A program made the position numbers and the translations under genes. From positions 124,001 through 188,000 of the forward strand of contig CALJAK010000002.1 in assembly GCA_938027595.1 (NCBI GenBank): a stretch of 64,000 nucleotides of DNA, written 5' to 3'. This stretch comes from an uncultured Thermoproteales archaeon (GTDB lineage Archaea > Thermoproteota > Thermoprotei > Thermoproteales > Thermoproteaceae). Positions 1 to 64,000 of this stretch are shown here, one piece after another. The notes under the pieces are model-generated. The model had not been told where the DNA came from. It saw only the letters and a program-made list of their open reading frames with translations, and did not search any database. The first letter of the stretch is position 1, and each line of letters begins with the position of its first letter.

Positions 1-1
1 T

Positions 2-652
2 GTGTTCGCGAAAGTGTTTCCAGAAGCCGCTAGGGGGGAGAGCGTAGCCATGGTTGTTGAGGGGATTTACTCCACTAGGATGAATCCACCCGCCACTTCG
101 CTGCCTAGAGAGTCGACAGACGGCATAGTGTCTAGACACATCTCCACAGACTGGCCCATACACAAGTCTTGGTTCGTGCCGGCGGTGGACATGGGGGAGC
201 CTAGAGTGTTTGTGAAACCCCCCAAGAAGTTAGTGAGGTACATAGGTAGAGACGTCCAAGGCACATATTCATACTTATTGAGAATTGGCTTGGAGGAGTT
301 GAAAAACTTAGCTCTACACGGAAGTAAACCCACGTATCTCTCCGGCTGGGAGATGTTTAGAGATGTAGAGTTAGAAATAGCGTCTAAGTTAGTCAAACAG
401 TTAGACACCCCACAGTTCGCCGCGTTGGCGATAGAGACTTTAAGAGAGGTAGATTTCCTCATGTGTAGAGATGGCGTTATATACCACGTAGAAGTAAAAA
501 CAACGCTATCGCCTACGGATCATAAACTCAGAAAGAAGAAAATACTACTAGAAAAACGGCAGAGAGTGTTGGAGAAATTAGGCATGAGGCCGGCACTTGC
601 GACAGTGGTACCGAGAGAAAATTGGGAGGTAGACGTTGAGATATACACGTAA
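2..652 (+). CDS. PD-(D/E)xK nuclease-like protein (5' end possibly outside window)
   Basis: The reading frame is open from the left edge, so the true start may lie upstream; a GTG at position 2 is the first possible start in the window. No named family is recognised. The C-terminal third has a restriction-endonuclease-fold signature: an Asp at residue 151 (REVDFLM) on one strand followed by EVK at 164-166 on the next, as in PD-(D/E)xK enzymes such as archaeal Holliday-junction resolvases and RecB-like nucleases. A Lys/Arg-rich helix follows (residues 174-195), suitable for nucleic-acid contact. Nuclease activity is inference from motif spacing only. The GTPase gene starts 38 nt after the stop codon, so the two may be expressed together, though the GTPase has its own TATA-like element. 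Confidence 0.6.
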   Translation: MFAKVFPEAARGESVAMVVEGIYSTRMNPPATSLPRESTDGIVSRHISTDWPIHKSWFVPAVDMGEPRVFVKPPKKLVRYIGRDVQGTYSYLLRIGLEELKNLALHGSKPTYLSGWEMFRDVELEIASKLVKQLDTPQFAALAIETLREVDFLMCRDGVIYHVEVKTTLSPTDHKLRKKKILLEKRQRVLEKLGMRPALATVVPRENWEVDVEIYT

Positions 653-689
653 CTACGCATTGTTTATATTTAGAAGCCGTTTCAGAATT

Positions 690-1160
690 GTGCGTCACAT
701 AGTTGCTTTGTTGGGAGTGGGCGGCGTTGGGAAAACTACGCTGGCGTACAGATCCATGGGTTTGTCTCTAAGACCTAGAGTGACGCTACGACCTGGCGTT
801 TATAAACTATACCTAGATAGAGGAGTAAACATAATTGACGTCCCGGGGCAGTACGTTTTTGAAGTTATACACAACTTTGTACGTATGGCTACGTTTTTTG
901 TAGATAAAGTGTTATATGTGTATGACGTTACCCAGCAAGACACACTCTACGCAATTGCTGAAATGCACAGTAGGCTTCTAGACAGATTTGTGAAACCATT
1001 CAAACGAATTGCCGTCGCGGGAAACAAAATGGATTTAGCTAGAGAAATTGGTTTATTTATAGAGGCCGACGAGATAGCTGCCGCAATGGGTGTGAGTGAA
1101 TTGCACTACATTTCCGCTCTCCAAGACGAACCCAGTGAATTAGTCAAAATCCTCTTCTAG
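690..1160 (+). CDS. Small Ras-like GTPase
   Basis: A 156-residue P-loop GTPase with all main G motifs: G1 GVGGVGKTT (residues 9-17), G3 DVPGQ (50-54), G4 NKMD (112-115) and G5 SAL (about 142-144). The size and the Gln after DxxG resemble the Ras/Rab/Arf superfamily, small versions of which occur in crenarchaea; there is no lipidation motif. I chose the GTG at 690 rather than the in-frame ATG at 636, which overlaps the upstream gene, because the GTG puts the first beta strand at residues 3-8 and a TATA-like stretch lies about 24 nt before it. Its cellular role is unknown. The 3' end overlaps the convergent minus-strand gene by 4 bp. Confidence 0.8.
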   Translation: MRHIVALLGVGGVGKTTLAYRSMGLSLRPRVTLRPGVYKLYLDRGVNIIDVPGQYVFEVIHNFVRMATFFVDKVLYVYDVTQQDTLYAIAEMHSRLLDRFVKPFKRIAVAGNKMDLAREIGLFIEADEIAAAMGVSELHYISALQDEPSELVKILF

Positions 1161-1669
1161 TAGTCGTGACGACTTAACGACAGCTCGAGTTTAGCGATAC
1201 ATCTAGGCGCTTGAGACACCTCCTCCGGCGCTATGGTAGCTAACGATAAGTATGCGAGTTCTGCAGATTTACAATCGCCCAACTCTACAGTTTTCTTTAT
1301 CAAAGTCTTCAAAACGGGCACGGCTTCCTGTGGTGTTATGCCGAAGAAGTGCGCCAATGCGAGCATTTTCAACACTCGTGGAGACTCTATCTTTGCACTC
1401 ATCTCTATATAGTCGTAGTAGAGTTTATAGAAGCGGGACAACGCGTGTGGGTCTTGTGTAACTCTCTCTAGGAGTATCTCGACGAAATTTGTAGCTAGAT
1501 GCGCGGCGTGGGGAGCGTCGACTAGAGCTAATTTCGTCAACAACTCTACGGCGTCTCCAATTGGCTCGGGGACATCTGCATATATGCCAGCAGTTATTCT
1601 CCTCACAGAGCCTATGGCGTCTACCACCACCGTGGGGATTGTGTCCATGTGACATATGTATCTAGCCAC
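1157..1669 (-). CDS. Hypothetical helical protein, partner of the upstream ATPase
   Basis: About 163-170 residues, predominantly helical, with no recognised domain. Leu/Ala-rich amphipathic segments look like a TPR- or ARM-like helical repeat bundle, but no repeat could be assigned. The start overlaps the 3' end of the ATPase gene by 28-49 nt (ATG at 1669, or the internal ATG at 1648), so translation is probably coupled and the two proteins may work together. Function is unknown. Confidence 0.6.
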   Translation of the reverse strand: MARYICHMDTIPTVVVDAIGSVRRITAGIYADVPEPIGDAVELLTKLALVDAPHAAHLATNFVEILLERVTQDPHALSRFYKLYYDYIEMSAKIESPRVLKMLALAHFFGITPQEAVPVLKTLIKKTVELGDCKSAELAYLSLATIAPEEVSQAPRCIAKLELSLSRHDY

Positions 1670-2874
1670 ATCTCCCTCGCACGATTTTCGCCATATGCAA
1701 ATTTCGCAATTGCTTTTGCAAATTCAAACACCATCTCTGGGTAGGCTATGAAGAGACCTCGGTAAATTACTCTAATTTTCTCTACTAACTCTCTGCAGGG
1801 GTATTTAAACTCTTTAAATACTTCTTTCACAATGCTCTCCTTGGGGGCGGTGGCCCAACGGAACGCCACATCTCCATTCTCTATGTGGTACATCTCTCTC
1901 AGTTGGTCTAGCGCCTCTTCACGTAGGAGTTTCGTGTATTCTGTGTCTGGAGTTTGTAGGAAAGCAATTACTCTCTCGACACGTCTAATTTTCGGCAGTA
2001 AACGAGCCACGTCGATGGGTAGATGGATGTCAGATAGGCTGAGAGATAGAGATGGACGGATTTCGTCCCATTTTTCGAGGAAGAGACGTCTATAGAGATC
2101 TTGGTATATTCTAGAGAGTTCTCTTACCACCTCTCGATACATCACGTCGGGAGGTTCATGTAAACATCTGTTTTTCGCATATCTCTTAGCTCCGTACACC
2201 GTTAGTGGGAACACGCCGCTGTAGTCGCCATGTCTTTCTAACACATAGCTAATGTAGGAGTCTGCCTCGGCTTCTCTACAGCCCAAACCCGAGGCGTGTG
2301 AAGCGAAAACCTCTCTCAAAACTGCGGCGAGATCTACAGTTTTGAGATATTCAGCCACATTCACGACCTTTACATCGGCTATGTAGTCCATGCATGTGGT
2401 GTATCGGTACAACTCTGTTGGGAGAGTTATGAGCGACGGCACATCTCTATAACGCAGGTAGAGAACTCTATCCGCAATGTAATCGCATCGGTCTCGCAAC
2501 GTCAACGCCGTCTCGCTCCGTAGAACCCGCGAACTGTCGTAAAACGTGATGCCTAGAGGATCATAGAAACCCAATGCGTTTGGCAATTCGTTCAACACCT
2601 CGAGAGCGTTGTCAAAAGTAACTACGTCAGTGCTTACATCTATTACGGCGTATTGTTCTTCTATAAACTTGGCAGTTATGTATCTAGTCAACACAGATTT
2701 ACCAACGCCGTGGGGGCCAATCACGACAATCGAGTTCCCCGCCTTGAGAGTTGTGGAGATGCGTTCTCCTAAAGTTTTAAACCACTGCACTACTTTTGCT
2801 TTGTAGTTTTCAATTATGTTAACAACGTAATAATGATCGTCCTCTCTAGTTAACCCCAGCGATACAGATGACAC
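1621..2874 (-). CDS. P-loop ATPase, archaeal AAA/STAND-like
   Basis: A 417-residue protein with a Walker A motif GPHGVGKS at residues 53-60 and a likely Walker B strand (YAVIDVSTD) shortly after. The rest is helical with many Arg and Tyr residues and no membrane segment. It resembles the archaeal-type ATPase families related to AAA/STAND proteins, but I cannot assign a subfamily. The GTG start at 2874 has an AT-rich TATA-like element (around 2892-2897) about 22 nt upstream. The downstream helical gene overlaps its end, suggesting an ATPase-partner pair. Substrate and process are unknown. Confidence 0.65.
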   Translation of the reverse strand: MSSVSLGLTREDDHYYVVNIIENYKAKVVQWFKTLGERISTTLKAGNSIVVIGPHGVGKSVLTRYITAKFIEEQYAVIDVSTDVVTFDNALEVLNELPNALGFYDPLGITFYDSSRVLRSETALTLRDRCDYIADRVLYLRYRDVPSLITLPTELYRYTTCMDYIADVKVVNVAEYLKTVDLAAVLREVFASHASGLGCREAEADSYISYVLERHGDYSGVFPLTVYGAKRYAKNRCLHEPPDVMYREVVRELSRIYQDLYRRLFLEKWDEIRPSLSLSLSDIHLPIDVARLLPKIRRVERVIAFLQTPDTEYTKLLREEALDQLREMYHIENGDVAFRWATAPKESIVKEVFKEFKYPCRELVEKIRVIYRGLFIAYPEMVFEFAKAIAKFAYGENRAREMWLDTYVTWTQSPRWW

Positions 2875-2941
2875 AAAAAAAGAAGGGAGTTAATATATGT
2901 CTTATGTCAAAAAATTTATAAATTAGAACGTGAGGATTGCC

Positions 2942-3103
2942 ATGCCGCTGACGCTTGACCCGGAAAAGCTTCAATTAGTCATGAAACACAAATTCCAAGT
3001 GAAAATTTGCAGAAATTGTGGCGCCAAAAACCCCATTGGCGCCGAGAAGTGCAGGAGGTGTAGATCTAGAAATCTAAGGCTCAAGAAGTTCAAGAAGAAG
3101 TAA
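2942..3103 (+). CDS. rpl40e: Ribosomal protein L40e
   Basis: A 53-residue basic zinc-binding protein of the large ribosomal subunit (eL40). It reads [10 protein letters not shown] at the N-terminus, has a C-x2-C-x10-C-x2-C zinc finger (Cys 23, 26, 37, 40) and ends in a Lys-rich tail, the typical archaeal L40e layout without the ubiquitin of eukaryotes. The ATG at 2942 lies about 24 nt after a TTTATAAAT element, and a GAGG motif sits just before the start. The 3' end overlaps the convergent regulator gene by 14 bp. Identification is firm despite the small size. Confidence 0.92.
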
Positions 3104-3389
3104 CGAAAAACTTCGGCGCTTCGATCCTCTCTCCCCTACAGCGAGGACAACGGCTGGGTTTCTTCAACCTCTCTCTATCTCTAAACTCGTATCCACATGA
3201 TTTACAAACTGGGGGAATCACGCCCAGTCTGTAACCCATTCTCTTCAAAGTCTTCTTTACATGTTCCAACTCGTCATACAACTCGCCCGGCTTTAAATCT
3301 GTGTTGATTAAGACTTGTAGTTGATACACAGTCAACGGCTCGCTGGCGGATAGGAGGATCTTAATTATCCGCTCTCTCGTAGTCTCCAT
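3090..3389 (-). CDS. Winged-helix/zinc-ribbon predicted transcriptional regulator
   Basis: A 99-residue protein with an N-terminal HTH (residues 1-55; RERIIKILL ... EPLTVYQL pattern) and a C-terminal zinc ribbon (C-x2-C at 62-65, then C-x2-C at about 80-83). This fusion is the arrangement of a small archaeal family described as HTH plus zinc ribbon predicted regulators. The ATG shares one base with the upstream gene's stop codon, so the two are translated as a unit. Target genes are unknown. Confidence 0.75.
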
Positions 3390-3691
3390 TACTTCTCCAC
3401 TACTGCAGATTGAAGCCAGAGAGCTTTATAAACGCCACCCGGCTTGAGTACGGCAAACGTAAAGATGTGCGTCACTCCGCCTCTACTAGCTTCAATTCTC
3501 ATGAATCTCGTGTCTTCAATCTTCTCCACTGGGTCTACGTTTGCGTCTAGAAGCTGGACGTCAGTCACTACATAACCCAGCGTCTTTATGCTTTCCGCAA
3601 CACAATCGGCCAGTTGGCGAGGCGTATCTCCCACACATTGATTCTTCTCAATCTGGCTCTTTACTCTGGCGTGTTCAATACTGTAGTCCAT
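3389..3691 (-). CDS. Conserved-looking hypothetical protein
   Basis: A 100-residue soluble protein with alternating strands and helices and no recognised domain. The ATG at 3691 lies about 22 nt downstream of a TATATAAAT element (3711-3717, read on the minus strand). That element abuts the D box of the predicted sRNA upstream, so sRNA and mRNA promoters are packed together. The next gene, an HTH/zinc-ribbon regulator, overlaps the stop codon by one base. Confidence 0.65.
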   Translation of the reverse strand: MDYSIEHARVKSQIEKNQCVGDTPRQLADCVAESIKTLGYVVTDVQLLDANVDPVEKIEDTRFMRIEASRGGVTHIFTFAVLKPGGVYKALWLQSAVVEK

Positions 3692-3713
3692 AGCTCAGAT
3701 TGTCGACGTATAT

Positions 3714-3766
3714 AAATCAGTCGCTCAGCCCTCTTCACATTTCAGACCTTGTAAGCGTCTTCACAA
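3714..3766 (-). ncRNA. Candidate box C/D guide sRNA
   Basis: Read 5'-3' on the minus strand: GTGAAGA (3764-3758, box C), 12-nt guide, CTGA (3745-3742, box D'), 3-nt spacer AAT, GTGAAGA (3738-3732, box C'), 11-nt guide, CTGA (3720-3717, box D). Element order, guide lengths and the 3-nt D'-C' spacer fit archaeal box C/D sRNAs. Both C boxes deviate from RTGATGA at the same base, which suggests paired drift rather than chance. The D' guide complements a 12-nt target containing CUUGUAA, the form of a tRNA-Thr(UGU) anticodon loop, placing the methylated base at U34; the D guide complements a D-arm-like GCUCAGCC. Targets are inference. An AT-rich promoter element lies about 22 nt upstream. Confidence 0.6.
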
Positions 3767-3795
3767 AAATATATTTCTAATAAAAATTAAAGAAT

Positions 3796-5925
3796 ATGAA
3801 AGCTATAGCCATAGTACTACTGCTTGTGGCAGTTTTCATTTTTCTCCTCCCCCCATCTGTCGTCAGACTTGCGGACCCATTCCACGGCCCGATGAAAGCC
3901 ATATATCGCCCACCTCCGCCGGCGCCGATAGAGAACTACGTGTTAACTATAGAGGCGGAGAGCGAGAGAGAGGCGTACTACAGATTGGGCTATGCACACG
4001 CTTACTATAGACTCTTCCAAATGGACGTAATGCGGCGCGTGGCGCAAGGTCGGCTCGGCGAGTTGCTGGGACCTGCAGCGTTAGACACAGACATATACTT
4101 CAGAACGCGGGGGCTCTACATATCTGCGGAAAAGAGCTGGCTCTACATAGAGTCGAACTTCCCAAACGTGGCTACGGTGGTTCTAGAGTACGTCAATGGA
4201 GTTAATGACTTCATTACACAAAACCCACCACCAATTGAGTATTTGATACTGGGTAAAAAGCCTGAGCCGTGGGCCCCCACAGACGTCATCGCCATAGTCA
4301 AGCTAGTGGCTTGGAGTCTCAGCGGGGGCGAGGCGGACTTGGAGTTGAAACGGTTGGCGGACAGACTTGGCCAGCGATTTCTAGAAATTGCGCTGAGTCG
4401 GAGACAAAACACGCCGATACTCCCCCGCAAGGCGGTCTTCTCGCCACCCCGAGACGCCGGTGACAATTGGATAATATCGCCTCACGCCAGTAACAATTGG
4501 ATAATATCGCCTCAACTGTCGGCCACGAACTGCGCCATGTTGGCGAACGACCCCCATCTCTTGCTGTCGGCGCCGCCCATTTGGATATTTCAGAGAGTGA
4601 AGACCCCCGGGCGTGAGGTGGTGGGTGTGGCGTTTCCAGGCACGCCGCTTGTGACGATAGGCACCAACGGCCACGTGGCGTGGGGCTTCACTAACACTGG
4701 CATCGACGTGATTGATTATTACTATTACGTCTGGGACGGCGACAGGTATTTCCACAACGGCACGTGGAGAGAGGCAAATAGGCGCGTGGAGGAGTTCAAG
4801 ACATGCGATGCGGACGGCCGGTGTTCTGTGTGGAAAGTGACAGTGTTGGAGACCGTGCACGGACCGGTGGTGGAGTATGGGGGGACGAGATACGCCATGA
4901 GGTGGCTCGGCAACAACATAACGCTGGAGGCCGTGGCGATGTACGAAATTAACAGAGCTAAAAACTTGTCGGACTTCCTAAAGGCGTTGAGGTACTTCAT
5001 TACCCCCAGCCAAAATGTGGTTTACGCAGACCTCAACGGCACCGTGGCATATTTCGCCAGTGGCTATCTGCCGCTGAGAAACGGCGGCTATCTGCCCTTC
5101 AACGGCTCCAGGGGGGAGGGGGAGTGGGGGGGTTACGCGTGGCTCCCCACTGTGTTGAGTCAGATCAACCCACCGTATTTAGCCACCGCTAACAACAAAG
5201 TGGCGGACGCAGACGTATATCTACAGTGGAGGTGGGCAGATAGATACCGCCACGACAGAATTGTCGAACTCCTCGCCGAGCGGTTGGGGAGAAGTGGGAA
5301 AGTCACTGTGCGAGACGTCATGGAGATACAGCTAGACGTGGTGGATATCTCATGCCGAGACGTCAAGCTGTTGTTGAAAACACTCGGCGGGGAGAGTAGC
5401 GAGAAATTGTTGAGAGAATTGGAGAATTGGGACTGCGCCATGATCCCCACCTCGACGACCGCAGCTAAATACGCCACCTTCCTATACAACCTCCAGAAGA
5501 GAGCGTGGGAGGACTTCGGCGTTTCTCTAACGCTGGTACCTCTGGAAGTCACCATTGAGGCGATTAAAAGCGGGCTGCTAGACCGGAGAATTGTGGAAGA
5601 GGTGGCAGCCGAGGCGTTGAAGACGTCAAAGCCGTGGGGCGAGATGCACGTGTATGACATACGCCACGTGATGGGGAGTGTGTTCCCCAGTTTCAACTAT
5701 AGAAAGACAGAGGCACCCGGCAGTTGGTTCACTGTGAACGTGGCGCCGGGCTCCCCAGGTTCTGAATTTCGAGTCTCTCAAGGACCCAGCGTCAGACTTA
5801 TCGTGGCATTTTGCGACGGGATTTACATGTCGCTGCCGGGCGGACCGGACGGAGATCCACTGAGCCCGCTGTATGACGCCATGTATCTACCTTGGGTTAG
5901 GGGAGAATATGTCAAAGTGGGTTAA
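3796..5925 (+). CDS. Penicillin-acylase-family N-terminal nucleophile amidohydrolase
   Basis: A 709-residue precursor of the penicillin/acyl-homoserine-lactone acylase family. Such enzymes cleave themselves into alpha and beta chains and use the new N-terminal Ser as nucleophile to hydrolyse amides. Residues 1-25 form a hydrophobic signal or membrane anchor, so the enzyme probably acts outside the membrane. The conserved (G/A)SNNW motif marking the beta-chain start is at 231-235, with Ser232 the likely nucleophile, followed by NDPHL, PG.P and GHVAWG-type motifs. Unusually, a 30-bp segment is tandemly duplicated here (4455-4514), giving a second copy AGDNWIISP just before ASNNWIISP; the first copy lacks the Ser. 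The ATG has a TATA-like element about 25 nt upstream. The substrate is unknown. The next gene overlaps its end by 17 bp. Confidence 0.88.
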   Translation: MKAIAIVLLLVAVFIFLLPPSVVRLADPFHGPMKAIYRPPPPAPIENYVLTIEAESEREAYYRLGYAHAYYRLFQMDVMRRVAQGRLGELLGPAALDTDIYFRTRGLYISAEKSWLYIESNFPNVATVVLEYVNGVNDFITQNPPPIEYLILGKKPEPWAPTDVIAIVKLVAWSLSGGEADLELKRLADRLGQRFLEIALSRRQNTPILPRKAVFSPPRDAGDNWIISPHASNNWIISPQLSATNCAMLANDPHLLLSAPPIWIFQRVKTPGREVVGVAFPGTPLVTIGTNGHVAWGFTNTGIDVIDYYYYVWDGDRYFHNGTWREANRRVEEFKTCDADGRCSVWKVTVLETVHGPVVEYGGTRYAMRWLGNNITLEAVAMYEINRAKNLSDFLKALRYFITPSQNVVYADLNGTVAYFASGYLPLRNGGYLPFNGSRGEGEWGGYAWLPTVLSQINPPYLATANNKVADADVYLQWRWADRYRHDRIVELLAERLGRSGKVTVRDVMEIQLDVVDISCRDVKLLLKTLGGESSEKLLRELENWDCAMIPTSTTAAKYATFLYNLQKRAWEDFGVSLTLVPLEVTIEAIKSGLLDRRIVEEVAAEALKTSKPWGEMHVYDIRHVMGSVFPSFNYRKTEAPGSWFTVNVAPGSPGSEFRVSQGPSVRLIVAFCDGIYMSLPGGPDGDPLSPLYDAMYLPWVRGEYVKVG
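4455..4514 (+). repeat. 30-bp in-frame tandem duplication at the acylase processing site
   Basis: Two 30-bp units (4455-4484 and 4485-4514) differ at only two positions among the central 29 bases. Each encodes ten residues ending in NWIISP. The second unit carries the Ser-Asn-Asn-Trp nucleophile motif; the first has Gly-Asp-Asn-Trp. A recent slippage or unequal crossover fits the near identity. Confidence 0.9.
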
Positions 5926-6298
5926 GTACACGGCGGCGTTGATCCCCCTACTTGGGGCAGCCACACCAATCCACTTAGTTAACGTGGTGATTTGGCCGCT
6001 CGTCGGTGGTTTGCTATATGGATGGCTCTCGGAAGGGAGGAGAGACATAGCCACGTCGCCAGTTGTGGCGCTAACGCCAGTGTTGGTAGTAACGCTGTAC
6101 TACATGTCGCTGAACTTCACGCGATTCCTCCGCTATGTCGAGATGTTACCAACGGCGGTTATCCTCTGGATCACTTCGTGGATGTTGTTCTTTTCCCTCG
6201 GCGCGATGGTTGGATATGTGTACAAAAAGTCAAGAGGCAACAGCCCAGCCAGAACTCGCCGTGAGGCAGCGCCGCTCCAGAGTGGCGAGACACACTGA
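5909..6298 (+). CDS. Small polytopic membrane protein
   Basis: A 129-residue protein with about four hydrophobic segments (near residues 7-24, 24-40, 48-68 and 80-102) and a basic, charged C-terminal tail. No family is recognised. The ATG at 5909 is preceded by a GGGGAG ribosome-binding site and overlaps the acylase coding end by 17 bp, so the two are translationally coupled. It may be a membrane partner of the acylase, but that is inference from position only. Confidence 0.6.
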   Translation: MSKWVKYTAALIPLLGAATPIHLVNVVIWPLVGGLLYGWLSEGRRDIATSPVVALTPVLVVTLYYMSLNFTRFLRYVEMLPTAVILWITSWMLFFSLGAMVGYVYKKSRGNSPARTRREAAPLQSGETH

Positions 6299-6408
6299 GC
6301 GTTTTCCTCTAGTAGTTTGTAATCTCTCTTTTCTTTAGTTTCTTCCAACATTTTCTGCAGTGATTTAGTGACATCCTCCAACGCTTTTCTAATCTCCTCT
6401 ATGTACAT
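6133..6408 (-). CDS. Doubtful small ORF, antisense to the membrane-protein gene
   Basis: The first 37 codons (6408-6299) encode a Lys/Glu-rich amphipathic helix that looks protein-like, but the remaining 166 nt run antisense inside the upstream membrane-protein gene and look like shadow sequence. It could be a short helical protein, the stub of a decayed gene, or no gene. No ribosome-binding site or well-spaced TATA element supports the ATG at 6408. Confidence 0.25.
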   Translation of the reverse strand: MYIEEIRKALEDVTKSLQKMLEETKEKRDYKLLEENAQCVSPLWSGAASRRVLAGLLPLDFLYTYPTIAPREKNNIHEVIQRITAVGNIST

Positions 6409-6413
6409 TATTC

Positions 6414-6425
6414 TCTATAAAAATT
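6414..6425 (+). promoter_or_regulatory. TATA-like element upstream of the hsp20 gene
   Basis: TCTATAAAAATT is centred about 31 nt before the ATG at 6451 and about 51 nt before the in-frame ATG at 6471. Together with AGGAG at 6442-6446, it points to an original start at 6451, which is now out of frame by one base. Confidence 0.5.
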
Positions 6426-6470
6426 AAACACTCAAAAAAATTAGGAGACGATGTACGCATTGAGATAGAC

Positions 6471-6686
6471 ATGCCTGGCTTAGAGCCGGGAGACATTACG
6501 TTAACTGTTTCTAAAGACGGCGCTGCGGTACGTGCCGAGGGGGCTAGGGGAGATAGGAAATACTCTAAATACGTGAGACTCCCCTTCAAGATTGACCCAG
6601 CGTCAGTTTTGGCGTTTTACAAACAGGGCGTTTTGATAATTTCGGCAAGGAAAAGTGTTGAAGAAGAGATAAAAAGTCAAGGTTGA
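6471..6686 (+). CDS. Small heat-shock protein (Hsp20/alpha-crystallin), possibly 5'-damaged
   Basis: A short alpha-crystallin domain of 71 residues: MPGLEPGDI at the start, a Tyr-rich central strand, LPFKIDP, then the A-x-x-x-x-GVL(I/T)I motif as AFYKQGVLIISA, all diagnostic of Hsp20 chaperones that hold unfolding proteins. Codons upstream of the ATG at 6471 still read VRIEID, the usual beginning of this domain, but there is no start codon in frame. An ATG at 6451, well placed relative to the TATA element and AGGAG, is out of frame by one base, as if a G had been lost just after it. The gene may therefore be frameshifted, reinitiate at 6471, or use a non-standard start. A sequencing error is possible. 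Confidence 0.7.
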   Translation: MPGLEPGDITLTVSKDGAAVRAEGARGDRKYSKYVRLPFKIDPASVLAFYKQGVLIISARKSVEEEIKSQG

Positions 6687-7108
6687 GGGCTGAGCAGCCG
6701 ATACAACGCAATAGCCAACTGGCCGACTGACCCCACGTCGCGAGCCACACCGTGGCACAACAAAGCCCCCTGAGGCAACTCCCGTGGCGAGAAAGAGAGA
6801 TCCGCGCCATGCGTCAATAACAACATTTTCCCACCTACCCACTCTACAGCTCTCGTGCCGTCGGGCTTAGACAGTGCACACACGACGTCTGGCTTCAATA
6901 CCTCTACGGCGTCGGATATGTCGTTAAACACCAACACCTCTCCTCCAGTCTTGAAGGCTAGTTTGAACAAGTCGCCAATTTGTTGAGCTGCGGCGCCAAA
7001 GACTTTCACTAACACAAACCTACGCACACCAAAGCCGTAAGTTATCTTAGCCAACTCTAACATTTTCGGAACTGAACTAATGTTATACACGCCCACCGCC
7101 AACTCCAT
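6677..7108 (-). CDS. SPOUT-like RNA methyltransferase family protein (tentative)
   Basis: A 143-residue alpha/beta protein with alternating hydrophobic strands and helices throughout (for example FVLVKVF, VLVFNDI, DVVCALS, MLLLTHG). It resembles a small archaeal family I recall as annotated either SpoU/SPOUT-like methylase or, misleadingly, RecB family. A C-terminal GALLCHGVARDVGSVGQLAIALYR segment could form part of a SPOUT knot. The ATG at 7108 is about 26 nt from a TTATAA element inside the 3' end of the upstream gene. The 3' end overlaps the convergent hsp20 gene by 10 bp. Catalysis is inference. Confidence 0.5.
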   Translation of the reverse strand: MELAVGVYNISSVPKMLELAKITYGFGVRRFVLVKVFGAAAQQIGDLFKLAFKTGGEVLVFNDISDAVEVLKPDVVCALSKPDGTRAVEWVGGKMLLLTHGADLSFSPRELPQGALLCHGVARDVGSVGQLAIALYRLLSPQP

Positions 7109-7129
7109 GGAGAGACGAGCTTGGCGTCT

Positions 7130-7354
7130 TTATAACTTTGCAGCTAAACAACGCCCCTCTTCACACTCCACGGAGAATGGCGTTTTCTTCAGTATGAGTA
7201 TCCCTTTCTTAAACTCACCCAAATCCTCGCCGATTTCGAAAACTTTTCCACATATTTCAAACACGCCGCCGTTGACTGTAAACACAAAGACGTCTGCACA
7301 CGGCTGGAGATCTATCTCCAAGATAGCCACATGGCGAAACTTAATTACTTTCAT
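7130..7354 (-). CDS. Small hypothetical beta-rich protein
   Basis: A 74-residue protein made mainly of beta strands, with three cysteines and a KKGILILKK strand. No family is recognised. Its ATG overlaps the 3' end of the uridine phosphorylase gene by 14 bp, which supports it as a real, co-translated gene. Confidence 0.5.
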   Translation of the reverse strand: MKVIKFRHVAILEIDLQPCADVFVFTVNGGVFEICGKVFEIGEDLGEFKKGILILKKTPFSVECEEGRCLAAKL

Positions 7355-8111
7355 AACTCGCCAAAATTTTCACTGCTTCATTCGCCACTCTGATGGCGTC
7401 CTCCACCCCCACCTCCGGCTGAAACTCGTCAGTTTCTCTATTAGCTATGGCGGCGTACACGCCGCCAGCTCGCGCTCCATATATGGAAGCCATGGTGAAG
7501 ATAGTGGCAGACTCCATCTCAAAAGAGAGCACGTTAAGCCGCCTCAAGCTATCTACAAGACCCACAACCCACTGTGGCAGAAATCCGCCGAAGCCCGGTC
7601 GCTCTTGCCCCACGTAGAACGAATCTGTGGAAGCCACGATACCAACGTGGTGTCTAACTCCGAGAGATTCGGCGGCTTCCACCAACGCTCTGACGACAGT
7701 CCAATGCGCCACCGCGGGATATTCGGGAAAGGCGTACCACCTAGAGGCGCCGTCCCACCTCACGGCGGCGATGCCGATAATGACGTCCCCCAGTCTGACG
7801 TCTCTCCTCAACGCGCCGGTGGTACCCACGCGGATGAAAGTGTCTGCGCCAGCGTAGAGAAGTTCCTCTACAGCAATGGCTGTGGAGCCAGAGCCGATGC
7901 CAGTGGAGACAGCAGCTAACTCAACGCCTTTGTACTTCCCAACCCACGTCACGTACTCTCTGTTGCGAGCCAACTCTCTACCGACGTCCCAAAACTTAGC
8001 AATAGTCGGCACTCTGCCGGGGTCTCCAGGCATGAGCACATACCTAGGCACATCGCCCGGCGACAACAACAAGTGGTAGGTCCTACCGCCAACACGCGGA
8101 GCTCTGGCCAT
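7341..8111 (-). CDS. udp: Uridine/purine nucleoside phosphorylase
   Basis: A 256-residue member of the PNP/UDP family, which splits nucleosides with phosphate to free base and ribose-1-phosphate for salvage. Visible motifs are MPGDPGR (phosphate-binding loop), GIG.GS in the first domain, RVGTTGAL, and FEMESAT near the C-terminus, which contacts the ribose. The overall pattern is closest to uridine phosphorylase, but a purine substrate is possible. I start at the ATG at 8111 (MARAPRVGG) rather than 8141, because a TATATA element centred near 8133 lies about 22 nt before 8111. A small beta-rich gene overlaps its end. Confidence 0.85.
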   Translation of the reverse strand: MARAPRVGGRTYHLLLSPGDVPRYVLMPGDPGRVPTIAKFWDVGRELARNREYVTWVGKYKGVELAAVSTGIGSGSTAIAVEELLYAGADTFIRVGTTGALRRDVRLGDVIIGIAAVRWDGASRWYAFPEYPAVAHWTVVRALVEAAESLGVRHHVGIVASTDSFYVGQERPGFGGFLPQWVVGLVDSLRRLNVLSFEMESATIFTMASIYGARAGGVYAAIANRETDEFQPEVGVEDAIRVANEAVKILASYESN

Positions 8112-8166
8112 AACTGGCTCAATACCTATATATAAAAACACCGTGTCTTCGAGCCATGAGAAACAA

Positions 8167-9102
8167 TCAAACGCCCCCCCTCCACGTAGATACTCTGTAG
8201 TACAAAAGACCTGCAGCCGCCAGCGTTTTCTCCAACGCCTCCCCGTCTCTCGGCAGTAGCACCACTACGCCGCCTCTGCCAGCGCCGCTGATTTTACCAC
8301 CGTATATAAACGGCCTTGCGACCTCCAAAAGGTCTAAAACTCGCCTATCTACGACCCCCAGAGCGCCGAGAAGCCAGTTGTTCACGTCCATCAACTCCCC
8401 CACGCATTGAAAATCGCCTTCGATTAGACAGCGGTGTGCCTCCTCTACCACAGCCCCAATGGCGTCTAGCGTCGAACTTAGCGAGCGGCGTTTGGCGAGG
8501 CGGGTTTTTACCTCTCTAACTATCTCCCCCGTGGTCCCCCTCCTCGGGAGGATCGCCATGTAGAACTGCGGCAAGTCCACCGCCAGCGTCTCCACTCTAA
8601 AGGGGTTAGTCCAAATCTTCAACACGCCGCCTAGAGCCGCCACGGTCGTGTCCATAGGCGACGCCACACCCTGCACTTCTAGCTCTACTCTATGCCCCAA
8701 CTTCGCCAACTGCCACCCATCTACCTCCACACCTAGACATCTGGAGTACGCTTTCAACAACCCCACAGACACAGCCGCAGAAGTGGCGGCGCCCACCGAC
8801 GGCGGCAAGTCGCTATGTATGACAAACTTGGCAGATAGAGGTCCCCAAGTCTCTCTCGCGACTCTGAGAGCTGAGTCTATGTAGGCAAAGAAGTGATTTA
8901 CTCTATCTACCTCATACCGCCCCTCCAGTGGGCGGTATCTAACTCTCACAGATGGGCAAGTGGTCTCTATAGACAGTTGGTTATCTCTCTCACAGTGGAC
9001 ATATACACCTTTGTCTACTGCGGCAGCAATGGCGGGCTTGCCGTAGACTACTGCATGTTCTCCAAAAAGCTTTACAACACCCGGCGTGTATATCTTCATC
9101 AA
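8167..9102 (-). CDS. mvk: Mevalonate kinase
   Basis: A 311-residue GHMP-family kinase that phosphorylates mevalonate in the pathway to archaeal isoprenoid lipids. It shows the N-terminal KLFGEHAVVYGKPAI motif, the ATP loop PPSVGAATSAAVSVG (about residues 100-114), the catalytic-Asp region PMDTTVAALGG and the C-terminal GAGRGG motif. The ATG overlaps the stop codon of the ribosomal protein L10 gene by 4 bp (ATGA), so it is translationally coupled to a ribosomal gene. That ties lipid precursor supply to the L10 transcript, an arrangement inferred rather than known here. Confidence 0.93.
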   Translation of the reverse strand: MMKIYTPGVVKLFGEHAVVYGKPAIAAAVDKGVYVHCERDNQLSIETTCPSVRVRYRPLEGRYEVDRVNHFFAYIDSALRVARETWGPLSAKFVIHSDLPPSVGAATSAAVSVGLLKAYSRCLGVEVDGWQLAKLGHRVELEVQGVASPMDTTVAALGGVLKIWTNPFRVETLAVDLPQFYMAILPRRGTTGEIVREVKTRLAKRRSLSSTLDAIGAVVEEAHRCLIEGDFQCVGELMDVNNWLLGALGVVDRRVLDLLEVARPFIYGGKISGAGRGGVVVLLPRDGEALEKTLAAAGLLYYRVSTWRGGV

Positions 9103-10121
9103 AAGAGTGCGCCGAGTGAACCGGCTATGTCCTCCTCACTGGGACCCTCTTTCTTCTCCTCTATCTCAACCTTCTCTTGTTGGGGAGCCGGCGCCGCTGT
9201 TGTTGTAGATACGGTGGAAATCCCCAACTCCGGCGCTTTCGATGCCACAATTGACGCCAACGCATTCGCTTCTGCGAATGCTTTAGCCAAGAGCTGCGGT
9301 AGAGTTTCTCTTGTCACCATGCCCAGAGCTGCGGCTAGTGTGACTGCTCTACTGTGGGCAGTGGCTATAACTATTTGAAGAACCTCCGGCGTGGGGAACA
9401 CAATGTTGAGCGCCAAGTTCCTCGCGTGGATTGCGGCTGAGGTGAAGAGTTCTCTATATTTACCCAAATCTATAGCTAACTCCGAGATCTCCACATAACG
9501 CCTCCCTCTCCACAGCGCTCCCAACAACTTTAGTTGTTCAAATATCGGCTGTATGCCCACCACGCGCAAAACTTCCGCAATCTCCGGCGTGATGTCTTGC
9601 CCAGCCCTCGCCACAATTGAGTCTTTCACAATCCAAATCTTGCCCTCTTGAACTCTCGTAGGTATTTTCAACTTTCCAAATTTTGAAATTATCGGCCCCG
9701 GCGATGCGTTAGTGGGGCCAGCGGGCACCACAATGTCATACGGCGCTCTGTCGCCGGGTTTTGCAGCTCTCCTAACGCTATTCGCGGCGATTATCTTCAA
9801 AACCTCCACTGGATTTACATTTGTGAAGAAAAACCCCACTTCTCCCCTTATCCTCTCTCCTATCTCCGAGGGGAGAGAGCCATATACTTTTGTAAATGCA
9901 ATTTTGAAGAGAGTGGGCTTCACGACCTTCACCACACCGTAGGGCCTCAAATTGTATCTATATTGATTGAGCACTCTAGCCGAAAGTTTATGCAAATCAA
10001 GCAACATTACGTATTGATATTTCTTCAATAATTCAGCCACCTCTTCAGTTGTCTCCACTTTCTTCTTTGGATATGGTTTAGCTCTGGCGTAAGTCCTCTT
10101 GCCGACAATCAACATCGTCAT
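9099..10121 (-). CDS. rplP0: Ribosomal protein L10 (P0 stalk)
   Basis: A 340-residue archaeal/eukaryal-type P0 (uL10), the base of the ribosomal stalk that binds L11, 23S rRNA and L12 dimers. It has the conserved central domain (AGPTNASPGPI region), an Ala-rich helical spine for L12 binding and the conserved acidic C-terminal tail ending EEDIAGSLGALF, which recruits translational GTPases. A TATAAATAATTTA element (10135-10148) about 20 nt before the ATG gives the L10-mevalonate kinase pair its own promoter inside the end of the L1 gene. The gene for L12, often next, is not here; mevalonate kinase follows instead. Confidence 0.95.
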   Translation of the reverse strand: MTMLIVGKRTYARAKPYPKKKVETTEEVAELLKKYQYVMLLDLHKLSARVLNQYRYNLRPYGVVKVVKPTLFKIAFTKVYGSLPSEIGERIRGEVGFFFTNVNPVEVLKIIAANSVRRAAKPGDRAPYDIVVPAGPTNASPGPIISKFGKLKIPTRVQEGKIWIVKDSIVARAGQDITPEIAEVLRVVGIQPIFEQLKLLGALWRGRRYVEISELAIDLGKYRELFTSAAIHARNLALNIVFPTPEVLQIVIATAHSRAVTLAAALGMVTRETLPQLLAKAFAEANALASIVASKAPELGISTVSTTTAAPAPQQEKVEIEEKKEGPSEEDIAGSLGALF

Positions 10122-10134
10122 GAGAAAGGTGAGG

Positions 10135-10148
10135 CTATAAATAATTTA
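10135..10148 (-). promoter_or_regulatory. Internal promoter for L10-mevalonate kinase
   Basis: TATAAATAATTTA is centred about 20 nt upstream of the L10 ATG and overlaps the last codons of L1. Spacing matches the other leaderless starts in the window. Confidence 0.45.
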
Positions 10149-10814
10149 ACGTAACAAAACCTCCGCCCCCTTGGTCTTGACGGGGGGAGCCATCGTTTTC
10201 TTTATGTATATCTCCTTCAAATGTTGACGTAGTGGAAACTTCCTATCGACTTCAGACATTACCGCCAGGATGTTTGCCAATATTTCTTCTGCCTTCTGCT
10301 CTTCGGAACCTACCCTCACCTTGACCACAGGCTCCGTCCTTAACCTGACTCTCACAGATTTTCTCAATCTCTCTACCACAGTCTTGACTTCTACATTAGG
10401 CGGGACGACCTCCGGCATTTTGCCTCGGGGACCAAAGATCGGCCCCACTACTCTGCCCAAAAGCGGCATGATGTCAGGTGGCGCAATAAAGAAGTCGTAC
10501 TTCTTCGCCAACTTTCTAATTGCTCTCTTGTTTCCAGCCAACGCCTCCACCTCCTGCCGAGTCACTATTGCATCCACACCGGCGGCTTTGGCTTGCGTCT
10601 CAAATACCCCATGCGCGAAGGCAGCCACTTTGTTCAACTTAGGTGGATGCGGAAGCTCCACCAATAGATTCATCCTATTCTCCGGTTTGTTCAAATCAAT
10701 GCCTCTGAATACTGCAATCAACTCCACGCTCTGTTTAAATCTCTTCGGCCTCCCAGCTGCCAGAGCCTCCGCAATTTTCTTCAAGAGTATTTCTCTGTTC
10801 AGCGCGGTGCTCAT
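10146..10814 (-). CDS. rplA: Ribosomal protein L1
   Basis: A 222-residue uL1 protein of the large-subunit L1 stalk. It shows the signature region around [19 protein letters not shown] and the typical two-domain split fold (N-terminal helix plus [10 protein letters not shown] loop). The ATG overlaps the L11 stop region by 4 bp. The L11-L1-L10 order is the usual archaeal one. In several archaea L1 represses its own operon by binding an mRNA copy of its rRNA site; no such site was identified here. Confidence 0.96.
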
Positions 10815-11287
10815 GGCTTGAAATATTCGTCGTATTTACCCATGTCTATCTCTTTCAACACTTCGCCAGCTGGTTTTCCATCTATAGCTATCCCCATAGC
10901 TTTACAAGTACTCACCAATTGCTTCACTGCAGCCTTGAGAGTCTTGGACTTCAGCTCGTCTCTCTTCAATTCAGCGATCTCCACCAATTGCCTTAGAGAA
11001 ATGTTTCCGATCGTCTCGTCTCTCGAGCTACGTGCGCCGGTGTCTCTGCCCAATAGTTTCAAGAGCAAATCGCCCACAGGCGGCGTGTGTATCTTCACTA
11101 CGTAAGTGCCTTGCGCTACCTCGAGCTCCACTTTCTGTATTGGATATTTGTATTTCTTAACCTCGTCTTGGACTTCTTGCAGAACTTTGCCGGGGTCTAG
11201 CCCCACTTGCTTCAAGGCGTCTTGAAACTGTGGGTTGGGGTTCACTTTGCCCCCCTGCAGCGGCACAGTTATGATGTGTTTATGCAT
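10811..11287 (-). CDS. rplK: Ribosomal protein L11
   Basis: A 158-residue uL11 protein, part of the GTPase-associated centre. It begins [14 protein letters not shown], has the [26 protein letters not shown] region and the [14 protein letters not shown] loop, and ends with the rRNA-binding C-terminal domain. I start at the ATG at 11287 rather than 11305: family members begin at this point and a symmetric GTTTTAAAAC element lies about 25 nt upstream (11306-11317), just after the NusG stop. L1 overlaps its 3' end. Confidence 0.95.
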
Positions 11288-11305
11288 CGACGTGGTGGAG
11301 AACAC

Positions 11306-11317
11306 AGTTTTAAAACT
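11306..11317 (-). promoter_or_regulatory. TATA-like element for L11-L1
   Basis: GTTTTAAAAC, a perfect palindrome, is centred about 25 nt before the L11 ATG at 11287 and directly follows the nusG stop codon. Confidence 0.45.
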
Positions 11318-11782
11318 TTACCCCTGCGCCCCCCTCTTTACAAGTTTCACTTCAGTTATCTTGAGGTCTAGAGGCATGGGGAAGACGCTGTCTAACAACT
11401 CGACTCTCACAACGCCCTTCTCTCTATCTACCCAAGTGACTCTAGCTCTGCTGCCCTTCAACACGTCAGCCACGATTTCCACCTCGTCGTTTACTTCTAT
11501 CTCAACAGCGGGCTTAGCCGGCTTGAGCATGTTAACAACGTTGTCTACGTTTGTGACGCCTTTCATCACTCCCTTGATGTGTTTCACGCCGTATACCGCT
11601 CTGGTAACCGCGGGGAGAGACTCACCCTCTATGAACATTATGCCAAACGTCTCTGGGGGGACTACTATTGAATATATGGGGATTTTTCCAGACTCAATAC
11701 GGAGTTTCAGAACTATCACAATGTTGTACTCTTGGCGACTGACTACGCTTATGGTATATACGGGGCACCTCTCTTGCGACAT
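11318..11782 (-). CDS. nusG: Transcription elongation factor NusG/Spt5
   Basis: A 154-residue archaeal Spt5 with an N-terminal NGN domain (residues 1-85) that binds the RNA polymerase clamp, and a C-terminal KOW domain (about 95-150; EVNDEVEIVADVLKGSRARVTWVD). It acts with Spt4 to keep polymerase processive and can couple it to ribosomes. The ATG overlaps the stop codon of secE. The secE-nusG-rplK order is conserved in archaea and bacteria. Confidence 0.93.
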   Translation of the reverse strand: MSQERCPVYTISVVSRQEYNIVIVLKLRIESGKIPIYSIVVPPETFGIMFIEGESLPAVTRAVYGVKHIKGVMKGVTNVDNVVNMLKPAKPAVEIEVNDEVEIVADVLKGSRARVTWVDREKGVVRVELLDSVFPMPLDLKITEVKLVKRGAQG

Positions 11783-12081
11783 TACCTCAGCTTTATCAAG
11801 AGGTAGAGCATCCCCACTAGGATAATCCCCATGGAGACCAACACAGCTATGGATTCGGCAATTGGGTCGCCCAACGACGCCAGTGGCTGTTTATATATGA
11901 AGCTGGAGAGATACAAGCCAGATATGTGAAACACCAATTGGAACACCCCCGCCACGAATATTATGAAGAACAAGAATCTAGTAGTTGTCTTGAATTCATT
12001 CTCGTCGGGGCGTCTAGCCACCGACACTACCCACTTGATGTCTCTCAGTACGTTCATAATTTTCTCTCTAAGCGAAGCCAC
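11782..12081 (-). CDS. secE: Preprotein translocase subunit SecE/Sec61-gamma, extended
   Basis: A 99-residue protein whose N-terminal half fits SecE/Sec61 gamma, the clamp subunit of the SecYEG channel: a cytosolic amphipathic helix (IMNVLRDIKWVVSVARRPDENEF) followed by a membrane helix. It has a second hydrophobic segment (ESIAVLVSMGIILVGMLYLLI, about residues 73-93) not found in the usual roughly 60-residue single-span archaeal protein. Identification rests on the N-terminal half and the position before nusG. The GTG start lies about 22 nt after a TTTATAAAG element. Confidence 0.75.
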   Translation of the reverse strand: MASLREKIMNVLRDIKWVVSVARRPDENEFKTTTRFLFFIIFVAGVFQLVFHISGLYLSSFIYKQPLASLGDPIAESIAVLVSMGIILVGMLYLLIKLR

Positions 12082-12106
12082 GTAAATATCTACACACTTT
12101 ATAAAT

Positions 12107-13021
12107 TTACAGCAATTGACTTAGGTAACTAGATTTGGTGAATTTAACTAAATCTCCATAACTCTGCCCAACGCCCAGGAAATAAACTGGCTTCTTCAAT
12201 ATGTACATGAAAGTGAGTATTGAACCGCCTTTTGGATATGCGTCTACCTTTGTGGCAATCATGCCATCTATCGTGACGTGTTTGGAGTAGTGTCTCGCTA
12301 TTTCCAAAGCTTCGTTGCCAAGCTGCGCGTCGAACACAAATATAGAAAAGTGCGGCTCGACCACCCGCTGTATTTTCTTCAATTCTTCCATTAAATTCAC
12401 GTCGGTGTGCATACGTCCAGCGGTGTCAATCAACACCATGTGATACCCCCGCGACTTGGCGTGTTGCACGGCGTCGTACGCCACGGAGGCTGGGTCAGAC
12501 CCATAAGGACCACTCACTACTCTAAACCCAACCCGCTTCCCGTGCTCTTCCAGTTGTTCTCTAGCGCCAGCTCTGAAAGTGTCTGCAGCGGCGGCGAGAG
12601 TCCTAAACCCCATCTCTTGTAGTTGGTAAGCCATCTTCGCTAAGGTGGTGGTTTTGCCATAGCCGTTGGGTCCTAAGAACATCACCACTTGGGGGCGAGT
12701 TTGCTGTAGAGCATTTTTCACTTCTCCGTAGAAATCCACGTCTGGCACGTCGTTTAGTATGGCCAATAGTGAGTTATATACGGCGTTCTTCACCACTCCC
12801 TCTCTATCTCCAAAGCGGGGTACTTTCAAATTTAGAAGACTCTTCTCCAACTCAGCCACCACGGCGTCAACTACCTCAATCGCTACGTCGTTCTCAACCA
12901 AATCGTAGTACAACTCTGAAGTCAACTTCTCCACCTCCCGCCTAGAGAGTGTCTCTTCCCTAACTGCAGAAACTACAGAATCTATAAATTTAGAAAATGT
13001 CTTTTTGAGTTTTTCAAACAT
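12107..13021 (-). CDS. ftsY: Signal recognition particle receptor FtsY
   Basis: A 304-residue SRP GTPase that docks SRP-ribosome complexes at the membrane. It has a short N-terminal NG-type four-helix region without the long acidic A domain, G1 GPNGYGKTTT, DTAGR (G3), TKVDAYPKGG (G4) and the C-terminal GVGQSYGDL motif. The usual DALTGQ box appears as DAQLGNEA. Its start overlaps the prefoldin alpha gene by 8 bp, and the prefoldin-ftsY order is common in crenarchaea. Confidence 0.95.
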   Translation of the reverse strand: MFEKLKKTFSKFIDSVVSAVREETLSRREVEKLTSELYYDLVENDVAIEVVDAVVAELEKSLLNLKVPRFGDREGVVKNAVYNSLLAILNDVPDVDFYGEVKNALQQTRPQVVMFLGPNGYGKTTTLAKMAYQLQEMGFRTLAAAADTFRAGAREQLEEHGKRVGFRVVSGPYGSDPASVAYDAVQHAKSRGYHMVLIDTAGRMHTDVNLMEELKKIQRVVEPHFSIFVFDAQLGNEALEIARHYSKHVTIDGMIATKVDAYPKGGSILTFMYILKKPVYFLGVGQSYGDLVKFTKSSYLSQLL

Positions 13022-13424
13022 TTCTAATTCCCAACTTCTCCAACACGTCCCGCAGTTGGTTAGCTCTCTGTAAGAGTTTCTCGATGTTTTCCTCTAGCGC
13101 GGTTTTCACTTTTGAATACTCCTCTATCCTCTCCCTCACGATTCTCTCTGCGTTTTCTAAATCTAAAAACGCGTGGTAACCAGCCCCCAGTGGCGTGAAG
13201 ACCTCCACTGCGTTGAAGACACCAGCCACAAACAACCCCGCGCCGATGTGAACCAACGTCTCGCCATTTTTGTTTTTCAGTATTTGGATTCCGTCTACTG
13301 CGCTCGTCAACTCGCTCAACACTTCTGAAATAGATGCATGTTGCGACTGGAGGCTAGCCAAGAGTTCGTTAATTAGTTGGTACTCCTCAAGTAATCTCTG
13401 TACCTCCTGCCGCGAGATCGACAT
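13014..13424 (-). CDS. pfdA: Prefoldin alpha subunit
   Basis: A 136-residue coiled-coil protein with a central beta-hairpin pair (VHIGAGLFVAG ... FTPLGAGYHAFLDL), the prefoldin alpha (GimC alpha) architecture. Two alpha and four beta subunits form a jellyfish-shaped ATP-independent holdase that passes clients to the thermosome. It sits between L18Ae and FtsY, one base after the former's stop codon. Confidence 0.93.
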   Translation of the reverse strand: MSISRQEVQRLLEEYQLINELLASLQSQHASISEVLSELTSAVDGIQILKNKNGETLVHIGAGLFVAGVFNAVEVFTPLGAGYHAFLDLENAERIVRERIEEYSKVKTALEENIEKLLQRANQLRDVLEKLGIRNV

Positions 13425-13425
13425 G

Positions 13426-13656
13426 TCAATGTTTCGAAATCTTATCTAGAGCCAACAACAACTTCACATTTTCACTCTCCACGTTCTCCACTGGAGTCAC
13501 GTTCTCTATCTTAATCTCTACACGTTTAACTCTATGCCTACTGCCAACTAACGAATAAACCTTCTCCACGGCGTCGTGTGGCTTCTCGGCTGGTATCTCG
13601 AGAGTGAATTTCATACCTCTAGAAGTGTAGCCAGAGACACGGTACACTTTAACCAT
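13426..13656 (-). CDS. rpl18a: Ribosomal protein L18Ae (LX)
   Basis: A 76-residue eL20/LX protein of the large subunit. Family features are MVKVYRVSGY at the N-terminus, the MKFTLEIPAEKP segment and the helix AVEKVYSLVGSRHRVKR followed by KIENVTPV. It is the usual neighbour of aIF6 and prefoldin in crenarchaea. Confidence 0.93.
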   Translation of the reverse strand: MVKVYRVSGYTSRGMKFTLEIPAEKPHDAVEKVYSLVGSRHRVKRVEIKIENVTPVENVESENVKLLLALDKISKH

Positions 13657-13686
13657 GCCACCAAGCCAAATGTGGTATTAAAAGAT

Positions 13687-14355
13687 TTACCCCAAAACTT
13701 GGTTTATTTTCATAAGTTCCGGACCTGCAGTTTCGTCGCCCACTAGCGCTCCCTTGTCATTGACCACTATGCCGCCCCTCAAGAAACTCTTCCCCTTGTT
13801 TGCAGTCCCCACGTCTACCTTGATGTTGAAATACTGCGCCAGTTTTTTCAAGTCTTCGTCTGTGGCTTCTGGAGTCGCCAAGAGCCCCCTGTTGTTCAAC
13901 ACAGCGAGTGACCCCACCAGCGGGTTGTTCGCAATTGTGTCCACTATCACCTCCACGCCTAACGTGTCAGCCACAGTCTTTCTATTGGCGGTTTCGAGAA
14001 GTGGCGAGACTAGGGCAGTTTTATTACTTGCCAAAATCAAGTTAGAAATCGCCGTATATCTCGTGTCGAGTATCGCTACGTTAAAACCAAGCGTCTTGAA
14101 TAACTTCACCTCCTCCTCCATTGCTAGCGGCGGTAGTAAAATACCGTTGTCGTTCAACGCGAGGAAAATTCCAAGCAGTGGCGATTTCGCCACGGTAAAC
14201 CTCGCTATGGTTGTGCCCAGCGTAGTGCGTATCACGTCGTCGATTTTCTCCGGAGCATCCGGCGGTATGAACGTCACTAGGTTGTTTGTAGCAATAAAAA
14301 CGCCGATGGTGGAAGAGCCAAATATCTTGAGAGGCGTGACGTCAAACGTGGGCAT
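13687..14355 (-). CDS. eif6: Translation initiation factor aIF6
   Basis: A 222-residue ribosome anti-association factor of the IF6 pentein fold. Five repeats are visible by the recurring (L/N)N(D/N)xGxL(L/V)x(P/T) pattern near residues 25, 70, 115, 155 and 195. It binds the 50S subunit at the L14/L24e side and blocks premature joining to 30S. It overlaps the 3' end of L31e by 14 bp, which fits their usual co-transcription. Confidence 0.96.
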
Positions 14356-14623
14356 TTTTCACATTCACAGAGACTGTGCCATCTTCATACTTCTCCGCCA
14401 CAATGTGGATTTTCCGCGGCGGCTTTTCAATGCCGCGAGACCACAAGAGGAGATTGAGCCCCTGGCTAATTTTCACTTTCTCAATTTCTACTTTTAGATG
14501 TCTCGCTACAAATTTCCTTATATACCTCACTGAATACTTCGCTCTCTTGGTTCTCGAAACTTCGTACACACGCCGCAGATTTATTACATATTCACTACTA
14601 CTCACCACTTTTTTCTCAGACAC
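14342..14623 (-). CDS. rpl31e: Ribosomal protein L31e
   Basis: A 93-residue eL31 protein near the exit tunnel. It contains [18 protein letters not shown] and RKFVARHLK, followed by a KI.G.N..LW.RG.EKPPRKI segment, all typical. The start is the GTG at 14623, about 23 nt after a TTTAATATA element at 14641-14652; reading on upstream in this frame gives non-homologous residues. It heads the run aIF6, L18Ae, prefoldin, FtsY, SecE, NusG. L39e, its common neighbour in archaea, is encoded separately at 22.6 kb. Confidence 0.94.
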
Positions 14624-14767
14624 GTTTTTAGAAATAATGTGGTATATTAAACTTAACGATAGCCCCAGTACAACTCTGGTTTTTTCTCTTTCTTCTCTAG
14701 TTGAGTCCCCTTGTGTTTCAATATATACATAGTAACTACTACCTCCACTTATTTAAAGTTAGTTCGT

Positions 14768-15568
14768 ATGAAGTACATAGAAATGCAGAGCTATAAGGAT
14801 AGTAATTCTGTGATTAACCCAGAGAAGTTGTTAGAGTTAGTAATGAAACACGCTGTGAAGATAGATGGAGAAGTCTATAGACTATACAGGAGATTTAGAG
14901 CAGATAAATGGTACGGGGGGATCGCCACGGGAGACGTGGTGGGTTGTAACTTGCGGTGTGGAATGTGTTGGGCTTGGAAAATTTCTTACTCTCTCTCGGG
15001 CGGTGTTTGGATGTCGCCAGTTGATGTAGCGGTTAAGTTAGAAGAAATCGCCAAGAGTAGGGGATTTAGACAAGTGAGGATATCTGGCGGCGAACCACTC
15101 ATAGCTCCACGGCATTTGTTAAAAGTCGCAGACCACTTAACAAACTACACTTTCGTCGTGGAGACAAACGGATTGTTAATTACCAGGGATTTAGCTAGAG
15201 AATTCGCCAATAGGCCGCAAGTGATTGTGAGAGTGTCCATAAAGGGAGCCACCCCCGAGGAGTTTTCTAAAATTACCCAATCGCCACCGTATTACTTCCA
15301 CCGTCAGATAGAAGCTATAAAGATTTTGGTAGAGAGCGGTTTGAAGCCCTGCGTAGATGTATATCCAGCAGCCATGTTGGGATTCTCTACAGACGAAACT
15401 ATAAAGAGTCTAGAAAAAACGCTAGCTGGCGTTGATCCACGCCTATCTGACTGTGTAGACGTTGAATATGTAATACTCTACCCACACGTGGTGAAATTAC
15501 TGAGGGCTAGGGGACTCACGCCGACTAAAGCCGTAACGCCGAGCGGAATACCGGCGTTCATGATATGA
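14768..15568 (+). CDS. Radical SAM protein coupled to a HhH-GPD glycosylase
   Basis: A 266-residue radical SAM enzyme. The [4Fe-4S] motif C-x3-C-x2-C is at Cys 60, 64 and 67, followed by the SAM-binding GGEPL motif at 108-112 and an ETNG strand. There is no obvious second cluster domain, so its radical chemistry and substrate cannot be named. The ATG at 14768 is used; another at 14783 lies nearer the expected distance from the TTATTTAAA element (14748-14756). Its last codons overlap the start of the downstream DNA-glycosylase-like gene by 4 bp (ATGA), implying co-translation, so a role in nucleic-acid base chemistry is a reasonable but untested inference. Confidence 0.82.
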   Translation: MKYIEMQSYKDSNSVINPEKLLELVMKHAVKIDGEVYRLYRRFRADKWYGGIATGDVVGCNLRCGMCWAWKISYSLSGGVWMSPVDVAVKLEEIAKSRGFRQVRISGGEPLIAPRHLLKVADHLTNYTFVVETNGLLITRDLAREFANRPQVIVRVSIKGATPEEFSKITQSPPYYFHRQIEAIKILVESGLKPCVDVYPAAMLGFSTDETIKSLEKTLAGVDPRLSDCVDVEYVILYPHVVKLLRARGLTPTKAVTPSGIPAFMI

Positions 15569-16290
15569 ATTGCCTAGACCTAACGCTATACCCCAGTCTC
15601 ACTCTGTCGCTAGTTGAAAAACATGTGAAGAAATTTGGAGTTAACAAAGGCATCCACGTGAGTAGAGATGTATACATATCTGGAAAGTGGTACAATCCCT
15701 GGAGTTACATAAACGATGTGGATAGAAAAATGTTAGATAAAGTACATCTCTTGTTGGAGAAGTACAGCTGTATAAGCATATCTATATCTCCCGCCGACGG
15801 AGATTTACTCTTCGTGACGGCTTTCCTCACTCAGAATACAGACTACCACAAAAACGTGTTGAGGTGGACTCACACAATTTTCAAACACACAGAAGACGTG
15901 CGAATCATCGCCGAGATATCTCCAAGAGTTGGAAAGAGTTACCAACTCCAGAAACTTCCAAGAGCCATTCATGACTTTCTCCACTTGGGCAAGCCTAGAG
16001 ATAGAGAAACACTACTGAAAGTGAGGGGAGTGGGGCCTAAAGTAGCTGATTTGTACTTACTCCACACTGGCAACGTCACGGCAGCGCCGGTGGATAGACA
16101 CTTCATTAAGTTCGCCACGTCGCTAAACATCTCTGGAAAACCGCCTAACGCTACATATTGCATGAAGTACGTGTGTGGCAAATGTCCACTAGCAGACGTC
16201 TGTCTCCGCCACTTGGCGTATAGATACCTGGGGCGACTAGCCGGTTGGGTGCAGACTTTGTCATACCTAGCCGGCAGGGGGTTTATTTAA
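15565..16290 (+). CDS. HhH-GPD base-excision glycosylase/lyase with Fe-S cluster (divergent endonuclease III family)
   Basis: A 241-residue DNA glycosylase of the HhH-GPD superfamily. The helix-hairpin-helix VRGVGPKVAD (153-162) carries the lysine (159) used by bifunctional glycosylase/AP lyases, and the catalytic Asp is in PVDRH (177). A C-terminal cluster motif C-x4-C-x2-C-x5-C (Cys 199, 204, 207, 213) replaces the usual C-x6-C-x2-C-x5-C. SPADGDLLFVTAFLTQNTDY matches the family's N-terminal helix pattern. Base specificity cannot be read. The N-terminal 65 residues look unlike classical endonuclease III. Tight overlap with the radical SAM gene is the most informative context. Confidence 0.85.
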   Translation: MNCLDLTLYPSLTLSLVEKHVKKFGVNKGIHVSRDVYISGKWYNPWSYINDVDRKMLDKVHLLLEKYSCISISISPADGDLLFVTAFLTQNTDYHKNVLRWTHTIFKHTEDVRIIAEISPRVGKSYQLQKLPRAIHDFLHLGKPRDRETLLKVRGVGPKVADLYLLHTGNVTAAPVDRHFIKFATSLNISGKPPNATYCMKYVCGKCPLADVCLRHLAYRYLGRLAGWVQTLSYLAGRGFI

Positions 16291-16315
16291 ATATGGCAAA
16301 ACTCCACGCCATGGG

Positions 16316-17437
16316 GTGGACGAGTTTGTAGTAACTCCATGGGAAGTCCGCGGTAGGGTAGACTACCAGAAACTCCTCCACCACTTTGGAGCCAAGCCGC
16401 TGACGCCAGCGGAGTTGTCGTTAGTAGAGAAATACGCGGGCGAGGTGCACCCACTGCTTAAGAGGGGGTTTTTCTACGCGCATAGAGACTTCGACTTGCT
16501 GCTGAAGTGGCACGGAGAGTCTAGACCATGGGCTCTCTACACTGGGAGGGGGCCAAGCGGGCCTGTCCACATTGGTCACATGGTGCCGTGGATTCTTTTG
16601 AAGTGGCTCTCGGACAAATTCGGCGTGGAGGTGTATTTCCAAATGACTGACGACGAGAAATTCTTCGACGACCCCGAAATGGAGTTAGCGAAAGCAACGG
16701 GGTGGGCTTACGAAAACGCGCTTGACGTAATCGCTTTGGGTTTCACGCCAGACAAACTTCACATAATCATAGACACAAAAGACGTCGAGCCTCTCTACCC
16801 CATTGCGGTCAAAGTAGCGAAGAAAATCACGTGGAACACAGCCAAAGCCACTTTCGGCTTTTCTGACTCTACAAACATAGGGCTGATTTTCTACCCGTCT
16901 CTACAGATAGCTGTGGCGTTCTTGCCCACAGAACTCCGCGGCGAAACTACGCCAGTTTTAATCCCCTGCGCCATAGACCAAGACCCCTACTTCCGGCTAG
17001 CTAGAGACGTAGCGGACGTCTTGGGATACCCAAAACCAGCCACTCTATACTCAAAATTCATAATGTCGCTGACTGGAGAGAGCAAAATGTCTGCCTCAAA
17101 TCCAGACTCAGCCATATACACCACAGACAGCGAGAAAGTAGTGAAGAGAAAGATATACAACGCCTTCACTGGCGGGAGACCAACGGCAGAAGAGCAGCGT
17201 AAATACGGCGGTGACCCAGAGATATGCCCCATATTCCACTATCACATGCTCTTTGATCCAGACGACGGAGCTGTGGAGAGAGTCAAGTCTGACTGCAAGT
17301 CGGGCACGTTGCTCTGTGGAGAGTGCAAAGCCGCACTCTTTGAAAAAGTCAGAGAATTCCTAACGCGGCATAGAGAAATGCGGGAAAAGGTAGCTGGTAG
17401 AGTTGACGAGTACAGACTTGGCGCTAAACTCCAGTGA
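16316..17437 (+). CDS. trpS: Tryptophanyl-tRNA synthetase
   Basis: A 373-residue class Ic synthetase of the archaeal/eukaryal type. It has the HIGH-like motif GPSGPVHIGHMVPW, the MTDDEKFF segment and the KMSKS variant ESKMSASNP. Residues 320-345 (CKSGTLLCGECK) form a late Cys-bearing element. The start is the GTG at 16316, about 28 nt after a TTTATTTAAATA element; there is no leader. The last 14 bp overlap the convergent TRAM gene. Confidence 0.95.
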   Translation: MDEFVVTPWEVRGRVDYQKLLHHFGAKPLTPAELSLVEKYAGEVHPLLKRGFFYAHRDFDLLLKWHGESRPWALYTGRGPSGPVHIGHMVPWILLKWLSDKFGVEVYFQMTDDEKFFDDPEMELAKATGWAYENALDVIALGFTPDKLHIIIDTKDVEPLYPIAVKVAKKITWNTAKATFGFSDSTNIGLIFYPSLQIAVAFLPTELRGETTPVLIPCAIDQDPYFRLARDVADVLGYPKPATLYSKFIMSLTGESKMSASNPDSAIYTTDSEKVVKRKIYNAFTGGRPTAEEQRKYGGDPEICPIFHYHMLFDPDDGAVERVKSDCKSGTLLCGECKAALFEKVREFLTRHREMREKVAGRVDEYRLGAKLQ

Positions 17438-17651
17438 TTTTCCCCACTGCGTAAGACTCGCCCACTTTCACAATTTCCACTTTTACTCTCTGCCCCACTT
17501 CTGCGTTTGGGACAAACACCACAAACCCGGCGACTTTCGCAACTCCATCACCCCTTCTAGACTTCTCCACAATTTCTACCTCCACTACGTCTCCCTCTTT
17601 GACTGGCTTCTGACCCCTCTTGCGCGGGGGTCCACCTCTTCTTTGATTCAT
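17424..17651 (-). CDS. TRAM-domain RNA-binding protein
   Basis: A 75-residue protein: a basic, Gly/Pro/Arg-rich N-terminus (residues 1-16) and one TRAM domain (VKEGDVVEVEIVEKSRRGDGVAKV ... VPNAEVGQRVKVEIVKVGESYAVGKI). Single-TRAM proteins of this size are abundant in archaea and are thought to bind RNA, acting like cold-shock chaperones. It overlaps the end of trpS tail to tail. A TTTATCG-like element lies about 26 nt upstream of the ATG. Confidence 0.92.
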   Translation of the reverse strand: MNQRRGGPPRKRGQKPVKEGDVVEVEIVEKSRRGDGVAKVAGFVVFVPNAEVGQRVKVEIVKVGESYAVGKITGV

Positions 17652-17711
17652 GAATCTGAGTTATCTACTATTCTCGATAAAGTTTTTAAAGTGATGCAAT
17701 AACGGCAGTGA

Positions 17712-17818
17712 GGGCCCGTAGCTCAGCCTGGTGGAGCGGCGGAAGAACGTCTGCCGAAGCTCTTAACCCGTAGGTCGTGGGAGGGGAAACCCCACGAATT
17801 CGAATCCCACCGGGCCCG
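17712..17818 (+). tRNA. tRNA-Lys(CUU) with two introns
   Basis: The acceptor GGGCCCG (17712-17718) pairs with CGGGCCC (17811-17817), with discriminator G at 17818 and a genomic CCA to 17821. Removing 16 nt (17743-17758, between positions 30 and 31) and 17 nt (17782-17798, between 53 and 54 in the T arm) gives a standard cloverleaf: D stem GCTC/GAGC, anticodon stem GCGGG/CCCGT, loop CTCTTAA with anticodon CTT at 17762-17764, T loop TTCGAAT. The introns are at non-canonical positions, as known in Thermoproteales. A TTTTTAAAG promoter element is centred about 26 nt upstream. Confidence 0.9.
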
Positions 17819-17835
17819 CCAGTTTTCTAAAGAGA

Positions 17836-17939
<104 letters not shown>

Positions 17940-18008
17940 TGTGTGGTAGTAACTCTGGCTTTTTATCTTTTCTCACTAACAGATTTAACCCCCGACAGAG
18001 TGTGGCTA

Positions 18009-18431
18009 GTGTTAGAGTTGTTGATATCCAGCGTTCTCATTGAGACTAAGAATTCTACATGTACCTCGTCTATACGTGACTTTGACGTAGTGATTACGCC
18101 CAATGGCGCGATATACGCCATGAAGTGCCGAGAGGGTGGTGTGTGTAGAGATTGTGAAAAACTCTACGTAGATGAGATTGTTGTCCACATCCCACGTCGG
18201 TTGTATCACTGTTTAGGTTGTCTACTTGGCGAGTTATACAACGCCGGTTTGTTCAACGTAGCGATAGGCAATCTTGTAATACAACAACGCCGGGCGTATT
18301 TAATTCTCCCCATGGCTAAGGAGAAGACAGACCCAGAGCGTTTCATAAAGCGAGCTCGGGGGATATTGGAAAACTACGCCTTGAGAATTATGGTGGAGAG
18401 CTTACCCACGTGCTGTAATCAATTTATATAG
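18009..18431 (+). CDS. Hypothetical Cys-rich protein
   Basis: About 140 residues with Cys at 40, 46, 49, 68 and 71 (CREGGVCRDC and HCLGC), suggesting a metal site, and a C-terminal helix-strand region. No family is recognised. The GTG at 18009 is chosen because an ATTTAA element lies about 25 nt upstream; a GTG at 18000 is the alternative. Reading farther upstream runs through the tRNA-Val gene and is not coding. The IMPase-family gene starts 18 nt after its stop codon. Confidence 0.5.
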   Translation: MLELLISSVLIETKNSTCTSSIRDFDVVITPNGAIYAMKCREGGVCRDCEKLYVDEIVVHIPRRLYHCLGCLLGELYNAGLFNVAIGNLVIQQRRAYLILPMAKEKTDPERFIKRARGILENYALRIMVESLPTCCNQFI

Positions 18432-18449
18432 ACACATTCAGCGAAAGGC

Positions 18450-19199
18450 GTGTTGAGCACACTAGAGGCGATTGTAACACACGCATCTCGATACATCTAT
18501 GAGAACTACGTCGAGGGCAAGGGGAGCGAAGTGATTTCCAGGAGGGAAGACGACGTGACGAGAGAGATAGACATGGCGGTAGAGGAATTGGTGTACCGCA
18601 TGTTGAGAGACAACGTGAGCGAAGGTGGCGTGTTATACGCCGAAGAGGGGGGAGTATATCAATGGGGAAACAATCGGTATATTTTCGTCCTCGACCCACT
18701 AGACGGCTCTCTGAATTACGCTCTGGCAGTGCCGTTCTTCGCTGTGTCTCTAGCCGCCGGGACATATCGTGAAGGCACTTTATCTGATTTGGAGTATGCA
18801 GTTGTGTCAATACCCACCACCGGCGAGTTGTACACCGCTAGTCCGGAAGTGGGGGCTAGGAAAAACGGAAAAGCGTTGAAGAGGAAGAGTGGGAATATTG
18901 TATTTGTAGCTCTGAGCAACGGCTTCCCCGACGTGACTTGTGAAATACTCAAGAAAACTGGCTATAGAGGTAGAAGTCTCGGCAGCTCCGCGGCGGAGCT
19001 CCTCTACACCGTAGAGGGGAAAGCCGCGGGGTTTGTAGACCTCCGGGGCAAACTTAGAGTGTTGGACATAGCTGGGGCGTTGACTTTTGGCAAATACGTA
19101 CCGGGCTTTAAGTACGTGAAATACGGCGGCGATACTCCCAACGCCAGAGTATCCATAATCGCCGGTAGTGAAGATTTTGTAAATGCGGCAACCTCCTGA
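18450..19199 (+). CDS. Inositol-monophosphatase/FBPase-IV family phosphatase
   Basis: A 249-residue Mg-dependent sugar-phosphatase. Metal ligands are visible as the Glu pair in YAEEGG (about 65-66), DPLDGS (82-87) and LDIAGAL near residue 210, the family's WDxAAG site. Archaeal members dephosphorylate inositol-1-phosphate and/or fructose-1,6-bisphosphate; specificity cannot be told here. The GTG start lies 24 nt after an AATTTATATA element (18421-18430). The last 17 bp overlap the SWIM-domain gene. Confidence 0.87.
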   Translation: MLSTLEAIVTHASRYIYENYVEGKGSEVISRREDDVTREIDMAVEELVYRMLRDNVSEGGVLYAEEGGVYQWGNNRYIFVLDPLDGSLNYALAVPFFAVSLAAGTYREGTLSDLEYAVVSIPTTGELYTASPEVGARKNGKALKRKSGNIVFVALSNGFPDVTCEILKKTGYRGRSLGSSAAELLYTVEGKAAGFVDLRGKLRVLDIAGALTFGKYVPGFKYVKYGGDTPNARVSIIAGSEDFVNAATS

Positions 19200-19566
19200 A
19201 GAGATAAAAATCTTCTTGTTGAATTTGGCGAAGATTCTGGGGGTTAGAGTTGAGAAGATTTTGGATCTATATCTATACGTGTCGCCAGACACAGTGAAAA
19301 TTGTGGAAGTGGTAGAACGAGGGAGCGAAATAGCTGGAGTTAGGCTCGCAGTAAAGTCAAAGAAGAGCGACGTTTGGTACTACACGTCTGTGGGGCATTA
19401 TGGCGCTAAGTGTACTTGTAGAGGTAGCTCGGTAGGCGGCAAGATTTGTAGACATATGGTAATTGGGGTAATTACGTGGAGTGTAATCTCGCTGCTGAAA
19501 ACTGGGACGGCGATTGATCCGTCTGCGTTACATTGGTTAAAGTATTTAAAAGAAACAGAGAAGTAA
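19183..19566 (+). CDS. SWIM zinc-finger protein
   Basis: A 127-residue protein with a C-terminal SWIM motif C-x-C-x(9)-C-x-H (Cys 77, Cys 79, Cys 89, His 91; CTCRGSSVGGKICRH) followed by a hydrophobic helix. SWIM fingers mediate DNA or protein contacts; in archaea several short SWIM proteins lack known function. The N-terminal 60 residues form a small alpha/beta domain. The start overlaps the phosphatase gene by 17 bp, so the two are probably co-translated. Confidence 0.75.
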   Translation: MRQPPEEIKIFLLNLAKILGVRVEKILDLYLYVSPDTVKIVEVVERGSEIAGVRLAVKSKKSDVWYYTSVGHYGAKCTCRGSSVGGKICRHMVIGVITWSVISLLKTGTAIDPSALHWLKYLKETEK

Positions 19567-19592
19567 GTCAGTGACGAGAGGGAGGTGGTGAG

Positions 19593-19616
19593 AGGTGAAC
19601 GGGGATTTGAACGCCG
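19593..19616 (-). other. tRNA T-arm/acceptor-like fragment
   Basis: On the minus strand a T-arm-like hairpin is present: CGGCG, loop TTCAAAT, CCCCG (four of five stem pairs), followed by TTCACCT in the place of an acceptor 3' strand. No matching 5' half is found within about 80 nt upstream. It could be the scar of an integration at a tRNA 3' end, a decayed tRNA, part of a split tRNA, or chance. It lies in the 93-bp gap between the SWIM and phosphoribosyltransferase genes. Confidence 0.3.
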
Positions 19617-19659
19617 ACTTTTCAAAACAACGTATAAAAACACCCAACTTTAGAAACGC

Positions 19660-20322
19660 GTGGCTAAGATACCGGTGAAAGTTGTCTCTTTTGAAGAAAT
19701 TGTGAATTGGAGTAGAGAATTGAGTGAGAAGATTAGGGAAAGCAAGTGGCAACCCGACGTGATTGTGGCAATTGCCCGCGGCGGCTTGGTGCCAGCGCGT
19801 TTACTCTGCGACTGGCTTGGGGTAGATGATTTGGTGAGTATTCAAGTGGTTCACTGGCCTAGCGCTGCGCAAGTGGCGGACAAGGCTTACGTCAAGTACC
19901 ACATAAACGTGAATTTTGACAAGAAGAGAGTGTTAGTGGTAGACGACATCGTGGACACTGGCGACAGTATAGACGTAGCTAGAAAACTCGTGGAGGAGTG
20001 CTGCAAGCCGATGGAAGTTAAGACAGCCGCGCTGCAAGTAATTACGAACGTGGCTAAGTTCTTTCCCGACTTTTACGCAATTGAAGTGAGAGAGTGGGTG
20101 TGGTTCGCCTATCCCTGGAACGCCGTGGAGGACGCCGTGGGGTTTGTGCGGAAAATTGTGAAAGAAACGGGAAAGAGAGTGTGGTGTCTCGACGAGCTTA
20201 TACAAGCACACTTAGAGTGGTTGGGGAGAGAGTACGTAGAGAAGAGATTTGGCTACGTGCTGTACGCAGTAGATCTCTTGAAAAACCAGGAAGAGATAAA
20301 GATAGTCAAGTGCCGTAGTTAA
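19660..20322 (+). CDS. Type I phosphoribosyltransferase (purine salvage type)
   Basis: A 220-residue phosphoribosyltransferase with the PRPP-binding motif VLVVDDIVDTGDS at about residues 91-103 and an upstream AIARGGLVPA loop, as in xanthine/hypoxanthine-guanine enzymes that salvage bases with PRPP. The C-terminal 60 residues (helical, with Trp-rich WVWFAYPWNAVED) are typical of archaeal purine PRTases. The GTG at 19660 is 25 nt from a CGTATAAAAAC element. The exact base is unknown. It meets moeA tail to tail, overlapping by 4 bp. Confidence 0.85.
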   Translation: MAKIPVKVVSFEEIVNWSRELSEKIRESKWQPDVIVAIARGGLVPARLLCDWLGVDDLVSIQVVHWPSAAQVADKAYVKYHINVNFDKKRVLVVDDIVDTGDSIDVARKLVEECCKPMEVKTAALQVITNVAKFFPDFYAIEVREWVWFAYPWNAVEDAVGFVRKIVKETGKRVWCLDELIQAHLEWLGREYVEKRFGYVLYAVDLLKNQEEIKIVKCRS

Positions 20323-21530
20323 CTCTCTCTATATACCAAAACTGGCACCACGTCGCCCCTCTTGACGCCGCCCGATAGTGTTAAAGCTACTCCATGCGCG
20401 TCGGCGTCTGTGAAGGAGTGGTGTTTGACTTTTATCGGCGTGGCGTAGATAGTCCCCTCAACAGTGGATAGCTTTACTCTAACTACTTGAGCCATCTCGC
20501 CTGGCACGTCTTGCGTAATCACCGCATATATCCAATCGTGTCTAGGAGACTTCGTTACGTTAGCCATGTGTCTAAGCGCCGGTTCCACGATTCTAATGAC
20601 GCCATGGAGAGCGCTTATGGGGTATCCAGACAATCCAAAAATTGGTTTTCCATTCACCACAGCCACACTAGTGGGTCTACCGGGCTTCATGCGGAAGCCA
20701 CGCAAGCCGGCGTAACCCAATTTGTAAAAGTGGTCAATTTCGCTGGGACCAGCGCCGCCGGTGATAATTACGGCGTCGCCATTCGCCAAGCCATCCTCTA
20801 CGACTCTCTTCACTTCTTCGTGTTTGTCGCCCAAGACGACTTTCTTACGTATCTCCACGTAGGGCATGAACGTCTGGATGTACCAAGCCACTAGAGACGC
20901 CGTCGATTCAATCACCATACCTCTCTGCACTAACTCCGCGGCTACTTCTGGGTCGACTGGGGGCGTGATCAACTCGTCTCCAGTGGCGATGATTGTGACA
21001 GCTACCTTTCTGTACACGTGTACGGTGGTTATGCCCACGTCTAGGAGTCCAACTACGTCAAAGGGCGTAATTACAGTGCCTTGTTTCAACATCACGGTGC
21101 CCTTACGCACGTAGGAGCCTGGGGGATCTACATTGTCGTATTTCTCAAACTTTCTATCTATCACTACGTAGTTCCCCTCTACTTTTGCCACCTCTTCGGG
21201 CACTACGGTGTCTGACCCCTCCGGGAGGAATGCGCCGACGCTTACATATGCGGTCTCGCCCTCCTTGAGTACCAAGTCTCTCCTATATTGACCAACTAAC
21301 ACTGTACCCACTAGCTTGAATTTGCCTGGCGTAGCTTCGGCATTTACGGCGTATCCATCGTACGCCGCGCGGGGGTGCGGTGGATAGTCGTGAGTGGGCA
21401 CTACGTCTCTAGCCACTACGTAACCCAACGCGTCCCAAGTGGGTATTTTCTCCACATCACTTATGGTTTTCAACTGGGGGAGGATTTCAGCTACTTTGCT
21501 CAATGGGTTGAGGTTTGTCAAATATTTCAC
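20319..21530 (-). CDS. moeA: Molybdopterin molybdenumtransferase MoeA
   Basis: A 403-residue MoeA that inserts molybdate (or, in hyperthermophiles, probably tungstate) into adenylylated molybdopterin. Motifs include HPRAAYDGYAV near residue 55, TGDELITPP, ITGGAGPSEIDHF and GLSGYPISAL. A C-terminal domain IV is present. This cofactor is needed by the aldehyde ferredoxin oxidoreductase at 49 kb. The ATG at 21530 has a T-rich TATA-like element about 20 nt upstream. Confidence 0.93.
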   Translation of the reverse strand: MKYLTNLNPLSKVAEILPQLKTISDVEKIPTWDALGYVVARDVVPTHDYPPHPRAAYDGYAVNAEATPGKFKLVGTVLVGQYRRDLVLKEGETAYVSVGAFLPEGSDTVVPEEVAKVEGNYVVIDRKFEKYDNVDPPGSYVRKGTVMLKQGTVITPFDVVGLLDVGITTVHVYRKVAVTIIATGDELITPPVDPEVAAELVQRGMVIESTASLVAWYIQTFMPYVEIRKKVVLGDKHEEVKRVVEDGLANGDAVIITGGAGPSEIDHFYKLGYAGLRGFRMKPGRPTSVAVVNGKPIFGLSGYPISALHGVIRIVEPALRHMANVTKSPRHDWIYAVITQDVPGEMAQVVRVKLSTVEGTIYATPIKVKHHSFTDADAHGVALTLSGGVKRGDVVPVLVYRES

Positions 21531-21562
21531 AGCTGTACATTTTTTAAGTAATAAATATCTTC

Positions 21563-21620
21563 ACATAGTGATGCAGTCAGAGTTACGGCGATTGGTGACC
21601 GGAGGCGCTATGTCTGATAT
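21563..21620 (+). ncRNA. Candidate box C/D sRNA, predicted 23S rRNA guide
   Basis: GTGATGC (21568-21574, one mismatch to box C), a 14-nt guide AGTCAGAGTTACGG, a degenerate D' region, GGTGACC as a possible C' box, a second guide and CTGA (21614-21617, box D), about 50 nt in all. The first guide is complementary to CCGUAACUCUGACU, which as I recall is the archaeal form of the conserved 23S segment around helices 68-70. That match to a universally conserved rRNA segment is the main evidence. The D' and C' boxes are imperfect. It lies between moeA and the Elf1-like gene. Confidence 0.55.
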
Positions 21621-21646
21621 TTTAATATACCCAGCTAAAGAGAGCT

Positions 21647-21889
21647 ATGGGTAGACGTAAGAGGAGGAAAAAAGTAATTCTAAAGCCTAGGAAAACTATA
21701 CCAAAGATATTCACTTGTCCCCACTGCGGCGCTCAACTGATGACTGTGAAGAAGATAAAGAAGCAATACACAGTGGTGTGCGGCAGCTGTGGGATTAGGC
21801 ACGAGTTCGACGAGAGACCGGGTTGGGAACCCGTGGATTACTACAACAACTTTGTAGATCTATACCTAGAGGGGAAAATTGCCACTTGA
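21647..21889 (+). CDS. Elf1-like transcription elongation factor (zinc ribbon)
   Basis: An 80-residue basic protein starting [10 protein letters not shown] with a zinc ribbon C-x2-C ... C-x2-C (about residues 24-27 and 45-48; CPHCGAQ and CGSCG). Size, basic N-terminus and ribbon match the archaeal homologues of Elf1, which binds near the downstream DNA channel of RNA polymerase. The ATG is 24 nt from a TTTTAATATA element. GGGP synthase follows immediately. Confidence 0.85.
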
Positions 21890-21890
21890 G

Positions 21891-22613
21891 ATGTCGCTGC
21901 GTGAGTATCTCAGAGATGGAGTAAAACACTTCACGTTGATAGACCCAGACAAATCCGTAGACTACCTAAAGATAGCTAGACACGCCCTGGAGGCTGGGAC
22001 AGACGGAATTCTAGTGGGGGGATCGCTGGGCATTAGAGAGAGAGATATCGAGAGAGTGGTGAAAGACGTCAAATCTATATCTCACGTGCCGGTTGTCTTG
22101 TTTCCAGGCTCGGTAACGCAATTAACTGACGCAGCTGACGGCGTTTTGTTCCTCAGTGTTTTGAATTCTCTCGACCCCTATTTCATAGTGGGGGCTCAAG
22201 TCCAGGGGGCTGTCTTGATCGCAAAACACTTCCCCAAACTGGAGGTGATATCTACGGCGTATTTGATAATTGGCGAGGGGGGAGCCGCTGGCTTTGTGTC
22301 TATGAGCAAACCCATTCCATACACTAGGCCAGACATTGCTGCTGCTTATGCACTTGCGGCGCGTTACATTGGCTTCGACGCGGTGTATTTAGAAGCTGGC
22401 AGCGGCGCGGCGCAACATGCCCCGCCGGAGTTAGTCAGAGCAGTCCGCGTGGCGTTTCCCCGTATTTTGATTGTGGGTGGGGGTATAAAGAGCGGGACAG
22501 CTGCCGGAGCTATAGCGCGGGAGAAGCCAAACGTGATAATCACGGGCACCGTGGCTGAGGAGAAATTGGAGAAGTTGAGTGAAATTATAAAAGCGATTAA
22601 GTCAAGCCTTTAG
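21891..22613 (+). CDS. Geranylgeranylglyceryl phosphate synthase
   Basis: A 240-residue TIM-barrel prenyltransferase that joins geranylgeranyl diphosphate to sn-glycerol-1-phosphate, the first step of archaeal membrane lipid assembly. Family marks are [42 protein letters not shown] and the phosphate-binding GGGIKSG near residue 200. The ATG at 21891 follows the upstream stop by one base; a TTG at 21879 is the alternative. The 3' end overlaps the convergent L39e gene by 12 bp. Confidence 0.95.
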
Positions 22614-22757
22614 CTTCTGTCTGCGCCAAAACCGCCTAGCTGGCGATCGCGTGACTCTCCGCTTTGTTTTAGCCAACACCCAAATTGGTGGGTTTCTGTT
22701 AGACTTCAACGCGGCGGCTAATCTCAATTTTTTGCCAAGTGGTTTGAAGCGCGCCAT
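22602..22757 (-). CDS. rpl39e: Ribosomal protein L39e
   Basis: A 51-residue, very basic eL39 protein that lines the exit tunnel. It begins [14 protein letters not shown], continues [19 protein letters not shown] and ends with the conserved [10 protein letters not shown] tail. The ATG at 22757 lies about 24 nt after a TTTATTAAC element located in the end of the PDCD5 gene. Its partner L31e is encoded 8 kb away, so the frequent L39e-L31e pairing is broken. Identification is firm. Confidence 0.93.
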
Positions 22758-22785
22758 GATTCACAAATTGCGATAGTTAATAAAG

Positions 22786-23106
22786 TTATAGTTTGAATCT
22801 GTACTCTTTCTTGGTCTGGCTATAGACAGTTTCAAGTATAGCCTTCAGAGTGTCGTCGTCTATGGGTACTCTGACTCTCCTAGACGAGGCTAATGCAATT
22901 AGTTGTTGTTCTAACGCCTCAATTATCTCTGGCTTCACTACTCTTATGTTGTCTAGACGGGCTAGTGCTGTTGGAGTTAGAATTTTCTTAAGCACCGCGC
23001 GGCGTTGCGCAGCGGCGATCTGAGCCTCTCTCTCCAACTCAGCTCTCTTCTGGAGCTCTTCAAGTTTCTTTCTACGCAACTCTTCCAACTCTCTGTCTTC
23101 TCCCAT
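22786..23106 (-). CDS. PDCD5-family DNA-binding protein
   Basis: A 106-residue charged helical protein: a long Glu/Arg/Lys N-terminal helix, [29 protein letters not shown], and a C-terminal basic segment, the layout of the archaeal/eukaryal PDCD5 (TFAR19) family. Archaeal homologues bind DNA non-specifically in vitro. The ATG at 23106 overlaps the stop codon of S19e by one base (TGATG); a GTG one codon upstream is possible. S19e-PDCD5-L39e is a common archaeal order. Confidence 0.92.
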
Positions 23107-23597
23107 CACTCTGTACGTGGCGTGATGTATTTTAAAAGTTCTGGCCTATTTTTAACGAGTTCTCTAGCTACTCTCGACGCAATTCTATCCACTAGAGACC
23201 TCCCCTCCGGCGTTAATACCCGCCCCTCTTTAGTCTTAGCCACGAGACCCGCTTGCTCCAATTGCTGCAGGAGTTTCCTAATTATTGCCCCTCCCGCTTT
23301 TCTAGTTCTCTCTCGCCTCGTCTTGTCGCCAATTTTCGCTCTATAACCATACATAATTCTGAGAGTTCCAACGCCCAGCGGTCCGTTTATATAGAGTTTC
23401 CTCATTAAAGAGGCTGCTCTGACGTACCACCAATCTGGAGAAAGTGGAGGTCTTTCCTTGTTTGCGCCAGTTTTCACAAAGGGAGTCCACACTGGCGGTT
23501 TGATTTGCGGAATGTCTCTCATGTATTTAGACAACTCCGCAATCAACACGTCGGCTGGCACGTCTTTTACTGACGTCACGCCAGTGATATAGACCAC
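23106..23597 (-). CDS. rps19e: Ribosomal protein S19e
   Basis: A 163-residue eS19 of the small-subunit head, needed for 3' maturation of small-subunit rRNA in eukaryotes. Signatures are [10 protein letters not shown] at the N-terminus, [43 protein letters not shown] and [15 protein letters not shown]. The GTG at 23597 is about 22 nt from an ATATATA element that also serves the divergent tfs gene. Confidence 0.96.
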
Positions 23598-23613
23598 CTA
23601 TATAAGCTTTAAA

Positions 23614-23623
23614 ACATATATAC
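23614..23623. promoter_or_regulatory. Shared bidirectional TATA element, S19e/TFS
   Basis: ACATATATAC is centred about 22 nt upstream of the S19e start (23597, minus) and 26 nt upstream of the TFS start (23644, plus). It is nearly its own reverse complement, so TBP could bind in either orientation. No second TATA element fits the spacing. Confidence 0.5.
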
Positions 23624-23643
23624 GACACTCCAAGCTGGGAATT

Positions 23644-23973
23644 ATGAAATTTTGCCCAAACGACAAGAGTATATTGATCCCAACCAAGCGAGGCGGCGCC
23701 ACTGTGCTTAAATGTCCAAAGTGTGGATATGAAGAAGAAATAACTAGCGACGTCAAAAACAAGTACCAGAGCAAAACCACCGTGGAAGGTAAGAACTCCA
23801 TAATTGTGATGGAAAACGTTGTGAATTTACCCAAAACAAAGACGCGAGGTTGTGCAAAGTGCGGACATGACGAGGCGTATTTCTGGATTCAGCAGACTAG
23901 AGCCGCGGACGAGCCCCCAACTAGGTTCTATAGATGTACAAACTGTGGATACACTTGGCGCGAGTACGAATAA
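23644..23973 (+). CDS. tfs: Transcription factor S (TFS/RPB9-TFIIS-like)
   Basis: A 109-residue two-ribbon protein that stimulates transcript cleavage by backtracked RNA polymerase. The C-terminal ribbon is complete (CAKCG at about 75, CTNCG near 98) and keeps the acidic hairpin RAADEPPTRFYRC that completes the active site. The N-terminal ribbon reads CPND ... CPKCG: the second Cys of the first knuckle is missing (Asp in its place), so zinc binding there is doubtful. The ATG follows the shared promoter element by 26 nt. Confidence 0.92.
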   Translation: MKFCPNDKSILIPTKRGGATVLKCPKCGYEEEITSDVKNKYQSKTTVEGKNSIIVMENVVNLPKTKTRGCAKCGHDEAYFWIQQTRAADEPPTRFYRCTNCGYTWREYE

Positions 23974-24000
23974 TATAGTACACCGAGTAATATAGTACAC
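23971..24000 (+). repeat. 13-bp direct repeat upstream of pcn
   Basis: TAATATAGTACAC occurs at 23971-23983 and again at 23988-24000, offset by 17 bp. The first copy overlaps the end of tfs. The pair ends about 12 bp before the TATA-like element of pcn, a position suitable for an activator or repressor site. Confidence 0.7.
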
Positions 24001-24040
24001 ATAGATAATTTGTTTATTAAATAGAGCGTTTGATATGTAC

Positions 24041-24787
24041 ATGTCAAAACCAACGCTTGTGTATACAGACGCCAAGGAGTTCGTCTACATTATAGATTCC
24101 ATAAGCGTGTTGGTAGATGAGGCAGAATTCATTATCAGAGATGGGTTATATCTCAGAGCGCTTGACGCTTCTAGAACTGCCATGGTAGATTTAGTTATTC
24201 CAAAAGAGTCGTTTGAAGAATTTCCAGAAGTGGGAGAGTACAGAATGGGGTTGAATTTCAAAGATTTGAAGAAAATCCTCAGGCGTGTCAAGACAGGAGA
24301 CAAAATTGCGTTTGAGTTAGGAGAGGGAAAGGTGAGGATAAAGCTAGTCGGTAGGTCAGTGAGGTCTGTCACGTTGCCATTAGTTGAAATGATTTCTGAC
24401 GAGTTGCCAACGCCTAAAGTAATTTACACAGCCACAGTTAAGACCACCAGCGAAGTGTTCGAAAGCGCAATCAAAGATGCAAACGCCGTGGCGGACGAGG
24501 TAAAGTTGGAAGTCAATGAGGAGGCTTTCATCATAAGCGCTGCAAGCGACAAGGGGGAGGTGGAGGTCAAGTTGGACAAAAACAGCGAGTTTGTGTACGA
24601 ATTCAACGTGCGGGAGCCAGCCAGCGCAAAGTACTCCCTAGACTACTTGATAGATATAGTTCAGAAAACTGCAAAAATCAGCGACATAGTCACCGTGGAA
24701 TTAGCCACTGCAAAACCCCTGTTTCTAACGTTCGACATACCGGCTGGCGGCAAAATTTCTTACTACCTAGCTCCAAGAGTTGAATGA
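24041..24787 (+). CDS. pcn: DNA polymerase sliding clamp (PCNA)
   Basis: A 248-residue PCNA with two beta-clamp domains. It has the basic inner face helices, [17 protein letters not shown] in domain 1, and the C-terminal loop and tail ([10 protein letters not shown] ... [10 protein letters not shown]) that forms the PIP-box pocket. I start at the ATG at 24041 (MSKPTLVY), about 26 nt after TTTATTAAA; an ATG two codons earlier is possible. The stop overlaps the start of priS (ATGA), so clamp and primase are co-translated. Crenarchaea usually have several PCNA paralogues; only one is in this window. Confidence 0.95.
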
Positions 24788-25722
24788 TTATAGAGGTATT
24801 TTTCAGAAATTTCTATAGAAACTCCGCGCGGCTCCAGGTAGACAATGTAGAAACTAGAGAATTTGCTTTCCAAACTTTCAGGGGGGGATTTGTGAGACAC
24901 AAGTCTTTCAAGACTGTGGATGAGTTGGCTAAATTCCTCGTGGAAAAAACTCCAAAACATCTATATCACTCCTCCGCTCGCTATAGAAATCCAAGCGAAG
25001 AAGTGATGGACAACAAGGGGTGGCTAGGCGCAGATTTAGTGTTTGACATAGATGGAGATCACTTAAACACCGAGGCGTGTAGGGGGGTAGAGATTATCAC
25101 AATTAAATGTCTAGAAGACGCCAGGGAGGAGGCGAACAAATTAATAGATACTCTGCGACAAGAGTTGGCGCTGGAGCCCAGCAGAGTGGCATTTTCAGGA
25201 CACAGAGGGTTTCACATATACGTCTCGGAGAGTGAAGTCTTGACGTTGGGACAGAGAGAGAGGAGGGAATTAGTGAACTTCCTCAAGGCGGTGGGGTTCG
25301 AAAGAGAACACTTTGTAAAGAGACACGGCAGGAGGAGTGTAGTGATCTACGAGGAAGAGCCAACGGGCAGTTTGCTGCGGATTAAGAAAGGCGTGGAGGA
25401 CGCCCGCTATCTGCGGATAGAAGTAGACGAAGTGGTGACTCAAGACGTCCACAGACTTATGAGAGTGCCGGGGTCGCTGAACGGAAAGACTGGCTTGGTG
25501 GCTGTTCCACTCACAGTCAGAGACTTAGACAGCGGCGTGGAGCAAATACTAAAACGAGCTGTGGCGTTTGACAAAGGCTACTTAAAGTTCCTTTTCCACA
25601 AGCCCGCCAAAGGCGAGGTGTTATTCGAAGAGTTAGAAGTGGCTAGAGGTAGTGTGAAGACTCTGCCCACTCAAGTGGCTGTGTATCTAGAGTTGCAGGG
25701 ATATGGAAAAATCCTTGATTGA
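24784..25722 (+). CDS. priS: DNA primase small (catalytic) subunit PriS
   Basis: A 312-residue archaeo-eukaryotic primase subunit that makes RNA/DNA primers together with PriL. The catalytic DxD lies in LVFDIDGDH (about residues 83-91), and [10 protein letters not shown] supplies the conserved His region. A C-terminal segment resembles the usual helical end. Its start overlaps pcn by 4 bp and its end overlaps the GINS gene by 20 bp. PriL is not in the window. Confidence 0.95.
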
Positions 25723-26194
25723 AAAACTGAGGTTTTGGCTATCTGCCGAGATTAACTCTAGAGTTTTGTCAGACCCCCCCTGGGATTCCTACTTGAAGAT
25801 AACTGAGCAATTAGCTAGAGAATTCCGCACCTCGCCGCTGCCGCAGAAGTTACAAGAGGTTGTTAAGAAAGAGGCGGCTTCAATATTGTTAACACTTATG
25901 AAAGTCAGATTGGGAAAAATCTTGTGGGAGTTAAGTCGGGGTCACACGCCGCAGAACGTCACTTTAGAAGAAGAGAGGTTGATTAGTTCACTAGTGAAGA
26001 TATACAAGATTGAGCCCTATGGAGCGAAGACGCAAGATTACGTAGTAGTGCAATTCTTAGTGCCCCACCCGGCGGTGGTTACTGAAGACTTTGTCCAAAT
26101 TGGCCCCTTTAACAGAGGTGACTTAGCTAAATTGCCCCAAATAGACGCGAAAGAGTTAGAAATGCGTGGAGTCGTCCGGAAGTTTCCGGGGTAA
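25703..26194 (+). CDS. GINS complex subunit (Gins51/15 type)
   Basis: A 163-residue protein with an N-terminal helical A domain and a C-terminal small B domain ([31 protein letters not shown] ... EMRGVVRKF). That A-then-B order is the Gins51 (Sld5/Psf1-like) type, which forms the archaeal GINS with Gins23 and activates the MCM helicase. The start overlaps priS by 20 bp; the priS-GINS link is widely conserved in crenarchaea. Identification rests mainly on the C-terminal domain and context. Confidence 0.82.
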
Positions 26195-26223
26195 AGTTTA
26201 TTTTCTAGAAGTATCTAGGGGTC

Positions 26224-26499
26224 GTGAAGTTTCCCAAATCTGTAAACATGTACTGCCCGAGGTGTAACACATATACAAAACACAGCGTCTCTACGTACCA
26301 CGGGGGCCAGCGGCGGACACTTGCAGAGGGCCAGCGGCGGTATGAACGTAAACTGAAGGGCTACGGCTCTTCGCCAAAGCCAAAACAGAAGAGATTCGCA
26401 AAGATAAACAAGAAAGTGACGTTGGTATTCACTTGTAGCAAGTGTAGTTACAAAATTGTGAAGAGTTTGGGTAGAATGAAGAAAGTAGAGCTCACGTAG
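26224..26499 (+). CDS. rpl44e: Ribosomal protein L44e
   Basis: A 91-residue eL42 protein with two zinc knuckles (CPRC at about 11-14 and CSKC at 73-76) and the typical [28 protein letters not shown] centre. It sits near the E site. The start is the GTG at 26224. One base separates its stop from the S27e start. Confidence 0.95.
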
Positions 26500-26500
26500 T

Positions 26501-26704
26501 ATGCCGCCTAGATTCAACAAAATCTTGATCCCACAACCCCGGACGAAGTTTTTGAGAGTGAGGTGTCCAGAGTGTGGCAACGAACAAGTGACGTATAGCC
26601 ACGCATCGATAGTAGTTAGGTGTTTAGTGTGCGGTAGAGTTTTGGGCCAACCCACTGGGGGGAAGGCAAAGTTTGCCGGACACGTGTTGAAGACACTAGA
26701 ATGA
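26501..26704 (+). CDS. rps27e: Ribosomal protein S27e
   Basis: A 67-residue eS27 with zinc ribbon C-x2-C ... C-x2-C (CPECG about 22-26, CLVCG about 41-45). It begins [23 protein letters not shown], diagnostic for the family. It follows L44e by one base and overlaps the aIF2 alpha start by 4 bp, the conserved archaeal order L44e-S27e-aIF2alpha-Nop10. Confidence 0.95.
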
Positions 26705-27495
26705 AACTTGCCAAGAAAGACTTCCCAGACGTCGGCGAGTTGGTAATTGGGACTGTCAAGAAGATTGCAGAACACGGCGTGTATGTATACTTAGACGAAT
26801 ATGACATGGAGGCCTTCGCCCCGGCGCAGGAGGTGCTACAGTCTTGGTTTCACAACCTCCGGGATTACGTGAAGGAGGGAAACAAGACTGTTTTCAAAGT
26901 TATAAGTGTAAATCCAAAGATGAGAGTAGTGGAACTCTCTCTAAAACGCGTGCGGGTGGATGAGAAGGAGAAGAAACTCCTCCTCTATAGACACAAATTG
27001 AGGACTTTGAAATCTCTAGAGATTTCTCTCAGGAAGATTGGGCAAGATCCACGACGGGCGTTGGAGATTCTGTGGTATTTAGAGGATCAATTCGGCGACC
27101 CCTTCAAAGTGTTTGAAGAAGTGGCTAAGACAAGCCCCAAGATTCTCGACGAGCTTGACTTAGACCCACAATTGAAAGAGCAGATTGTGGAAATTGCGAA
27201 ACAACAAATCGAGATACCCCCCACTAAGATATCTTCCATCGTGAAGATCGTGAGTATCGAGGGAGATGGCGTAGAGAGAGTCAAGACAACTCTGACCGAA
27301 TTGTTAAACCACTTGAGAGAGAAATATCCACAAATCTCTACAAAGATATACGCAGTGGGGCCCCCGCGGTATCGAATAGATCTAGTGGGGCAGATGCCGA
27401 AGCAAGTAGAAGCGGCGTATACAGAGGCAGTCAACGCCCTGCAGACACTCCAGAAGAAACACAAAACCATAGCCACAGTGCAGCGCCTCGAATGA
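26701..27495 (+). CDS. eif2a: Translation initiation factor aIF2 alpha
   Basis: A 264-residue subunit of the heterotrimeric aIF2 that delivers initiator tRNA. It has an N-terminal S1 domain (residues 10-90; [24 protein letters not shown]), a central helical domain and a C-terminal alpha/beta domain that binds the gamma subunit. It overlaps S27e and Nop10 by 4 bp each, so four genes are read as one coupled message. Confidence 0.95.
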
Positions 27496-27704
27496 AATCT
27501 CTACTGAAGCGATGCGTTGACTGTGGGATGTACACCTTGAGAGATGTGTGCCCAAAGTGTGGGGGTGTGACTAGAGTGCCCCACCCCCCAAAGTACTCTC
27601 CCGAAGACAAATATCAAAAGTATAGAATTTTACAAAAGTTAGCCTTGAATAAACTACCCACGCGAGAAGAAGTGAGAGAACAAATTTTGAGAGACTTCAC
27701 CTAA
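27492..27704 (+). CDS. nop10: rRNA pseudouridylation protein Nop10
   Basis: A 70-residue H/ACA ribonucleoprotein component with the N-terminal zinc ribbon (RCVDCGMYTLRDVCPKCGG), the linker PHPPKYSPEDKYQKYR and a C-terminal helix. It contacts Cbf5 and L7Ae at the guide RNA. The convergent aglB gene overlaps its last 8 bp. Confidence 0.96.
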   Translation: MKSLLKRCVDCGMYTLRDVCPKCGGVTRVPHPPKYSPEDKYQKYRILQKLALNKLPTREEVREQILRDFT

Positions 27705-30051
27705 TTTGGTACACCACCACCCAGCCGTAGGGTTTCGACACATAGACAATTCTCAACAAATCGCTGTAGATCGTGACGAGGCGCGTCTGGTTAGTGCCCC
27801 CAGTCAGTGGGTCAGACACAAACTCTATCCCACCCCCAGTCCAGCCTTTAATTACGTAAGACTCCGCGCCGTGGAGTTTGGGCAGCGTGTCTATGGGTAG
27901 GTAGACATTGCCGCCTACTAGCCTCATCTCTCTGAAGGAGGTGAACGTGTCGCCTTGGTAAATACCTTCAAATATCCAAGGCATGTCCGCAGCGCTGCCG
28001 TACATGGGTAGAAATCTCATCTTGCTAAACATCATGACGTACAGTGTTCTGTTTAAATCGAGGGGCACTGGGAAGGGAAGTGCAAAATCGCCACTGTATA
28101 TGGCGAAGTACGCATATTTAGGCTGGGGACTGCCGGGGTACGACATGACTCTAGTGTAGAAGAAGTCTTCTGGCCTCACGCCGGCGGCGCCCAGTATTTC
28201 CCCAGCCCGCGGCACGTTCTCTAAAGCGATTTGAGTCATCCAGTAGGACTTGAGAAAGTCCCCACCGGCGATGGTGTAGGGATTGTCGTATATCAAGACG
28301 TACGTCCCGTCGGCAATGGGAGTCGTGTAATAAGGCATTATGGCCAGCACGTACTTCGCGCCGAACTCTTTCGAAAAGATGGAGGCACCCACTTGTGGCG
28401 GTGACATCATGGCCAAGCCGATTTTGCCAATCTGCGTCGCGTTTATTGTAGAGTTATCAGCTAGGCTAGTCTTGTTGCCCAGTACTGAAATCCAATAGCC
28501 GTAGTCCCACCAAGAAGCCACCGGCTCGTACGGCGGTAGCCTAGTCTTGAGCCACATCAATGCGTCTAGAAAGTCGTCACTCGCTAGACCCACCGCTGAC
28601 GTCACTATCTGCATGGGTTGTCTAGCGAGACCCACGGCGTAGTTTGGACTCCGAGCGTCTAAAGCCGGCAGTATTGAAGTGGCTACTAGAGTTATGGAGA
28701 TCAGAGCCATAGCCACAGCCACGCTCCCCAGCCTCTTGTTTTCCATGAGTTTAACTATACCCACCGCCGCCGCCACTAGCGCCGCTGGGGCTAGGAGGAC
28801 GAGGAGGCGCACCATGGTGGCTGCGGCGTAGCCAGCTGAGGTTAGGTAAGTCAAAACCAACATGCCCGAAGGCGTGAAGAGGTTAGGTATAGACACAAAC
28901 ATGAAGGGCAGCATCGGACCGTATCTCGACACAATTTGGCCGAATGTAGTAGTGGCGTGCTCCGCCACGCTTGCCACAATCGCGGAGCGGCCGAAGGGAA
29001 ATAGCGTGGCTAGAAATTTCCCACCTATGGCTCCGGTGGCTAGAGCCACGGCAAATACGGCGATCCCAACTGCCGCAAGCCCCACAGCGTACCACACGTA
29101 CTTACGGAGGAGTTGGATTGACTTAGTCACACCGAGTTTCGCCTCCATTGTCCACACCGCTGCGACTGTGGCGAGGCCAAAGGTGGGTATTATGTTGAAT
29201 GCGCTTAGTAACGTAGACAAGCCGTATCTGGGCATGGCGATTGTGAAAATTGCATAAACTACGTAAAACAACAAGTAGGACAGGAATAAGTTTCTAGAAC
29301 TAAACGGCAGTGTTTGCTCTTCTATCCGCTTGACTTTCTTCCCGACGCGTGTGGGAGCTAGAGCTAGCTTTAGGTAGTAATACGTTGGTAGAACCATGGC
29401 GTACAGCCCCGCTAAGTTCCACACGTAGAAATGTGCACCCCACGTCCACGCTACGTAACCCAACGCCGCGCCAGCGAGTGCGCCAGCCCAAGGCCTCTTG
29501 AGACCCTCTAGCAAGAGAGCCAAGCCGAGTGGAATCATGAAGAGACTTATAGGCTCATCGTCGAACCAAGCGGCAGTGCCGCGCTCTACAAACGCCGGCG
29601 ACAGAGCGGTCAACAACGCGGCTAGCAGTCCCACTCTCAAACCGCCATTTGCGACGCCCAACCATTCTCCCACTCTGTAGCCCAGGTAGAACATGGAGAA
29701 GATAGCTAGGGCGTTCACCACAGCCGGCGCCGCAATCACCGCTCGCCACAAATCTACGCCGAATGGACTCAACACCACATAGACAAACAAACCGTAGAGC
29801 GAAGTGCCGGGAATCAACACCTTCCCCCAGTCCACACCGTGGGGGTACCAAAATTGCGAAAAGTGGTTGCCGCTCCACCACCAACCCAAGCCATGTTCAA
29901 GTGTATATCTCGTCAGGTAGTACCTTATGTATGGGTCAAACTCGTCAATCCACCACCCCCAGAGAAACACTCTATACATCCTGACGTACAGCGCCATGGC
30001 GAATATAGCCAAGAGCGGCGGCGTTAGTAAGACAACGTCTCTCCTATTCAT
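27697..30051 (-). CDS. aglB: Oligosaccharyltransferase AglB (STT3)
   Basis: A 784-residue membrane protein that transfers lipid-linked glycans to Asn in N-x-S/T of exported proteins. The first loop carries the DxD-like EFDPYIRY, about 12 membrane segments follow, and the WWDYG signature is near residue 513 (ASWWDYGYWI), followed by an extracytoplasmic globular domain. The ATG is 30 nt or so from an AAATATATC element. Nearby sugar-nucleotide genes (glmS, glmU-like) could supply the glycan donor, which is inference. Confidence 0.94.
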   Translation of the reverse strand: MNRRDVVLLTPPLLAIFAMALYVRMYRVFLWGWWIDEFDPYIRYYLTRYTLEHGLGWWWSGNHFSQFWYPHGVDWGKVLIPGTSLYGLFVYVVLSPFGVDLWRAVIAAPAVVNALAIFSMFYLGYRVGEWLGVANGGLRVGLLAALLTALSPAFVERGTAAWFDDEPISLFMIPLGLALLLEGLKRPWAGALAGAALGYVAWTWGAHFYVWNLAGLYAMVLPTYYYLKLALAPTRVGKKVKRIEEQTLPFSSRNLFLSYLLFYVVYAIFTIAMPRYGLSTLLSAFNIIPTFGLATVAAVWTMEAKLGVTKSIQLLRKYVWYAVGLAAVGIAVFAVALATGAIGGKFLATLFPFGRSAIVASVAEHATTTFGQIVSRYGPMLPFMFVSIPNLFTPSGMLVLTYLTSAGYAAATMVRLLVLLAPAALVAAAVGIVKLMENKRLGSVAVAMALISITLVATSILPALDARSPNYAVGLARQPMQIVTSAVGLASDDFLDALMWLKTRLPPYEPVASWWDYGYWISVLGNKTSLADNSTINATQIGKIGLAMMSPPQVGASIFSKEFGAKYVLAIMPYYTTPIADGTYVLIYDNPYTIAGGDFLKSYWMTQIALENVPRAGEILGAAGVRPEDFFYTRVMSYPGSPQPKYAYFAIYSGDFALPFPVPLDLNRTLYVMMFSKMRFLPMYGSAADMPWIFEGIYQGDTFTSFREMRLVGGNVYLPIDTLPKLHGAESYVIKGWTGGGIEFVSDPLTGGTNQTRLVTIYSDLLRIVYVSKPYGWVVVYQIR

Positions 30052-30082
30052 GACGCAGTTAACTGTAGTAAATATATCTTTT

Positions 30083-30244
30083 TCAACGGACTCGCACTAG
30101 CGATATTCTGATGGGTTCAGAAGACAGCGGCGACATACATTTTGGACAAACCCCACCCCACGTCTTTGACACCATCTCAACAGTCTTGGGGAAGCGTTCC
30201 CTGTATAATTCGAAACCACACGAGTCGCACTTGATTGTATACAT
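30083..30244 (-). CDS. Small zinc-ribbon protein (short gene)
   Basis: A 53-residue protein with two C-x2-C knuckles (Cys 6, 9 and 33, 36: CDSCG, CPKC) and a final basic strand. It is probably a treble-clef or rubredoxin-like zinc ribbon of unknown role. The ATG at 30244 is about 23 nt from a TTTAAAAATT element on the minus strand, the same leaderless spacing as its neighbours. It lies between aglB and the RNase H-fold gene, all on the minus strand. Confidence 0.65.
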   Translation of the reverse strand: MYTIKCDSCGFELYRERFPKTVEMVSKTWGGVCPKCMSPLSSEPIRISLVRVR

Positions 30245-30288
30245 GGCTTCTACACCACGACAATTTTTAAAGTGTCATCCATATTATT

Positions 30289-30822
30289 CTAACAAATATT
30301 GGCAACAACGCCGGTGTGGAGTGTGAACGACAACGCGTCAATTTCATCTTCTTCTAACTCTGGATACCGCCGCCTTAGCCACGGCCTAGACCAACTAGCC
30401 GTCAACTCGTCCACCAAACGCACCCCACGGCACTTTAGTAGAGAGGCGGCTCTCTTGACGTCTACATACGGCGAGGAGCCTATGTACACCTCCGCCGTGT
30501 TGGTGTTTTTCAAAATTTCCTCCACGGCTCCCCAGTCCAACACTGCGTGTAGTAGGGGGACACCTCCCCACACGTATACAATGCCGTTTTTGGAAGTTCC
30601 CAAATCCACTCCCAACTTCCCCCCACCCAGAATTCTGGGGATTTCGGTAAACAAAACTTGCGCCACGCAGCGGTAGTCTCTGCAGTCAATCACTACGTCC
30701 CCCCGTTCTCTAATGCCAGCGTCCACTAGCGTTATGTCGCCACGGTTGAAGAAGTCTACTCTAAACGTCACTCTCCTCACGTCTTCAAAGAGACTCCGCC
30801 TCCCCAAATACCCCAACTTCAA
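30289..30822 (-). CDS. RNase H-fold protein, RuvC/YqgF-like (predicted nuclease)
   Basis: A 177-residue protein with GVDLGTSKNGIVYV near residue 71 (first RNase H-fold strand with catalytic-type Asp), a second strand EVYIGSSPY near 111, and DEIDALSFTLH near 160, matching the C-terminal acidic helix D-x2-DA of RuvC-like enzymes. This combination suggests a Holliday-junction resolvase-like nuclease, though only three acidic positions could be aligned. The likely start is the TTG at 30822, about 25 nt from a TTTATAATT element. It is divergent from the DHH phosphoesterase gene. Confidence 0.55.
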   Translation of the reverse strand: MKLGYLGRRSLFEDVRRVTFRVDFFNRGDITLVDAGIRERGDVVIDCRDYRCVAQVLFTEIPRILGGGKLGVDLGTSKNGIVYVWGGVPLLHAVLDWGAVEEILKNTNTAEVYIGSSPYVDVKRAASLLKCRGVRLVDELTASWSRPWLRRRYPELEEDEIDALSFTLHTGVVANIC

Positions 30823-30862
30823 CGTATGTGAAAAATTGAAAAATTATAAACCTAAATTGTAC

Positions 30863-31780
30863 ATGCTGTTTAGAGTATTGGCGGCAAAAGCAGCGGGGAG
30901 ACCAGTGGCTTTGTGTGACGCAAATGACGTGGATGGCATTGCGTCAGCGGCGTTGTTCAAGAGACGTTACCGCAATGGCGTAGTGGTGCTCGCCGGCCCC
31001 ACAGATGTAAAAAAACTCTGGGTTAAGTTAATCCGTTGGGATTTTGTAGCAGACTTGCCATGTCCCGGCAGGGCAAGAGTGAGGGCAGACCACCACAAAA
31101 CGAACAAACCCTGCGCCGAGAGTGAATACTATGACCCAGAAGCTCCGGCGGCTGCGGTGTTGGCTGCAAAAGCGCTTGCGTTAGAGGGAGACCCCATAGC
31201 GGAACAACTGGTGGAGGCGGCCGTGCAGACAGACACAACTAACGTGGTGGATGAACGCGTTAGACTACTGGACTTAGCAGTTAGATATGCCACGATGGGA
31301 GAGAAGTTGAAAATTATCGACCTATTGGCCACCAAGGGCTTGGATGCCCTAGGGGAAGAGCCGTTGAAGAGCGCCGCGGCTAGGGGAGTTGATAGAGATG
31401 AGTTAGTTAAGAAAATAGTCAGCGCGATACCGGTGGGGGAGAGATTGTTCATCTACAGCCCCACCAAGCTCCACATTTCCTACCGCGCATTAGTGATTGA
31501 ATTAGAAAAGAGGGGGGCTAAGTTCGTCAACGTGTTAGTGAAGAGGGGGTGGAGGACGTATAGGCTGTACTGCGGGGCACATAGAGACAGCCCCTACGAC
31601 TGCACTAAGGTGGCTCAGCCGCTGGGTGGCGGTGGGCATAAATATGCCGCCGGCGCTACGGTGAAAGCGCCGCTCTTCAAATCGCCGTTATACACACTAG
31701 TGGAAATGTTAAAACCAGAAGTGGTGTACTCTCTGGGTGACTGCAGCCAGTTGCCAAACTGTGTAGAGATAAAGTGGTGA
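30863..31780 (+). CDS. DHH-family phosphoesterase
   Basis: A 305-residue DHH/DHHA1 enzyme. Motif I is CDANDVDGIASAALF (residues 18-32), the DHH motif is ADHHK (75-79), and the C-terminal DHHA1 site is GGGGHKYAAGA. Archaeal relatives include RecJ/GAN-like nucleases that associate with GINS and oligoribonuclease-like enzymes; which it is cannot be told. The ATG at 30863 is only about 16 nt from the TATA-like element, so a TTG at 30878 may be the true start. Its stop codon lies within box C of a candidate sRNA. Confidence 0.82.
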   Translation: MLFRVLAAKAAGRPVALCDANDVDGIASAALFKRRYRNGVVVLAGPTDVKKLWVKLIRWDFVADLPCPGRARVRADHHKTNKPCAESEYYDPEAPAAAVLAAKALALEGDPIAEQLVEAAVQTDTTNVVDERVRLLDLAVRYATMGEKLKIIDLLATKGLDALGEEPLKSAAARGVDRDELVKKIVSAIPVGERLFIYSPTKLHISYRALVIELEKRGAKFVNVLVKRGWRTYRLYCGAHRDSPYDCTKVAQPLGGGGHKYAAGATVKAPLFKSPLYTLVEMLKPEVVYSLGDCSQLPNCVEIKW

Positions 31781-31831
31781 TGAGTAGAGGATCAACGGAG
31801 GGGTGACTGCACTTCAGCGGCTCTGACTCGA
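31772..31831 (+). ncRNA. Candidate box C/D sRNA overlapping a stop codon
   Basis: A perfect box C, GTGATGA (31777-31783), is followed by a guide, a degenerate D' region, a GGTGACT-like C' box, a second guide and box D, CTGA (31823-31826), 50 nt from C to D. The first guide contains AGGATCAAC, complementary to GUUGAUCCU, which is the 5' end motif of archaeal 16S rRNA as I recall it. Box C overlaps the TGA of the DHH gene. The internal boxes are weak, so confidence is moderate. It accounts for much of the 111-nt gap before glmS. Confidence 0.5.
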
Positions 31832-31891
31832 CCAAACCCCACGTTGGCGGCGTGGATGGGAATATTTTTCTATATGTCACAACACAGTGTT

Positions 31892-33697
31892 GTGTGTGGA
31901 ATCTTCGGCATTGTGTACAGCGAGAAGTCCCCCCGTCCGCTCGGCGCTGTGTTGAAGAGAGCGCTGGAGAGATTGGAATACAGAGGTTACGACTCGGCGG
32001 GGGTGGCGGTGGCGGAGGGGGGGCTCACAGTTAGGAAAGACGTGGGTAAGGTGGCTGAGGTGGTGGCTAGACACGGCGTTGAGAATCTACGCGGCGCGGT
32101 GGGTATTGCCCACACCCGCTGGGCTACTCACGGGAAGCCCAGCCAAGCTAATGCACATCCACACGTAGACTGCCGTGGGGTACTGGCGGTGGTTCACAAC
32201 GGCATAATTGAAAACTACGCCGAACTCCGGGAGGAGCTGTCCAAGAGGGGGCACATATTCAAGTCTGAGACTGACACGGAGGTCTTCGCTCACTTAGTTG
32301 AGGAGTTCAAGAAGGGGGGTTTGGACACCTTTTCGGCGTTTAGAAAAGCTGTAGGCGCAATCCGGGGTGCCTACGCCATTGTGATGGTGGACGCAGAAAC
32401 GCCGGGCGTCATATACTTCGCTCGTAATCTATCGCCGTTGATAATCGGCGTGGGGGACGGCTTCAACGTGGTGGCTAGCGACATACCGACTGTGCTAGAC
32501 CACACTAAGAGAGTCATAGCTGTGAGAGACGGCGAATATGGCTACATCACGTGGGATAGAGTAGTCATAGAACTCGACGGAGTTCTCCAGAACCCGCTGG
32601 AGAGAATTGAGGAAATTCCCTGGAGCGCCGAGATGGCGACAAAGGGGGGTTACCCCCACTTCATGCTCAAGGAGATATACGAACAGCCGGAGTCACTCGC
32701 GAGCACAGTGTCTGGCCTTGAGTGGAGACTTTTAGAAAAAGTCGCCGAAATGTTGTTGTCTTCTAGAAATGTATACGTGACGGCCGCCGGTTCTTCTTAC
32801 CACGCGGGGCTTGTCTTTACACACCTCCTCCCAAGAGTGAAAATAACGTCGACGCCGGTGATTTCTTCTGAATACGCCACTTACGAGGAGTTGTTCGACA
32901 GAGGAGACGTGGCTGTGGCAATTTCGCAATCCGGCGAGACTATAGACACCATCAAAGCAGTGAGAGCGATGAGAGAGAGGGGAGTGAAAGTAATCGCTGT
33001 GACTAACGTAGTGTGTAGCACGTTGTCTAGAGAAAGCGACGTGACTATATACACGAGAGCGGGGCCGGAAATCGGCGTGGCGGCTACCAAAACTTTCACT
33101 ACGCAAGTGGCTACTCTGGCAGCTGTGTACGTTTCAATTTTGAAAACTCTCGGAAACAACGTGGAGAATTACGAGAGGAGTCTAAAGACGTTGCCAAACG
33201 CCGTGAGGAAAGCCATTGAAAACACCGCAGGCTCCGCCAAAGCTCTCGCCAAGAGGATGGATAGACCAAGCGCTTACTACCTAGGTAGAGGCGCCGCAGT
33301 GCCGGTGGCGATGGAGGGAGCTCTCAAGCTGAAGGAGGTGGCTTACGTACATGCAGAGGCGTACCCAGCCGGCGAGTCTAAACACGGCCCCATAGCTCTA
33401 GTGGACGAGGGCTTCCCCACAGTGTTCACTTTCTCTGACCCCTCCACTAGAGAAAAGACGTTGAACAACGTGGCTGAGATGAAAGCCAGGGGGGCCTACA
33501 CCATAGGCGTGGTGCCAGCCAAGAGCGACATAGCGAAAAAACTAGACTGGGCCATAGAGGTGCCCGACGTGGATGAAGTGGTTGCCCCAGTTGTGTACAT
33601 AACGCCACTGCAACTCTTGGCGTACTTCACGGCCGTGGAGAGGGGGCGAGATCCAGACAAACCGAGAAACTTAGCCAAAACTGTCACTGTAGAGTGA
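31892..33697 (+). CDS. glmS: Glutamine--fructose-6-phosphate aminotransferase
   Basis: A 601-residue GlmS that makes glucosamine-6-phosphate. The GTG at 31892 gives MCGIFGIV, putting the catalytic Cys at position 2, where glutamine amidotransferase requires it; longer upstream starts would bury it. The glutaminase domain spans about 1-215, then two SIS isomerase domains (AISQSGETIDT; AYPAGESKHGPIAL) and the conserved C-terminal LAKTVTVE. A TATA-like stretch (TTTTTCTATATG) is about 23 nt upstream. The stop overlaps the GlmU-like gene by one base. Confidence 0.96.
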   Translation: MCGIFGIVYSEKSPRPLGAVLKRALERLEYRGYDSAGVAVAEGGLTVRKDVGKVAEVVARHGVENLRGAVGIAHTRWATHGKPSQANAHPHVDCRGVLAVVHNGIIENYAELREELSKRGHIFKSETDTEVFAHLVEEFKKGGLDTFSAFRKAVGAIRGAYAIVMVDAETPGVIYFARNLSPLIIGVGDGFNVVASDIPTVLDHTKRVIAVRDGEYGYITWDRVVIELDGVLQNPLERIEEIPWSAEMATKGGYPHFMLKEIYEQPESLASTVSGLEWRLLEKVAEMLLSSRNVYVTAAGSSYHAGLVFTHLLPRVKITSTPVISSEYATYEELFDRGDVAVAISQSGETIDTIKAVRAMRERGVKVIAVTNVVCSTLSRESDVTIYTRAGPEIGVAATKTFTTQVATLAAVYVSILKTLGNNVENYERSLKTLPNAVRKAIENTAGSAKALAKRMDRPSAYYLGRGAAVPVAMEGALKLKEVAYVHAEAYPAGESKHGPIALVDEGFPTVFTFSDPSTREKTLNNVAEMKARGAYTIGVVPAKSDIAKKLDWAIEVPDVDEVVAPVVYITPLQLLAYFTAVERGRDPDKPRNLAKTVTVE

Positions 33698-34782
33698 TGA
33701 AAATCGCGCCAGTCGTGCTAGCCGGCGGGAGGCCGGGTCTCTTCGAGAAAATCACTGGAAACCTCCCGAAGACTTACGTCAAGATAGGCGGCAGGAGGTT
33801 GTATCAATACGCCGCAGACGCCCTCTACTCAATGTTCGGCAGAGTTTACGTAGTGGCTCCACAGCCAGAGAGAGAAGTGTACACCTACATAGAGGAGAAG
33901 GCCGTGGGGGTGGAGGAGGCAATAGCCACAGCCGAAGCCCACATCAGCTCCGAGACGTATCTACTACTGGCGTACGGCGATGTGTATGTAGAACCAGCCG
34001 CCTACAGGTCGCTAGTAGAAGCAGTGGTGTCCACTGCGGTAGATGGCGCGCTTTTGGCAGTGCCGAGAAGAGTAACCAAGGGATATGGAGTGTTAGAAAC
34101 CAGAGAGGGGGGCCTCCTAGACAGAATAGGGGGAGAGGGACAGTGGATTTTCGGCGGCGTTGCGCTGCTACCGCGAGACGTGGTGAAGAAGATGAGTAAT
34201 CTCTACGAGGCGTTGAATCACTTCGCCAAAATTAGAAAAATCGCAGTGGTGCCCTGGGGTGGCGTTTGGCACGACGTCAACTACCCAGAAGACTTACTAC
34301 AGTTACTAGAACACACGGCGCCGCAGAGCACGTACATAGCCAAATCCGCCAAAGTGAGCCCCACAGCCGTGTTAGAGGGTCCCGTGACGGTGTCAGAAGA
34401 CGTCGAGATAGATCACTACGCCGTGGTGAAGGGACCGGCGTACTTAGGGAGGGGGACTTTCGTCGGTAGTCACACACTGGTCCGCAACTACGCGAGCATA
34501 GAGGAGGGAGCCACAGTGGGGAGCTCCGCCGAGATAAGCCACAGTCTCATCGGCGAGAGAGCCACCATTGGCAGAGCTTCGTACATATCGTACAGCGTTG
34601 TGGGAGAAGAGGCAGTAGTAGAGCCAAACGTAGTAACCATGTCAATGTTGAGAGAGGGAAGAGAAAGACTAGAACCCATCGAAGTTAGAGGAGTACGTTT
34701 CTACAAACTAGGCGCATTGATACCACGACGCAGTAGAATAACTGCAGGCACAACACTACAACCAAGCCACGGCTTCAGCTAA
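33697..34782 (+). CDS. GlmU-like sugar-phosphate nucleotidyltransferase/left-handed beta-helix protein
   Basis: A 361-residue two-domain protein. The N-terminal half is a nucleotidyltransferase: LAGGRPGLFEKITGNLPKTYVKIGGR is a variant of the LAGG-x-G-x-R...PK signature, and a YGDVYVE strand provides the metal-site Asp. The C-terminal half has hexapeptide repeats (about residues 218-320) forming a left-handed beta helix. Crenarchaeal relatives act as UDP-GlcNAc pyrophosphorylase, with or without glucosamine-1-phosphate acetyltransferase. It overlaps glmS (TGATG), which supports UDP-GlcNAc synthesis. The GxG in motif I is altered (GGRPGLF). Confidence 0.82.
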   Translation: MKIAPVVLAGGRPGLFEKITGNLPKTYVKIGGRRLYQYAADALYSMFGRVYVVAPQPEREVYTYIEEKAVGVEEAIATAEAHISSETYLLLAYGDVYVEPAAYRSLVEAVVSTAVDGALLAVPRRVTKGYGVLETREGGLLDRIGGEGQWIFGGVALLPRDVVKKMSNLYEALNHFAKIRKIAVVPWGGVWHDVNYPEDLLQLLEHTAPQSTYIAKSAKVSPTAVLEGPVTVSEDVEIDHYAVVKGPAYLGRGTFVGSHTLVRNYASIEEGATVGSSAEISHSLIGERATIGRASYISYSVVGEEAVVEPNVVTMSMLREGRERLEPIEVRGVRFYKLGALIPRRSRITAGTTLQPSHGFS

Positions 34783-34808
34783 TGAAGAGAAGGCGCCGGA
34801 GTCTTGAG

Positions 34809-34897
34809 TAGCCCGGCCGGGATTCGAACCCGGGCCACGGGGTCCAGAGCCCCGCATCCCTAGCCGGACTCCCCCTTGGCCGCTAGACGACCGGGCT
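34809..34897 (-). tRNA. tRNA-Gln(CUG) with a D-arm intron
   Basis: The acceptor AGCCCGG (34897-34891) pairs with CCGGGCT (34816-34810), discriminator A at 34809. The anticodon stem CGGGG/CCCCG encloses CTCTGGA with anticodon CTG (34847-34845), and the T arm is CCGGG-TTCGAAT-CCCGG. The D arm is too long by 15-16 nt. Removing 34861-34875 leaves a normal D arm, and a bulge-helix-bulge is visible (GCC/GGC helix with AA|G and TA|G bulges). A G run makes the exact boundary ambiguous by one base. An AAATTTTTTAA promoter element is about 29 nt upstream. Confidence 0.87.
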
Positions 34898-34999
34898 CGT
34901 CCTCCTTCACTCTTACGTTAAAAAATTTTTTGGAAATTCACAAACCGCATGACACTGTTTCCAGCTCTGGCTTTAACAACAACCACATGGATGTTTCTC

Positions 35000-35172
35000 G
35001 AGCGCGTGGTGCACGTGGGTGGGGGTTGTCTAAACGCCGACGTATGGCGGCGTGGCGTAGACATGGGGGCGGGTGGGCGATGCACACAAAACGTGTCGGC
35101 GCATCCACGTCAAGTTCACGCCAAGACCCCACGTGGCGGTTAGCGAACACGTCAAGAGTTGCAAAATGCGTC
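35000..35172 (+). ncRNA. Candidate structured non-coding RNA, GC-rich
   Basis: The 274-bp gap between tRNA-Gln and trmO is clearly GC-richer than its flanks and has no coding pattern in any frame. It folds as a branched structure: a closing helix 35012-35019/35128-35135 (CACGTGGG/CCCACGTG), a hairpin 35028-35038/35054-35062 (GTCTA..CGCC/GGCGTAGAC) and another at 35079-35087/35093-35105 (GATGC, ACAC/GTGT, GCATC). A weak TTTAAC element is about 25 nt before 35000 and a T-rich stretch follows at 35171. It lacks recognisable SRP, RNase P or C/D motifs. The strand is inferred from those flanking signals and could be wrong. Confidence 0.5.
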
Positions 35173-35651
35173 TATCTTTTCTGTGGCCCGAGCCAGGTGG
35201 GTAGTGTGTGTCTCTTTTCTTTTAGTACTTCTTCGAGCCAGTCTGGGACTTTGAATTGATTCACTACGTCTAGCTGGTCGTATGGCTTTATGTCTAGCAC
35301 TGGGCTTCCGGTCCAGGCGTCTAGTCCCATTACCCGCAGTCGTGGGGGTTCTACTTGCACAATCTTCACGATTGTTAGAGCTATTGGGTTTGGTCTCTGT
35401 GGGAATCTGGTGGCGAAGATGCCCACTTCTGGCATCTCCTCCCGCTTCCATGGCTTTAGTTTGAGTTTTGGCGGTGGAGCTTCGTGAAAGTGCCAGAGGA
35501 CGTGGGCGTGGCTGTAGTCTTCTAAGCCTGTGAGACCTTCTGCGTATTCCTCGTATACGTATATAGTCGAGACGTAGCTGTATTTATCCACACCGCCGCT
35601 GCGTGGGTATCCAACTTCCACTACCCCAATAGGCTTTAGGCAGATGGACAT
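35172..35651 (-). CDS. trmO: tRNA t6A N6-methyltransferase TrmO (TsaA family)
   Basis: A 159-residue beta-barrel protein of the TrmO family, which methylates threonylcarbamoyladenosine at tRNA position 37. It opens with LKPIGVVEV, has GIFATRFPQRPNPIALT (the SAM-site signature, about residues 77-93) and ends with GLDAWTGSPVLDIKPYD. Bacterial TrmO uses this site to modify tRNA-Thr; activity in this organism is inferred. The next upstream gene on the same strand ends within 40 nt on the other side of its start. Confidence 0.9.
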   Translation of the reverse strand: MSICLKPIGVVEVGYPRSGGVDKYSYVSTIYVYEEYAEGLTGLEDYSHAHVLWHFHEAPPPKLKLKPWKREEMPEVGIFATRFPQRPNPIALTIVKIVQVEPPRLRVMGLDAWTGSPVLDIKPYDQLDVVNQFKVPDWLEEVLKEKRHTLPTWLGPQKR

Positions 35652-35660
35652 GGCTGGCTG

Positions 35661-36431
35661 TCAACTTGGCGTTAAATACTTCTCTATAGCCACCTCCACG
35701 GCGTGTGGCGAGTCTTCTAAATACCTCCGCCTCGCTCTTGCAAACTCTAACTCTCCGCGTTTGAGTTCCACGTAGAAAACTCCCGGCTCTTTTCCGAAGT
35801 CCTCTAGAGCTCCGTTTGGCGTAGCTACGTACGAGCCGCCCTCCACCGGGCGTCCGTCTCGGTACCGATAGCCGGTGCCCACTGCCGAAATTACGTAGAT
35901 GGAGTTCTCGAACGACCTAGTTAAGCCGATAGCTTTCCAGAGTTCTCTCCTGTCGCTGGTGACGCTAGCTGGGTTTACCACCACCTCTGCGCCCTCCCTC
36001 GCGAGTTTCCTCACCAACTCTGGATAGACGAGATCTACACAAATCACGCAACCCACGGACCAACCGGCGGTTTTGAACATAGCCAGCTTAGACCCCCGGG
36101 AGACTAGCTTTCTCTCGCCAGTGGCTGCCGAGGGGAAGATCTTCTCGCCGTATGTCCAACCTCCGCCCGGCTCTACTATGGGGCAGATTGTCTTCACTTC
36201 ACCCACGTGGATAGCCACTGCGCCGCCGATCACTACGCCAGATATCCTCTCGGCGATTTTAACCAGCGAAGTTACGTAGTGGTTAAGTTCTTCTCTATCC
36301 AGGGGGGTTGTACCTATCCAATACTCCGGCAGCACTAACACGTCTGCCGTGTTTGAAATCTCTGAGAGAAGCCAATCGATTCCTTGGCTGAAGTTTGGAA
36401 ATCTGGTAGTCTGCCCTATGGCGACTCTCAC
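35661..36431 (-). CDS. Carbon-nitrogen hydrolase (nitrilase superfamily)
   Basis: A 256-residue amidase-like enzyme with the nitrilase catalytic triad: Glu in VLPEYW (about residue 37), Lys in YGEKIFPSA (about 104) and Cys in GCVICVDLVYPE (about 140). Substrate is unknown; related enzymes include omega-amidase and agmatine- or carbamoylputrescine-type hydrolases. The GTG at 36431 is the start because it follows an ATATAAATAAA element by about 20 nt; the longer frame runs into the divergent tRNA-Pro gene. trmO is downstream. Confidence 0.82.
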   Translation of the reverse strand: MRVAIGQTTRFPNFSQGIDWLLSEISNTADVLVLPEYWIGTTPLDREELNHYVTSLVKIAERISGVVIGGAVAIHVGEVKTICPIVEPGGGWTYGEKIFPSAATGERKLVSRGSKLAMFKTAGWSVGCVICVDLVYPELVRKLAREGAEVVVNPASVTSDRRELWKAIGLTRSFENSIYVISAVGTGYRYRDGRPVEGGSYVATPNGALEDFGKEPGVFYVELKRGELEFARARRRYLEDSPHAVEVAIEKYLTPS

Positions 36432-36444
36432 GGCAAGTGGAAAA

Positions 36445-36457
36445 GATATAAATAAAA
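36445..36457. promoter_or_regulatory. Shared TATA element, nitrilase-family gene/tRNA-Pro
   Basis: GATATAAATAAAA is centred about 20 nt from the nitrilase-family GTG (36431, minus) and about 23 nt from the 5' end of tRNA-Pro (36473, plus). The 41 nt between the two transcripts contain no other AT-rich element of that spacing. Confidence 0.45.
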
Positions 36458-36472
36458 GAAGTGATGGGGGTG

Positions 36473-36565
36473 GGGGCCGTAGTCTAGCCTGGCTAGGATG
36501 CCGGCCTGGGGCTGAGCCCCGCACCGGAGCGCCGGTGATCCCGGGTTCAAATCCCGGCGGCCCCA
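36473..36565 (+). tRNA. tRNA-Pro(GGG) with a canonical-position intron
   Basis: The acceptor GGGGCCG pairs with CGGCCCC (36558-36564), discriminator A at 36565. The anticodon stem is CCGGC/GCCGG, and an 18-nt intron at 36512-36529 sits between positions 37 and 38. The bulge-helix-bulge is clean: CTGG pairs with CCGG, flanked by GG|C and AG|C. Splicing gives loop CTGGGGC with anticodon GGG (36508-36510) and a 75-nt tRNA. No genomic CCA is present. Confidence 0.9.
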
Positions 36566-36599
36566 TGTGTGGATATATTAATGACACATTTCGCACTCC

Positions 36600-37487
36600 G
36601 TGGAGTTTGCGACTAGAGTGTTGACTGTGTTTATCTCCACGGCGCTTGGACTGTGGGTGGCTAGGCATCTCTACAGACGGCTGGAGCTATTGGCCACTCC
36701 CCTGTCTAAACGTCTCGATCTCCCCGTCGGTCTTGTGGCGTTGTCCATAGCCGAGGCTAGAGCTCCACACGCCATTTTGGCGCGGTGGATGGCCGAGGGG
36801 GCTGTGACATTTCGACACGTGTTGACTTTCTCCTTTGTCACCTGGCCGCTGAGGACGGTACTCCTCCACTTGAGGCTGGGGATAATCCCACTGGCGGTGG
36901 GTGCTTTGGGTCCGTTGGGCTTGGCTTACTTATCCATAGTGTACCTACCATCGGTGGTTGGGTTCGCCATCGCCACACGCATGGGGAGGGGACTCCAGTG
37001 GCCTCGAAATGTAGACACTGCTAAACTCGCGACGTCTGTGAATATTCTAAAGACCGCCGCCGAGATAGCTGGGAGATATGCAATTTTTGAAGTGGTTTTT
37101 CTCTTGCTAGATCTCTGGGGGGTGCGTATATCGCTCGACTTCGCGCCACTGACCCCCGAGGCGATTGCAGTGGCTTCCATCGCAGCGGTGAGGCCAAGCC
37201 TTGGCATTATGGCTGCGGCACCGCTCTACTTCGGCGGTAGAATGGCGGCGGCGGAAGTCTTGCTAGCTCTGTTGTTGGGTAGACTTGTCTACATGTCTGT
37301 CTTTGAATTTCCGAGAAGTGCGGTGCAGTTCTACGGGTCCATATATCCCCCAGCCGCAGCCAGCCGTTTGGTAGTTTACACAGCTTTGGTGATGTACGGA
37401 GTGACTCTGCCCATCTTGGCGGCGCTATGGTTGGTATCTATGTATGGAAAACCTCCTGAAGCACAACTTCTGTCTACTCTGAGCTAG
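36600..37487 (+). CDS. Polytopic membrane protein, possibly nucleoside-recognition (Gate) family
   Basis: A 295-residue protein with about eight hydrophobic segments (for example LGIIPLAVGALGPLGLAYLSIVYL, ILAALWLVSMY) and few charges. The spread of Pro/Gly-rich helices resembles archaeal proteins annotated as nucleoside-recognition domain proteins, but no decisive motif is visible. The GTG at 36600 is about 23 nt from a TATATTAAT element. Its last 63 bp overlap the minus-strand gene at 37425, an unusually long tail-to-tail overlap. Confidence 0.6.
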   Translation: MEFATRVLTVFISTALGLWVARHLYRRLELLATPLSKRLDLPVGLVALSIAEARAPHAILARWMAEGAVTFRHVLTFSFVTWPLRTVLLHLRLGIIPLAVGALGPLGLAYLSIVYLPSVVGFAIATRMGRGLQWPRNVDTAKLATSVNILKTAAEIAGRYAIFEVVFLLLDLWGVRISLDFAPLTPEAIAVASIAAVRPSLGIMAAAPLYFGGRMAAAEVLLALLLGRLVYMSVFEFPRSAVQFYGSIYPPAAASRLVVYTALVMYGVTLPILAALWLVSMYGKPPEAQLLSTLS

Positions 37488-37694
37488 GTAAGCGGCAAGT
37501 TGCTCCACCGTAGCGGCTGGCACGTAGTAAATCTGCCTCCCGCCGGTGCTGACACCCAACATGATAGTTTCGTCGTGCTTCACGACACCCAACTCTCTTA
37601 GCTTCTCCACAACCGTAGAGGGATGTCTCCACGGCTCTATCTCCACTTCCACTTCGACGCCGCGGTCTAAGTCTAGCAACTTCAGCCGCGTCAT
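37425..37694 (-). CDS. Hypothetical protein at the end of the complex I cluster
   Basis: An 89-residue protein, beta-rich in the first half (LLDLDRGVEVEVEIEPW) with a later VPAATVEQLAAYL helix. No family is recognised, and it is too short and dissimilar to be the missing NuoC. Its ATG overlaps the nuoD stop by 4 bp, so it belongs to that operon. The C-terminal 20 codons lie antisense to the membrane-protein gene. Confidence 0.55.
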   Translation of the reverse strand: MTRLKLLDLDRGVEVEVEIEPWRHPSTVVEKLRELGVVKHDETIMLGVSTGGRQIYYVPAATVEQLAAYLAQSRQKLCFRRFSIHRYQP

Positions 37695-38908
37695 CTGTCT
37701 GCCTCTGGTGGGAAGTAACCGAAAGACATGTACACCGCCGGCATGTCAGCCAGTCTCTGCCCCCTCATGGCTTCCACCATGGCTCTCAAATTGCGCCAAC
37801 TCGGCGTGACTAACCTCATGCGGTACAACCTCTGGGAGCTGGTGGTGAAGAGTTGGACGTAAGTGAGGCCTCTGCTGGCTTCAGCCATGCCGTGGTATTC
37901 GCCGAGTTCTGGATATATGTACGTATATACCCCCAACACGCCCGAAATCCCCTCCCGTCTATACTCGGGGTTTTTAAACAAGAGAGCTTGGTCAATCACG
38001 TCGCTCTCTGGCAGAGACTTCAATATCTGTCGCGCTATGTCTATAGAGGTGTAGATCTCTCTCCACCTCACGAGAGTTCTAGCCATAGCGTCGCCGGCTT
38101 TCTCCACGGCAATTTCAAAATCTAACTCGCCATATGCGTCGTATGGATGCACCTTCCTCACGTCGTACCTCACGCCAGAGGCTCTGGCGAATGGCCCCAC
38201 GACGCCCAACTCAGCCACCGCCTTGGCGTCTAAAGTGCCAACTCCCTCGAGTCTAGCTCTAGTGACTGGATTGTCTAGAAACAACGTCTTGAAGTCTCTC
38301 AACTTAGCTTCGGTTTTTGCCAGCAGCTTCTCCACAAGCTCCACGTGGCTTGGCTTTATGTCTCTCCTAACGCCACCCGGCACTGCGTAAGATATAGTTG
38401 TACGCGCCCCCGTGATTTTGGCAAAAACCTCGGCGTAGAGGTCTTGAATTGCGAAACTCCACATAAACGCCGTGGAGTGACCGAGGAATATCCCCAGGAG
38501 AGCCATGTCGTAGAGGTGTGTCCTAACGCGGGACAACTCAGCCATCAACACTCTCAAATACTTAGCGCGCGGCGGCGGCTCGAGACCCAGCGCTCTCTCC
38601 AGAGCTAACACAACTGGATATGTAATGTTTGCACTATCCATAATCGACGCCTTCTCCACTAGAGGTATCAACGTCCAGTAAGGTCTGTTTTCCGCAAGTT
38701 TCTCCACGCCCCGGTGGACGAAACCGGGGTCTGGCACCACTTCAGTAATCAAATCGCCGTCTAGCACCACGAACAACCTCATGTGGCCAGACCCGGGGTG
38801 TTGGGGCCCCACCACTAACACCATCCCACGCCGCCCCTCTAGCAGTTTTTCCTCGGCGTCGATGAAAAACGTAGAGCCCACCCTCTGGTTAAACGGCCAC
38901 TCGGTCAT
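37691..38908 (-). CDS. nuoD: Complex I 49-kDa subunit NuoD
   Basis: A 405-residue homologue of the NuoD/hydrogenase large subunit, which forms the quinone site of complex I with NuoB. Motifs are GPQHPGSGHMRL near residue 34, DPGFVHRGVEKLAENR, and SYAVPGGVRRDI. The Ni-binding cysteines of hydrogenases are absent, so it is of the quinone-reducing kind. I start at the ATG at 38908, two bases after the nuoB stop; longer frames read through nuoB in another register and are not coding. The quinone in this group is expected to be a menaquinone or similar, by knowledge of related species. Confidence 0.94.
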   Translation of the reverse strand: MTEWPFNQRVGSTFFIDAEEKLLEGRRGMVLVVGPQHPGSGHMRLFVVLDGDLITEVVPDPGFVHRGVEKLAENRPYWTLIPLVEKASIMDSANITYPVVLALERALGLEPPPRAKYLRVLMAELSRVRTHLYDMALLGIFLGHSTAFMWSFAIQDLYAEVFAKITGARTTISYAVPGGVRRDIKPSHVELVEKLLAKTEAKLRDFKTLFLDNPVTRARLEGVGTLDAKAVAELGVVGPFARASGVRYDVRKVHPYDAYGELDFEIAVEKAGDAMARTLVRWREIYTSIDIARQILKSLPESDVIDQALLFKNPEYRREGISGVLGVYTYIYPELGEYHGMAEASRGLTYVQLFTTSSQRLYRMRLVTPSWRNLRAMVEAMRGQRLADMPAVYMSFGYFPPEADR

Positions 38909-38910
38909 TC

Positions 38911-39345
38911 TCACTCTGCCGCTATCTCTCTCTGTAGCTCCGTCACTGCCTTCAACAAACCCTCCGGCGTCGGTGGACATCCCGAAATGTAGCCATGCAC
39001 CGGCACGACGTTGGAGGCGGGCACCATGTGATAACTGCCGTAGAATACACCACCCTTGAGTGCACACGCGCCCATCGCGAGTACGTACTTAGGCTCCGGC
39101 ATTTGGTCGTAGACGTATTTAATGTACTTCGCCATCTTGAGCGTGATGGTGCCCTCAATTATGATGACGTTGCTCTGTCTCAAACTACCCATGGGCAACA
39201 TGCCGAATCGCTCTGCGTCGTAAGCAGAGCCAAAAGCGTGTCCAAACTCCACGCCACAGCACGCAGTGACTAAGTGCGGCGGCCACAGAGACCACTTAAT
39301 CCCCCACTTCCCCAATTTATCTATTGTCTTCTTTACTATTTTCAT
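38911..39345 (-). CDS. nuoB: Complex I 20-kDa subunit NuoB
   Basis: A 144-residue Fe-S subunit carrying cluster N2. The four ligands are visible: the CC pair in TACCGVEFGH (residues 29-30), Cys in MGACALKGG (about 94) and Cys in GCPPTP (about 124). It passes electrons to the quinone bound between NuoB and NuoD. It follows nuoA after an 89-nt AT-rich gap that may hold a secondary promoter. Confidence 0.95.
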   Translation of the reverse strand: MKIVKKTIDKLGKWGIKWSLWPPHLVTACCGVEFGHAFGSAYDAERFGMLPMGSLRQSNVIIIEGTITLKMAKYIKYVYDQMPEPKYVLAMGACALKGGVFYGSYHMVPASNVVPVHGYISGCPPTPEGLLKAVTELQREIAAE

Positions 39346-39434
39346 TGTTCTAGATTTCTCTCTTTATAAAAATCTTTTTTTCATTGTATATAACTATATT
39401 TCTCTCTCTATCTAATTTAAATTTCGTCATTTGG

Positions 39435-39785
39435 CTAACTCCACTTCTTCACATCCGCCACTTTCTCCAAGTATCTAACTACATATATCGCAATGAGCGC
39501 CAGCGCCGTGGCTAGCGCCAGCGCCACGTCTAGAGACACTACGCCACGCCAGAGAGCCACCACAACCATAAGCCCCGCGGAGGCCTCTATGGCGGTGACC
39601 ATGTATATATAACCCACGTACTGCATCAAAAGTCTACGCTTCACTTCGCCAAAGGGGGGATTTCCAGCTTCGAATCTCCTCTCTTTCGCTACATGCGGCG
39701 ACTTGGGCGCCAGTAAATACCCCACCAACACCAACGCGCCCAGCGCAATGGCCAGCAGAACTAGAAACAACGCGAATGCAATCAT
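39435..39785 (-). CDS. nuoA: Complex I membrane subunit NuoA
   Basis: A 116-residue protein with three membrane helices. It contains the conserved loop RRFEAGNPPFGEVKRR (E-x-G-x-P), which lies near the quinone cavity. The start overlaps the nuoH stop by 4 bp. Confidence 0.93.
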   Translation of the reverse strand: MIAFALFLVLLAIALGALVLVGYLLAPKSPHVAKERRFEAGNPPFGEVKRRLLMQYVGYIYMVTAIEASAGLMVVVALWRGVVSLDVALALATALALIAIYVVRYLEKVADVKKWS

Positions 39786-40759
39786 ATCACGCCGGCGAAT
39801 CTCAACGCAATTGAGAAAATCACCGCAGCTATGGAGAGAGCTAGTAGTTTAGACCAGCCAAACCTCAGCGCTTGGTCAATCCTATAGCGGGGGTAAATGG
39901 CGCGGAGAATCAACAGGGGAAAAGCCAATGCGGCCATTTTGGCGATGGTGACCAACGCGCCACTCAACGTATCGACTGCCGGTTGCCAACCGCCGAGGAA
40001 CAACACCGAGCCTAAGAGCGCCCCGGCGTAGAGCTTCACGTATGTCCCCCCAAAGGACAGTATGAACAACGTAGAGCCGTACTCAGTGTAGGGCCCCAGC
40101 ACCACCTCGGGCTCCGCCTCAGGTATTTCGAATGGAAATCTGGTGGTGGACATAACCAGCGAGATGTAGAAAGCGAGAAACGCCAGTGGGTTCAGTAGTA
40201 CACCCCACACGTTCTGCAGCTCTACAACCCTGTAAGGATCGGCTGTGCCGTACAACAGTAGCATAGCCACTAGAGATAATAACAGAGGTATTTCATACGC
40301 CGCCGAGAGTAAAATTTCTCTCATTGCCCCAATGTAGGTAAATTTATCCGCCTCAGACCAAGCCATCCCCACTAGAAAAACCGCCACAAGTAGCCACAAC
40401 ACCACTGCAATAGCCAACCCGTGGGGGTTATAGAAAATAATCAAGCCAGGCGCCGCCGCTATGAACGCCACTGGCAGAGCCTCGGCGATGAACAACGCCA
40501 GAGGTGTAGATAGAAAGAGCGCGCGGTTTGTGTGTCTCGGCAAAACCAACTCAGAGAAGACTAACTTGACCAAATCTGCGATAGGCTGTAGAAAGCCGCC
40601 TATTGCTTTAGAAACGTATAGAGGTCCATATCTCCACTGTATCCGCGCCACTAACTTCCTCTCAGCCCATATAGCCACCACTAAAAACCCCAAAATGCCC
40701 AAGACGCCGGGGAAAACCAACGCCGCGACTAAGTCACTCGACAACTCAAAAGGCATCAT
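39782..40759 (-). CDS. nuoH: Complex I membrane subunit NuoH
   Basis: A 325-residue protein with about eight membrane helices, contacting both the quinone cavity and the membrane arm. Signature segments are RIQWRYGPLYVSKAIGGFLQPIADLVKL (cytoplasmic loop 1) and RFPFEIPEAEPEVVLGPYTEYG (the acidic loop). Its ATG overlaps the nuoI stop by 4 bp and its end overlaps nuoA by 4 bp. Confidence 0.95.
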   Translation of the reverse strand: MMPFELSSDLVAALVFPGVLGILGFLVVAIWAERKLVARIQWRYGPLYVSKAIGGFLQPIADLVKLVFSELVLPRHTNRALFLSTPLALFIAEALPVAFIAAAPGLIIFYNPHGLAIAVVLWLLVAVFLVGMAWSEADKFTYIGAMREILLSAAYEIPLLLSLVAMLLLYGTADPYRVVELQNVWGVLLNPLAFLAFYISLVMSTTRFPFEIPEAEPEVVLGPYTEYGSTLFILSFGGTYVKLYAGALLGSVLFLGGWQPAVDTLSGALVTIAKMAALAFPLLILRAIYPRYRIDQALRFGWSKLLALSIAAVIFSIALRFAGVI

Positions 40760-41154
40760 AGCAATGACCTCCCGCCGGCCTCAACTGACACTGCGTCTGG
40801 GTCCATCTCCCGGGGGAATTTGTAAGTGGACAAACTGCGCCAAGTGATTTCTACTTGTGGCGTGTGGCGGAGGGAGCCGGTGGGGCAAGCGTCGACGCAG
40901 TAGCCGCAGAGTATGCAGCGGCCCCAATCTATGCCGGGGTATCTCTTGCCGTCTTGCTCCAAGTGGAACTTTATGGCTTTGGCGGGGCAGACCGCCTCGC
41001 AGAGTTGGCAAGAGATGCATACAGCTCTGTCGTTTACTATGAAGCCTCTAACTGCGGGGCTGTAGTCACGTCTCTCCTCTGGCCACCGCACAGTCCACTG
41101 TCTCTCCGCCAAGTTCTTTAAAGCAGTTAAAAACAGCTTGACGTGGATACTCAT
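40756..41154 (-). CDS. nuoI: Complex I 8Fe ferredoxin subunit NuoI
   Basis: A 132-residue protein with two [4Fe-4S] motifs, CISCQLCEAVCP and CILCGYCVDACP, and the N-terminal amphipathic helix that attaches NuoI to the membrane arm. It bridges the electron input to cluster N2 in NuoB. The ATG at 41154 overlaps the porB stop by 4 bp, so it is translationally coupled to a 2-oxoacid oxidoreductase beta subunit. With no NuoE/F/G nearby, NuoI may take electrons from ferredoxin. Confidence 0.93.
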   Translation of the reverse strand: MSIHVKLFLTALKNLAERQWTVRWPEERRDYSPAVRGFIVNDRAVCISCQLCEAVCPAKAIKFHLEQDGKRYPGIDWGRCILCGYCVDACPTGSLRHTPQVEITWRSLSTYKFPREMDPDAVSVEAGGRSLL

Positions 41155-42227
41155 TTGCCCCTGGGAGTGATGCAAGCAAGCGAGGGGTCCACGGGACCAA
41201 TCACCTCTCTCCCCATGGCTTTATTTATCTCCGCCACGTCTCTATCCACAACCGCTTGGATTGTCTCCACCTCCTCTGGCTTGAGGTGTCTAAACCTCCC
41301 CTGCAGTTGTAGGAAACACTTCACTGGCTTCCTCTTGGGCACTGGCATAGTTACTCTGAACTCCCCCCGGTCGATTTCGTAATTTACCCAATATCCAGTC
41401 TCGGTAGCTAACTCGAGCACTCTTATGGCGTACTTAGGCTCAAACCGCCAACCCGGAGTGCAAGACTGGAGTATGTGTAAGAAAGAGGGGCCGTCTGCCT
41501 CAGCCGCCTTTTTGAATTTGTAAACCATGTCGTGGACGTACGCCGGGTTTGCAGTAGCTACGTACGGTATGCCGTGAGCAGCCGCTATCAACGCCATCGG
41601 TTTCTTATGCGTGACGTTACCCGGCACTTTTCGCCCGGCCGGCGCTGTGGTTGTAGACGCGCCAAACGGCGTAGTGCCGCTCCTCTGTATGCCAGTGTTC
41701 ATGTACCCCTCGTTGTCGTACATGACGTAGATAACTCTATGACCCCTCTCCAACATGCCGCTCAACGCTTGGAAACCGATGTCTGCAGTAGCGCCGTCGC
41801 CTGCGAATACGACTACGTTTATTTTACGAGTTGAGTCTATTACACCCCGGCGTTTCAACGCTTTTATAGCTGCTTCTATGCCAGAAGCCACGGCGCCCCC
41901 GTTGCCAAAAGCCACATGTATCCAAGGCACGGCCCAATTGCCACGTGGATACACAACTGTAGAAACTTCGGCGCATCCCGTGGGGTTCACCACGATGGTG
42001 TCTGGACCCAACACTTTCAACATGTGTCTCGCAATGACGCCAATGGTGCAACTCGCGCAGAGGCCGTGGCCCGGGAGGAAGAACTCCTCTTGCGGAAGTT
42101 CGAAGCTGGCGTATTCATACAGCCCAGGGTACTCCTCTGCGATTTTAACCCCAGGCAGCGTTATATGGTGGCGCCTGATGTAAATCTTTTCTCTAATTCC
42201 CCCAAACCTACCCCTAGCCTCACTCAT
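41151..42227 (-). CDS. porB: 2-oxoacid:ferredoxin oxidoreductase beta subunit (TPP-binding)
   Basis: A 358-residue beta subunit that binds thiamine diphosphate: AGDGATADIGFQALSG ... YDNEGYMNTG is the GDG-N motif (about residues 148-182), and Cys residues in GLCASC and NPTGCAEV are consistent with the Fe-S cluster of this subunit type. The substrate is probably pyruvate or a branched 2-oxoacid. The ATG at 42227 overlaps porA by 8 bp (a GTG two codons earlier is possible), and its stop overlaps nuoI. Confidence 0.92.
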   Translation of the reverse strand: MSEARGRFGGIREKIYIRRHHITLPGVKIAEEYPGLYEYASFELPQEEFFLPGHGLCASCTIGVIARHMLKVLGPDTIVVNPTGCAEVSTVVYPRGNWAVPWIHVAFGNGGAVASGIEAAIKALKRRGVIDSTRKINVVVFAGDGATADIGFQALSGMLERGHRVIYVMYDNEGYMNTGIQRSGTTPFGASTTTAPAGRKVPGNVTHKKPMALIAAAHGIPYVATANPAYVHDMVYKFKKAAEADGPSFLHILQSCTPGWRFEPKYAIRVLELATETGYWVNYEIDRGEFRVTMPVPKRKPVKCFLQLQGRFRHLKPEEVETIQAVVDRDVAEINKAMGREVIGPVDPSLACITPRGK

Positions 42228-43422
42228 AGCCACCCCTAAGTCCCACTGTGTAAGTCTCTCCAGCTACCCAAAGGCCCTTGTGCGTCTTCAACGCAGCTTC
42301 ATATATCATGTCGCTGTCTATAGCTCTCATGCCTACGGTAGCCAAGGCGCAATGTATCACTCTACCCAACGTGGCTCCCACCTCCACGGCCATGGGGCCC
42401 AACTGCGGACCGCCGTGGTTTATAGACCTATCTATCACCAACACTTTCTCTACGTGTGACAAATATTTCTGTAAATGCCAAGTTGGCCACGGTCTGATTA
42501 CTCTAAGCCTCAGAGCCCCCGCGCGGATCCCCTCTTTCCTCAACCTATCCACCGCCTTCTTGACCAGTCCAAATATCGAGCCATACGCCACCACAGCCAC
42601 CTCGGCGTCTTCAAGCATGTATCTAGTCACCAAACCGTAAGACCTGCCGAACCTCCTCCCGTACTCCACGTCCACCTCCTCTATCACCTTGGCGGAGTTC
42701 CTCAAAGCCTCCACCGCTTGCCAGCGGATTTCCCAATACCACTCCGGCGTCCCCACAGCGCCCAGTTGAGTGGGGTTGTCCACGTCTAGCCTAACCCAAT
42801 TTCTAGTTATTGGTGCAAATTTCAAAACCTCCTCCTCGTCTGCTGGCACATCCAGCGGCTGCAAGACGTGGCTAGTCCAAAAGCCGTCGTACGCCACCAC
42901 CACGGGCAGGTGGACGCGGGCGTCTTCGGCTACTCTGTAGGCTTGCACAACTGTGTCGAAAGCCTCCTGCGCCGTCTGAGCTATGTATATAATCCACCCC
43001 AACTCACGCATTGACATAACATCACCGTAGTCCCCCCAGACGTTTATGGGGGCTGAATATGTACGAGCAGCCACTCCCATGACTATGGGCAACCTCATCC
43101 CCACTGCAATGGGGAGGTTTTCGTACATGTGTCCCAAGCCCTGCGACGAGGTTTCTGTAAAAGTGCGAGCCCCGGCGGCTGAGGCGCCGATGACTGCAGA
43201 CATGGCGGAATGTTCGCTCTCCACTGGTATAAACTCGGCGTCTAACTCGCCGTTGTTGACGTACTCTGCCAATCTCTCCACTACCGGCGTCTGGGGCGTT
43301 ATGGGATACGCCGCAATTACCTCAGGCCTCGCCATCTTCACCGCGAGCGCAACGGCGTGGTTGCCAGTGAGTGCAATGCGCTTCTGCTCTATCTGTCTCT
43401 CTCTCAGCGTCGCTTGCATCAT
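42220..43422 (-). CDS. porA: 2-oxoacid:ferredoxin oxidoreductase alpha subunit
   Basis: A 400-residue alpha subunit with the pyrimidine-binding domain: GNHAVALAVKMARPEVIAAYPITPQTPVVERL at the N-terminus, FIPVESEHSAMSAVIGASAAGART and TSSQGLGHMYENLPIAVGM. The YPITPQTP motif is the family signature. It converts 2-oxoacids to acyl-CoA and CO2 with reduction of ferredoxin, together with the beta and gamma/delta subunits. The start at the ATG at 43422 overlaps the upstream stop by 4 bp. Confidence 0.94.
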   Translation of the reverse strand: MMQATLRERQIEQKRIALTGNHAVALAVKMARPEVIAAYPITPQTPVVERLAEYVNNGELDAEFIPVESEHSAMSAVIGASAAGARTFTETSSQGLGHMYENLPIAVGMRLPIVMGVAARTYSAPINVWGDYGDVMSMRELGWIIYIAQTAQEAFDTVVQAYRVAEDARVHLPVVVAYDGFWTSHVLQPLDVPADEEEVLKFAPITRNWVRLDVDNPTQLGAVGTPEWYWEIRWQAVEALRNSAKVIEEVDVEYGRRFGRSYGLVTRYMLEDAEVAVVAYGSIFGLVKKAVDRLRKEGIRAGALRLRVIRPWPTWHLQKYLSHVEKVLVIDRSINHGGPQLGPMAVEVGATLGRVIHCALATVGMRAIDSDMIYEAALKTHKGLWVAGETYTVGLRGGYE

Positions 43423-44360
43423 ATCTCTCTCACCATTTGTATTGCCCCTGTGGGGCACACCTCGGCGCAAACGCTGCAGCCCTTACAGAAGTCGTAGTCG
43501 AACTCTATGGCTTTCATGCGGAATTTCCTACCGCGGGGCCCCTCTACTTCTCTCCAAGCCTCAATCACGGCGTCGTCTGGGCAGTAGAGCCAACACTTTC
43601 TACACATTATACACTTGGCGTGGTCTATGACGGGCTTTTCTATCCGCCAGCCGCCAGTGCGGTAGTGTAAGCTAGTGCCGGGGAAGACAACTCCCCCCTT
43701 GTTCACTGCGGTCCACTCCACAATTTCGTAAGGGCCAGCTAGGAAGGCGGAGGTGGTGGATATAACGCCCTTTGGTCTGGCGCTGGGGTCTACTCTAGCT
43801 GGCGGTATCACTGTGGCTGTCTCGAACGCCTCTTTGGTAGCGGCGAAGTTCTCCTCCACTGCCTTCCCCAGTTGGTTTTCAAACGCTTGTCTTATGGACT
43901 CCAGTTTGGGCAACCCCATGACTTTAGAAAACGCCCCGGCCAACGGGCCGTTCGGCACGTCTAGCTTGACGTGTCTCCTAGCGATGTCTATGGCGTCTAA
44001 CACCACTATGTACACGTCGTCTCTAGACACAATCTTCTTAACCTCCTCGGGGGGTTTTCCACTGTTGATTATTATGTAACCCCCAGGTCTCACTGCGTCT
44101 AACACAAAACGCATGAGATCGATTAGTTTGTCGTCGAAAACTATAGCTACGTCCGGCATTTTTATGGGTTCTTGATCCTCTATTGGGGCGTCGCTTATGG
44201 TTAGGAATGCCTTAACGGGGGCGCCTCTGCGCTCCGCGCCGAACTCCGGATTGGCAATGGCGTAATAGCCATCTATTATCGCCGCGTTGGCAATTATATA
44301 TGTAGCTGTGACGATGCCTTGTCCCCCCCTACCCACCCACACTGTCTCAATTCTCCCCAT
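43419..44360 (-). CDS. porG: 2-oxoacid:ferredoxin oxidoreductase gamma-delta fusion subunit
   Basis: A 313-residue fusion of gamma (about 1-185; VWVGRGGQGIVTATYIIANAA, FGAERRGAPV) and a delta ferredoxin domain (about 235-313) with two cluster motifs, CIMCRKCWLYCP and CKGCSVCAEVCP. The fusion is common in crenarchaea and passes electrons from TPP chemistry to free ferredoxin. The ATG at 44360 is about 24 nt after a TTTTTATTT element and opens the por-nuoIHA transcription unit. Confidence 0.93.
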   Translation of the reverse strand: MGRIETVWVGRGGQGIVTATYIIANAAIIDGYYAIANPEFGAERRGAPVKAFLTISDAPIEDQEPIKMPDVAIVFDDKLIDLMRFVLDAVRPGGYIIINSGKPPEEVKKIVSRDDVYIVVLDAIDIARRHVKLDVPNGPLAGAFSKVMGLPKLESIRQAFENQLGKAVEENFAATKEAFETATVIPPARVDPSARPKGVISTTSAFLAGPYEIVEWTAVNKGGVVFPGTSLHYRTGGWRIEKPVIDHAKCIMCRKCWLYCPDDAVIEAWREVEGPRGRKFRMKAIEFDYDFCKGCSVCAEVCPTGAIQMVREI

Positions 44361-44447
44361 GTATAATTTCCAATTTCTAAATAAAAATTTTTAGATGGAC
44401 ATTTCATGTTATAGATATGGCTATTTCTATAAATTTCAAATTAATAA

Positions 44448-45533
44448 TCATGATAGATACAAAAGCCACAATGGCGCTGAGACGCCGAGAGCCACCACCG
44501 CCAGAGACACTGACTTTGGAAAAGACGCCGTGCCCCCGGGCAACGTCGCCATGACTCTGAAGTAATAAGGCACCGACATGACTATGTTAGCCAAAATGTA
44601 AACCGCAGCCGCAAGCCCCAGCGACGCAGCTGCATAAATCAAGAGATACAACTTAGGCCAGAAACCCAACATGGGGGGTATGCCGATCTGGTGTACAGCT
44701 AGCGCAATCGCACTCCACTGAGGAGACCCCCTATCCAAGTGGTAGAAAAGCCCCATTTTCCCCAACGCGTCTGCATATATGAGCAAGAGAGCGACGTTGG
44801 GGTTGAGAGGGTACGCAAACAACGCATAGCCGGCGTGAGCCACTGTAGAGTAAGCAAACACCTTCCTAAGGTCTTGACTCGTCAACGCGCCCAGATTCCC
44901 CACTAACATAGACAAAGCGCCAAGCGCGTACCACACCACGTGTGGAGCTTGGGGAGTCATGTTAACTAGAGCAAAACCAGCGCCTAACTTTGGCAAACTC
45001 GCCAACGCCACCAAGCCGGCTGGAGAAGACCTACCATACACGTCCACTAGCCAGAGAAACATGGGCACCGCCCCCAGCTCGGTGGCAATCGCCAACAGAA
45101 TCAAGAAGTTGCCTAAATCTCCATAGACCGGTCTGAGGGCTAAGCCAGTTACGACAAACGCATTAGCTATGGTAGAGATGACTAAATACCTAAACAACCC
45201 CTCTAGAGACCCCCTATCGCCAAGAGTGGGGAGCAGTACAGCTGGAGAGAGCGTAGCCAAGGCGAATCCCACCGCCTTTAAGTAACTGGGGTCCTGCGCC
45301 ATGAAGAAAACGCCGGTTGCAGCCAAGGCAGACGCCGTCCCAGCGTCTGTTGTAAACTTACCGCGGCTCAACATAACTATGCCGAGGAGGAAGGGCACCG
45401 CGAAAATTACAGCAACAGCGTTGAACAATAGGTAGAGAACTAACGCAATGTAGAACACGTCCAACACCCAAAGTCGCGGCGTTAAGATCTTAACCGCTAG
45501 ATATACCGCCAGAACGAGAGCTATCGAATCCAT
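44448..45533 (-). CDS. nuoN: Complex I antiporter-like subunit NuoN (short)
   Basis: A 361-residue membrane protein, clearly shorter than bacterial NuoN (about 480). It keeps the family pattern near residues 148-190 (LAIATELGAVPMFLWLVDVYG ... SLPKLGAGFAL), but the Lys of the (F/L)KLxxxPFHxW motif is Glu152; the later Lys182 is present. This affects the central lysine thought to relay protons. The start overlaps nuoL by 13 bp. An 87-nt AT-rich gap separates its stop from the por operon. Confidence 0.82.
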   Translation of the reverse strand: MDSIALVLAVYLAVKILTPRLWVLDVFYIALVLYLLFNAVAVIFAVPFLLGIVMLSRGKFTTDAGTASALAATGVFFMAQDPSYLKAVGFALATLSPAVLLPTLGDRGSLEGLFRYLVISTIANAFVVTGLALRPVYGDLGNFLILLAIATELGAVPMFLWLVDVYGRSSPAGLVALASLPKLGAGFALVNMTPQAPHVVWYALGALSMLVGNLGALTSQDLRKVFAYSTVAHAGYALFAYPLNPNVALLLIYADALGKMGLFYHLDRGSPQWSAIALAVHQIGIPPMLGFWPKLYLLIYAAASLGLAAAVYILANIVMSVPYYFRVMATLPGGTASFPKSVSLAVVALGVSAPLWLLYLS

Positions 45534-47143
45534 ATCCAGAGAGTTAGATACAGCGCCACTCCCAAACCGACGCCGGCTATGTAGAGATAATACTCAAACC
45601 TCCTGCGGGACAGAGAGAGAGAAACTCTCTTGAAAGACTCAGGTATCCAGCCGTGTAGCCACATGTCTGTATATCTCTCAACGACCATCACCCCGCGGTA
45701 GAGACTATCCCAGAGGACTTGCGCTCTAAACATCTGCCTATCTAGAAATCTATCTAGCGCAAAGACAAACCTCGCCAAGGCGTGGAAGGCCTTCGGGACC
45801 AACAAATCGTAGAGCACCGGAAGTCCAAGTCTCCTATACAACGCCCCAGCTGGAGGCAGGTAAGCCAGAGATAGTCCGACGAGAGAAAATCCCCATAACA
45901 AATTCGGCATGGCTACCACTGAGAAACTGCCCACCGCCGCCAGCGCTAGGTAGGGCCACGCCAGCGGGCTCCAGTCGGAGACTGTCTCCGTCTTCAGTAT
46001 GAGTCTACCCACATATCCAGACGTAAGCGTTGAGAAGAGCGCAAGCCACCAATCTGCCTCAGCTTTAGCCAACGCCCCAAGCGGCGTTATTCCCACAAGC
46101 GTCGCCAGAGCCACAGCCATCGCGATTTTAGACGCCAATGGATACTCCAGAGGCGTCCTGTTGTGGTTGACGTGTATGGCGTGACCCACCGCCATGAACA
46201 AAGTCGCTTTAGCTACGCCATGTGCGTAAATTAACCAAAGAGCTTCCGTGGGGTTCTTCAACGCGAACGCAGTAATGAGACCTAGGTAAGATGCAGTGGA
46301 GGAAGCCAAGAGGACTTTGGGTTCTCTCTGCGCTAGAGCCACAAGCCCGCCGTACAATGCAGTGGCTAAGCCAACTAAAAAAGCAACTTGCGCCGCCCAG
46401 TGCGGCATGAGGGGCCCAAGCTTGAGGAGTAACAGAGGACCAGCCTTCACCATAGTGGAGGAGTGTAACAAAGCGCTGACTGGAGTCGGCGCTGACATAG
46501 CCGTCATGAGCCAATCCGTGAAGGGCAACTGCGCAGCTTTCGCAAACGCAGCGATTAGAACCAACGCCGCCGCCAAGTCCGGCAGCGCACTCCACTGGCT
46601 TATGTAAGGCGTTCCGGCGGCTGCTTGTCCCGTGGCTATCAACAACGCCGCGGTGCCCACCTCGACGGTTAAGATGGCTCTAAGCGCCGAGGCGCTGGGT
46701 GTCCACATCCACCTTATCCCCCACGCCCCCTCGCCGAGGCCCACTCTCCCGGCGTCTTCTTCCTCTCTATAGGTAAGTATGAGACCCCAACTGGCTAGAT
46801 CCAAACCACCCCACCCCACTAACAACAACACCCAGTGGTCTGCAGTTATGAACGTGAGCATGGAGGCGTAGAAGACGTCCATCCAACCCCAGAACCACCC
46901 CCTCCTCTCTATGGATTTCGCGTAGAAAATGGAATAGATGGAGATAGTTAGGTATATCAACGAGACGAATAGAACGAGTCCCCGCTCTATCTCTCCCAGT
47001 CTAAACAACCCGGTGGCTGGAGACGTAGCGCTGTGCAACAGCGCGAAGGCGGTAGCTGCAGTTATTGCGCCCACGCCTCGCTTTACTGCTATGTCTAATA
47101 ACGCTGCTAGGTATGCGGCTAGTATCAACAACTCTAGCGCCAT
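45521..47143 (-). CDS. nuoL: Complex I antiporter-like subunit NuoL
   Basis: A 540-residue proton-translocating subunit. The channel motif is FAKAAQLPFTDWLMTAMSAPTPVSALLHSSTMVKAG (about residues 218-253), including both lysines expected. A charged C-terminal segment (residues 460-520, ending in a hydrophobic span) corresponds to the lateral helix that tells NuoL from NuoM and NuoN. It overlaps nuoM by 10 bp and nuoN by 13 bp. Confidence 0.92.
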   Translation of the reverse strand: MALELLILAAYLAALLDIAVKRGVGAITAATAFALLHSATSPATGLFRLGEIERGLVLFVSLIYLTISIYSIFYAKSIERRGWFWGWMDVFYASMLTFITADHWVLLLVGWGGLDLASWGLILTYREEEDAGRVGLGEGAWGIRWMWTPSASALRAILTVEVGTAALLIATGQAAAGTPYISQWSALPDLAAALVLIAAFAKAAQLPFTDWLMTAMSAPTPVSALLHSSTMVKAGPLLLLKLGPLMPHWAAQVAFLVGLATALYGGLVALAQREPKVLLASSTASYLGLITAFALKNPTEALWLIYAHGVAKATLFMAVGHAIHVNHNRTPLEYPLASKIAMAVALATLVGITPLGALAKAEADWWLALFSTLTSGYVGRLILKTETVSDWSPLAWPYLALAAVGSFSVVAMPNLLWGFSLVGLSLAYLPPAGALYRRLGLPVLYDLLVPKAFHALARFVFALDRFLDRQMFRAQVLWDSLYRGVMVVERYTDMWLHGWIPESFKRVSLSLSRRRFEYYLYIAGVGLGVALYLTLWIWIR

Positions 47144-48414
47144 AGGAGAGGCAGTAGAGCCAGCAATACGTACGGCAACAACGCCGAGAGTAGCGTGGGG
47201 ATGTACATGTCGCTAGAGGCGTTCACTTCGGCGGGTCCCGATCTGTAAATCCGGTTTATTAAATAGAAGTTGTAGAGAGCTGTGGAGAACAACGCGAACA
47301 ACAGTAACAAAACCGCCGCTGCGTCGTGCGGCACGCCGATTGCCAAAAAGGCTTTGCCTACCAACGTCAAGCCAAAGACTCCGGACAACGCCACGAAAGT
47401 CAGTATGCCCACCGTCAGCAGTGGAGTGTTCCACTTGAGTTGGTCGAGGAGTCTCGTGTGGATGTGGACTATGTAAATACCGGAGAGCATGAAGCCGGCG
47501 GCTTTGGCGAAGGCGTGGCCCGTGAACAAAATCGCCATAGTTAGGTAGCCCAGCTCTCCCCCAAGCGATGCGGCGGACACCAAGAGCCCCATGTTGGCGA
47601 TTGTAGAGTCGGCTAGGGCTCTCTTGATGTCTACTTCTCTAAACACCAATATAGAGCCGTATATGGCGGTGGCTAGTCCGTACATGTAGAGAACTTCAAC
47701 TGGCCACATGGCGCCGTCTTTCAGCCTCCACAGCCAGTAGGCCAGAAGACCGACGTGCACTGGACTCAACAACGCAGACAGAGGCGTTGGAGCCTCGGCG
47801 TGGGCGTAGGGCAGCCAGAAGTGTACCCCCAACGTGCCCATTTTTATCAAGATGCCCAACAACACCAACAGCGAGGCCAACCCCGTCGCTTGGAAAGTTG
47901 ATGCGTCGAAATGCCCAGAGGCGGCGACGCCGATGAGGAAGAGTATGGACCCCACTTGCGCCCATATGAAGTATATCAACCCAACCATCCTCCTATTTCC
48001 ATAACCGAAGTACCAAATCAATAGAAAGCTGGTAATTATACTGAGTTCAAGCGCTAGAAAGACAAAGATCAAGTTTTCGAATATAACTATGAAGACGAAA
48101 GACAATACGTACAAAACGTGCGAGAGGTAGTACCACCTCTCGGCTTTCAAGTGCTCTAGATATCTAGGCGCGTAGAGCGTCACCAAGAGCCCCAGAGCTA
48201 TCGACACCGCGATGAAGGGCAGCTTGTGTAAATCTACCAACACCGCCACCTCGCCCACGTACGGCATTGACGCCAGAGTAGTTCTCTGGCTAATCAAGAG
48301 GTACCCAACCATCAGCGCAGTGGCCACCGCAGCCGACAAGACGCCACGTTTCGCCGACAGTAGCGACAGCGCCACAATTAACGCAGTGACCGCGAGGAAA
48401 ATGTCGCTATACAT
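47134..48414 (-). CDS. nuoM: Complex I antiporter-like subunit NuoM
   Basis: A 426-residue antiporter-like subunit with the channel glutamate in LALELSIITSFLLIW (about residue 128) and the motif LIKMGTLGVHFWLPYAHAEAPTPLSALLS with Lys and His. It lacks the NuoL lateral helix. Gene order here is J-K-M-L-N in the direction of transcription, whereas many operons read J-K-L-M-N. The start overlaps nuoK by 8 bp. Confidence 0.9.
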   Translation of the reverse strand: MYSDIFLAVTALIVALSLLSAKRGVLSAAVATALMVGYLLISQRTTLASMPYVGEVAVLVDLHKLPFIAVSIALGLLVTLYAPRYLEHLKAERWYYLSHVLYVLSFVFIVIFENLIFVFLALELSIITSFLLIWYFGYGNRRMVGLIYFIWAQVGSILFLIGVAASGHFDASTFQATGLASLLVLLGILIKMGTLGVHFWLPYAHAEAPTPLSALLSPVHVGLLAYWLWRLKDGAMWPVEVLYMYGLATAIYGSILVFREVDIKRALADSTIANMGLLVSAASLGGELGYLTMAILFTGHAFAKAAGFMLSGIYIVHIHTRLLDQLKWNTPLLTVGILTFVALSGVFGLTLVGKAFLAIGVPHDAAAVLLLLFALFSTALYNFYLINRIYRSGPAEVNASSDMYIPTLLSALLPYVLLALLPLLWR

Positions 48415-48649
48415 AGCCCAGCTTGGCTAGTCTGAATAGCGTCGCCACTAGCAACAGCGTCTCCACAACGCCGACGCCGGCGGCGACTGCTAGCATATTT
48501 ATGTCATGTGCCACAGCTGATGCAAATATCGCCGCCAGCACTAGTAATTCGCAGCCTATTATAACTCGCACTAGCGAGTTGGCCGTGCCCACCACCGCGA
48601 GTCCGCCGGCCATTAAAGCTGTTATCAAAATGACGTCTAGACCCGTCAT
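48407..48649 (-). CDS. nuoK: Complex I membrane subunit NuoK
   Basis: An 80-residue protein with three membrane helices, short for the family (about 100). The membrane-embedded Glu residues are seen in IIGCELLVLA and GVVETLLLVA. It overlaps nuoJ by 4 bp and nuoM by 8 bp. Confidence 0.87.
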   Translation of the reverse strand: MTGLDVILITALMAGGLAVVGTANSLVRVIIGCELLVLAAIFASAVAHDINMLAVAAGVGVVETLLLVATLFRLAKLGYV

Positions 48650-49059
48650 ATAGACATCTCCACCGCGATTTTCAGAGCGTATAGCACAAACGCCGTCAGT
48701 ATGACCAATATGTAGACATCGAGGTCGGCAGCGGGCATAGACACGTCGTTGGCTCTTATCAAGATAGGTGTAAAAACTACCGCAAGTCCAGCGGCTGCAG
48801 TGAGCCGTGGCTCTATTGTTTTCTTCACATCGCCTAAGGTGCCGGCGGCGATTATCACAAGCGTTAGGGAGGCAGCTATGTACACCAAAGCCACTAAGAT
48901 GAACGCCAAGGCGCCGAGGTATGCAGCAGTCCCCAAAGCCACCACCACGCCCAAGCCCGTCAACAGAAGCGCTGCATAGATGTTGTCTCTAGTGTATAGT
49001 ACCAATCCGATGAATACAAGTGAAGTTACAAAAATTAACCACAACATGCCACTTTTCAT
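48646..49059 (-). CDS. nuoJ: Complex I membrane subunit NuoJ
   Basis: A 137-residue protein with about five hydrophobic segments, including the family's Gly/Ala-Leu-rich third helix (YLGALAFILVALVYIAASLTLVI). Identification relies on size, hydropathy and its place at the head of the J-K-M-L-N run. An ATAAATAAC element is about 26 nt upstream of the ATG, in the 204-bp spacer shared with the aldehyde oxidoreductase gene. Confidence 0.82.
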   Translation of the reverse strand: MKSGMLWLIFVTSLVFIGLVLYTRDNIYAALLLTGLGVVVALGTAAYLGALAFILVALVYIAASLTLVIIAAGTLGDVKKTIEPRLTAAAGLAVVFTPILIRANDVSMPAADLDVYILVILTAFVLYALKIAVEMSI

Positions 49060-49263
49060 AATGACGTTATTTAAATATAGATAAATAACACTTTAAAAAA
49101 GACTATACATATATTGAGAAATTTAGAATTAACTATAATTAACATCCGAGAGGGGAATTAAAGAAAATATAAGTGAAGAGAATTAAAGAAGATAAAGAAA
49201 AAAACATTATTCTCAAACTCTTCATGAGGAATAAATGTTAAATATTAGTGAAATGACATAATT
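49060..49263. promoter_or_regulatory. AT-rich divergent spacer between nuoJ and aor
   Basis: This 204-bp AT-rich spacer holds a TATA-like ATAAATAAC (49081-49089) for nuoJ and TTAAATATTA (about 49237-49246) for the aldehyde oxidoreductase. Between them GAATTAAAGAA occurs twice (49155-49165 and 49180-49190), offset by 25 bp, a possible regulator site. No small gene or stable hairpin was found. Confidence 0.5.
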
Positions 49264-51111
49264 ATGACGGTATTCAGAGCGTTGAGGGTTGATTTGAGTA
49301 GCGGGAAAATTTCGGAAGAGATATACGGCGAACAAATTGTAAAGAAATATATCGGGGGGAGGGGATTGGGTGCATATCTGGCACTGAAAGAAATCCCCCG
49401 CGGCATAGACCCACTTTCGCCCTCTAATAAGTTATACATTTTCGCAGGTCCTCTTTCTGGAACAGCTAACTTAGCCACAAGTAGGATAAACGCAGTGGGG
49501 AAGAGTCCCCTCACAGGTTCTTATACGCATTCAAACGCAGGTGGCAACTTCGCCTACTGGCTCCGGAGGGCTGGATACGACGGCATTATAGTAGAGGGGA
49601 GGGCGGAGGAGCCTGTGTATATACTTGTGAAAGACGGAGAAGTTGCCATAAAGTCAGCTAAGCACATATGGGGCAAGTGGACGGGCTCCGCCACTAAAGC
49701 TCTGCTACAAGACGCTGGGCTTGAGACTGACGAGAGGAAAGCCGGTGTGATGGTTATAGGTCCCGCCGGCGAGAATTTAGTCAAAATCGCCGGATTGCGC
49801 TTCAGCGATTACGAACGTTTCGCTGGCCGTGGAGGACTCGGCGCAGTGGCTGGGTCGAAAAAACTAAAGGGCATAGTGGTTTGGGGTACACACGACACTA
49901 TGAGAGACGTTGTAGATCGGCAGAAGTTTCTCAAAGTCGCCACTGAATATTCCACAAAACTCTTAAATGCCTCTGTCTCCAAGGCGTTACATCAATACGG
50001 CACTAATTTGTTGGCAAACATAATGAACTCCATCGGCGGATATCCCACTAGAAATTTCGAAACTGGCTACTTCGAAGAAACTGAAAAGATAAGCGGCGAA
50101 TACATAAAACAGCATTACGTAAAGGAAGTACATGGATGTACACTCTGCCCAATCCAATGTACTCAAATGGCTGTAGTGCCCTCAGGTCCTTACAAAGTAG
50201 CTGGAGAAAAGATAAAGTATGAATATGAACCCACGTGGTCGATGGGTGCAAATTTGGGGCTTTCTCAGACTGAGGCAGTACTTAAGTTGGAGAAATTAGC
50301 TAACGAACTAGGCATAGATGTAATTTCGTTAGGAAACACACTAGGTACGTTTATAGAATTAGTCAAGAGAGGGAAAGTCGAATACGACGTAGATTGGGGC
50401 GATGGGGGGGCTTTAATAGACTTAACGTATAAGTTAGCTTACAGAGAAGGGATTGGAGACGATTTAGCAGAAGGCGATTGGAGACTGGCGAATAAATACG
50501 GAGCGCCGGACGCATTTGTGGGCTCTAGGGGACAGGGCTTCCCAGCTTACGACCCTAGAGCTTTGAAGGGGTTCGCTATTTCTTACGTAACTGCCAACCG
50601 CGGTGGAGATCACCTCGAGTCATATACGCCAACTTGGGAAGTGTTAGGCGTGCCGGAAAAAGTAGATCCGTTATGCGACACGCCCGAGTGCATATCGAAA
50701 CAAGTAAGCCTAGTGATATATGGACAACATCTAATGGCGTTGAGCGACTCAGTGACGTTTTGTAAATTCGACACTCTAGACAAAGATGGAATATTCGAAA
50801 GCCATCTGGCGGATTTATTCAACGCCGCTTTCGACTGGAGCGTCACTGCTCAAGACTTGCTCACCACCGGCGAGCGTATTTTCAACGTAGAGAGACTATT
50901 CCACGTGAAAGAGGGGAAGTGGGTGAGAGACGAACTCCCGCCGAAGATGAGAGAGCCCATAAAGACTGGGCCGGCGAAGGGACACACAGCGTCGAAAATG
51001 TTCGACGAGGGGATTAAAGAGTTTTATAAGGCGAGGGGTTGGGTTGACGGAAAGCCGACATACGAAACGCTGAAGCGGCTCGGGTTGGAGGAATTTCAAT
51101 ACTTGTTGTAG
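49264..51111 (+). CDS. aor: Aldehyde ferredoxin oxidoreductase family (tungsten-pterin) enzyme
   Basis: A 615-residue AOR-family protein that oxidises aldehydes to acids with ferredoxin. The N-terminal domain holds YIGGRGLGAYLAL, LSGTANLATSRINAVGKSPLTG and the pterin-binding FAGRGGLGAVAGSKKLKGIVV. The [4Fe-4S] ligands are Cys292, 295 and 299 (CTLCPIQC) and probably Cys500 (FCKFDT). Substrate specificity (AOR, FOR or GAPOR) is not evident, although length fits AOR and FOR. Its cofactor depends on MoeA at 20 kb. A TATA-like element is about 23 nt upstream. The next gene, on the other strand, overlaps by 16 bp. Confidence 0.93.
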   Translation: MTVFRALRVDLSSGKISEEIYGEQIVKKYIGGRGLGAYLALKEIPRGIDPLSPSNKLYIFAGPLSGTANLATSRINAVGKSPLTGSYTHSNAGGNFAYWLRRAGYDGIIVEGRAEEPVYILVKDGEVAIKSAKHIWGKWTGSATKALLQDAGLETDERKAGVMVIGPAGENLVKIAGLRFSDYERFAGRGGLGAVAGSKKLKGIVVWGTHDTMRDVVDRQKFLKVATEYSTKLLNASVSKALHQYGTNLLANIMNSIGGYPTRNFETGYFEETEKISGEYIKQHYVKEVHGCTLCPIQCTQMAVVPSGPYKVAGEKIKYEYEPTWSMGANLGLSQTEAVLKLEKLANELGIDVISLGNTLGTFIELVKRGKVEYDVDWGDGGALIDLTYKLAYREGIGDDLAEGDWRLANKYGAPDAFVGSRGQGFPAYDPRALKGFAISYVTANRGGDHLESYTPTWEVLGVPEKVDPLCDTPECISKQVSLVIYGQHLMALSDSVTFCKFDTLDKDGIFESHLADLFNAAFDWSVTAQDLLTTGERIFNVERLFHVKEGKWVRDELPPKMREPIKTGPAKGHTASKMFDEGIKEFYKARGWVDGKPTYETLKRLGLEEFQYLL

Positions 51112-51386
51112 TCTTTTGCAAGTTGGAAAAACTCCACTATTTTTTCCAACGGCGTTTTTAAAGTGTAGAATTTAATGAGGTATTGAACTTCACCGTCGTC
51201 GATCGAGAGGCAAGTGCCACATATCTCGCCGGCTAATTGTGATAATTGTCTACCGGCGTATTTCTTGGGAAGTTGCACAACGCCGTTTCTAGCGATTACG
51301 AGAGTATCTACGTTACAAGAACAGACGACTTCGAAAACTACCTCTTCCATGAACTTCTCTGCGTTTTTTACAAACAGCGTTTGCAT
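51096..51386 (-). CDS. Hypothetical Cys-bearing protein
   Basis: A 96-residue soluble protein with a CSC and an ICGTC motif, which might bind metal or form a disulfide; no family is recognised. I start at the ATG at 51386 rather than the GTG at 51398 because the TATA-like TTTTTAAAT lies about 20 nt upstream of it. It overlaps the aor 3' end and shares a 28-nt divergent promoter region with nadK. Confidence 0.55.
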   Translation of the reverse strand: MQTLFVKNAEKFMEEVVFEVVCSCNVDTLVIARNGVVQLPKKYAGRQLSQLAGEICGTCLSIDDGEVQYLIKFYTLKTPLEKIVEFFQLAKDYNKY

Positions 51387-51410
51387 ATATATCTCCACTG
51401 TTTTTAAATT
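51385..51410. promoter_or_regulatory. Crossed divergent promoters, hypothetical gene/nadK
   Basis: ATATATAT (51385-51392) is about 26 nt upstream of the nadK ATG (51415), and TTTTTAAAT (51401-51409) is about 20 nt upstream of the minus-strand ATG (51386). Each TATA-like element lies next to the other gene's start codon, so only 28 nt separate the two starts. Confidence 0.5.
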
Positions 51411-51414
51411 TATA

Positions 51415-52137
51415 ATGTACGCAATTTACCATCGTCCAGATTTAGAAAAACTAGCTAGAGAAGTTAGAGATAAGTACGGCTTCATGGAACTTAATTGCGA
51501 TAGGGAGTTCTCTCACGTCTTTATACTTGGCGGCGACGGAACGTTGCTTGAAGCCCTGCATAGATACCCCTGTGTGTTAAATTCGACAATTGTCCACATG
51601 GGCCTCGGCAGAGTTAACTTCTACAGAAGTGCTAATTCTATCTCGATAGAGGAAGCCATACGGCGTGTGGAAGTTGGAGAGTACAACGTTCTCGAATTTT
51701 CAACTCTCCGATGCGGGAAGCAAGCAGCGCTTAACGAAGTAGCTATATACAGCGCGGAGGTTGGCAAACTATTGAAGTTCAAAATTACGGTTAACGGGGG
51801 GGAGATAGTGGGTAGGGGAGATGGAGTTATTGTATCCACGCCTCACGGTACGTCTGGATATGTAATATCTACCTTCGGCCCAGTTGTAGACTACAGAATT
51901 TCCGCCGTAGTGATCTCCTTTGTCGCTCCCTACACTCTATACCTCCGTCCGTTTGTGTTAGACGTAGATAGAGTGTTTATAGAAACTAACAGAGAGGCAA
52001 TTCTAGTGTGCGACGGACGTGGGGGCGAGAAATCTACAAATTTCGAAATTGTAGTTGGTGAGAATAAACTGAAACTCGCCACTTTCGACAATTTCAACTT
52101 TCTAAATAGAGTAATGGAGAGATTTAGGAGTATATGA
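51415..52137 (+). CDS. nadK: NAD(P) kinase
   Basis: A 240-residue NAD kinase. The GGDGTLLEAL motif (about residues 39-48) binds ATP phosphate, and DGVIVSTPHGTSGYVIST (about 138-155) holds the conserved Asp and NAD site. It makes NADP. The ATG at 51415 is the first Met that fits, about 26 nt from ATATATAT; an open frame continues upstream but lacks homology. The stop overlaps the PIN gene by 4 bp. Confidence 0.92.
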   Translation: MYAIYHRPDLEKLAREVRDKYGFMELNCDREFSHVFILGGDGTLLEALHRYPCVLNSTIVHMGLGRVNFYRSANSISIEEAIRRVEVGEYNVLEFSTLRCGKQAALNEVAIYSAEVGKLLKFKITVNGGEIVGRGDGVIVSTPHGTSGYVISTFGPVVDYRISAVVISFVAPYTLYLRPFVLDVDRVFIETNREAILVCDGRGGEKSTNFEIVVGENKLKLATFDNFNFLNRVMERFRSI

Positions 52138-52466
52138 CGTGTTTAGTTTTAGATGCATCTGCCGTCATACATGGGAGAGATGTGAGGATATTCGGCGGTG
52201 TGCTCTACACAACTAGAGAAGTAATAGAAGAGTTGAGAGACTCTAGAGCACAAGCAGCTATAGACATACTTAGAGTGGAAGTCGTGGAAGTAAATAGAGA
52301 GAGAGTGAGAGATTTAGCAAAGCGGTTTAATTTGTCTAATGCAGATGCGTCTGTGTTAGCTCTAGCTCTAGAGAAGAAGTGTGTACTCGTGACTGACGAC
52401 GGTAAATTGGCTTCTACTGCTAGGAAACTGGGGGTAAAAACACGTGGGATCTACATGAGGGAGTAG
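52134..52466 (+). CDS. PIN-domain ribonuclease (Nob1-like, no zinc ribbon)
   Basis: A 110-residue PIN domain with acidic residues Asp7 (LDASAVI), Glu32/33, Asp71 (NADASVLAL) and Asp88/89 (VTDDGKLA) for metal-dependent RNA cleavage. Its pattern is closest to Nob1, which cuts 3' of small-subunit rRNA, but Nob1 has a C-terminal zinc ribbon and this protein stops after the PIN domain. Toxin-type PIN (VapC) is an alternative, but no antitoxin gene precedes it. Translation is coupled to nadK. Confidence 0.75.
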   Translation: MTCLVLDASAVIHGRDVRIFGGVLYTTREVIEELRDSRAQAAIDILRVEVVEVNRERVRDLAKRFNLSNADASVLALALEKKCVLVTDDGKLASTARKLGVKTRGIYMRE

Positions 52467-53134
52467 AGAAAAGACCCAGCGGCTGCCGCCAGTGGAATTG
52501 TGAGATTGTCCTCCACGCCGAAAACATCCGCCGCCATAACCAGTAGAGTTATCAAAAGCGACGCTAGTGGGGGGTAGCCAACTATAATCAACGCCAGCGC
52601 ATTCGCCACGCTGCCGGCCGCCGTGCCCCAGATAGTGACTCTCCCAAAAAGCCGTCTGCCACCCACTCCAACACCCACAATTGCACTAACTGCGTCATAC
52701 ACGATTAGACTGACGATAGCTGCGATGAAGTGAACCGGCCCGAAGAGCGTTATAGACGACAAAAACCCCAAAGCGCCCATCACAATGCCCAAGTAGCCGT
52801 GGCGTTTTTCGTAATCTCTCTCAGCTAGCGCTATGAATTCTTCAATTTGTTTTACAAATTTCTGGTACTGTAGTTCTGGCTTGTCTAGTGGGATAAAGCG
52901 ATCTAGCCTCTCTAATAATTCTTCTAGAGACTTGAGGAGGTTCTGCCTCACTTCATTCCATAGAGTTGGTTGTCTAACTTGTATAGAGTAGAGAAAGCCG
53001 CTTACCGCCGCTAGAGAGGCTATATATATATCTATGGGGATGTTGACAAAGAGGGGGATAGCTACCAGCGCCACAAATGTAATGTGGAAGATCTTCCTCG
53101 CGAGGAGTCTACGGAGCTCGCTAAGGTGAGACAT
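52451..53134 (-). CDS. CTP-dependent polyprenol/phytol kinase-like membrane protein
   Basis: A 227-residue membrane protein with six or seven hydrophobic segments. The N-terminal RKIFHI motif, a Asp-Ala...G-x-G-x-G site (YDAVSAIVGVGVGGRRLFGR, about residues 160-180) and a late DNLTIPLAAAAGS resemble dolichol, phytol and geranylgeraniol kinases. A role in recycling isoprenoid alcohols for lipids would fit the nearby geranylgeranyl reductase. The start is tentatively the ATG at 53134. The start overlaps the DUF371 gene by 14 bp, and the 3' end overlaps the PIN gene by 16 bp. Confidence 0.72.
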   Translation of the reverse strand: MSHLSELRRLLARKIFHITFVALVAIPLFVNIPIDIYIASLAAVSGFLYSIQVRQPTLWNEVRQNLLKSLEELLERLDRFIPLDKPELQYQKFVKQIEEFIALAERDYEKRHGYLGIVMGALGFLSSITLFGPVHFIAAIVSLIVYDAVSAIVGVGVGGRRLFGRVTIWGTAAGSVANALALIIVGYPPLASLLITLLVMAADVFGVEDNLTIPLAAAAGSFLYSLM

Positions 53135-53567
53135 AACCACTTGGACACACACCAATTGTAATCCTCACGGGGGCACCCCGCCTCAGCGCGGTCAACAACT
53201 CTCTCTTGAGGTCGGCGGCTGCTTTCTCAATCGAAATGGCGACTGTTGAGTCATCTACGTATGTGCTCTTCCTAGCCACAATCCGCCACATAGAGGTTGG
53301 GATTGCTAAGGGGGTAGACCCCACTACGTAGTCTTGTACAACGCCGGCGTCTATCACAATGACTACCTTACCCGGCTTTGTCAAATATTGAGAAATCTCT
53401 CCCAGCTCGCCGGCCGCTCTCTCAGAGCAACACGCCACTATGCAATCTCCCCTCTTGGTTACGTAGATGTCTTTAGTTATCTCTATAGTTCGTCTATTTT
53501 TCGCAGTTATGTTGGGGTGGCCTCTAGCTGTGAAAACCACGTGAGGTGACCGCCGGTTGAGAACCAT
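53121..53567 (-). CDS. DUF371 family protein
   Basis: A 148-residue protein matching the archaeal DUF371 pattern: [24 protein letters not shown], then [17 protein letters not shown]. The family is conserved in archaea without known function. I start at the ATG at 53567, about 24 nt from the shared TATA element at 53586-53596; an ATG at 53612 would lie on the far side of that element. Its 3' end overlaps the polyprenol-kinase-like gene. Confidence 0.82.
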
Positions 53568-53585
53568 GTCGACGCAAGACATGTC

Positions 53586-53596
53586 TTTATTTATAA
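53586..53596. promoter_or_regulatory. Shared TATA element, DUF371/tyrS
   Basis: TTTATTTATAA is centred about 24 nt from the DUF371 start (53567, minus) and 22 nt from the tyrS start (53613, plus). It reads as a TATA box on both strands and no other AT-rich element lies in the 45-nt gap. Confidence 0.55.
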
Positions 53597-53612
53597 GGTG
53601 ATTTTTCAACAT

Positions 53613-54728
53613 ATGGACGTAGAGACTCGGCTGTCTCTAGTCTTGCGGTACCCCACGGAGGAGGTAATTACAGTAGACGAATTGAGAGAGTTGTTCCAAG
53701 CGGGATACAGATTGAATCACTACATTGGGTTTGAGATAAGCGGTTTTATCCACGTTGGCACTGGAATTGTGAGCATGTCTAAAGTTGTGGATCTGCAGAA
53801 GGCAGGCGTGAAGACCACTATCTTCCTCGCCGACATACACTCGTGGCTTAACAACAAACTAGGTGGCGACCTAGATACCATTAGGAGAGTGGCGGTGACG
53901 TACTACAGGGAGACTTTTGGAAAGATTATTGAAACGTTAGGCGGCGATGTGAACAGCGTTGAGTTCGTCCTCGGGTCGGACCTCTACCACCACAATGACG
54001 AGTATTGGCTTCTCCTCATGGATTTAACTCGCCACCTCACGCTGTCGCAAGCTAAACACAGTTTGACAATTCTAGGTAGGAAAATGGGAGACTCAATACC
54101 GCTGGCTTATTTAATGTACCCCCCGCTGCAAGTGGCTGACGTTTTTGCGCTTGGGGCTCACATACCACACGGCGGTTTAGACCAGAGGAGAGCACATATT
54201 TTAGCTAGGCAAGTGGCCGACAGAGTCAAGTTCTACCCACTAACTGTGGGAGGTAAGCGAGTGAAACCTGTAGCTCTACATCACAAGTTGATCCCGGCGT
54301 TGAACATCACCACTAAGCCAAGCAGCAAAGAAGAGTTGAGCGAGTTGAAGATGTCTAAGAGTATCCCACAGAGCGCTATTTTTGTCCACGACGGTCCCGA
54401 AGAGATTAGGCAGAAGATATACAGAGCGTATTGCCCCCCGCGGGAGGTGGAGTACAACCCAGTGCTTGAGTTACTACACCTAACGTTTAGAGAAGAGAGA
54501 AAAACGCCGTTAGTAATTAGGCGGCTTGAGAAATACGGCGGCGATGTGGAAGTGTGGACTTTTGGAGAACTAGAGGCGCTCTATAGAGAGGGAAAAATCC
54601 ACCCGGCAGATTTGAAAAACGCAGCCGCCGAAGAATTGACGTCACTACTACTGCCAATATATCGCCACTTCCAGGGTCCGGGGGGGAAGTTGCTAGAAGA
54701 GATGAAAAACATTACGATTAGCCGTTAG
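53613..54728 (+). CDS. tyrS: Tyrosyl-tRNA synthetase
   Basis: A 371-residue class I synthetase of archaeal type. The tyrosine site is [15 protein letters not shown] (HIGH variant, about residues 37-51) and the KMSKS loop is [14 protein letters not shown] (about 252-265). The ATG at 53613 follows the shared TATA element by 22 nt; a GTG five codons earlier is possible. Its last 36 bp overlap the convergent reductase gene. Confidence 0.95.
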
Positions 54729-55760
54729 ATATTTTAAAAACTCCACGCCAGCCCTCACGGCTCTCACGTCGAGTAGAGCAGCCGACGCCAACGTCAGCAA
54801 ATGGTCGTCGTAATCTATCGCCACGTACTCTCCGCCGTCTAACGCCTCGAGCAGCTTATCCACCAGCCTCTGACCGTACAATACGCCAAACGCAGCGAAG
54901 GCCAGCCTCAACTTGAGTCTAGCGAGCCAAGTGGATCGCTCGTAATGCGCTGGGTCCCCCCTCTTCACGGCCTCAGCCGCAGCCACACCGCTGCGCATCG
55001 ACAAAACAATACCTCCACCGCTGAGTGGCTTCACTAAACCCGCCGCGTCTCCCAACAGCAGAACTCTGCCGTGTATCAATCTCTTCAAAGGCGGACCGGC
55101 GAGGACTCCCCCGCCGAACGGCTTGCCAACCGGCTTGCCTCTTATGTATTTCACTAGTTTATTCAATTTGTCCACCACGCCGTCGACGTCCACAAGTCCC
55201 ACTCTATAGAGCCCCCTGTCTAACTCCACGACCCAAGAGAAGTACGTCCGGGAAAACTTTGAGTTATAAATCACGTTGATGCTCTCCATGTCTACGTCGC
55301 TCTTTACGTCTACTTGAAGCCCCGGAAGTCTAACCACATGTCCAAACCTCCCAGAGAGTTTTCTAGAGGCGCCCTCAGCTATCGCTATGTAGTCGTAGGG
55401 ACCCCAGCGAGCTCCATCGAGACTGTACAAATACCCCCCTCTAACTTCACGTATCTTCTTGCCGAAGTTTATGTTGACAGACTCCGCCAACTTCTCCTCC
55501 AGCCCTGGTCTGTCTAATAGATAGACGCCACCCCTCACTTTGAAGTGTATCCACCTCTCGAGATTTGTGATTGTGAGACTGTCGTATTTGTTCAACACGA
55601 CGCTCTTCGGCACCAATCCCTCGGCAGATTTGGCACTAACGAGACTCGTGCAGTGCCGGGGGAGACCCACTTTTTCATGTTCTTCAAAGATGTCCACATC
55701 TCCAAGCCCAGCTGCGAACGACAACCCGGCGGGGCCGGCTCCCACGACTGCCACTCGCAC
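54693..55760 (-). CDS. Geranylgeranyl reductase family FAD protein
   Basis: A 355-residue flavoprotein of the GGR family, which saturates geranylgeranyl chains of archaeal lipids. It has the N-terminal FAD motif [21 protein letters not shown], an internal ATG-like motif and [22 protein letters not shown]. Other members reduce different isoprenoids, so the exact substrate is not certain. The GTG at 55760 is 23 nt from a shared TATA element. The 3' end overlaps tyrS by 36 bp. Confidence 0.88.
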
Positions 55761-55778
55761 AAAGACTGGGGGGTGGCC

Positions 55779-55787
55779 ATATAAATA
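55779..55787. promoter_or_regulatory. Shared TATA element, GGR/HD phosphohydrolase
   Basis: ATATAAATA is centred 23 nt from the reductase start (55760, minus) and 22 nt from the HD-domain gene start (55805, plus). Nothing else in the 44-nt gap fits promoter spacing. Confidence 0.55.
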
Positions 55788-55804
55788 CGTAGCAGTAGTT
55801 AGTC

Positions 55805-57199
55805 ATGCAGTTTAAAAAAGCCATTAGAGACCCCATACACGGCTTTATCAAACTCACAGAGGAGGAAGTGAAATTCATAGACGGAGAGCCCCTCATACAG
55901 CGGCTTAGGTATGTGAAACAGTTGGGTTACGTGTATTTAGTCTACCCCACCGCCACACATACTCGATTCGACCACAGCCTGGGCGTGATGCAAGTGGCGC
56001 ACCTCATAGGCGAGAGGATAATGCAACAGAGGGGGGGTGTGGATGAACATTTGTTGAAACACTTACGCATGGCGGCGTTGTTGCACGACTTGGGCCACTT
56101 GCCATTTTCACACTCTTTCGAAACTTTGGCTAGAGAACTCCTCCACGTGGCGGCCGAGAGTAGATGTGTAGACGTAGACTTGGCGCTTTTCGACACAGAG
56201 AAGCCGCACGAGGTGACCACTAGGCTGTTGATGAATAACTTGGAGGGGCGATTAGTAGAGCTGGGATACAACCCAGAGGTGATTAAAGACATTCTGTCTG
56301 GGAGGGGGAAGTTGAGTTTCATATTATCCGGCGTGTTTGACGCAGATAGATTAGACTACATCATGCGCGACATGTACTTCACTGGCGCTGCTGTGGGCAC
56401 TAGCTTCACTTACATAGATCTAGAGAGGATTATAGAAAATTTGGAGGCGGTGGGGGAGGGGGTTCAGTTTAACGAAAAGGCGAGAGTAAATCTAGAGGGG
56501 TACTTACTCACTCGGTACAATCTATATAGACATGTATATCTCCACCACAAGACTGTGTTGTTCACCGAAGTGGCGCGTCAGATTATGGCTAGAAACATAG
56601 CTAAATGTAAAGACGACTCTGGAGATAGAGAGATATGTAGATATCTATGTGACTTGGCGAAGTTCATGACCGGCGCGGTTGAGAGCGTGTGGAAAGCCAC
56701 AGATGACTACTTTAACTCCATATTCCTCAGAGACGCTAGCTACCGAGATCTCCTGGGGCGGAAGACGTTGAACTTCATAACTTTTTGGAAGAGAGAAAAA
56801 GACTTTCTAGAAGTCTTCAAAGACCCAGCGCGTGTGAATCAATCTATCGATAAGTTGAGCCACTGGGCGTTGATAGACCGGCTAAAGAGAGAGCTAACCG
56901 AGACACTCAACTTGGGGTTGAGCAAATGTAGACTCTCGCCAGACGACTTGATAATATCCCGCGCCAGCTTCGACCCCCACGTGGAGGACCTCCATATATC
57001 CACATCTATGGGTCCCATCTCCATCTCCACAATATCGCCGCTAGTGGAAGCTATAAACGAAGCTTGGAAGAGAGCACCTCACGTGTTTCTATACATAAGG
57101 CGCGACGTTGTGGAGAAGTGTGGAGAAGAAGTAATCACCGGCTTGAAGAGAGTGCTAGAGCCACTTCTAGATCTGGCAGTGAGGAAAATCACTCAGTGA
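55805..57199 (+). CDS. HD-domain phosphohydrolase (SAMHD1/dGTPase-like)
   Basis: A 464-residue protein of the HD superfamily. It starts IRDPIHGFIKLTEEE, then THTRFDHSLGVMQVAH (first metal His), ALLHDLGHLPFSHSFE (HD motif, about residues 97-112) and DADRLDYIMRDMY with the distal Asp. This layout matches archaeal dNTP triphosphohydrolases related to SAMHD1. Controlling dNTP pools is a plausible role. The ATG is 22 nt from a shared TATA element. The 3' end overlaps the next minus-strand gene by 11 bp. Confidence 0.88.
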   Translation: MQFKKAIRDPIHGFIKLTEEEVKFIDGEPLIQRLRYVKQLGYVYLVYPTATHTRFDHSLGVMQVAHLIGERIMQQRGGVDEHLLKHLRMAALLHDLGHLPFSHSFETLARELLHVAAESRCVDVDLALFDTEKPHEVTTRLLMNNLEGRLVELGYNPEVIKDILSGRGKLSFILSGVFDADRLDYIMRDMYFTGAAVGTSFTYIDLERIIENLEAVGEGVQFNEKARVNLEGYLLTRYNLYRHVYLHHKTVLFTEVARQIMARNIAKCKDDSGDREICRYLCDLAKFMTGAVESVWKATDDYFNSIFLRDASYRDLLGRKTLNFITFWKREKDFLEVFKDPARVNQSIDKLSHWALIDRLKRELTETLNLGLSKCRLSPDDLIISRASFDPHVEDLHISTSMGPISISTISPLVEAINEAWKRAPHVFLYIRRDVVEKCGEEVITGLKRVLEPLLDLAVRKITQ

Positions 57200-57479
57200 T
57201 CTTGAGCGACTTCTTTATGTACTCCTCTACAATTTCTCTAGTCTGTCGATATACCCACCGGCCCCACTCCGACAATTCCACAGTGCCATCTCTAAATACC
57301 ACTTCTTCTCTAAGGAGGTGGGGCCACGTCTGCCAATTGTACTTAATTCCCACACTCTCCACGGCGCGTTTCGCGATTTCGTTAACTTCCTCCACAGAGG
57401 CGGGTCCCTGCACCAAGCGGCGCATTATGACTAGCTTTATGTATTCACCCACTGGGCTAAGACGTTCTTGGATGTACAT
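57189..57479 (-). CDS. Hypothetical helical protein, HTH-like
   Basis: A 96-residue helical protein (SVEEVNEIAKRAVESVGI ... LREEVVFRDGTVELSEWGRWVYRQTREIVEEYI). The central part resembles a winged-helix fold, but no key residues confirm it. The ATG at 57479 is preferred over 57500 because an AATAAA element is about 22 nt upstream. It overlaps the HD gene 3' end. Confidence 0.5.
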   Translation of the reverse strand: MYIQERLSPVGEYIKLVIMRRLVQGPASVEEVNEIAKRAVESVGIKYNWQTWPHLLREEVVFRDGTVELSEWGRWVYRQTREIVEEYIKKSLKITE

Positions 57480-57542
57480 ATAGATGAGACTTCTACACAA
57501 TAAATCTCAAACACTTAAGAAAACGAGCGGTGGGGGAGTAGA

Positions 57543-58370
57543 GTGAAAATGTTCACACTCCCACCCGTCGTGTCCAAGTGGCAAGTGGAAGACTTGGAAA
57601 AGAGACTGGGAGAAATTTCTCTAGATCTCGAATTGTCGAAGACTAGAGTTGAGTACCGGGGACGCACGGCTTATTTCACACACGGCGGCGTTGAATATGA
57701 GGTACATCTAGACACTCTCCCACCTGCTGAGGGTTGCGAGATATACGCATTGATTGGGGGGAAGTGGGTGGAGTTGTCCATCTCTGGAGATAGGTTTTAC
57801 AAACTCTGTCTCTTCAATAGGGGGTGGGCCCCCACTCTAATGATAGACGGGATAACTATGCACAGCGTTTTGGAAAATCCCCTCAACATCGCCAGAAAGA
57901 AAGCCAGGGGGGCGTGGGGTAGAGTATTTGAGTGCTGCACGGGGTTGGGATATACAGCAATAGAAGCCGCAAAGAGGGGAGCACGACAAGTCGTCACTGT
58001 GGAGATAGACATAAACGTCTTGACGCTAGCTAGGTACAACCCCCACAGTAGAGAATTGTGGTCGCCCAAGATAGACGTGGTGCTGGGCGACTGCCTCGCC
58101 CACGCGCGCGCGTCTAGAGACCAGAAGTTTAGCTACATAGTGCACGACCCGCCGAGGTTGAGTCACGCCACGCAGAGGTTGTACTCCGAGGCGTTGTATA
58201 GAGAATTCTACAGAATTCTAAAGAGGGGGGGCGGTTTGTTTCACTACGTGAGTCTCACCGGCACGAAATACAGAGGGCTGAACCCCACGAGGGGCGTGGT
58301 GGAGCGGTTGAAGAGAGCGGGATTCACCATAGAGGAGAGAGGCGAGTGGGGTGTCTACGCCAGGAAATAA
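57543..58370 (+). CDS. Predicted archaeal SAM-dependent methyltransferase
   Basis: A 275-residue protein with a Rossmann methyltransferase domain: VFECCTGLGYTAIEAAKRGA (motif I, about residues 128-147), VVTVEIDINVLTLA (motif II) and a DPPR motif IV (HDPPRLSH). It belongs to an archaeal family of predicted methyltransferases without a known substrate; a rRNA or tRNA target is likely, given DPPR. The GTG at 57543 or the ATG at 57549 is the start. Convergent with the M24 peptidase gene, overlap 16 bp. Confidence 0.8.
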   Translation: MKMFTLPPVVSKWQVEDLEKRLGEISLDLELSKTRVEYRGRTAYFTHGGVEYEVHLDTLPPAEGCEIYALIGGKWVELSISGDRFYKLCLFNRGWAPTLMIDGITMHSVLENPLNIARKKARGAWGRVFECCTGLGYTAIEAAKRGARQVVTVEIDINVLTLARYNPHSRELWSPKIDVVLGDCLAHARASRDQKFSYIVHDPPRLSHATQRLYSEALYREFYRILKRGGGLFHYVSLTGTKYRGLNPTRGVVERLKRAGFTIEERGEWGVYARK

Positions 58371-59419
58371 GTCTTTGGATATTTATTCAAAACGACAGCC
58401 CCGCCGTCTATGTACACCATGTCTTCTATACGTACGCCACCCACCCCCTCTATGTACACCCCAGGCTCTATAGTCACCACTTGCCCACGCTTTAGGACCT
58501 CCTTAGAGGTGGCGAAGAGCCGCGGCGGTTCGTGTACCTCCACCCCCACGCCGTGGCCAGTGGAGTGGATGAAGTACTCTCCATAGCCATACTCAGACAA
58601 CACTTCCCGCGCAGTTTTATCCACCTCGGCGGCTGGCACTCCATCGCCAACTCTCTTCTCAGCCGCTTTCACAGCTTCATAAACTGCATACATGGCGTCT
58701 CTGAGTGCGGTAGATTGTCCAAACGCCAGAGTCCTCGTCATGTCTGAGCAATAAACTCCCCTCTTGGCTCCGGCGTCTATCACTACATAATCGCCGTAGG
58801 TTATCTCTCTATCTCCAAATTTGTAGTGTGGATATGCGCCGTTTGGCCCAGACGCCACTATGGGGTCGAAAGCGACGCCGTCTGCTCCGTACTCTATAAA
58901 CCATTTGTATATCAACGCCGCCACGTCTCGCTCTCTCATGCCGACGAGTTTAACGTCGCTGAGGGAGACATACGCTCTCTCAGTGATTTCCAGCGCTCTC
59001 TTCATGACTTCCAACTCCCATTCGCTCTTCACAGATCTCAACTCTAGTATTTCCCCACGTACATCTACCCCCAGCTCCTTATTATCCGAAGCTACAGAGC
59101 CCTCCAGCTTCTTGACTATATCGACAAACGGCGTTGTTACCAACTCCTCGCCACGCCTCCGTGGTGGTATTTCTGCCGTAGACACGCCAATCACTTTATC
59201 CACGGCAGTTGTGGACTTAGCTCTGGCGTAGTCAAGTCTAGACACGTAGAGAGTGGAGTAGCCAGTGGAGAGCTCCACCACGAGACCCAAAGCGTCTGGC
59301 ATACCCACTGCATACGCCAAGTTTGGCCCCGTGGTTAGAACTAAAAAGTCGAATTTCTTGGAGAAAGCATTTACCAATCTCTTCAAGTTATCCATGTCTA
59401 ATGGAAATTGGATTTTCAT
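58355..59419 (-). CDS. Xaa-Pro dipeptidase/aminopeptidase (M24 family)
   Basis: A 354-residue M24 metallopeptidase. Metal ligands are Asp in VVIDAGAKRG, Asp in CSDMTRT, His in HSTGHGVGVEVHE, Glu in VTIEPGVY and Glu in VRIEDMVY, all present. The N-terminal 125 residues form the creatinase-like domain of prolidases. It removes N-terminal residues before proline or splits X-Pro dipeptides. The start (59419, or an ATG at 59395) overlaps the ASCH gene. Confidence 0.92.
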   Translation of the reverse strand: MKIQFPLDMDNLKRLVNAFSKKFDFLVLTTGPNLAYAVGMPDALGLVVELSTGYSTLYVSRLDYARAKSTTAVDKVIGVSTAEIPPRRRGEELVTTPFVDIVKKLEGSVASDNKELGVDVRGEILELRSVKSEWELEVMKRALEITERAYVSLSDVKLVGMRERDVAALIYKWFIEYGADGVAFDPIVASGPNGAYPHYKFGDREITYGDYVVIDAGAKRGVYCSDMTRTLAFGQSTALRDAMYAVYEAVKAAEKRVGDGVPAAEVDKTAREVLSEYGYGEYFIHSTGHGVGVEVHEPPRLFATSKEVLKRGQVVTIEPGVYIEGVGGVRIEDMVYIDGGAVVLNKYPKTYFLA

Positions 59420-59744
59420 ATTTTTTCAACACCGTAAAGTGTATCACTGTCACTAACTCTCCCTCGCCTAAATCTCCATACAGATTCCTCAACGTCTGTA
59501 TCAACTCCTCTCTAGAGTTAAATCCCTCCGCATGTACAATGTCGCTAGTTATCTCGCCCAGCTTGACGTAGTGAACTCTATGTATGAAAGCCTCGGCGTA
59601 TATATATCCACAACACGTGAGATACACTCTGGCGAACTTAGGTCTCACTACTCCACGTCTCACAGTCACATGTTTAGACCCCTCTATCACTTTCTCTATG
59701 TATGTCTTCGCGAAGTTTAGATAGGGCCCCAGCTCTCTAACCAT
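59388..59744 (-). CDS. ASCH-domain protein
   Basis: A 118-residue protein with an ASCH/PUA-like fold: LGPYLNFAKTYIEKVIEGSKHVTVRRG, ARVYLTC, and VKLGEITSDIVHAEGFNSREEL, the arrangement of archaeal ASCH domains thought to bind RNA. I begin at the ATG at 59744, about 19-23 nt from the shared AT-rich element. Its end overlaps the M24 gene start by up to 32 bp. Confidence 0.8.
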   Translation of the reverse strand: MVRELGPYLNFAKTYIEKVIEGSKHVTVRRGVVRPKFARVYLTCCGYIYAEAFIHRVHYVKLGEITSDIVHAEGFNSREELIQTLRNLYGDLGEGELVTVIHFTVLKKYENPISIRHG

Positions 59745-59755
59745 GTCATAGTTAA

Positions 59756-59769
59756 GTTTTAAATTTTTA
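59756..59769. promoter_or_regulatory. Shared TATA element, ASCH gene/hypothetical gene
   Basis: GTTTTAAATTTTTA is centred about 19 nt from the ASCH start (59744, minus) and 22 nt from the ATG at 59785 (plus), the only AT-rich stretch in a 40-nt gap. Confidence 0.45.
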
Positions 59770-59784
59770 CACACTATGCCACAC

Positions 59785-60261
59785 ATGTGCGAAGTGACGG
59801 CCACTGGAGATACTGTAGTTTTTTCAGCTCCACCGCTTGAGTTGTCTGTGGCTTACCTAACTGCGAGAAACGTTGCAGAAGTCAAACTGGCGGATGGAAC
59901 TCTCTACATAACTCCAGCAGTGGGTGGACTTGTGGACACACTCAAGGCAATTTGCAACAGCGAAGTCTCTACACTACTCCTAGACTTAAAAGAGAGTCTC
60001 TTGCACTTGGGGTGGTTGGTAGATGGTGGGAGAGACGTAGTGAGAATCAGAAAGAGCATGCGTATAAACACCGATTTGGTAGTGGTGGAGTACGAAAAAG
60101 CGGAGAAGAAGTTGTCTCTCTTCACCACGCGGCTCTGTCTGGCAGATTTTCTACAGAGAGAGTCTTTCCAAACCTACATCCATAAATACATGCTGGAGGC
60201 GTGGAAGAAAGCTAGTCTACTCGAGGCGGTAGAATTCGCCGAGAGACTCCCAGCATGTTGA
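59785..60261 (+). CDS. Hypothetical protein upstream of the membrane-anchored HTH gene
   Basis: A 158-residue soluble protein with a beta-rich first half and a helical C-terminus (RESFQTYIHKYMLEAWKKASLLEAVEFAERL). No domain is recognised. The ATG at 59785 (MCEVTATGD) is used in place of 59776 because of promoter spacing. Its stop overlaps the downstream HTH gene by 7 bp, so it may feed or regulate that membrane-anchored protein. Confidence 0.55.
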   Translation: MCEVTATGDTVVFSAPPLELSVAYLTARNVAEVKLADGTLYITPAVGGLVDTLKAICNSEVSTLLLDLKESLLHLGWLVDGGRDVVRIRKSMRINTDLVVVEYEKAEKKLSLFTTRLCLADFLQRESFQTYIHKYMLEAWKKASLLEAVEFAERLPAC

Positions 60262-60590
60262 TACTCCTCGCCTTACAGCTGGCGGTGTTGGTTATAGCCA
60301 TGTACCTAGGCCGTGGCAGATTGAAGAAGTTGATGAATAACACACAGAAAACTGCAGAAATAGACTCGAGCGACATGCACGACGTTGACAAAGCCATTTT
60401 GAAATTTATAGAGGACAGACAGGGAATGGTGTACCAGAGTGAAATTGTGAAAGAAATGGGTCTCCCCAAGAGCACCGTACACAAAGCTCTAAGGCGGTTA
60501 GCCGAGGGGGGGTACGTGGAGATGCAAAAGAGGGGGAGGTTTAACGTAATTATCTTGAAGAGAACTACTTTAGAACCTTCAACAACTTAA
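60255..60590 (+). CDS. Membrane-anchored winged-helix protein
   Basis: A 111-residue protein: one membrane helix (residues 1-18, LILLALQLAVLVIAMYLG), a short linker, then a winged helix-turn-helix (about 43-105; DKAILKFIEDRQGMVYQSEIVKEMGLPKSTVHKALRRLAEGGYVEMQKRGR). The recognition helix KSTVHKALRRL is clear. Such proteins in archaea may regulate transcription from the membrane. It overlaps the gene before it by 7 bp and the convergent gene after it by 26 bp. Confidence 0.8.
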   Translation: MLILLALQLAVLVIAMYLGRGRLKKLMNNTQKTAEIDSSDMHDVDKAILKFIEDRQGMVYQSEIVKEMGLPKSTVHKALRRLAEGGYVEMQKRGRFNVIILKRTTLEPSTT

Positions 60591-60984
60591 CCTCGCCATA
60601 TTTCTTAAACAAATCTATCAAGAGGGGGATTGGGTCGTCGTCCAGTGTTTTGTACCCAGCGAGCTTCACGCCGCCCTCCACTACTCTCATAAACCCACCT
60701 CCAGTCCTTATAGTCACCTCCCCCGGTCCGAACACAATTTTGAACTGCCTCTTGGCGAGACAGAGTCTCTCAACTACCTCGCCGGCGAGAATCAACTGCT
60801 CTTTCTTGGGTTTAGCTCTGGGTTTTCTCTTCTTCAACTCGCTCAAGTCCTCGCTGGCGAAATCCCCCTTCACGATACCTCTTACTTTGTCCACAATGAC
60901 GAAATCCCCGTCGTATCCCAACACTTCAATATTTTCGCCGTTTTTAACCTTAGCCACCACATCCCCCACGGTGTGTTTCTCCAC
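60565..60984 (-). CDS. Hypothetical basic protein
   Basis: A 139-residue protein with a beta-rich first half (GDVVAKVKNGENIEVLGYDGDFVIVDKVRGIVKGDF), a Lys/Arg/Pro linker (KKRKPRAKPKKE) and another alpha/beta part. No family is recognised; the first half could be an OB- or KOW-like barrel. The GTG at 60984 is about 20 nt from a shared AT-rich element. It overlaps the HTH gene 3' end by 26 bp. Confidence 0.55.
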   Translation of the reverse strand: MEKHTVGDVVAKVKNGENIEVLGYDGDFVIVDKVRGIVKGDFASEDLSELKKRKPRAKPKKEQLILAGEVVERLCLAKRQFKIVFGPGEVTIRTGGGFMRVVEGGVKLAGYKTLDDDPIPLLIDLFKKYGEVKLLKVLK

Positions 60985-60999
60985 AAAAATGAAAATTCT

Positions 61000-61010
61000 T
61001 AAAAATAAAT
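61000..61010. promoter_or_regulatory. Shared TATA element, hypothetical gene/zinc-ribbon gene
   Basis: TAAAAATAAAT is centred about 20 nt from each of the starts at 60984 (minus) and 61024 (plus), midway in a 39-nt gap. Confidence 0.45.
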
Positions 61011-61023
61011 ACGTTTAAGAATC

Positions 61024-61188
61024 GTGGATTTGGGAGATAACTTAATTAAGTGCCCCTCTTGCGGTAGAGACATGCATGTAGTGAGTCAATTCCAACGTAT
61101 TGAACAATTCACTGGAAGGAAAATTCTAGAGAAGTCGTTAGTGTGTAAAGTGTGCAATATAAAAATAAAACAATACATCCAGATATGA
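61024..61188 (+). CDS. Small zinc-ribbon protein (short gene)
   Basis: A 54-residue protein with two C-x2-C knuckles (Cys 10, 13 and 41, 44: CPSCG and CKVC) 27 residues apart and a Lys-rich end, a zinc ribbon of unknown role. The GTG at 61024 is about 20 nt from the shared AT-rich element. Its stop overlaps the ATG of the next membrane-protein gene (ATGA), which supports it as a translated gene. Confidence 0.65.
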   Translation: MDLGDNLIKCPSCGRDMHVVSQFQRIEQFTGRKILEKSLVCKVCNIKIKQYIQI

Positions 61189-61637
61189 GCAAAGCGGTTC
61201 AATATAAAAAACTTGAAAAATATAGACAACGTCTAGCTCTGCTTAGCATGATAACCACAGTGTTTTATCTATCCACCGTGCTGATCGGCGGTGTCGCATA
61301 TGGCAACCTCAAGACTACCCCAAGCGTGGAGTACAGTTTATTCATGTACTTCTCTTTTATCGCGCTAGTAGCCGCAGCGTTGTTGATATTCCTCGCCAAA
61401 AACTCCACAGCCATGGGCGAGTTTTCCTCTGCGAAAAAACTCATTTACTCAGCGATGGCGGCCACCGCAGTGGCAATTGTCTCCACCACCTCGGCGCTGG
61501 TTATTTCGGAGGGAGCGTTCGCCACGGAGTTGTTTTATGTCTATGTAACTCTACAACTAGTGGCTCTAGCTCTCTCCACGTATTTACTCATGTCGTTGAG
61601 GGGCGTAGTTGCTTACTACACACCTAGGCGGAAGTAG
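61185..61637 (+). CDS. Four-helix membrane protein
   Basis: A 150-residue protein with four hydrophobic segments (near residues 19-37, 50-70, 86-105 and 115-138) and a short basic cytosolic N-terminus. No family is recognised. The ATG at 61185 overlaps the zinc-ribbon gene's stop, so the two are co-translated. The 3' end overlaps the convergent Cys-rich gene by 22 bp. Confidence 0.6.
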   Translation: MSKAVQYKKLEKYRQRLALLSMITTVFYLSTVLIGGVAYGNLKTTPSVEYSLFMYFSFIALVAAALLIFLAKNSTAMGEFSSAKKLIYSAMAATAVAIVSTTSALVISEGAFATELFYVYVTLQLVALALSTYLLMSLRGVVAYYTPRRK

Positions 61638-62185
61638 TGCCTCGGATCTGCATTATCCTCCAGTAGAGAGAGACTCACCAAGGCGTTTAGTAAATTGTTG
61701 AGCGGAGTCTCCAATCCCGAACAGTTAAATGAGCTACAGAAAGCCCCGAGGGGCTTGCCGAGGTCTAATTTCACTATGTAAGGCGTTTTAACCAACTTAG
61801 CCACTACCCCCTCTCTAAATATGGAGGAGACCCAGAGGGGGAACGCCATCTCTTTTTTCTCTCTATCTAACAACTTTACCAGCCCCACTAAGTTCTTTAG
61901 AAAAGCCACCCCCAGCTCTACTCTCCCGTACTGTTCCAATAGAGCCGCAACTCTCTTACCCAAGTCCACATAGACGTCTAATTGCGGCTCTAGTCTCTTC
62001 ATGAACTTAACGCCGTCGATAGCTACGTCACATTTGTGTTTATCTAGACAAGTTTTACACTTCTCGCCGAGTGTTTTCCTAGCGCACTCTACGCAAGTGT
62101 CCGCAAGGCGGCACATGTCTAGAGCTGGCGCTGCGAAACCGCACGACTTGCAGAAACCCACTCCTCCCGTGACGTATAGATTCAT
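61616..62185 (-). CDS. Hypothetical Cys-rich protein with zinc-binding N-terminus
   Basis: A 189-residue protein. The first 55 residues hold eight cysteines (12, 15, 25, 31, 34, 43, 46, 52), in C-x2-C pairs that could bind two metal ions; the rest is helical. No family is recognised. The ATG at 62185 is used, about 20 nt from the CTATAAATA element read on the minus strand (ATG 62188 and 62200 are alternatives). Divergent from the ATP-grasp gene. Confidence 0.6.
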   Translation of the reverse strand: MNLYVTGGVGFCKSCGFAAPALDMCRLADTCVECARKTLGEKCKTCLDKHKCDVAIDGVKFMKRLEPQLDVYVDLGKRVAALLEQYGRVELGVAFLKNLVGLVKLLDREKKEMAFPLWVSSIFREGVVAKLVKTPYIVKLDLGKPLGAFCSSFNCSGLETPLNNLLNALVSLSLLEDNADPRHYFRLGV

Positions 62186-62186
62186 C

Positions 62187-62209
62187 ATATAAATATCCAC
62201 CTATAAATA
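62187..62209. promoter_or_regulatory. Crossed divergent promoters, Cys-rich gene/ATP-grasp gene
   Basis: ATATAAATA (62187-62195) lies about 24 nt upstream of the plus-strand ATG (62215), and CTATAAATA (62201-62209) lies about 20 nt upstream of the minus-strand ATG (62185). The gap between the starts is 29 nt, the same geometry as at 51.4 kb. Confidence 0.5.
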
Positions 62210-62214
62210 CATCC

Positions 62215-63090
62215 ATGATCGCCATAGTCGCAGAGTCTCCCACGCCAGATGAGCCATCGCGAGACATATACTTCGAAATAAAGAAGAGGGGGCTCGGCGT
62301 GAGGTATTTACCCATACAGAGACTTTCAATAGAAATTTCGAAAGACGGCGTGGTGGTGGCCACTCGACGGGGGCCTCTAGACGCCTCCATAGTGCTAGTC
62401 AGAGGCTTGGGTTACGTGGTGGATTTCAACACGTTAATGCGGAGAGTCTCTACACTCCGCATTATGGAGAGAACTGGCGTCGTTACTATAAATCCCGTAA
62501 CTTCACTACTACTCTCCCGAGACAAGTTGGAAAGTATATATCTCTTGAAAAACGCCGGCATTCCAGTGCCCCCCACTGTGGTTACTGAAGATCTCTACTA
62601 CGGCTACAAAACCGCCAAGGAGATGGGGAAGATAGTCATAAAACCAATACAAGGCAGTAGGGGTTTTGGCACTATGCTCTTCGAAGACCCCGAGCAAGCT
62701 TTCCAAGTCATGAGAACTCTACTCATAACGAAAAACCCCCTCTATCTACAGAAATATGTAGAGAAACCCAATAGAGACATTAGAGTGATTGTGATAGACG
62801 GCAGACCCATTGGGTGTATGTACAGAATTTCCACCAGTTGGAAGACTAACATTGCGCAAGGTGCAGTGGGAGTGGCGTGCGAATTGACGCCAGAGTTAGA
62901 AGAAATCGCCGTAAAAGCAACAAAAACTCTAGGCTTGATTTACTCTGGCGTCGACATTGGCGAGTCTGGAGAGGGTTATGTAGTTTTTGAAGTAAACGCG
63001 AGCCCCGACTGGCGCGGCTTCAAACAAGCCACTGGACTCAACCCAGCCACGTACTTAGTGGATTACGTGCAGCAAATCGCCAAGAGATGA
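62215..63090 (+). CDS. RimK-family ATP-grasp ligase
   Basis: A 291-residue ATP-grasp enzyme that forms amide bonds through acyl phosphate. Visible motifs are NPVTSLLLSRDKLESIYLL, KPIQGSRGFGTMLF (ATP loop, about residues 141-154), YVEKPNRDIRVIVIDG, and the Mg site FEVNASPDWRGF near 260-271. Close relatives add glutamate to ribosomal protein S6, coenzyme F420, tetrahydromethanopterin or LysW; which applies cannot be told. The stop overlaps the zinc-ribbon gene by 4 bp. The ATG follows a TATA element by 24 nt. Confidence 0.85.
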   Translation: MIAIVAESPTPDEPSRDIYFEIKKRGLGVRYLPIQRLSIEISKDGVVVATRRGPLDASIVLVRGLGYVVDFNTLMRRVSTLRIMERTGVVTINPVTSLLLSRDKLESIYLLKNAGIPVPPTVVTEDLYYGYKTAKEMGKIVIKPIQGSRGFGTMLFEDPEQAFQVMRTLLITKNPLYLQKYVEKPNRDIRVIVIDGRPIGCMYRISTSWKTNIAQGAVGVACELTPELEEIAVKATKTLGLIYSGVDIGESGEGYVVFEVNASPDWRGFKQATGLNPATYLVDYVQQIAKR

Positions 63091-63275
63091 CCAAGTGGAT
63101 TCTAAAATGCATGACGTGCGGCGAGGAGAGAATTTTTGAAGCGGGGTTTAACCTCACGATTTTCGGCAGCAAGATCTACCTATACTGCAAAAAATGCAAA
63201 GCCAACAGAGACCAATTGATAATGGGCTGCGTAGACGACACTTGCCCCACTGTGAAAGTTGACGTAATTGACTAA
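63087..63275 (+). CDS. Small zinc-ribbon protein coupled to the ATP-grasp gene
   Basis: A 62-residue protein with C-x2-C at 8-11 and 34-37 (CMTCG, CKKC) and two later Cys (48, 53). It might be a carrier or partner of the ATP-grasp ligase, as LysW is for LysX, but it lacks the acidic EDWGE C-terminus of LysW. It overlaps the ligase by 4 bp and the convergent coiled-coil gene by 4 bp. Confidence 0.7.
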   Translation: MTKWILKCMTCGEERIFEAGFNLTIFGSKIYLYCKKCKANRDQLIMGCVDDTCPTVKVDVID

Positions 63276-63931
63276 CAGATAATTTTAAGTTGAATAACGC
63301 TGCTAGTCGTCAAGTGATACAAAGCGTTGACGTTGCTTAGAGTACTCAAAATCTTCTCCAACTCCTCCATCTCGCCGTTTTCAAGCTTGTCTAGTAAACG
63401 CTTAGCCTCGAGTCTCTCCCGCTTCTTCTCCAACTCTACCTTTAGTTGTGTGAGAGATTGATTCAGAGACATGATGCTCCTCTCCACGTCGGAGCATGCA
63501 GATTTTAGCCTCCTCTCTCTCTCTTGCAGCCTCCTCACCTGTTCGTTGTACACATCCATTCCAATAATTCCCTTCACTAAAGCCTCCTCTAACTTGCCAT
63601 ATGAGCGATTCAACTCACTCCTGGCCTTCCTCAACTCCTCCACGACTTTATTCACTTCTCTCGCTTTGATTTCGAAAAATCTAGGCAGAGCAGACACGTC
63701 TAAGTCTACGTATTCTCTAGTTATCTTCACTCTGATGTTTGAAGTGTCTATGTAGTGAGATTGGCCGTGCCCATCTTTCACCTCTATGGAGATGAGTTTC
63801 TTTCTAGCCATGTCAAATTCTCCTTTTTCAGCTATGCCAATCAACAACACTCCCCCTATGTATACACTCTTCCCCCTGACTGTGGGGACCTTCACCTCTT
63901 CCTTCGTTCTCGCAGAAAACAACCACTTCAC
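63272..63931 (-). CDS. PRC-barrel-like/coiled-coil protein
   Basis: A 219-residue protein. Residues 12-75 form a beta-barrel-like part (VRGKSVYIGGVLLIGIAEKGEF ... KLISIEVKDGHGQSHYID), resembling PRC barrels; residues 85-195 are a long coiled coil rich in Glu, Arg, Lys and Leu. This is the domain order of the crenarchaeal division protein CdvA, but Thermoproteales are usually said to lack the Cdv system, so this is only a fold resemblance. The GTG at 63931 is 24 nt from an AT-rich element shared with the plus-strand gene. Confidence 0.6.
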   Translation of the reverse strand: MKWLFSARTKEEVKVPTVRGKSVYIGGVLLIGIAEKGEFDMARKKLISIEVKDGHGQSHYIDTSNIRVKITREYVDLDVSALPRFFEIKAREVNKVVEELRKARSELNRSYGKLEEALVKGIIGMDVYNEQVRRLQERERRLKSACSDVERSIMSLNQSLTQLKVELEKKRERLEAKRLLDKLENGEMEELEKILSTLSNVNALYHLTTSSVIQLKIIC

Positions 63932-63950
63932 GCCATTTCTAGATGAGTTT

Positions 63951-63960
63951 GTTAAAAATC
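63951..63960. promoter_or_regulatory. Shared TATA element at the right edge
   Basis: GTTAAAAATC is centred 24 nt from the coiled-coil gene start (63931, minus) and 27 nt from the ATG at 63982 (plus), the seventh such arrangement in the window. Confidence 0.45.
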
Positions 63961-63981
63961 CAAGACTTAAGATGTGGTAGT

Positions 63982-64000
63982 ATGGCAGAATTAAGTAGTC
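63982..64000 (+). CDS. Partial gene at right edge
   Basis: The ATG at 63982 begins MAELSS and the frame is open to the window end. Its spacing from the AT-rich element (27 nt) is the only support; identity cannot be seen. Confidence 0.4.

Follow-up and report, generated by a model that had tools for sequence, protein, structure and literature searches.

We found that positions 3717 to 3764 on the minus strand most probably (with a probability of roughly 0.87) encode a dual-guide archaeal C/D box sRNA that would act on U34 of spliced tRNA-Thr(UGU) through its D' guide and on tRNA D-arms through its D guide. Positions refer to the window, by which we mean the whole 64-kb stretch of DNA analyzed, and the host assembly (1.24 Mb, 96.5% complete) belongs to the genus Pyrobaculum. 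The initial annotation had placed a C/D sRNA at 3714 to 3766, that is, the gene plus two or three extra flanking bases per side, and this identity is borne out by its layout and its conservation.

Read directly from the sequence, the minus strand from 3764 to 3717 is GTGAAGA CGCTTACAAGGT CTGA AAT GTGAAGA GGGCTGAGCGA CTGA. Box C (GTGAAGA, 3758 to 3764), which was aligned with 11 orthologous genes, is followed by the 12-nt D' guide CGCTTACAAGGT (3746 to 3757), with U34 of tRNA-Thr(UGU) as its predicted target, then by box D' (CTGA, 3742 to 3745; CTGA, CGGA or CAGA in the orthologues) and by a D'-C' spacer, AAT (3739 to 3741), that differs among orthologues. After box C' (GTGAAGA, 3732 to 3738) come the 11-nt D guide GGGCTGAGCGA (3721 to 3731), whose complement GCTCAGCCC lies in the D-arm of tRNA-Thr(UGU) and of other tRNAs and whose fifth nucleotide falls on U12, and box D (3717 to 3720), which is CTGA here and in 10 of the 12 genes and CCGA in the other 2. 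The C-D'-C'-D order and both D boxes are exact for an archaeal C/D box sRNA, and C and C' are one base off RUGAUGA. The available text of PMC4644070 gives as criteria for archaeal C/D sRNAs guides of 10 to 12 nt and a run of nine or more Watson-Crick pairs spanning the fifth position; the guides of 12 and 11 nt lie within this range, and the pairs number 11 at U34 of tRNA-Thr(UGU) and 9 at U12 of the tRNA D-arms. The annotated arrangement, with twin GTGAAGA boxes and 3 nt between D' and C', was confirmed both by this direct reading and by a scan of the two strands of the window, where it was the single match even with relaxed boxes (RTGANGA and CNGA), and it was absent from 200 first-order Markov copies of the window. 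Rfam at its gathering threshold detected tRNAs only in the window and no sRNA family, and a scan for sigma-70 promoters and terminators carries no meaning for an archaeon.

The two-guide sRNA was present in all 11 genomes of the genus examined, as 12 genes, two of them in P. oguniense. Their alignment spans 63 columns, within which neither the D' guide core GCTTACAAGG nor that of the D guide, GGCTGAGC, shows any change (12/12), while the outer guide bases and the spacer vary. A second match in G001 (L097), with neither a C box nor a second guide, was left out. Across the family, the pattern CTTACAAGGNCNGA was found in 12 of 19 genomes (11/11 in the genus, 1/6 in the genus g2 and 0/2 in g3), against three hits over the same 19 genomes for the reversed control, and BLAST with the sRNA region gave matches in 10 of the 19. 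That the stretch is chance or decayed sequence without a product has a next to negligible probability in view of its presence, with unchanged guide cores, in all 11 genomes.

The initial annotation had also suggested that the shared GTGAAGA might mark a special kink-turn, an idea that the relatives do not support. Among the 12 genes of the genus, box C reads GTGAAGA in 3 (G000, G004 and G005), RTGACGA in 8 and ATGGGGA in 1, box C' reads GTGAAGA in 11 and ATGAGGA in 1 (G004), and both boxes are GTGAAGA in G000 and G005 only. The box is also frequent in the genus, GTGAAGA-N9-13-CTGA having 201 hits in the 11 genomes and its reversed control 49. The host genome itself has 17 and 13, respectively, no clear excess, which limits the demonstrated enrichment to the relatives. 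We take the changed base of GTGAAGA to be 3b, in which case the 3b.3n pair after the two G.A pairs goes from U.U to A-U; the tandem G.A is kept by sequence, with the GA of GTGAAGA and the GA of CTGA both present. Studies of Kt-7 variants, in the part of PMC4382518 available, describe a Watson-Crick 3b.3n pair as preventing folding in metal ions, with G-C still folding in the presence of L7Ae, and archaeal C/D turns are, according to the accessible text of PMC5689011, mostly protein dependent already, with U.U favored. Since turns with a Watson-Crick 3b.3n pair can fold with L7Ae and archaeal turns mostly depend on protein in any case, the GTGAAGA turn should, by analogy, be an ordinary L7Ae-dependent kink-turn.

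Against the spliced tRNA-Thr(UGU) of its own genome the D' guide forms 11 Watson-Crick pairs and one G-U pair, and the fifth nucleotide before box D' faces U34, so that the target first proposed from the fifth-nucleotide rule fits the genome's real tRNA. Both guides are complementary to this tRNA, and the D' guide has its best match there. The runner-up among the 26 tRNAs or part-tRNAs compared was Thr(CGU), with a run of 7 and a mismatch exactly at position 34, and only 3 of 5000 shuffled D' guides reached 11 pairs in the tRNA pool. By manual reading, the host tRNA-Thr(UGU) gene (L042, L123) contains two introns, and the spliced anticodon arm deduced from the gene would be GCCTTGTAAGCGG; because an intron splits the guide's target in the gene, only the spliced tRNA-Thr(UGU) pairs fully. 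In four relatives (G001, G003, G006 and G010) the gene is uninterrupted after the anticodon and reads CCTTGTAAGCGGG, which confirms the spliced target. Pairing within each genome covered 10 of the 12 genes, with intron-bearing tRNA genes joined manually and leaving out G002 (two matches unlike tRNA-Thr) and G008 (5' tRNA half not worked out), and all 10 D' guides kept at least 10 Watson-Crick pairs in a row with their own tRNA-Thr(UGU). The sRNA thus most likely directs the formation of Um34 in tRNA-Thr(UGU).

rRNA was rejected as a target, as no run was comparable to the tRNA match. Within the rRNA genes proper, Watson-Crick runs of the D' guide did not exceed 6 in either SSU or LSU, and those of the D guide reached 6 (SSU) and 8 (LSU). 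When flanks and G-U pairs were allowed, the D guide gave runs of up to 10, mostly G-U.

The D guide forms nine Watson-Crick pairs with G10 to C17a of tRNA-Thr(UGU) (GCUCAGCCC), with U12 at the fifth position and position 2 mismatched. It fits several other host tRNAs equally well: the 9-mer GCTCAGCCC occurs in 6 of 38 host tRNA matches, with a seventh gene (L044) carrying it just outside the scored match, and the 8-mer GCTCAGCC occurs in 10 of 38. Nine pairs in the tRNA pool were reached by 155 of 5000 shuffled D guides. In the comparison of each gene with its own tRNA-Thr(UGU), position 2 was mismatched in 9 of the 10 genes tested, pairing fell to 7 in G005, and the pairs in G003 and G010 included G-U. 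Its conservation indicates that the D guide is of importance, but complementarity by itself would allow more than one tRNA as its partner. The earlier suggestion that one sRNA modifies a single tRNA at two sites therefore holds insofar as the D-arm of tRNA-Thr(UGU) is indeed matched by the D guide, but, with equally good matches in several other tRNAs, this guide may not be specific to it.

If transcribed, the sRNA would, like archaeal C/D box sRNAs of about 50 to 60 nt in general, be expected to assemble with L7Ae, Nop5 and fibrillarin on its C/D and C'/D' motifs. The D' guide would then base-pair to the anticodon loop of tRNA-Thr(UGU) in its spliced form and place U34 in the active site, yielding Um34. 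The D guide would bind the 5' half of the D-arm in tRNA-Thr(UGU) and in other GCUCAGCC(C) tRNAs, with U12 at its fifth position, and might either methylate U12 in a group of tRNAs or help to hold or unfold the tRNA.

An exact-pattern scan of GTDB species genomes returned 14 stretches, 4 in Pyrobaculum, 3 in two Thermoprotei MAGs, 1 in a Desulfurococcales MAG and 6 bacterial, and the latter six were dropped as chance-like and unlike an sRNA. Among 81 genomes of the class, a pattern search matched 12, of which ten belong to the genus and two (G024 and G025) to g13. The g13 genes carry the guides in swapped order, ATGATGA-AGCTGAGCTATG-CGGA-TAT-GTGAAGA-GGCTTACAAGGG-CTGA, from which one copy departs slightly. 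Against tRNA-Thr(UGU) of G024 (L182), the second g13 guide forms 11 pairs with U34 at the fifth position, and the first forms 10 pairs plus a G-U with G10 at the fifth position. The outer base of the U34 guide changes together with position 41 of the tRNA, being C-G41 in the host and G-C41 in g13, and the D-arm guide of g13 reads through U17, which is present in g13 Thr tRNAs and absent from most other g13 tRNAs. Action at two sites of tRNA-Thr(UGU) is plausible, with partial support from this swapped-order relative. In the Desulfurococcales MAG SZUA-1508 (L059), the U34 guide GGCTTACAAGGG recurs in a C/D-like RNA whose second guide is unrelated.

A model built from the 12 genes and run against the 81 class genomes gave strong matches in the genus only (E values of 7e-15 or better), and weaker ones in the genus g2 and the family f3, amid many near-chance ones. 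Within g2, four genomes have the guide CTTGCAAG and G013 has CTTACAAG, and in f3 the guides are CTTGCAAG (g8) or CTTGTAAG (g6). Retargeting of the g2 guide to tRNA-Ala(UGC) was considered and rejected: given the CUUGCGC loop of Ala(UGC) in G015, the guide still pairs better with tRNA-Thr(UGU), one G-U included. The second g2 guide, GACCGGGCGTG, had no convincing target among the host tRNAs or rRNAs. Candidate targets considered for the related guides in f3 were tRNA-Ala(UGC) and tRNA-Val(UAC); tRNA-Thr(UGU) was not found in the 69% of the f3 genome G072 that was read. By manual reading, the second f3 guide, TGGGCTAAG, matches a GCUUAGCCC D-arm with G15 at the fifth position. In g2 (L230, L232, L233, L235 and L236) the related sRNA lies in front of the 100-aa gene described below, but the two are on opposite strands, whereas they share a strand in Pyrobaculum.

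The best-surviving alternative, whose chances we put not far below even, is that the D guide is a general U12 guide for many GCUCAGCC tRNAs and that its link to tRNA-Thr is incidental. The occurrence of its 9-mer and 8-mer complements in 6 and 10 of the 38 tRNA matches is as expected of such a guide, as is the poor fit of tRNA-Thr(UGU) itself in G005. Nevertheless, the mismatches at positions 1 and 2 leave 8 or 9 pairs only, and the g13 counterpart extends through a nucleotide, U17, that is typical of g13 Thr tRNAs and missing in most others. It is less probable, and on balance unlikely, that the sRNA has a single target, in which case the D' guide alone would work and the D guide would be an orphan with a chance likeness to D-arms. 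Such a division has precedents in Pyrobaculum sRNAs that act on tRNAs, where one guide has a target and the other has none (in the available portion of PMC7994747), and would suit a match that is the weaker of the two, is equaled by 155 of 5000 shuffles and is mismatched at position 2. An orphan, however, would hardly keep the core GGCTGAGC invariant in 12 of 12 genes in which the C box and spacers drift, and in g13 too the U34 guide is coupled with a D-arm guide that fits that group's own tRNA-Thr(UGU).

A more speculative proposal, which we regard as doubtful, is that the wobble-U34 guide and the D-arm guide travel as one unit and that what is conserved is D-arm pairing as such, serving as an anchor or an unfolding aid for U34 methylation. 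The order would be U34 and then D-arm in Pyrobaculum and swapped in g13, resembling a circular permutation, and the D-arm nucleotide at the fifth position would vary from U12 (Pyrobaculum) to G10 (g13) and to G15 of the GCUUAGCCC D-arm (candidate f3 relatives). A different element was seen in G002 (G002:C1:1683899-1683921), where GTGAAGA-guide-CTGA with the guide GGCTGAGCTACG complements a tRNA D-arm with G10 at the fifth position; this is possibly a separate D-arm guide, going by its sequence.

The sRNA gene sits in the gap between a 100-aa gene (MDYSIEHA..., ORF at 3389 to 3691, minus strand), which lies on the strand of the sRNA, 25 nt beyond its box D, and a divergent, putatively penicillin-acylase-like 709-aa gene on the opposite strand (ORF at 3796 to 5925, plus strand). 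The 100-aa gene neighbors 10 of the 12 sRNA genes of the genus and also accompanies the related sRNA in 5 genomes of the second genus, g2. Besides the host, seven copies of the sRNA in the genus have a homologue of the 709-aa gene nearby, and one adjoins each of the two copies that are without the 100-aa gene. The two P. oguniense copies (L102 and L110) have identical D' guide cores; one is beside the 100-aa gene and both are beside the 709-aa homologue. This proximity could be read as a sign that there is no free sRNA at all and that an L7Ae-bound kink-turn in the 5' leader of the 100-aa gene controls its translation, L7Ae control of leaders being known (from the available part of PMC6298567). 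We hold this to be very improbable, as G001 and G006b have no 100-aa gene within the flank examined, the related sRNA of five g2 genomes is on the opposite strand from it, and a leader element would have no need of two tRNA-complementary guides.

Other RNA genes were noticed during the analysis. ARAGORN called a tmRNA at 17595 to 17939 (minus strand), where Rfam instead recognizes an intron-bearing tRNA at 17838 to 17939; the tmRNA call is almost surely false, the host being an archaeon, and manual reading gives tRNA-Val(GAC) with two introns. The tRNA-Gln(CTG) gene at 34808 to 34881 (minus strand) has an extra ggagtccgg in its D-loop region, as does the other tRNA-Gln gene (L045), and this stretch is possibly a D-loop intron. 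Outside the window, at G000:C7:54810-55110 (L049), an intron-bearing tRNA-Ser gene has a second copy of its 3' half immediately alongside, reminiscent of a partial duplication or an integration scar.

Methylation of tRNA-Gln(UUG) in S. acidocaldarius is reportedly associated with Ziesche et al. 2004. As far as the available text of PMC7668247 goes, sRNA-guided methylation occurs there at U34 and G18, which resembles the present case in combining the wobble uridine and a D-loop site of one tRNA and differs in the tRNA and in the D-arm nucleotide; whether one or two sRNAs are involved is not stated in that portion. The part of PMC7994747 at hand cites Lui et al. 2018 for 526 sRNAs of six Pyrobaculum species, grouped into 110 families, and 16% of the guides have tRNA targets, position 34 included. 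Those families are similar in genus, box layout, guide lengths and the presence of position 34 among the targets, whereas their tRNA sRNAs, as described in the same excerpt, have one targeting guide and here both guides match one tRNA. The Pyrococcus sR50 RNA, a tRNA-Trp intron that guides Cm34 and Um39, likewise turns two guides of one C/D RNA on one tRNA, one of them at position 34, but it is intron encoded, whereas the present gene is free and intergenic and matches the spliced tRNA (same portion of PMC7994747). Our literature search, which did not extend to the family list of Lui et al. 2018 and is no proof of absence, turned up no paper naming a guide for U34 of tRNA-Thr(UGU).

Judged by its sequence, then, this is a real, conserved and ordinary archaeal C/D sRNA of a well-known kind, with a good tRNA target. 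It yields a concrete prediction for one named nucleotide, Um34 of tRNA-Thr(UGU), in cultured Pyrobaculum such as P. oguniense, and the repeated association of wobble and D-arm guides makes it possible to examine whether, in tRNA-directed sRNAs, the second of the two directs methylation, serves as an anchor or is an orphan.

What the first reader, a model, noticed from the sequence alone, without database searches (positions are those of the whole stretch)
53567..53613. Divergent genes sharing one symmetric TATA element (seven cases)
DUF371/tyrS illustrates the pattern: starts are 45 nt apart and a single TTTATTTATAA sits 22-24 nt from both. The same geometry occurs at 23597/23644, 36431/36473 (tRNA), 55760/55805, 59744/59785, 60984/61024 and 63931/63982, with gaps of 39-50 nt. 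TBP can bind one site for only one direction at a time, so paired genes would compete in a switch-like way. The frequency within 64 kb suggests a preferred genome design.
Basis: partly seen in the sequence, partly recalled or inferred. Interest (0 to 1): 0.62.

Follow-up and report, generated by a model that had tools for sequence, protein, structure and literature searches.

The report
Divergent genes sharing one TATA box
In this heat-loving archaeon, several pairs of genes that point away from each other are packed so tightly that one short promoter element very probably starts both; this is real but is a compact form of a two-way promoter already described in archaea, and nothing shows that it works as a switch.

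Summary
The window is from a Pyrobaculum-like archaeon. Promoters of its non-divergent genes have a TATA box centred 23 nt before the start codon and a BRE (the TFB-binding element) about 7 nt further upstream, the leaderless pattern. At that fixed spacing, any divergent pair whose starts lie 39-50 nt apart must share or overlap its TATA box. The finding is therefore mostly correct. Four of the seven cases hold well (53567, 55760, 59744 and 60984). The tRNA case is plausible but not conserved. 23597/23644 is wrong: the S19e start is 23579, with two separate TATA boxes here and in relatives. 63931/63982 is weak. A clear case at 30822/30863 was missed.

With starts set by homology alone, 20 of 185 divergent pairs have gaps of 39-50, only mildly above neighbouring bins; 18 of those 20 carry a usable promoter in both directions. 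The sharp peak from promoter-informed start calls is partly circular, as a decoy test showed. Spacing is conserved in some pairs and lost in others, and partners look unrelated. Best explanation: genome compaction onto one near-palindromic TBP site, used in either direction according to TFB/BRE. Such promoters are known from Pyrococcus furiosus. The switch claim is unsupported.

The parts
53587..53597 (.). shared AT tract TTTATTTATAA, candidate two-way TATA box between DUF371 gene and tyrS
   Evidence: sequence; promoter scores both directions about P=0.02
53121..53567 (-). DUF371 protein gene, start 53567
   Evidence: Pfam PF04027 E=2.7e-34; homologues align from residue 2 onwards
53613..54728 (+). 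tyrosyl-tRNA synthetase gene
   Evidence: PF00579; Met1 conserved in relatives
55777..55787 (.). single TATA tract CATATAAATA between geranylgeranyl-reductase-like gene and HD-domain gene, gap 44, centres coincide
   Evidence: gap 38-53 in 10 of 13 relatives
54693..55760 (-). geranylgeranyl reductase-like flavoprotein gene (below TIGR02032 cut-off)
55805..57199 (+). HD-domain protein gene
   Evidence: PF01966, PF19276
59757..59769 (.). single tract TTTTAAATTTTTA between ASCH-domain gene and unknown gene, gap 40
   Evidence: AAACCTTTAAATTTTTA-like element with gap 40-45 in 10 of 14 relatives
59388..59744 (-). ASCH-domain protein gene
   Evidence: PF04266
59785..60261 (+). unknown conserved gene
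   Evidence: homologues found divergent to the ASCH gene in relatives
61000..61012 (.). overlapping TATA sites (CTTAAAAATAAATAC), gap 39
   Evidence: gap 39-41 in 9 Pyrobaculum relatives
60565..60984 (-). unknown conserved gene
61024..61188 (+). small zinc-ribbon protein gene (54 aa)
   Evidence: weak Zn_ribbon_9 and ZPR1 matches; homologues in relatives
36446..36456 (.). overlapping TATA sites between carbon-nitrogen hydrolase gene and tRNA-Pro, gap 41
   Evidence: arrangement not seen in relatives
36473..36565 (+). tRNA-Pro(TGG)
   Evidence: gap 40-45 in 13 of 17 relatives with homology-defined starts
23598..23606 (-). TATA box of ribosomal protein S19e (start 23579): NOT shared
   Evidence: score 7.1; two separate TATA boxes in relatives
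23615..23622 (+). TATA box of TFS (TFIIS-like) gene (start 23644): separate from the S19e box
63949..63958 (.). weak candidate shared TATA (63931/63982, gap 50)
   Evidence: scores about P=0.04; relatives mostly have two boxes

Best explanation
These are compact two-way promoters. In this leaderless archaeon the TATA box sits at a fixed 23 nt from the start codon, and the box itself is nearly palindromic. When two divergent genes are pushed to 39-50 nt apart, one AT-rich tract serves both: TBP binds it in either orientation, and TFB bound to a BRE on one side or the other sets the direction for that round. The arrangement is most likely the tightest packing that keeps both promoters outside the coding regions, reached by compaction, kept in some gene pairs and lost in others. 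Shown here: spacing, promoter scores in both directions, conservation and turnover. Inferred: actual initiation in both directions, TFB/BRE orientation, absence of regulatory coupling.
For: Promoter profile of 154 starts called without promoter information: A+T peak at -26 to -20, AA at -31/-30, pyrimidine at -1. A matrix from non-divergent genes reads BRE-AA then TTTATAAA at a sharp spacing in four genomes. With homology-only starts, 18 of 20 pairs with gap 39-50 have both promoters at or above threshold, against 59% per side for tandem genes, usually on a single AT tract. The TATA part read backwards scores nearly as well in ordinary promoters (4.35) as in shared ones (4.85), and the backward BRE part is better at shared sites (start choice biases). 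Spacing is retained in relatives for 30822/30863 (13 of 17), 59744/59785 (10 of 14), 55760/55805 (10 of 13) and 60984/61024 (9 Pyrobaculum relatives) while the sequence around it changes. The same mechanism was shown in Pyrococcus furiosus, including in vitro, with start sites 49 nt apart (PMC6640164).
Against: No transcript data for this organism. BRE signal on the second side is weak (p=0.02 in the less biased comparison). At gaps of 39-41 the two TATA centres are 4-8 bp apart, so those are overlapping sites rather than one identical site. Some start codons remain uncertain.
Confidence: 0.72

Rival explanations
1. Regulatory coupling: the shared TBP site makes the two genes mutually exclusive, a switch maintained by selection.
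For: Physical exclusion follows from overlap of the two TATA sites; spacing is conserved across two genera for some pairs.
Against: Partners look unrelated; orthologous pairs alternate between shared and separate TATA boxes (DUF371/tyrS gaps run from 30 to 147); basal firing in E. coli is too low for competition (PMC12825309).
Confidence: 0.07
2. Two independent promoters whose TATA boxes overlap by chance because compact genomes have short intergenic gaps; no special use of a symmetric element.
For: The gap distribution is a broad hump with only a mild mode at 40-49; some cases have TATA centres 4-8 bp apart.
Against: Both-sided promoters in 18 of 20 pairs at 39-50, against about 57% of other divergent pairs; many examples have a single AT tract only.
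Confidence: 0.13
3. Only one of the two genes uses the site; the other starts elsewhere, with a leader or an internal start codon.
For: Two separate boxes, with a misplaced start, were found at 23597/23644; start codons of short unknown genes are uncertain.
Against: Homology-defined starts give the same geometry for most other cases.
Confidence: 0.08

Closest known systems
Bidirectional BRE-TATA-BRE promoters of Pyrococcus furiosus (PMC6640164)
   Same: One TATA element read in both directions, start sites about 50 nt apart, TBP symmetric and direction set by TFB/BRE; antisense enrichment at -50 also seen for head-to-head genes.
   Different: There the second product is mostly a non-coding antisense RNA and transcripts are not predominantly leaderless; here both products are genes and the spacing is measured between start codons of probably leaderless genes.
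Prokaryotic bidirectional promoters caused by DNA symmetry (Warman et al. 2021, cited in PMC12825309; the original could not be read here)
   Same: Divergent transcription from one pseudo-symmetric element.
   Different: In E. coli the common start-site spacings are 10, 18 and 23 bp, built around -10 elements.
Leaderless transcripts of Pyrobaculum aerophilum (Slupska et al. 2001, cited in PMC4983044)
   Same: Start codon at the transcription start, so TATA spacing from the codon is fixed.
   Different: As cited, it concerns leaderless transcripts in general, not divergent pairs (original not read).

Membership tests
archaeal bidirectional promoter (single TATA, two directions) | one TATA element at promoter distance from both start sites | tested here: met
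   four window cases plus 30822/30863, with the start codon used as proxy for the start site
archaeal bidirectional promoter (single TATA, two directions) | BRE on both sides of the TATA | tested here: inconclusive
   second-side BRE score higher than in controls but weak
archaeal bidirectional promoter (single TATA, two directions) | transcripts detected in both directions about 50 nt apart | not testable with these tools
   no RNA data
leaderless promoter architecture | TATA and BRE at fixed distance from the start codon | tested here: met
   centre -23, AA at -31/-30, pyrimidine at -1
mutually exclusive regulatory switch | output of one gene falls when the other rises | not testable with these tools
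   needs expression measurements

The most novel reading that the evidence does not exclude
In Thermoproteaceae the shared TATA at 39-50 nt is itself selected, for example to fix the expression ratio of two housekeeping genes, so the spacing is held over long times while the sequence changes, as at 30822/30863.
Probability: 0.1. Interest if true: 0.6.

Novelty: new member of a known kind. Interest (0 to 1): 0.3.

Why it matters
It extends two-way archaeal promoters from antisense by-products to pairs of genes in a leaderless lineage, and gives a list of conserved pairs on which TBP/TFB orientation and promoter competition can be tested. It also warns that start calling with promoter signals manufactures the very distance peak one wants to test.

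Tried and rejected
A sharp spike at gap 45 from promoter-informed start calls (p about 1e-7) was rejected as proof: a decoy run with the motif forced to wrong offsets made comparable spikes at gaps of about 66 and 83, because the partner's near-palindromic TATA is read backwards and start choice is pulled. It was replaced by homology-only starts. The samples of two more distant relatives (G015, G045) were too small to say anything. Warman 2021 and Wurtzel 2010 are not held. My notebook entry giving 14 of 17 relatives for 30822/30863 is a miscount; the output gives 13 of 17.

Full report
Setting. The window lies in a 1.24 Mb draft genome. Its relatives (18 others in the family, 44 others in the order) include genomes with the sizes of Pyrobaculum aerophilum, Pyrobaculum neutrophilum and Thermoproteus tenax (species recognised from genome length, from my own knowledge). 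Genes were called with a script of my own (hexamer model, no promoter information), because no annotation is available.

Promoter architecture. Aligning 154 starts called without promoter information shows A+T-rich positions -26 to -20, AA at -31/-30 and a pyrimidine at -1. A matrix fitted only on non-divergent genes gives BRE-AA followed by TTTATAAA, with the same sharp position in own, G027, G031 and G041. The TATA centre is therefore 23 nt before the start codon, the leaderless pattern known for P. aerophilum (Slupska 2001, as cited in PMC4983044). Two such promoters facing away from each other have coincident TATA centres when the gap is about 45 nt; between about 39 and 51 nt the boxes must overlap.

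The seven cases. Promoter scores for both directions were compared with random positions. 55760/55805 has coincident centres on a single CATATAAATA. 53567/53613, 59744/59785 and 60984/61024 have one AT tract with the two best sites 4-6 bp apart. 36431/36473 (tRNA-Pro) is similar, but no divergent tRNA-Pro is found next to the homologous hydrolase gene in relatives. 23597/23644 fails: homologues, the S19e profile and the promoter place the S19e start at 23579, and both here and in relatives two separate TATA boxes serve S19e and TFS. 63931/63982 has weak scores, and 11 of 15 relatives have two boxes 15-29 bp apart. A further case, 30822/30863, was missed; its gap is 40-45 in 13 of 17 relatives with starts fixed by homology.

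Is the distance preferred? Promoter-informed starts gave a striking spike at 45 nt. A decoy run with the motif required at -54 or -70 produced spikes at about 66 and 83 nt, so the procedure manufactures peaks: the partner's TATA, nearly palindromic, is read backwards and the start is pulled to fit. With homology-only starts, 185 divergent pairs from eight genomes form a broad hump from 20 to 80 nt with a mild mode at 40-49; 20 pairs fall in 39-50, against 13 and 11 in the flanking bins and 17 in 63-74. The preference is therefore weak and not established. Seven cases in 64 kb are not exceptional for this genome: the promoter-informed caller put 18 of 69 divergent pairs at 38-52 nt in 329 kb and it misses some short genes; that count carries the bias just described.

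Is the site really two-way? In the 20 pairs at 39-50 nt with promoter-free starts, 18 have a usable promoter on both sides (95% of sides, against 59% in tandem genes), commonly on one AT tract. Ordinary promoters read backwards already have a good TATA; what they lack is the second BRE. This matches P. furiosus, where the same TATA gives transcripts in both directions about 50 nt apart, confirmed in vitro at PF1918, with a weaker second BRE (PMC6640164).

Evolution. For DUF371/tyrS the gap is 40-46 in seven relatives but ranges from 30 to 147 overall. For 55760/55805 and 59744/59785 it is 38-53 and 40-45 in most relatives, with exceptions up to 108 and 210. The divergent pairing is thus kept where the shared box is not. 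Partners (TyrRS and DUF371 protein, HD-domain protein and reductase, ASCH protein and an unknown) suggest no common regulation.

Verdict. The geometry is real and mostly correctly described. The mechanism is best read as compaction onto one reversible TBP site. Competition is possible in principle, but the direct study available, in E. coli, found none at basal rates and some under strong activation (PMC12825309). It is a new instance of a known kind.

Noticed in passing
30822-30863: Divergent pair (conserved unknown protein with a TTG start / DHH-type phosphoesterase-like protein) with gap 40, held at 40-45 nt in 13 of 17 relatives; the best conserved shared-TATA candidate in the window.
   Followed up: yes
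17595-17939: ARAGORN reports a tmRNA here, but Rfam finds a tRNA at 17838-17939 on the same strand; the tmRNA call is probably false and the tRNA probably carries an intron.
   Followed up: no
63272-63931: Coiled-coil protein next to a uracil-DNA glycosylase gene; it looks like CdvA (from memory), but families give only weak SMC and THOC7 matches.
   Followed up: no
window, promoter profile: Start-aligned profile has an extra A-rich position at -14 as well as the pyrimidine at -1; the -14 signal is unexplained.
   Followed up: no
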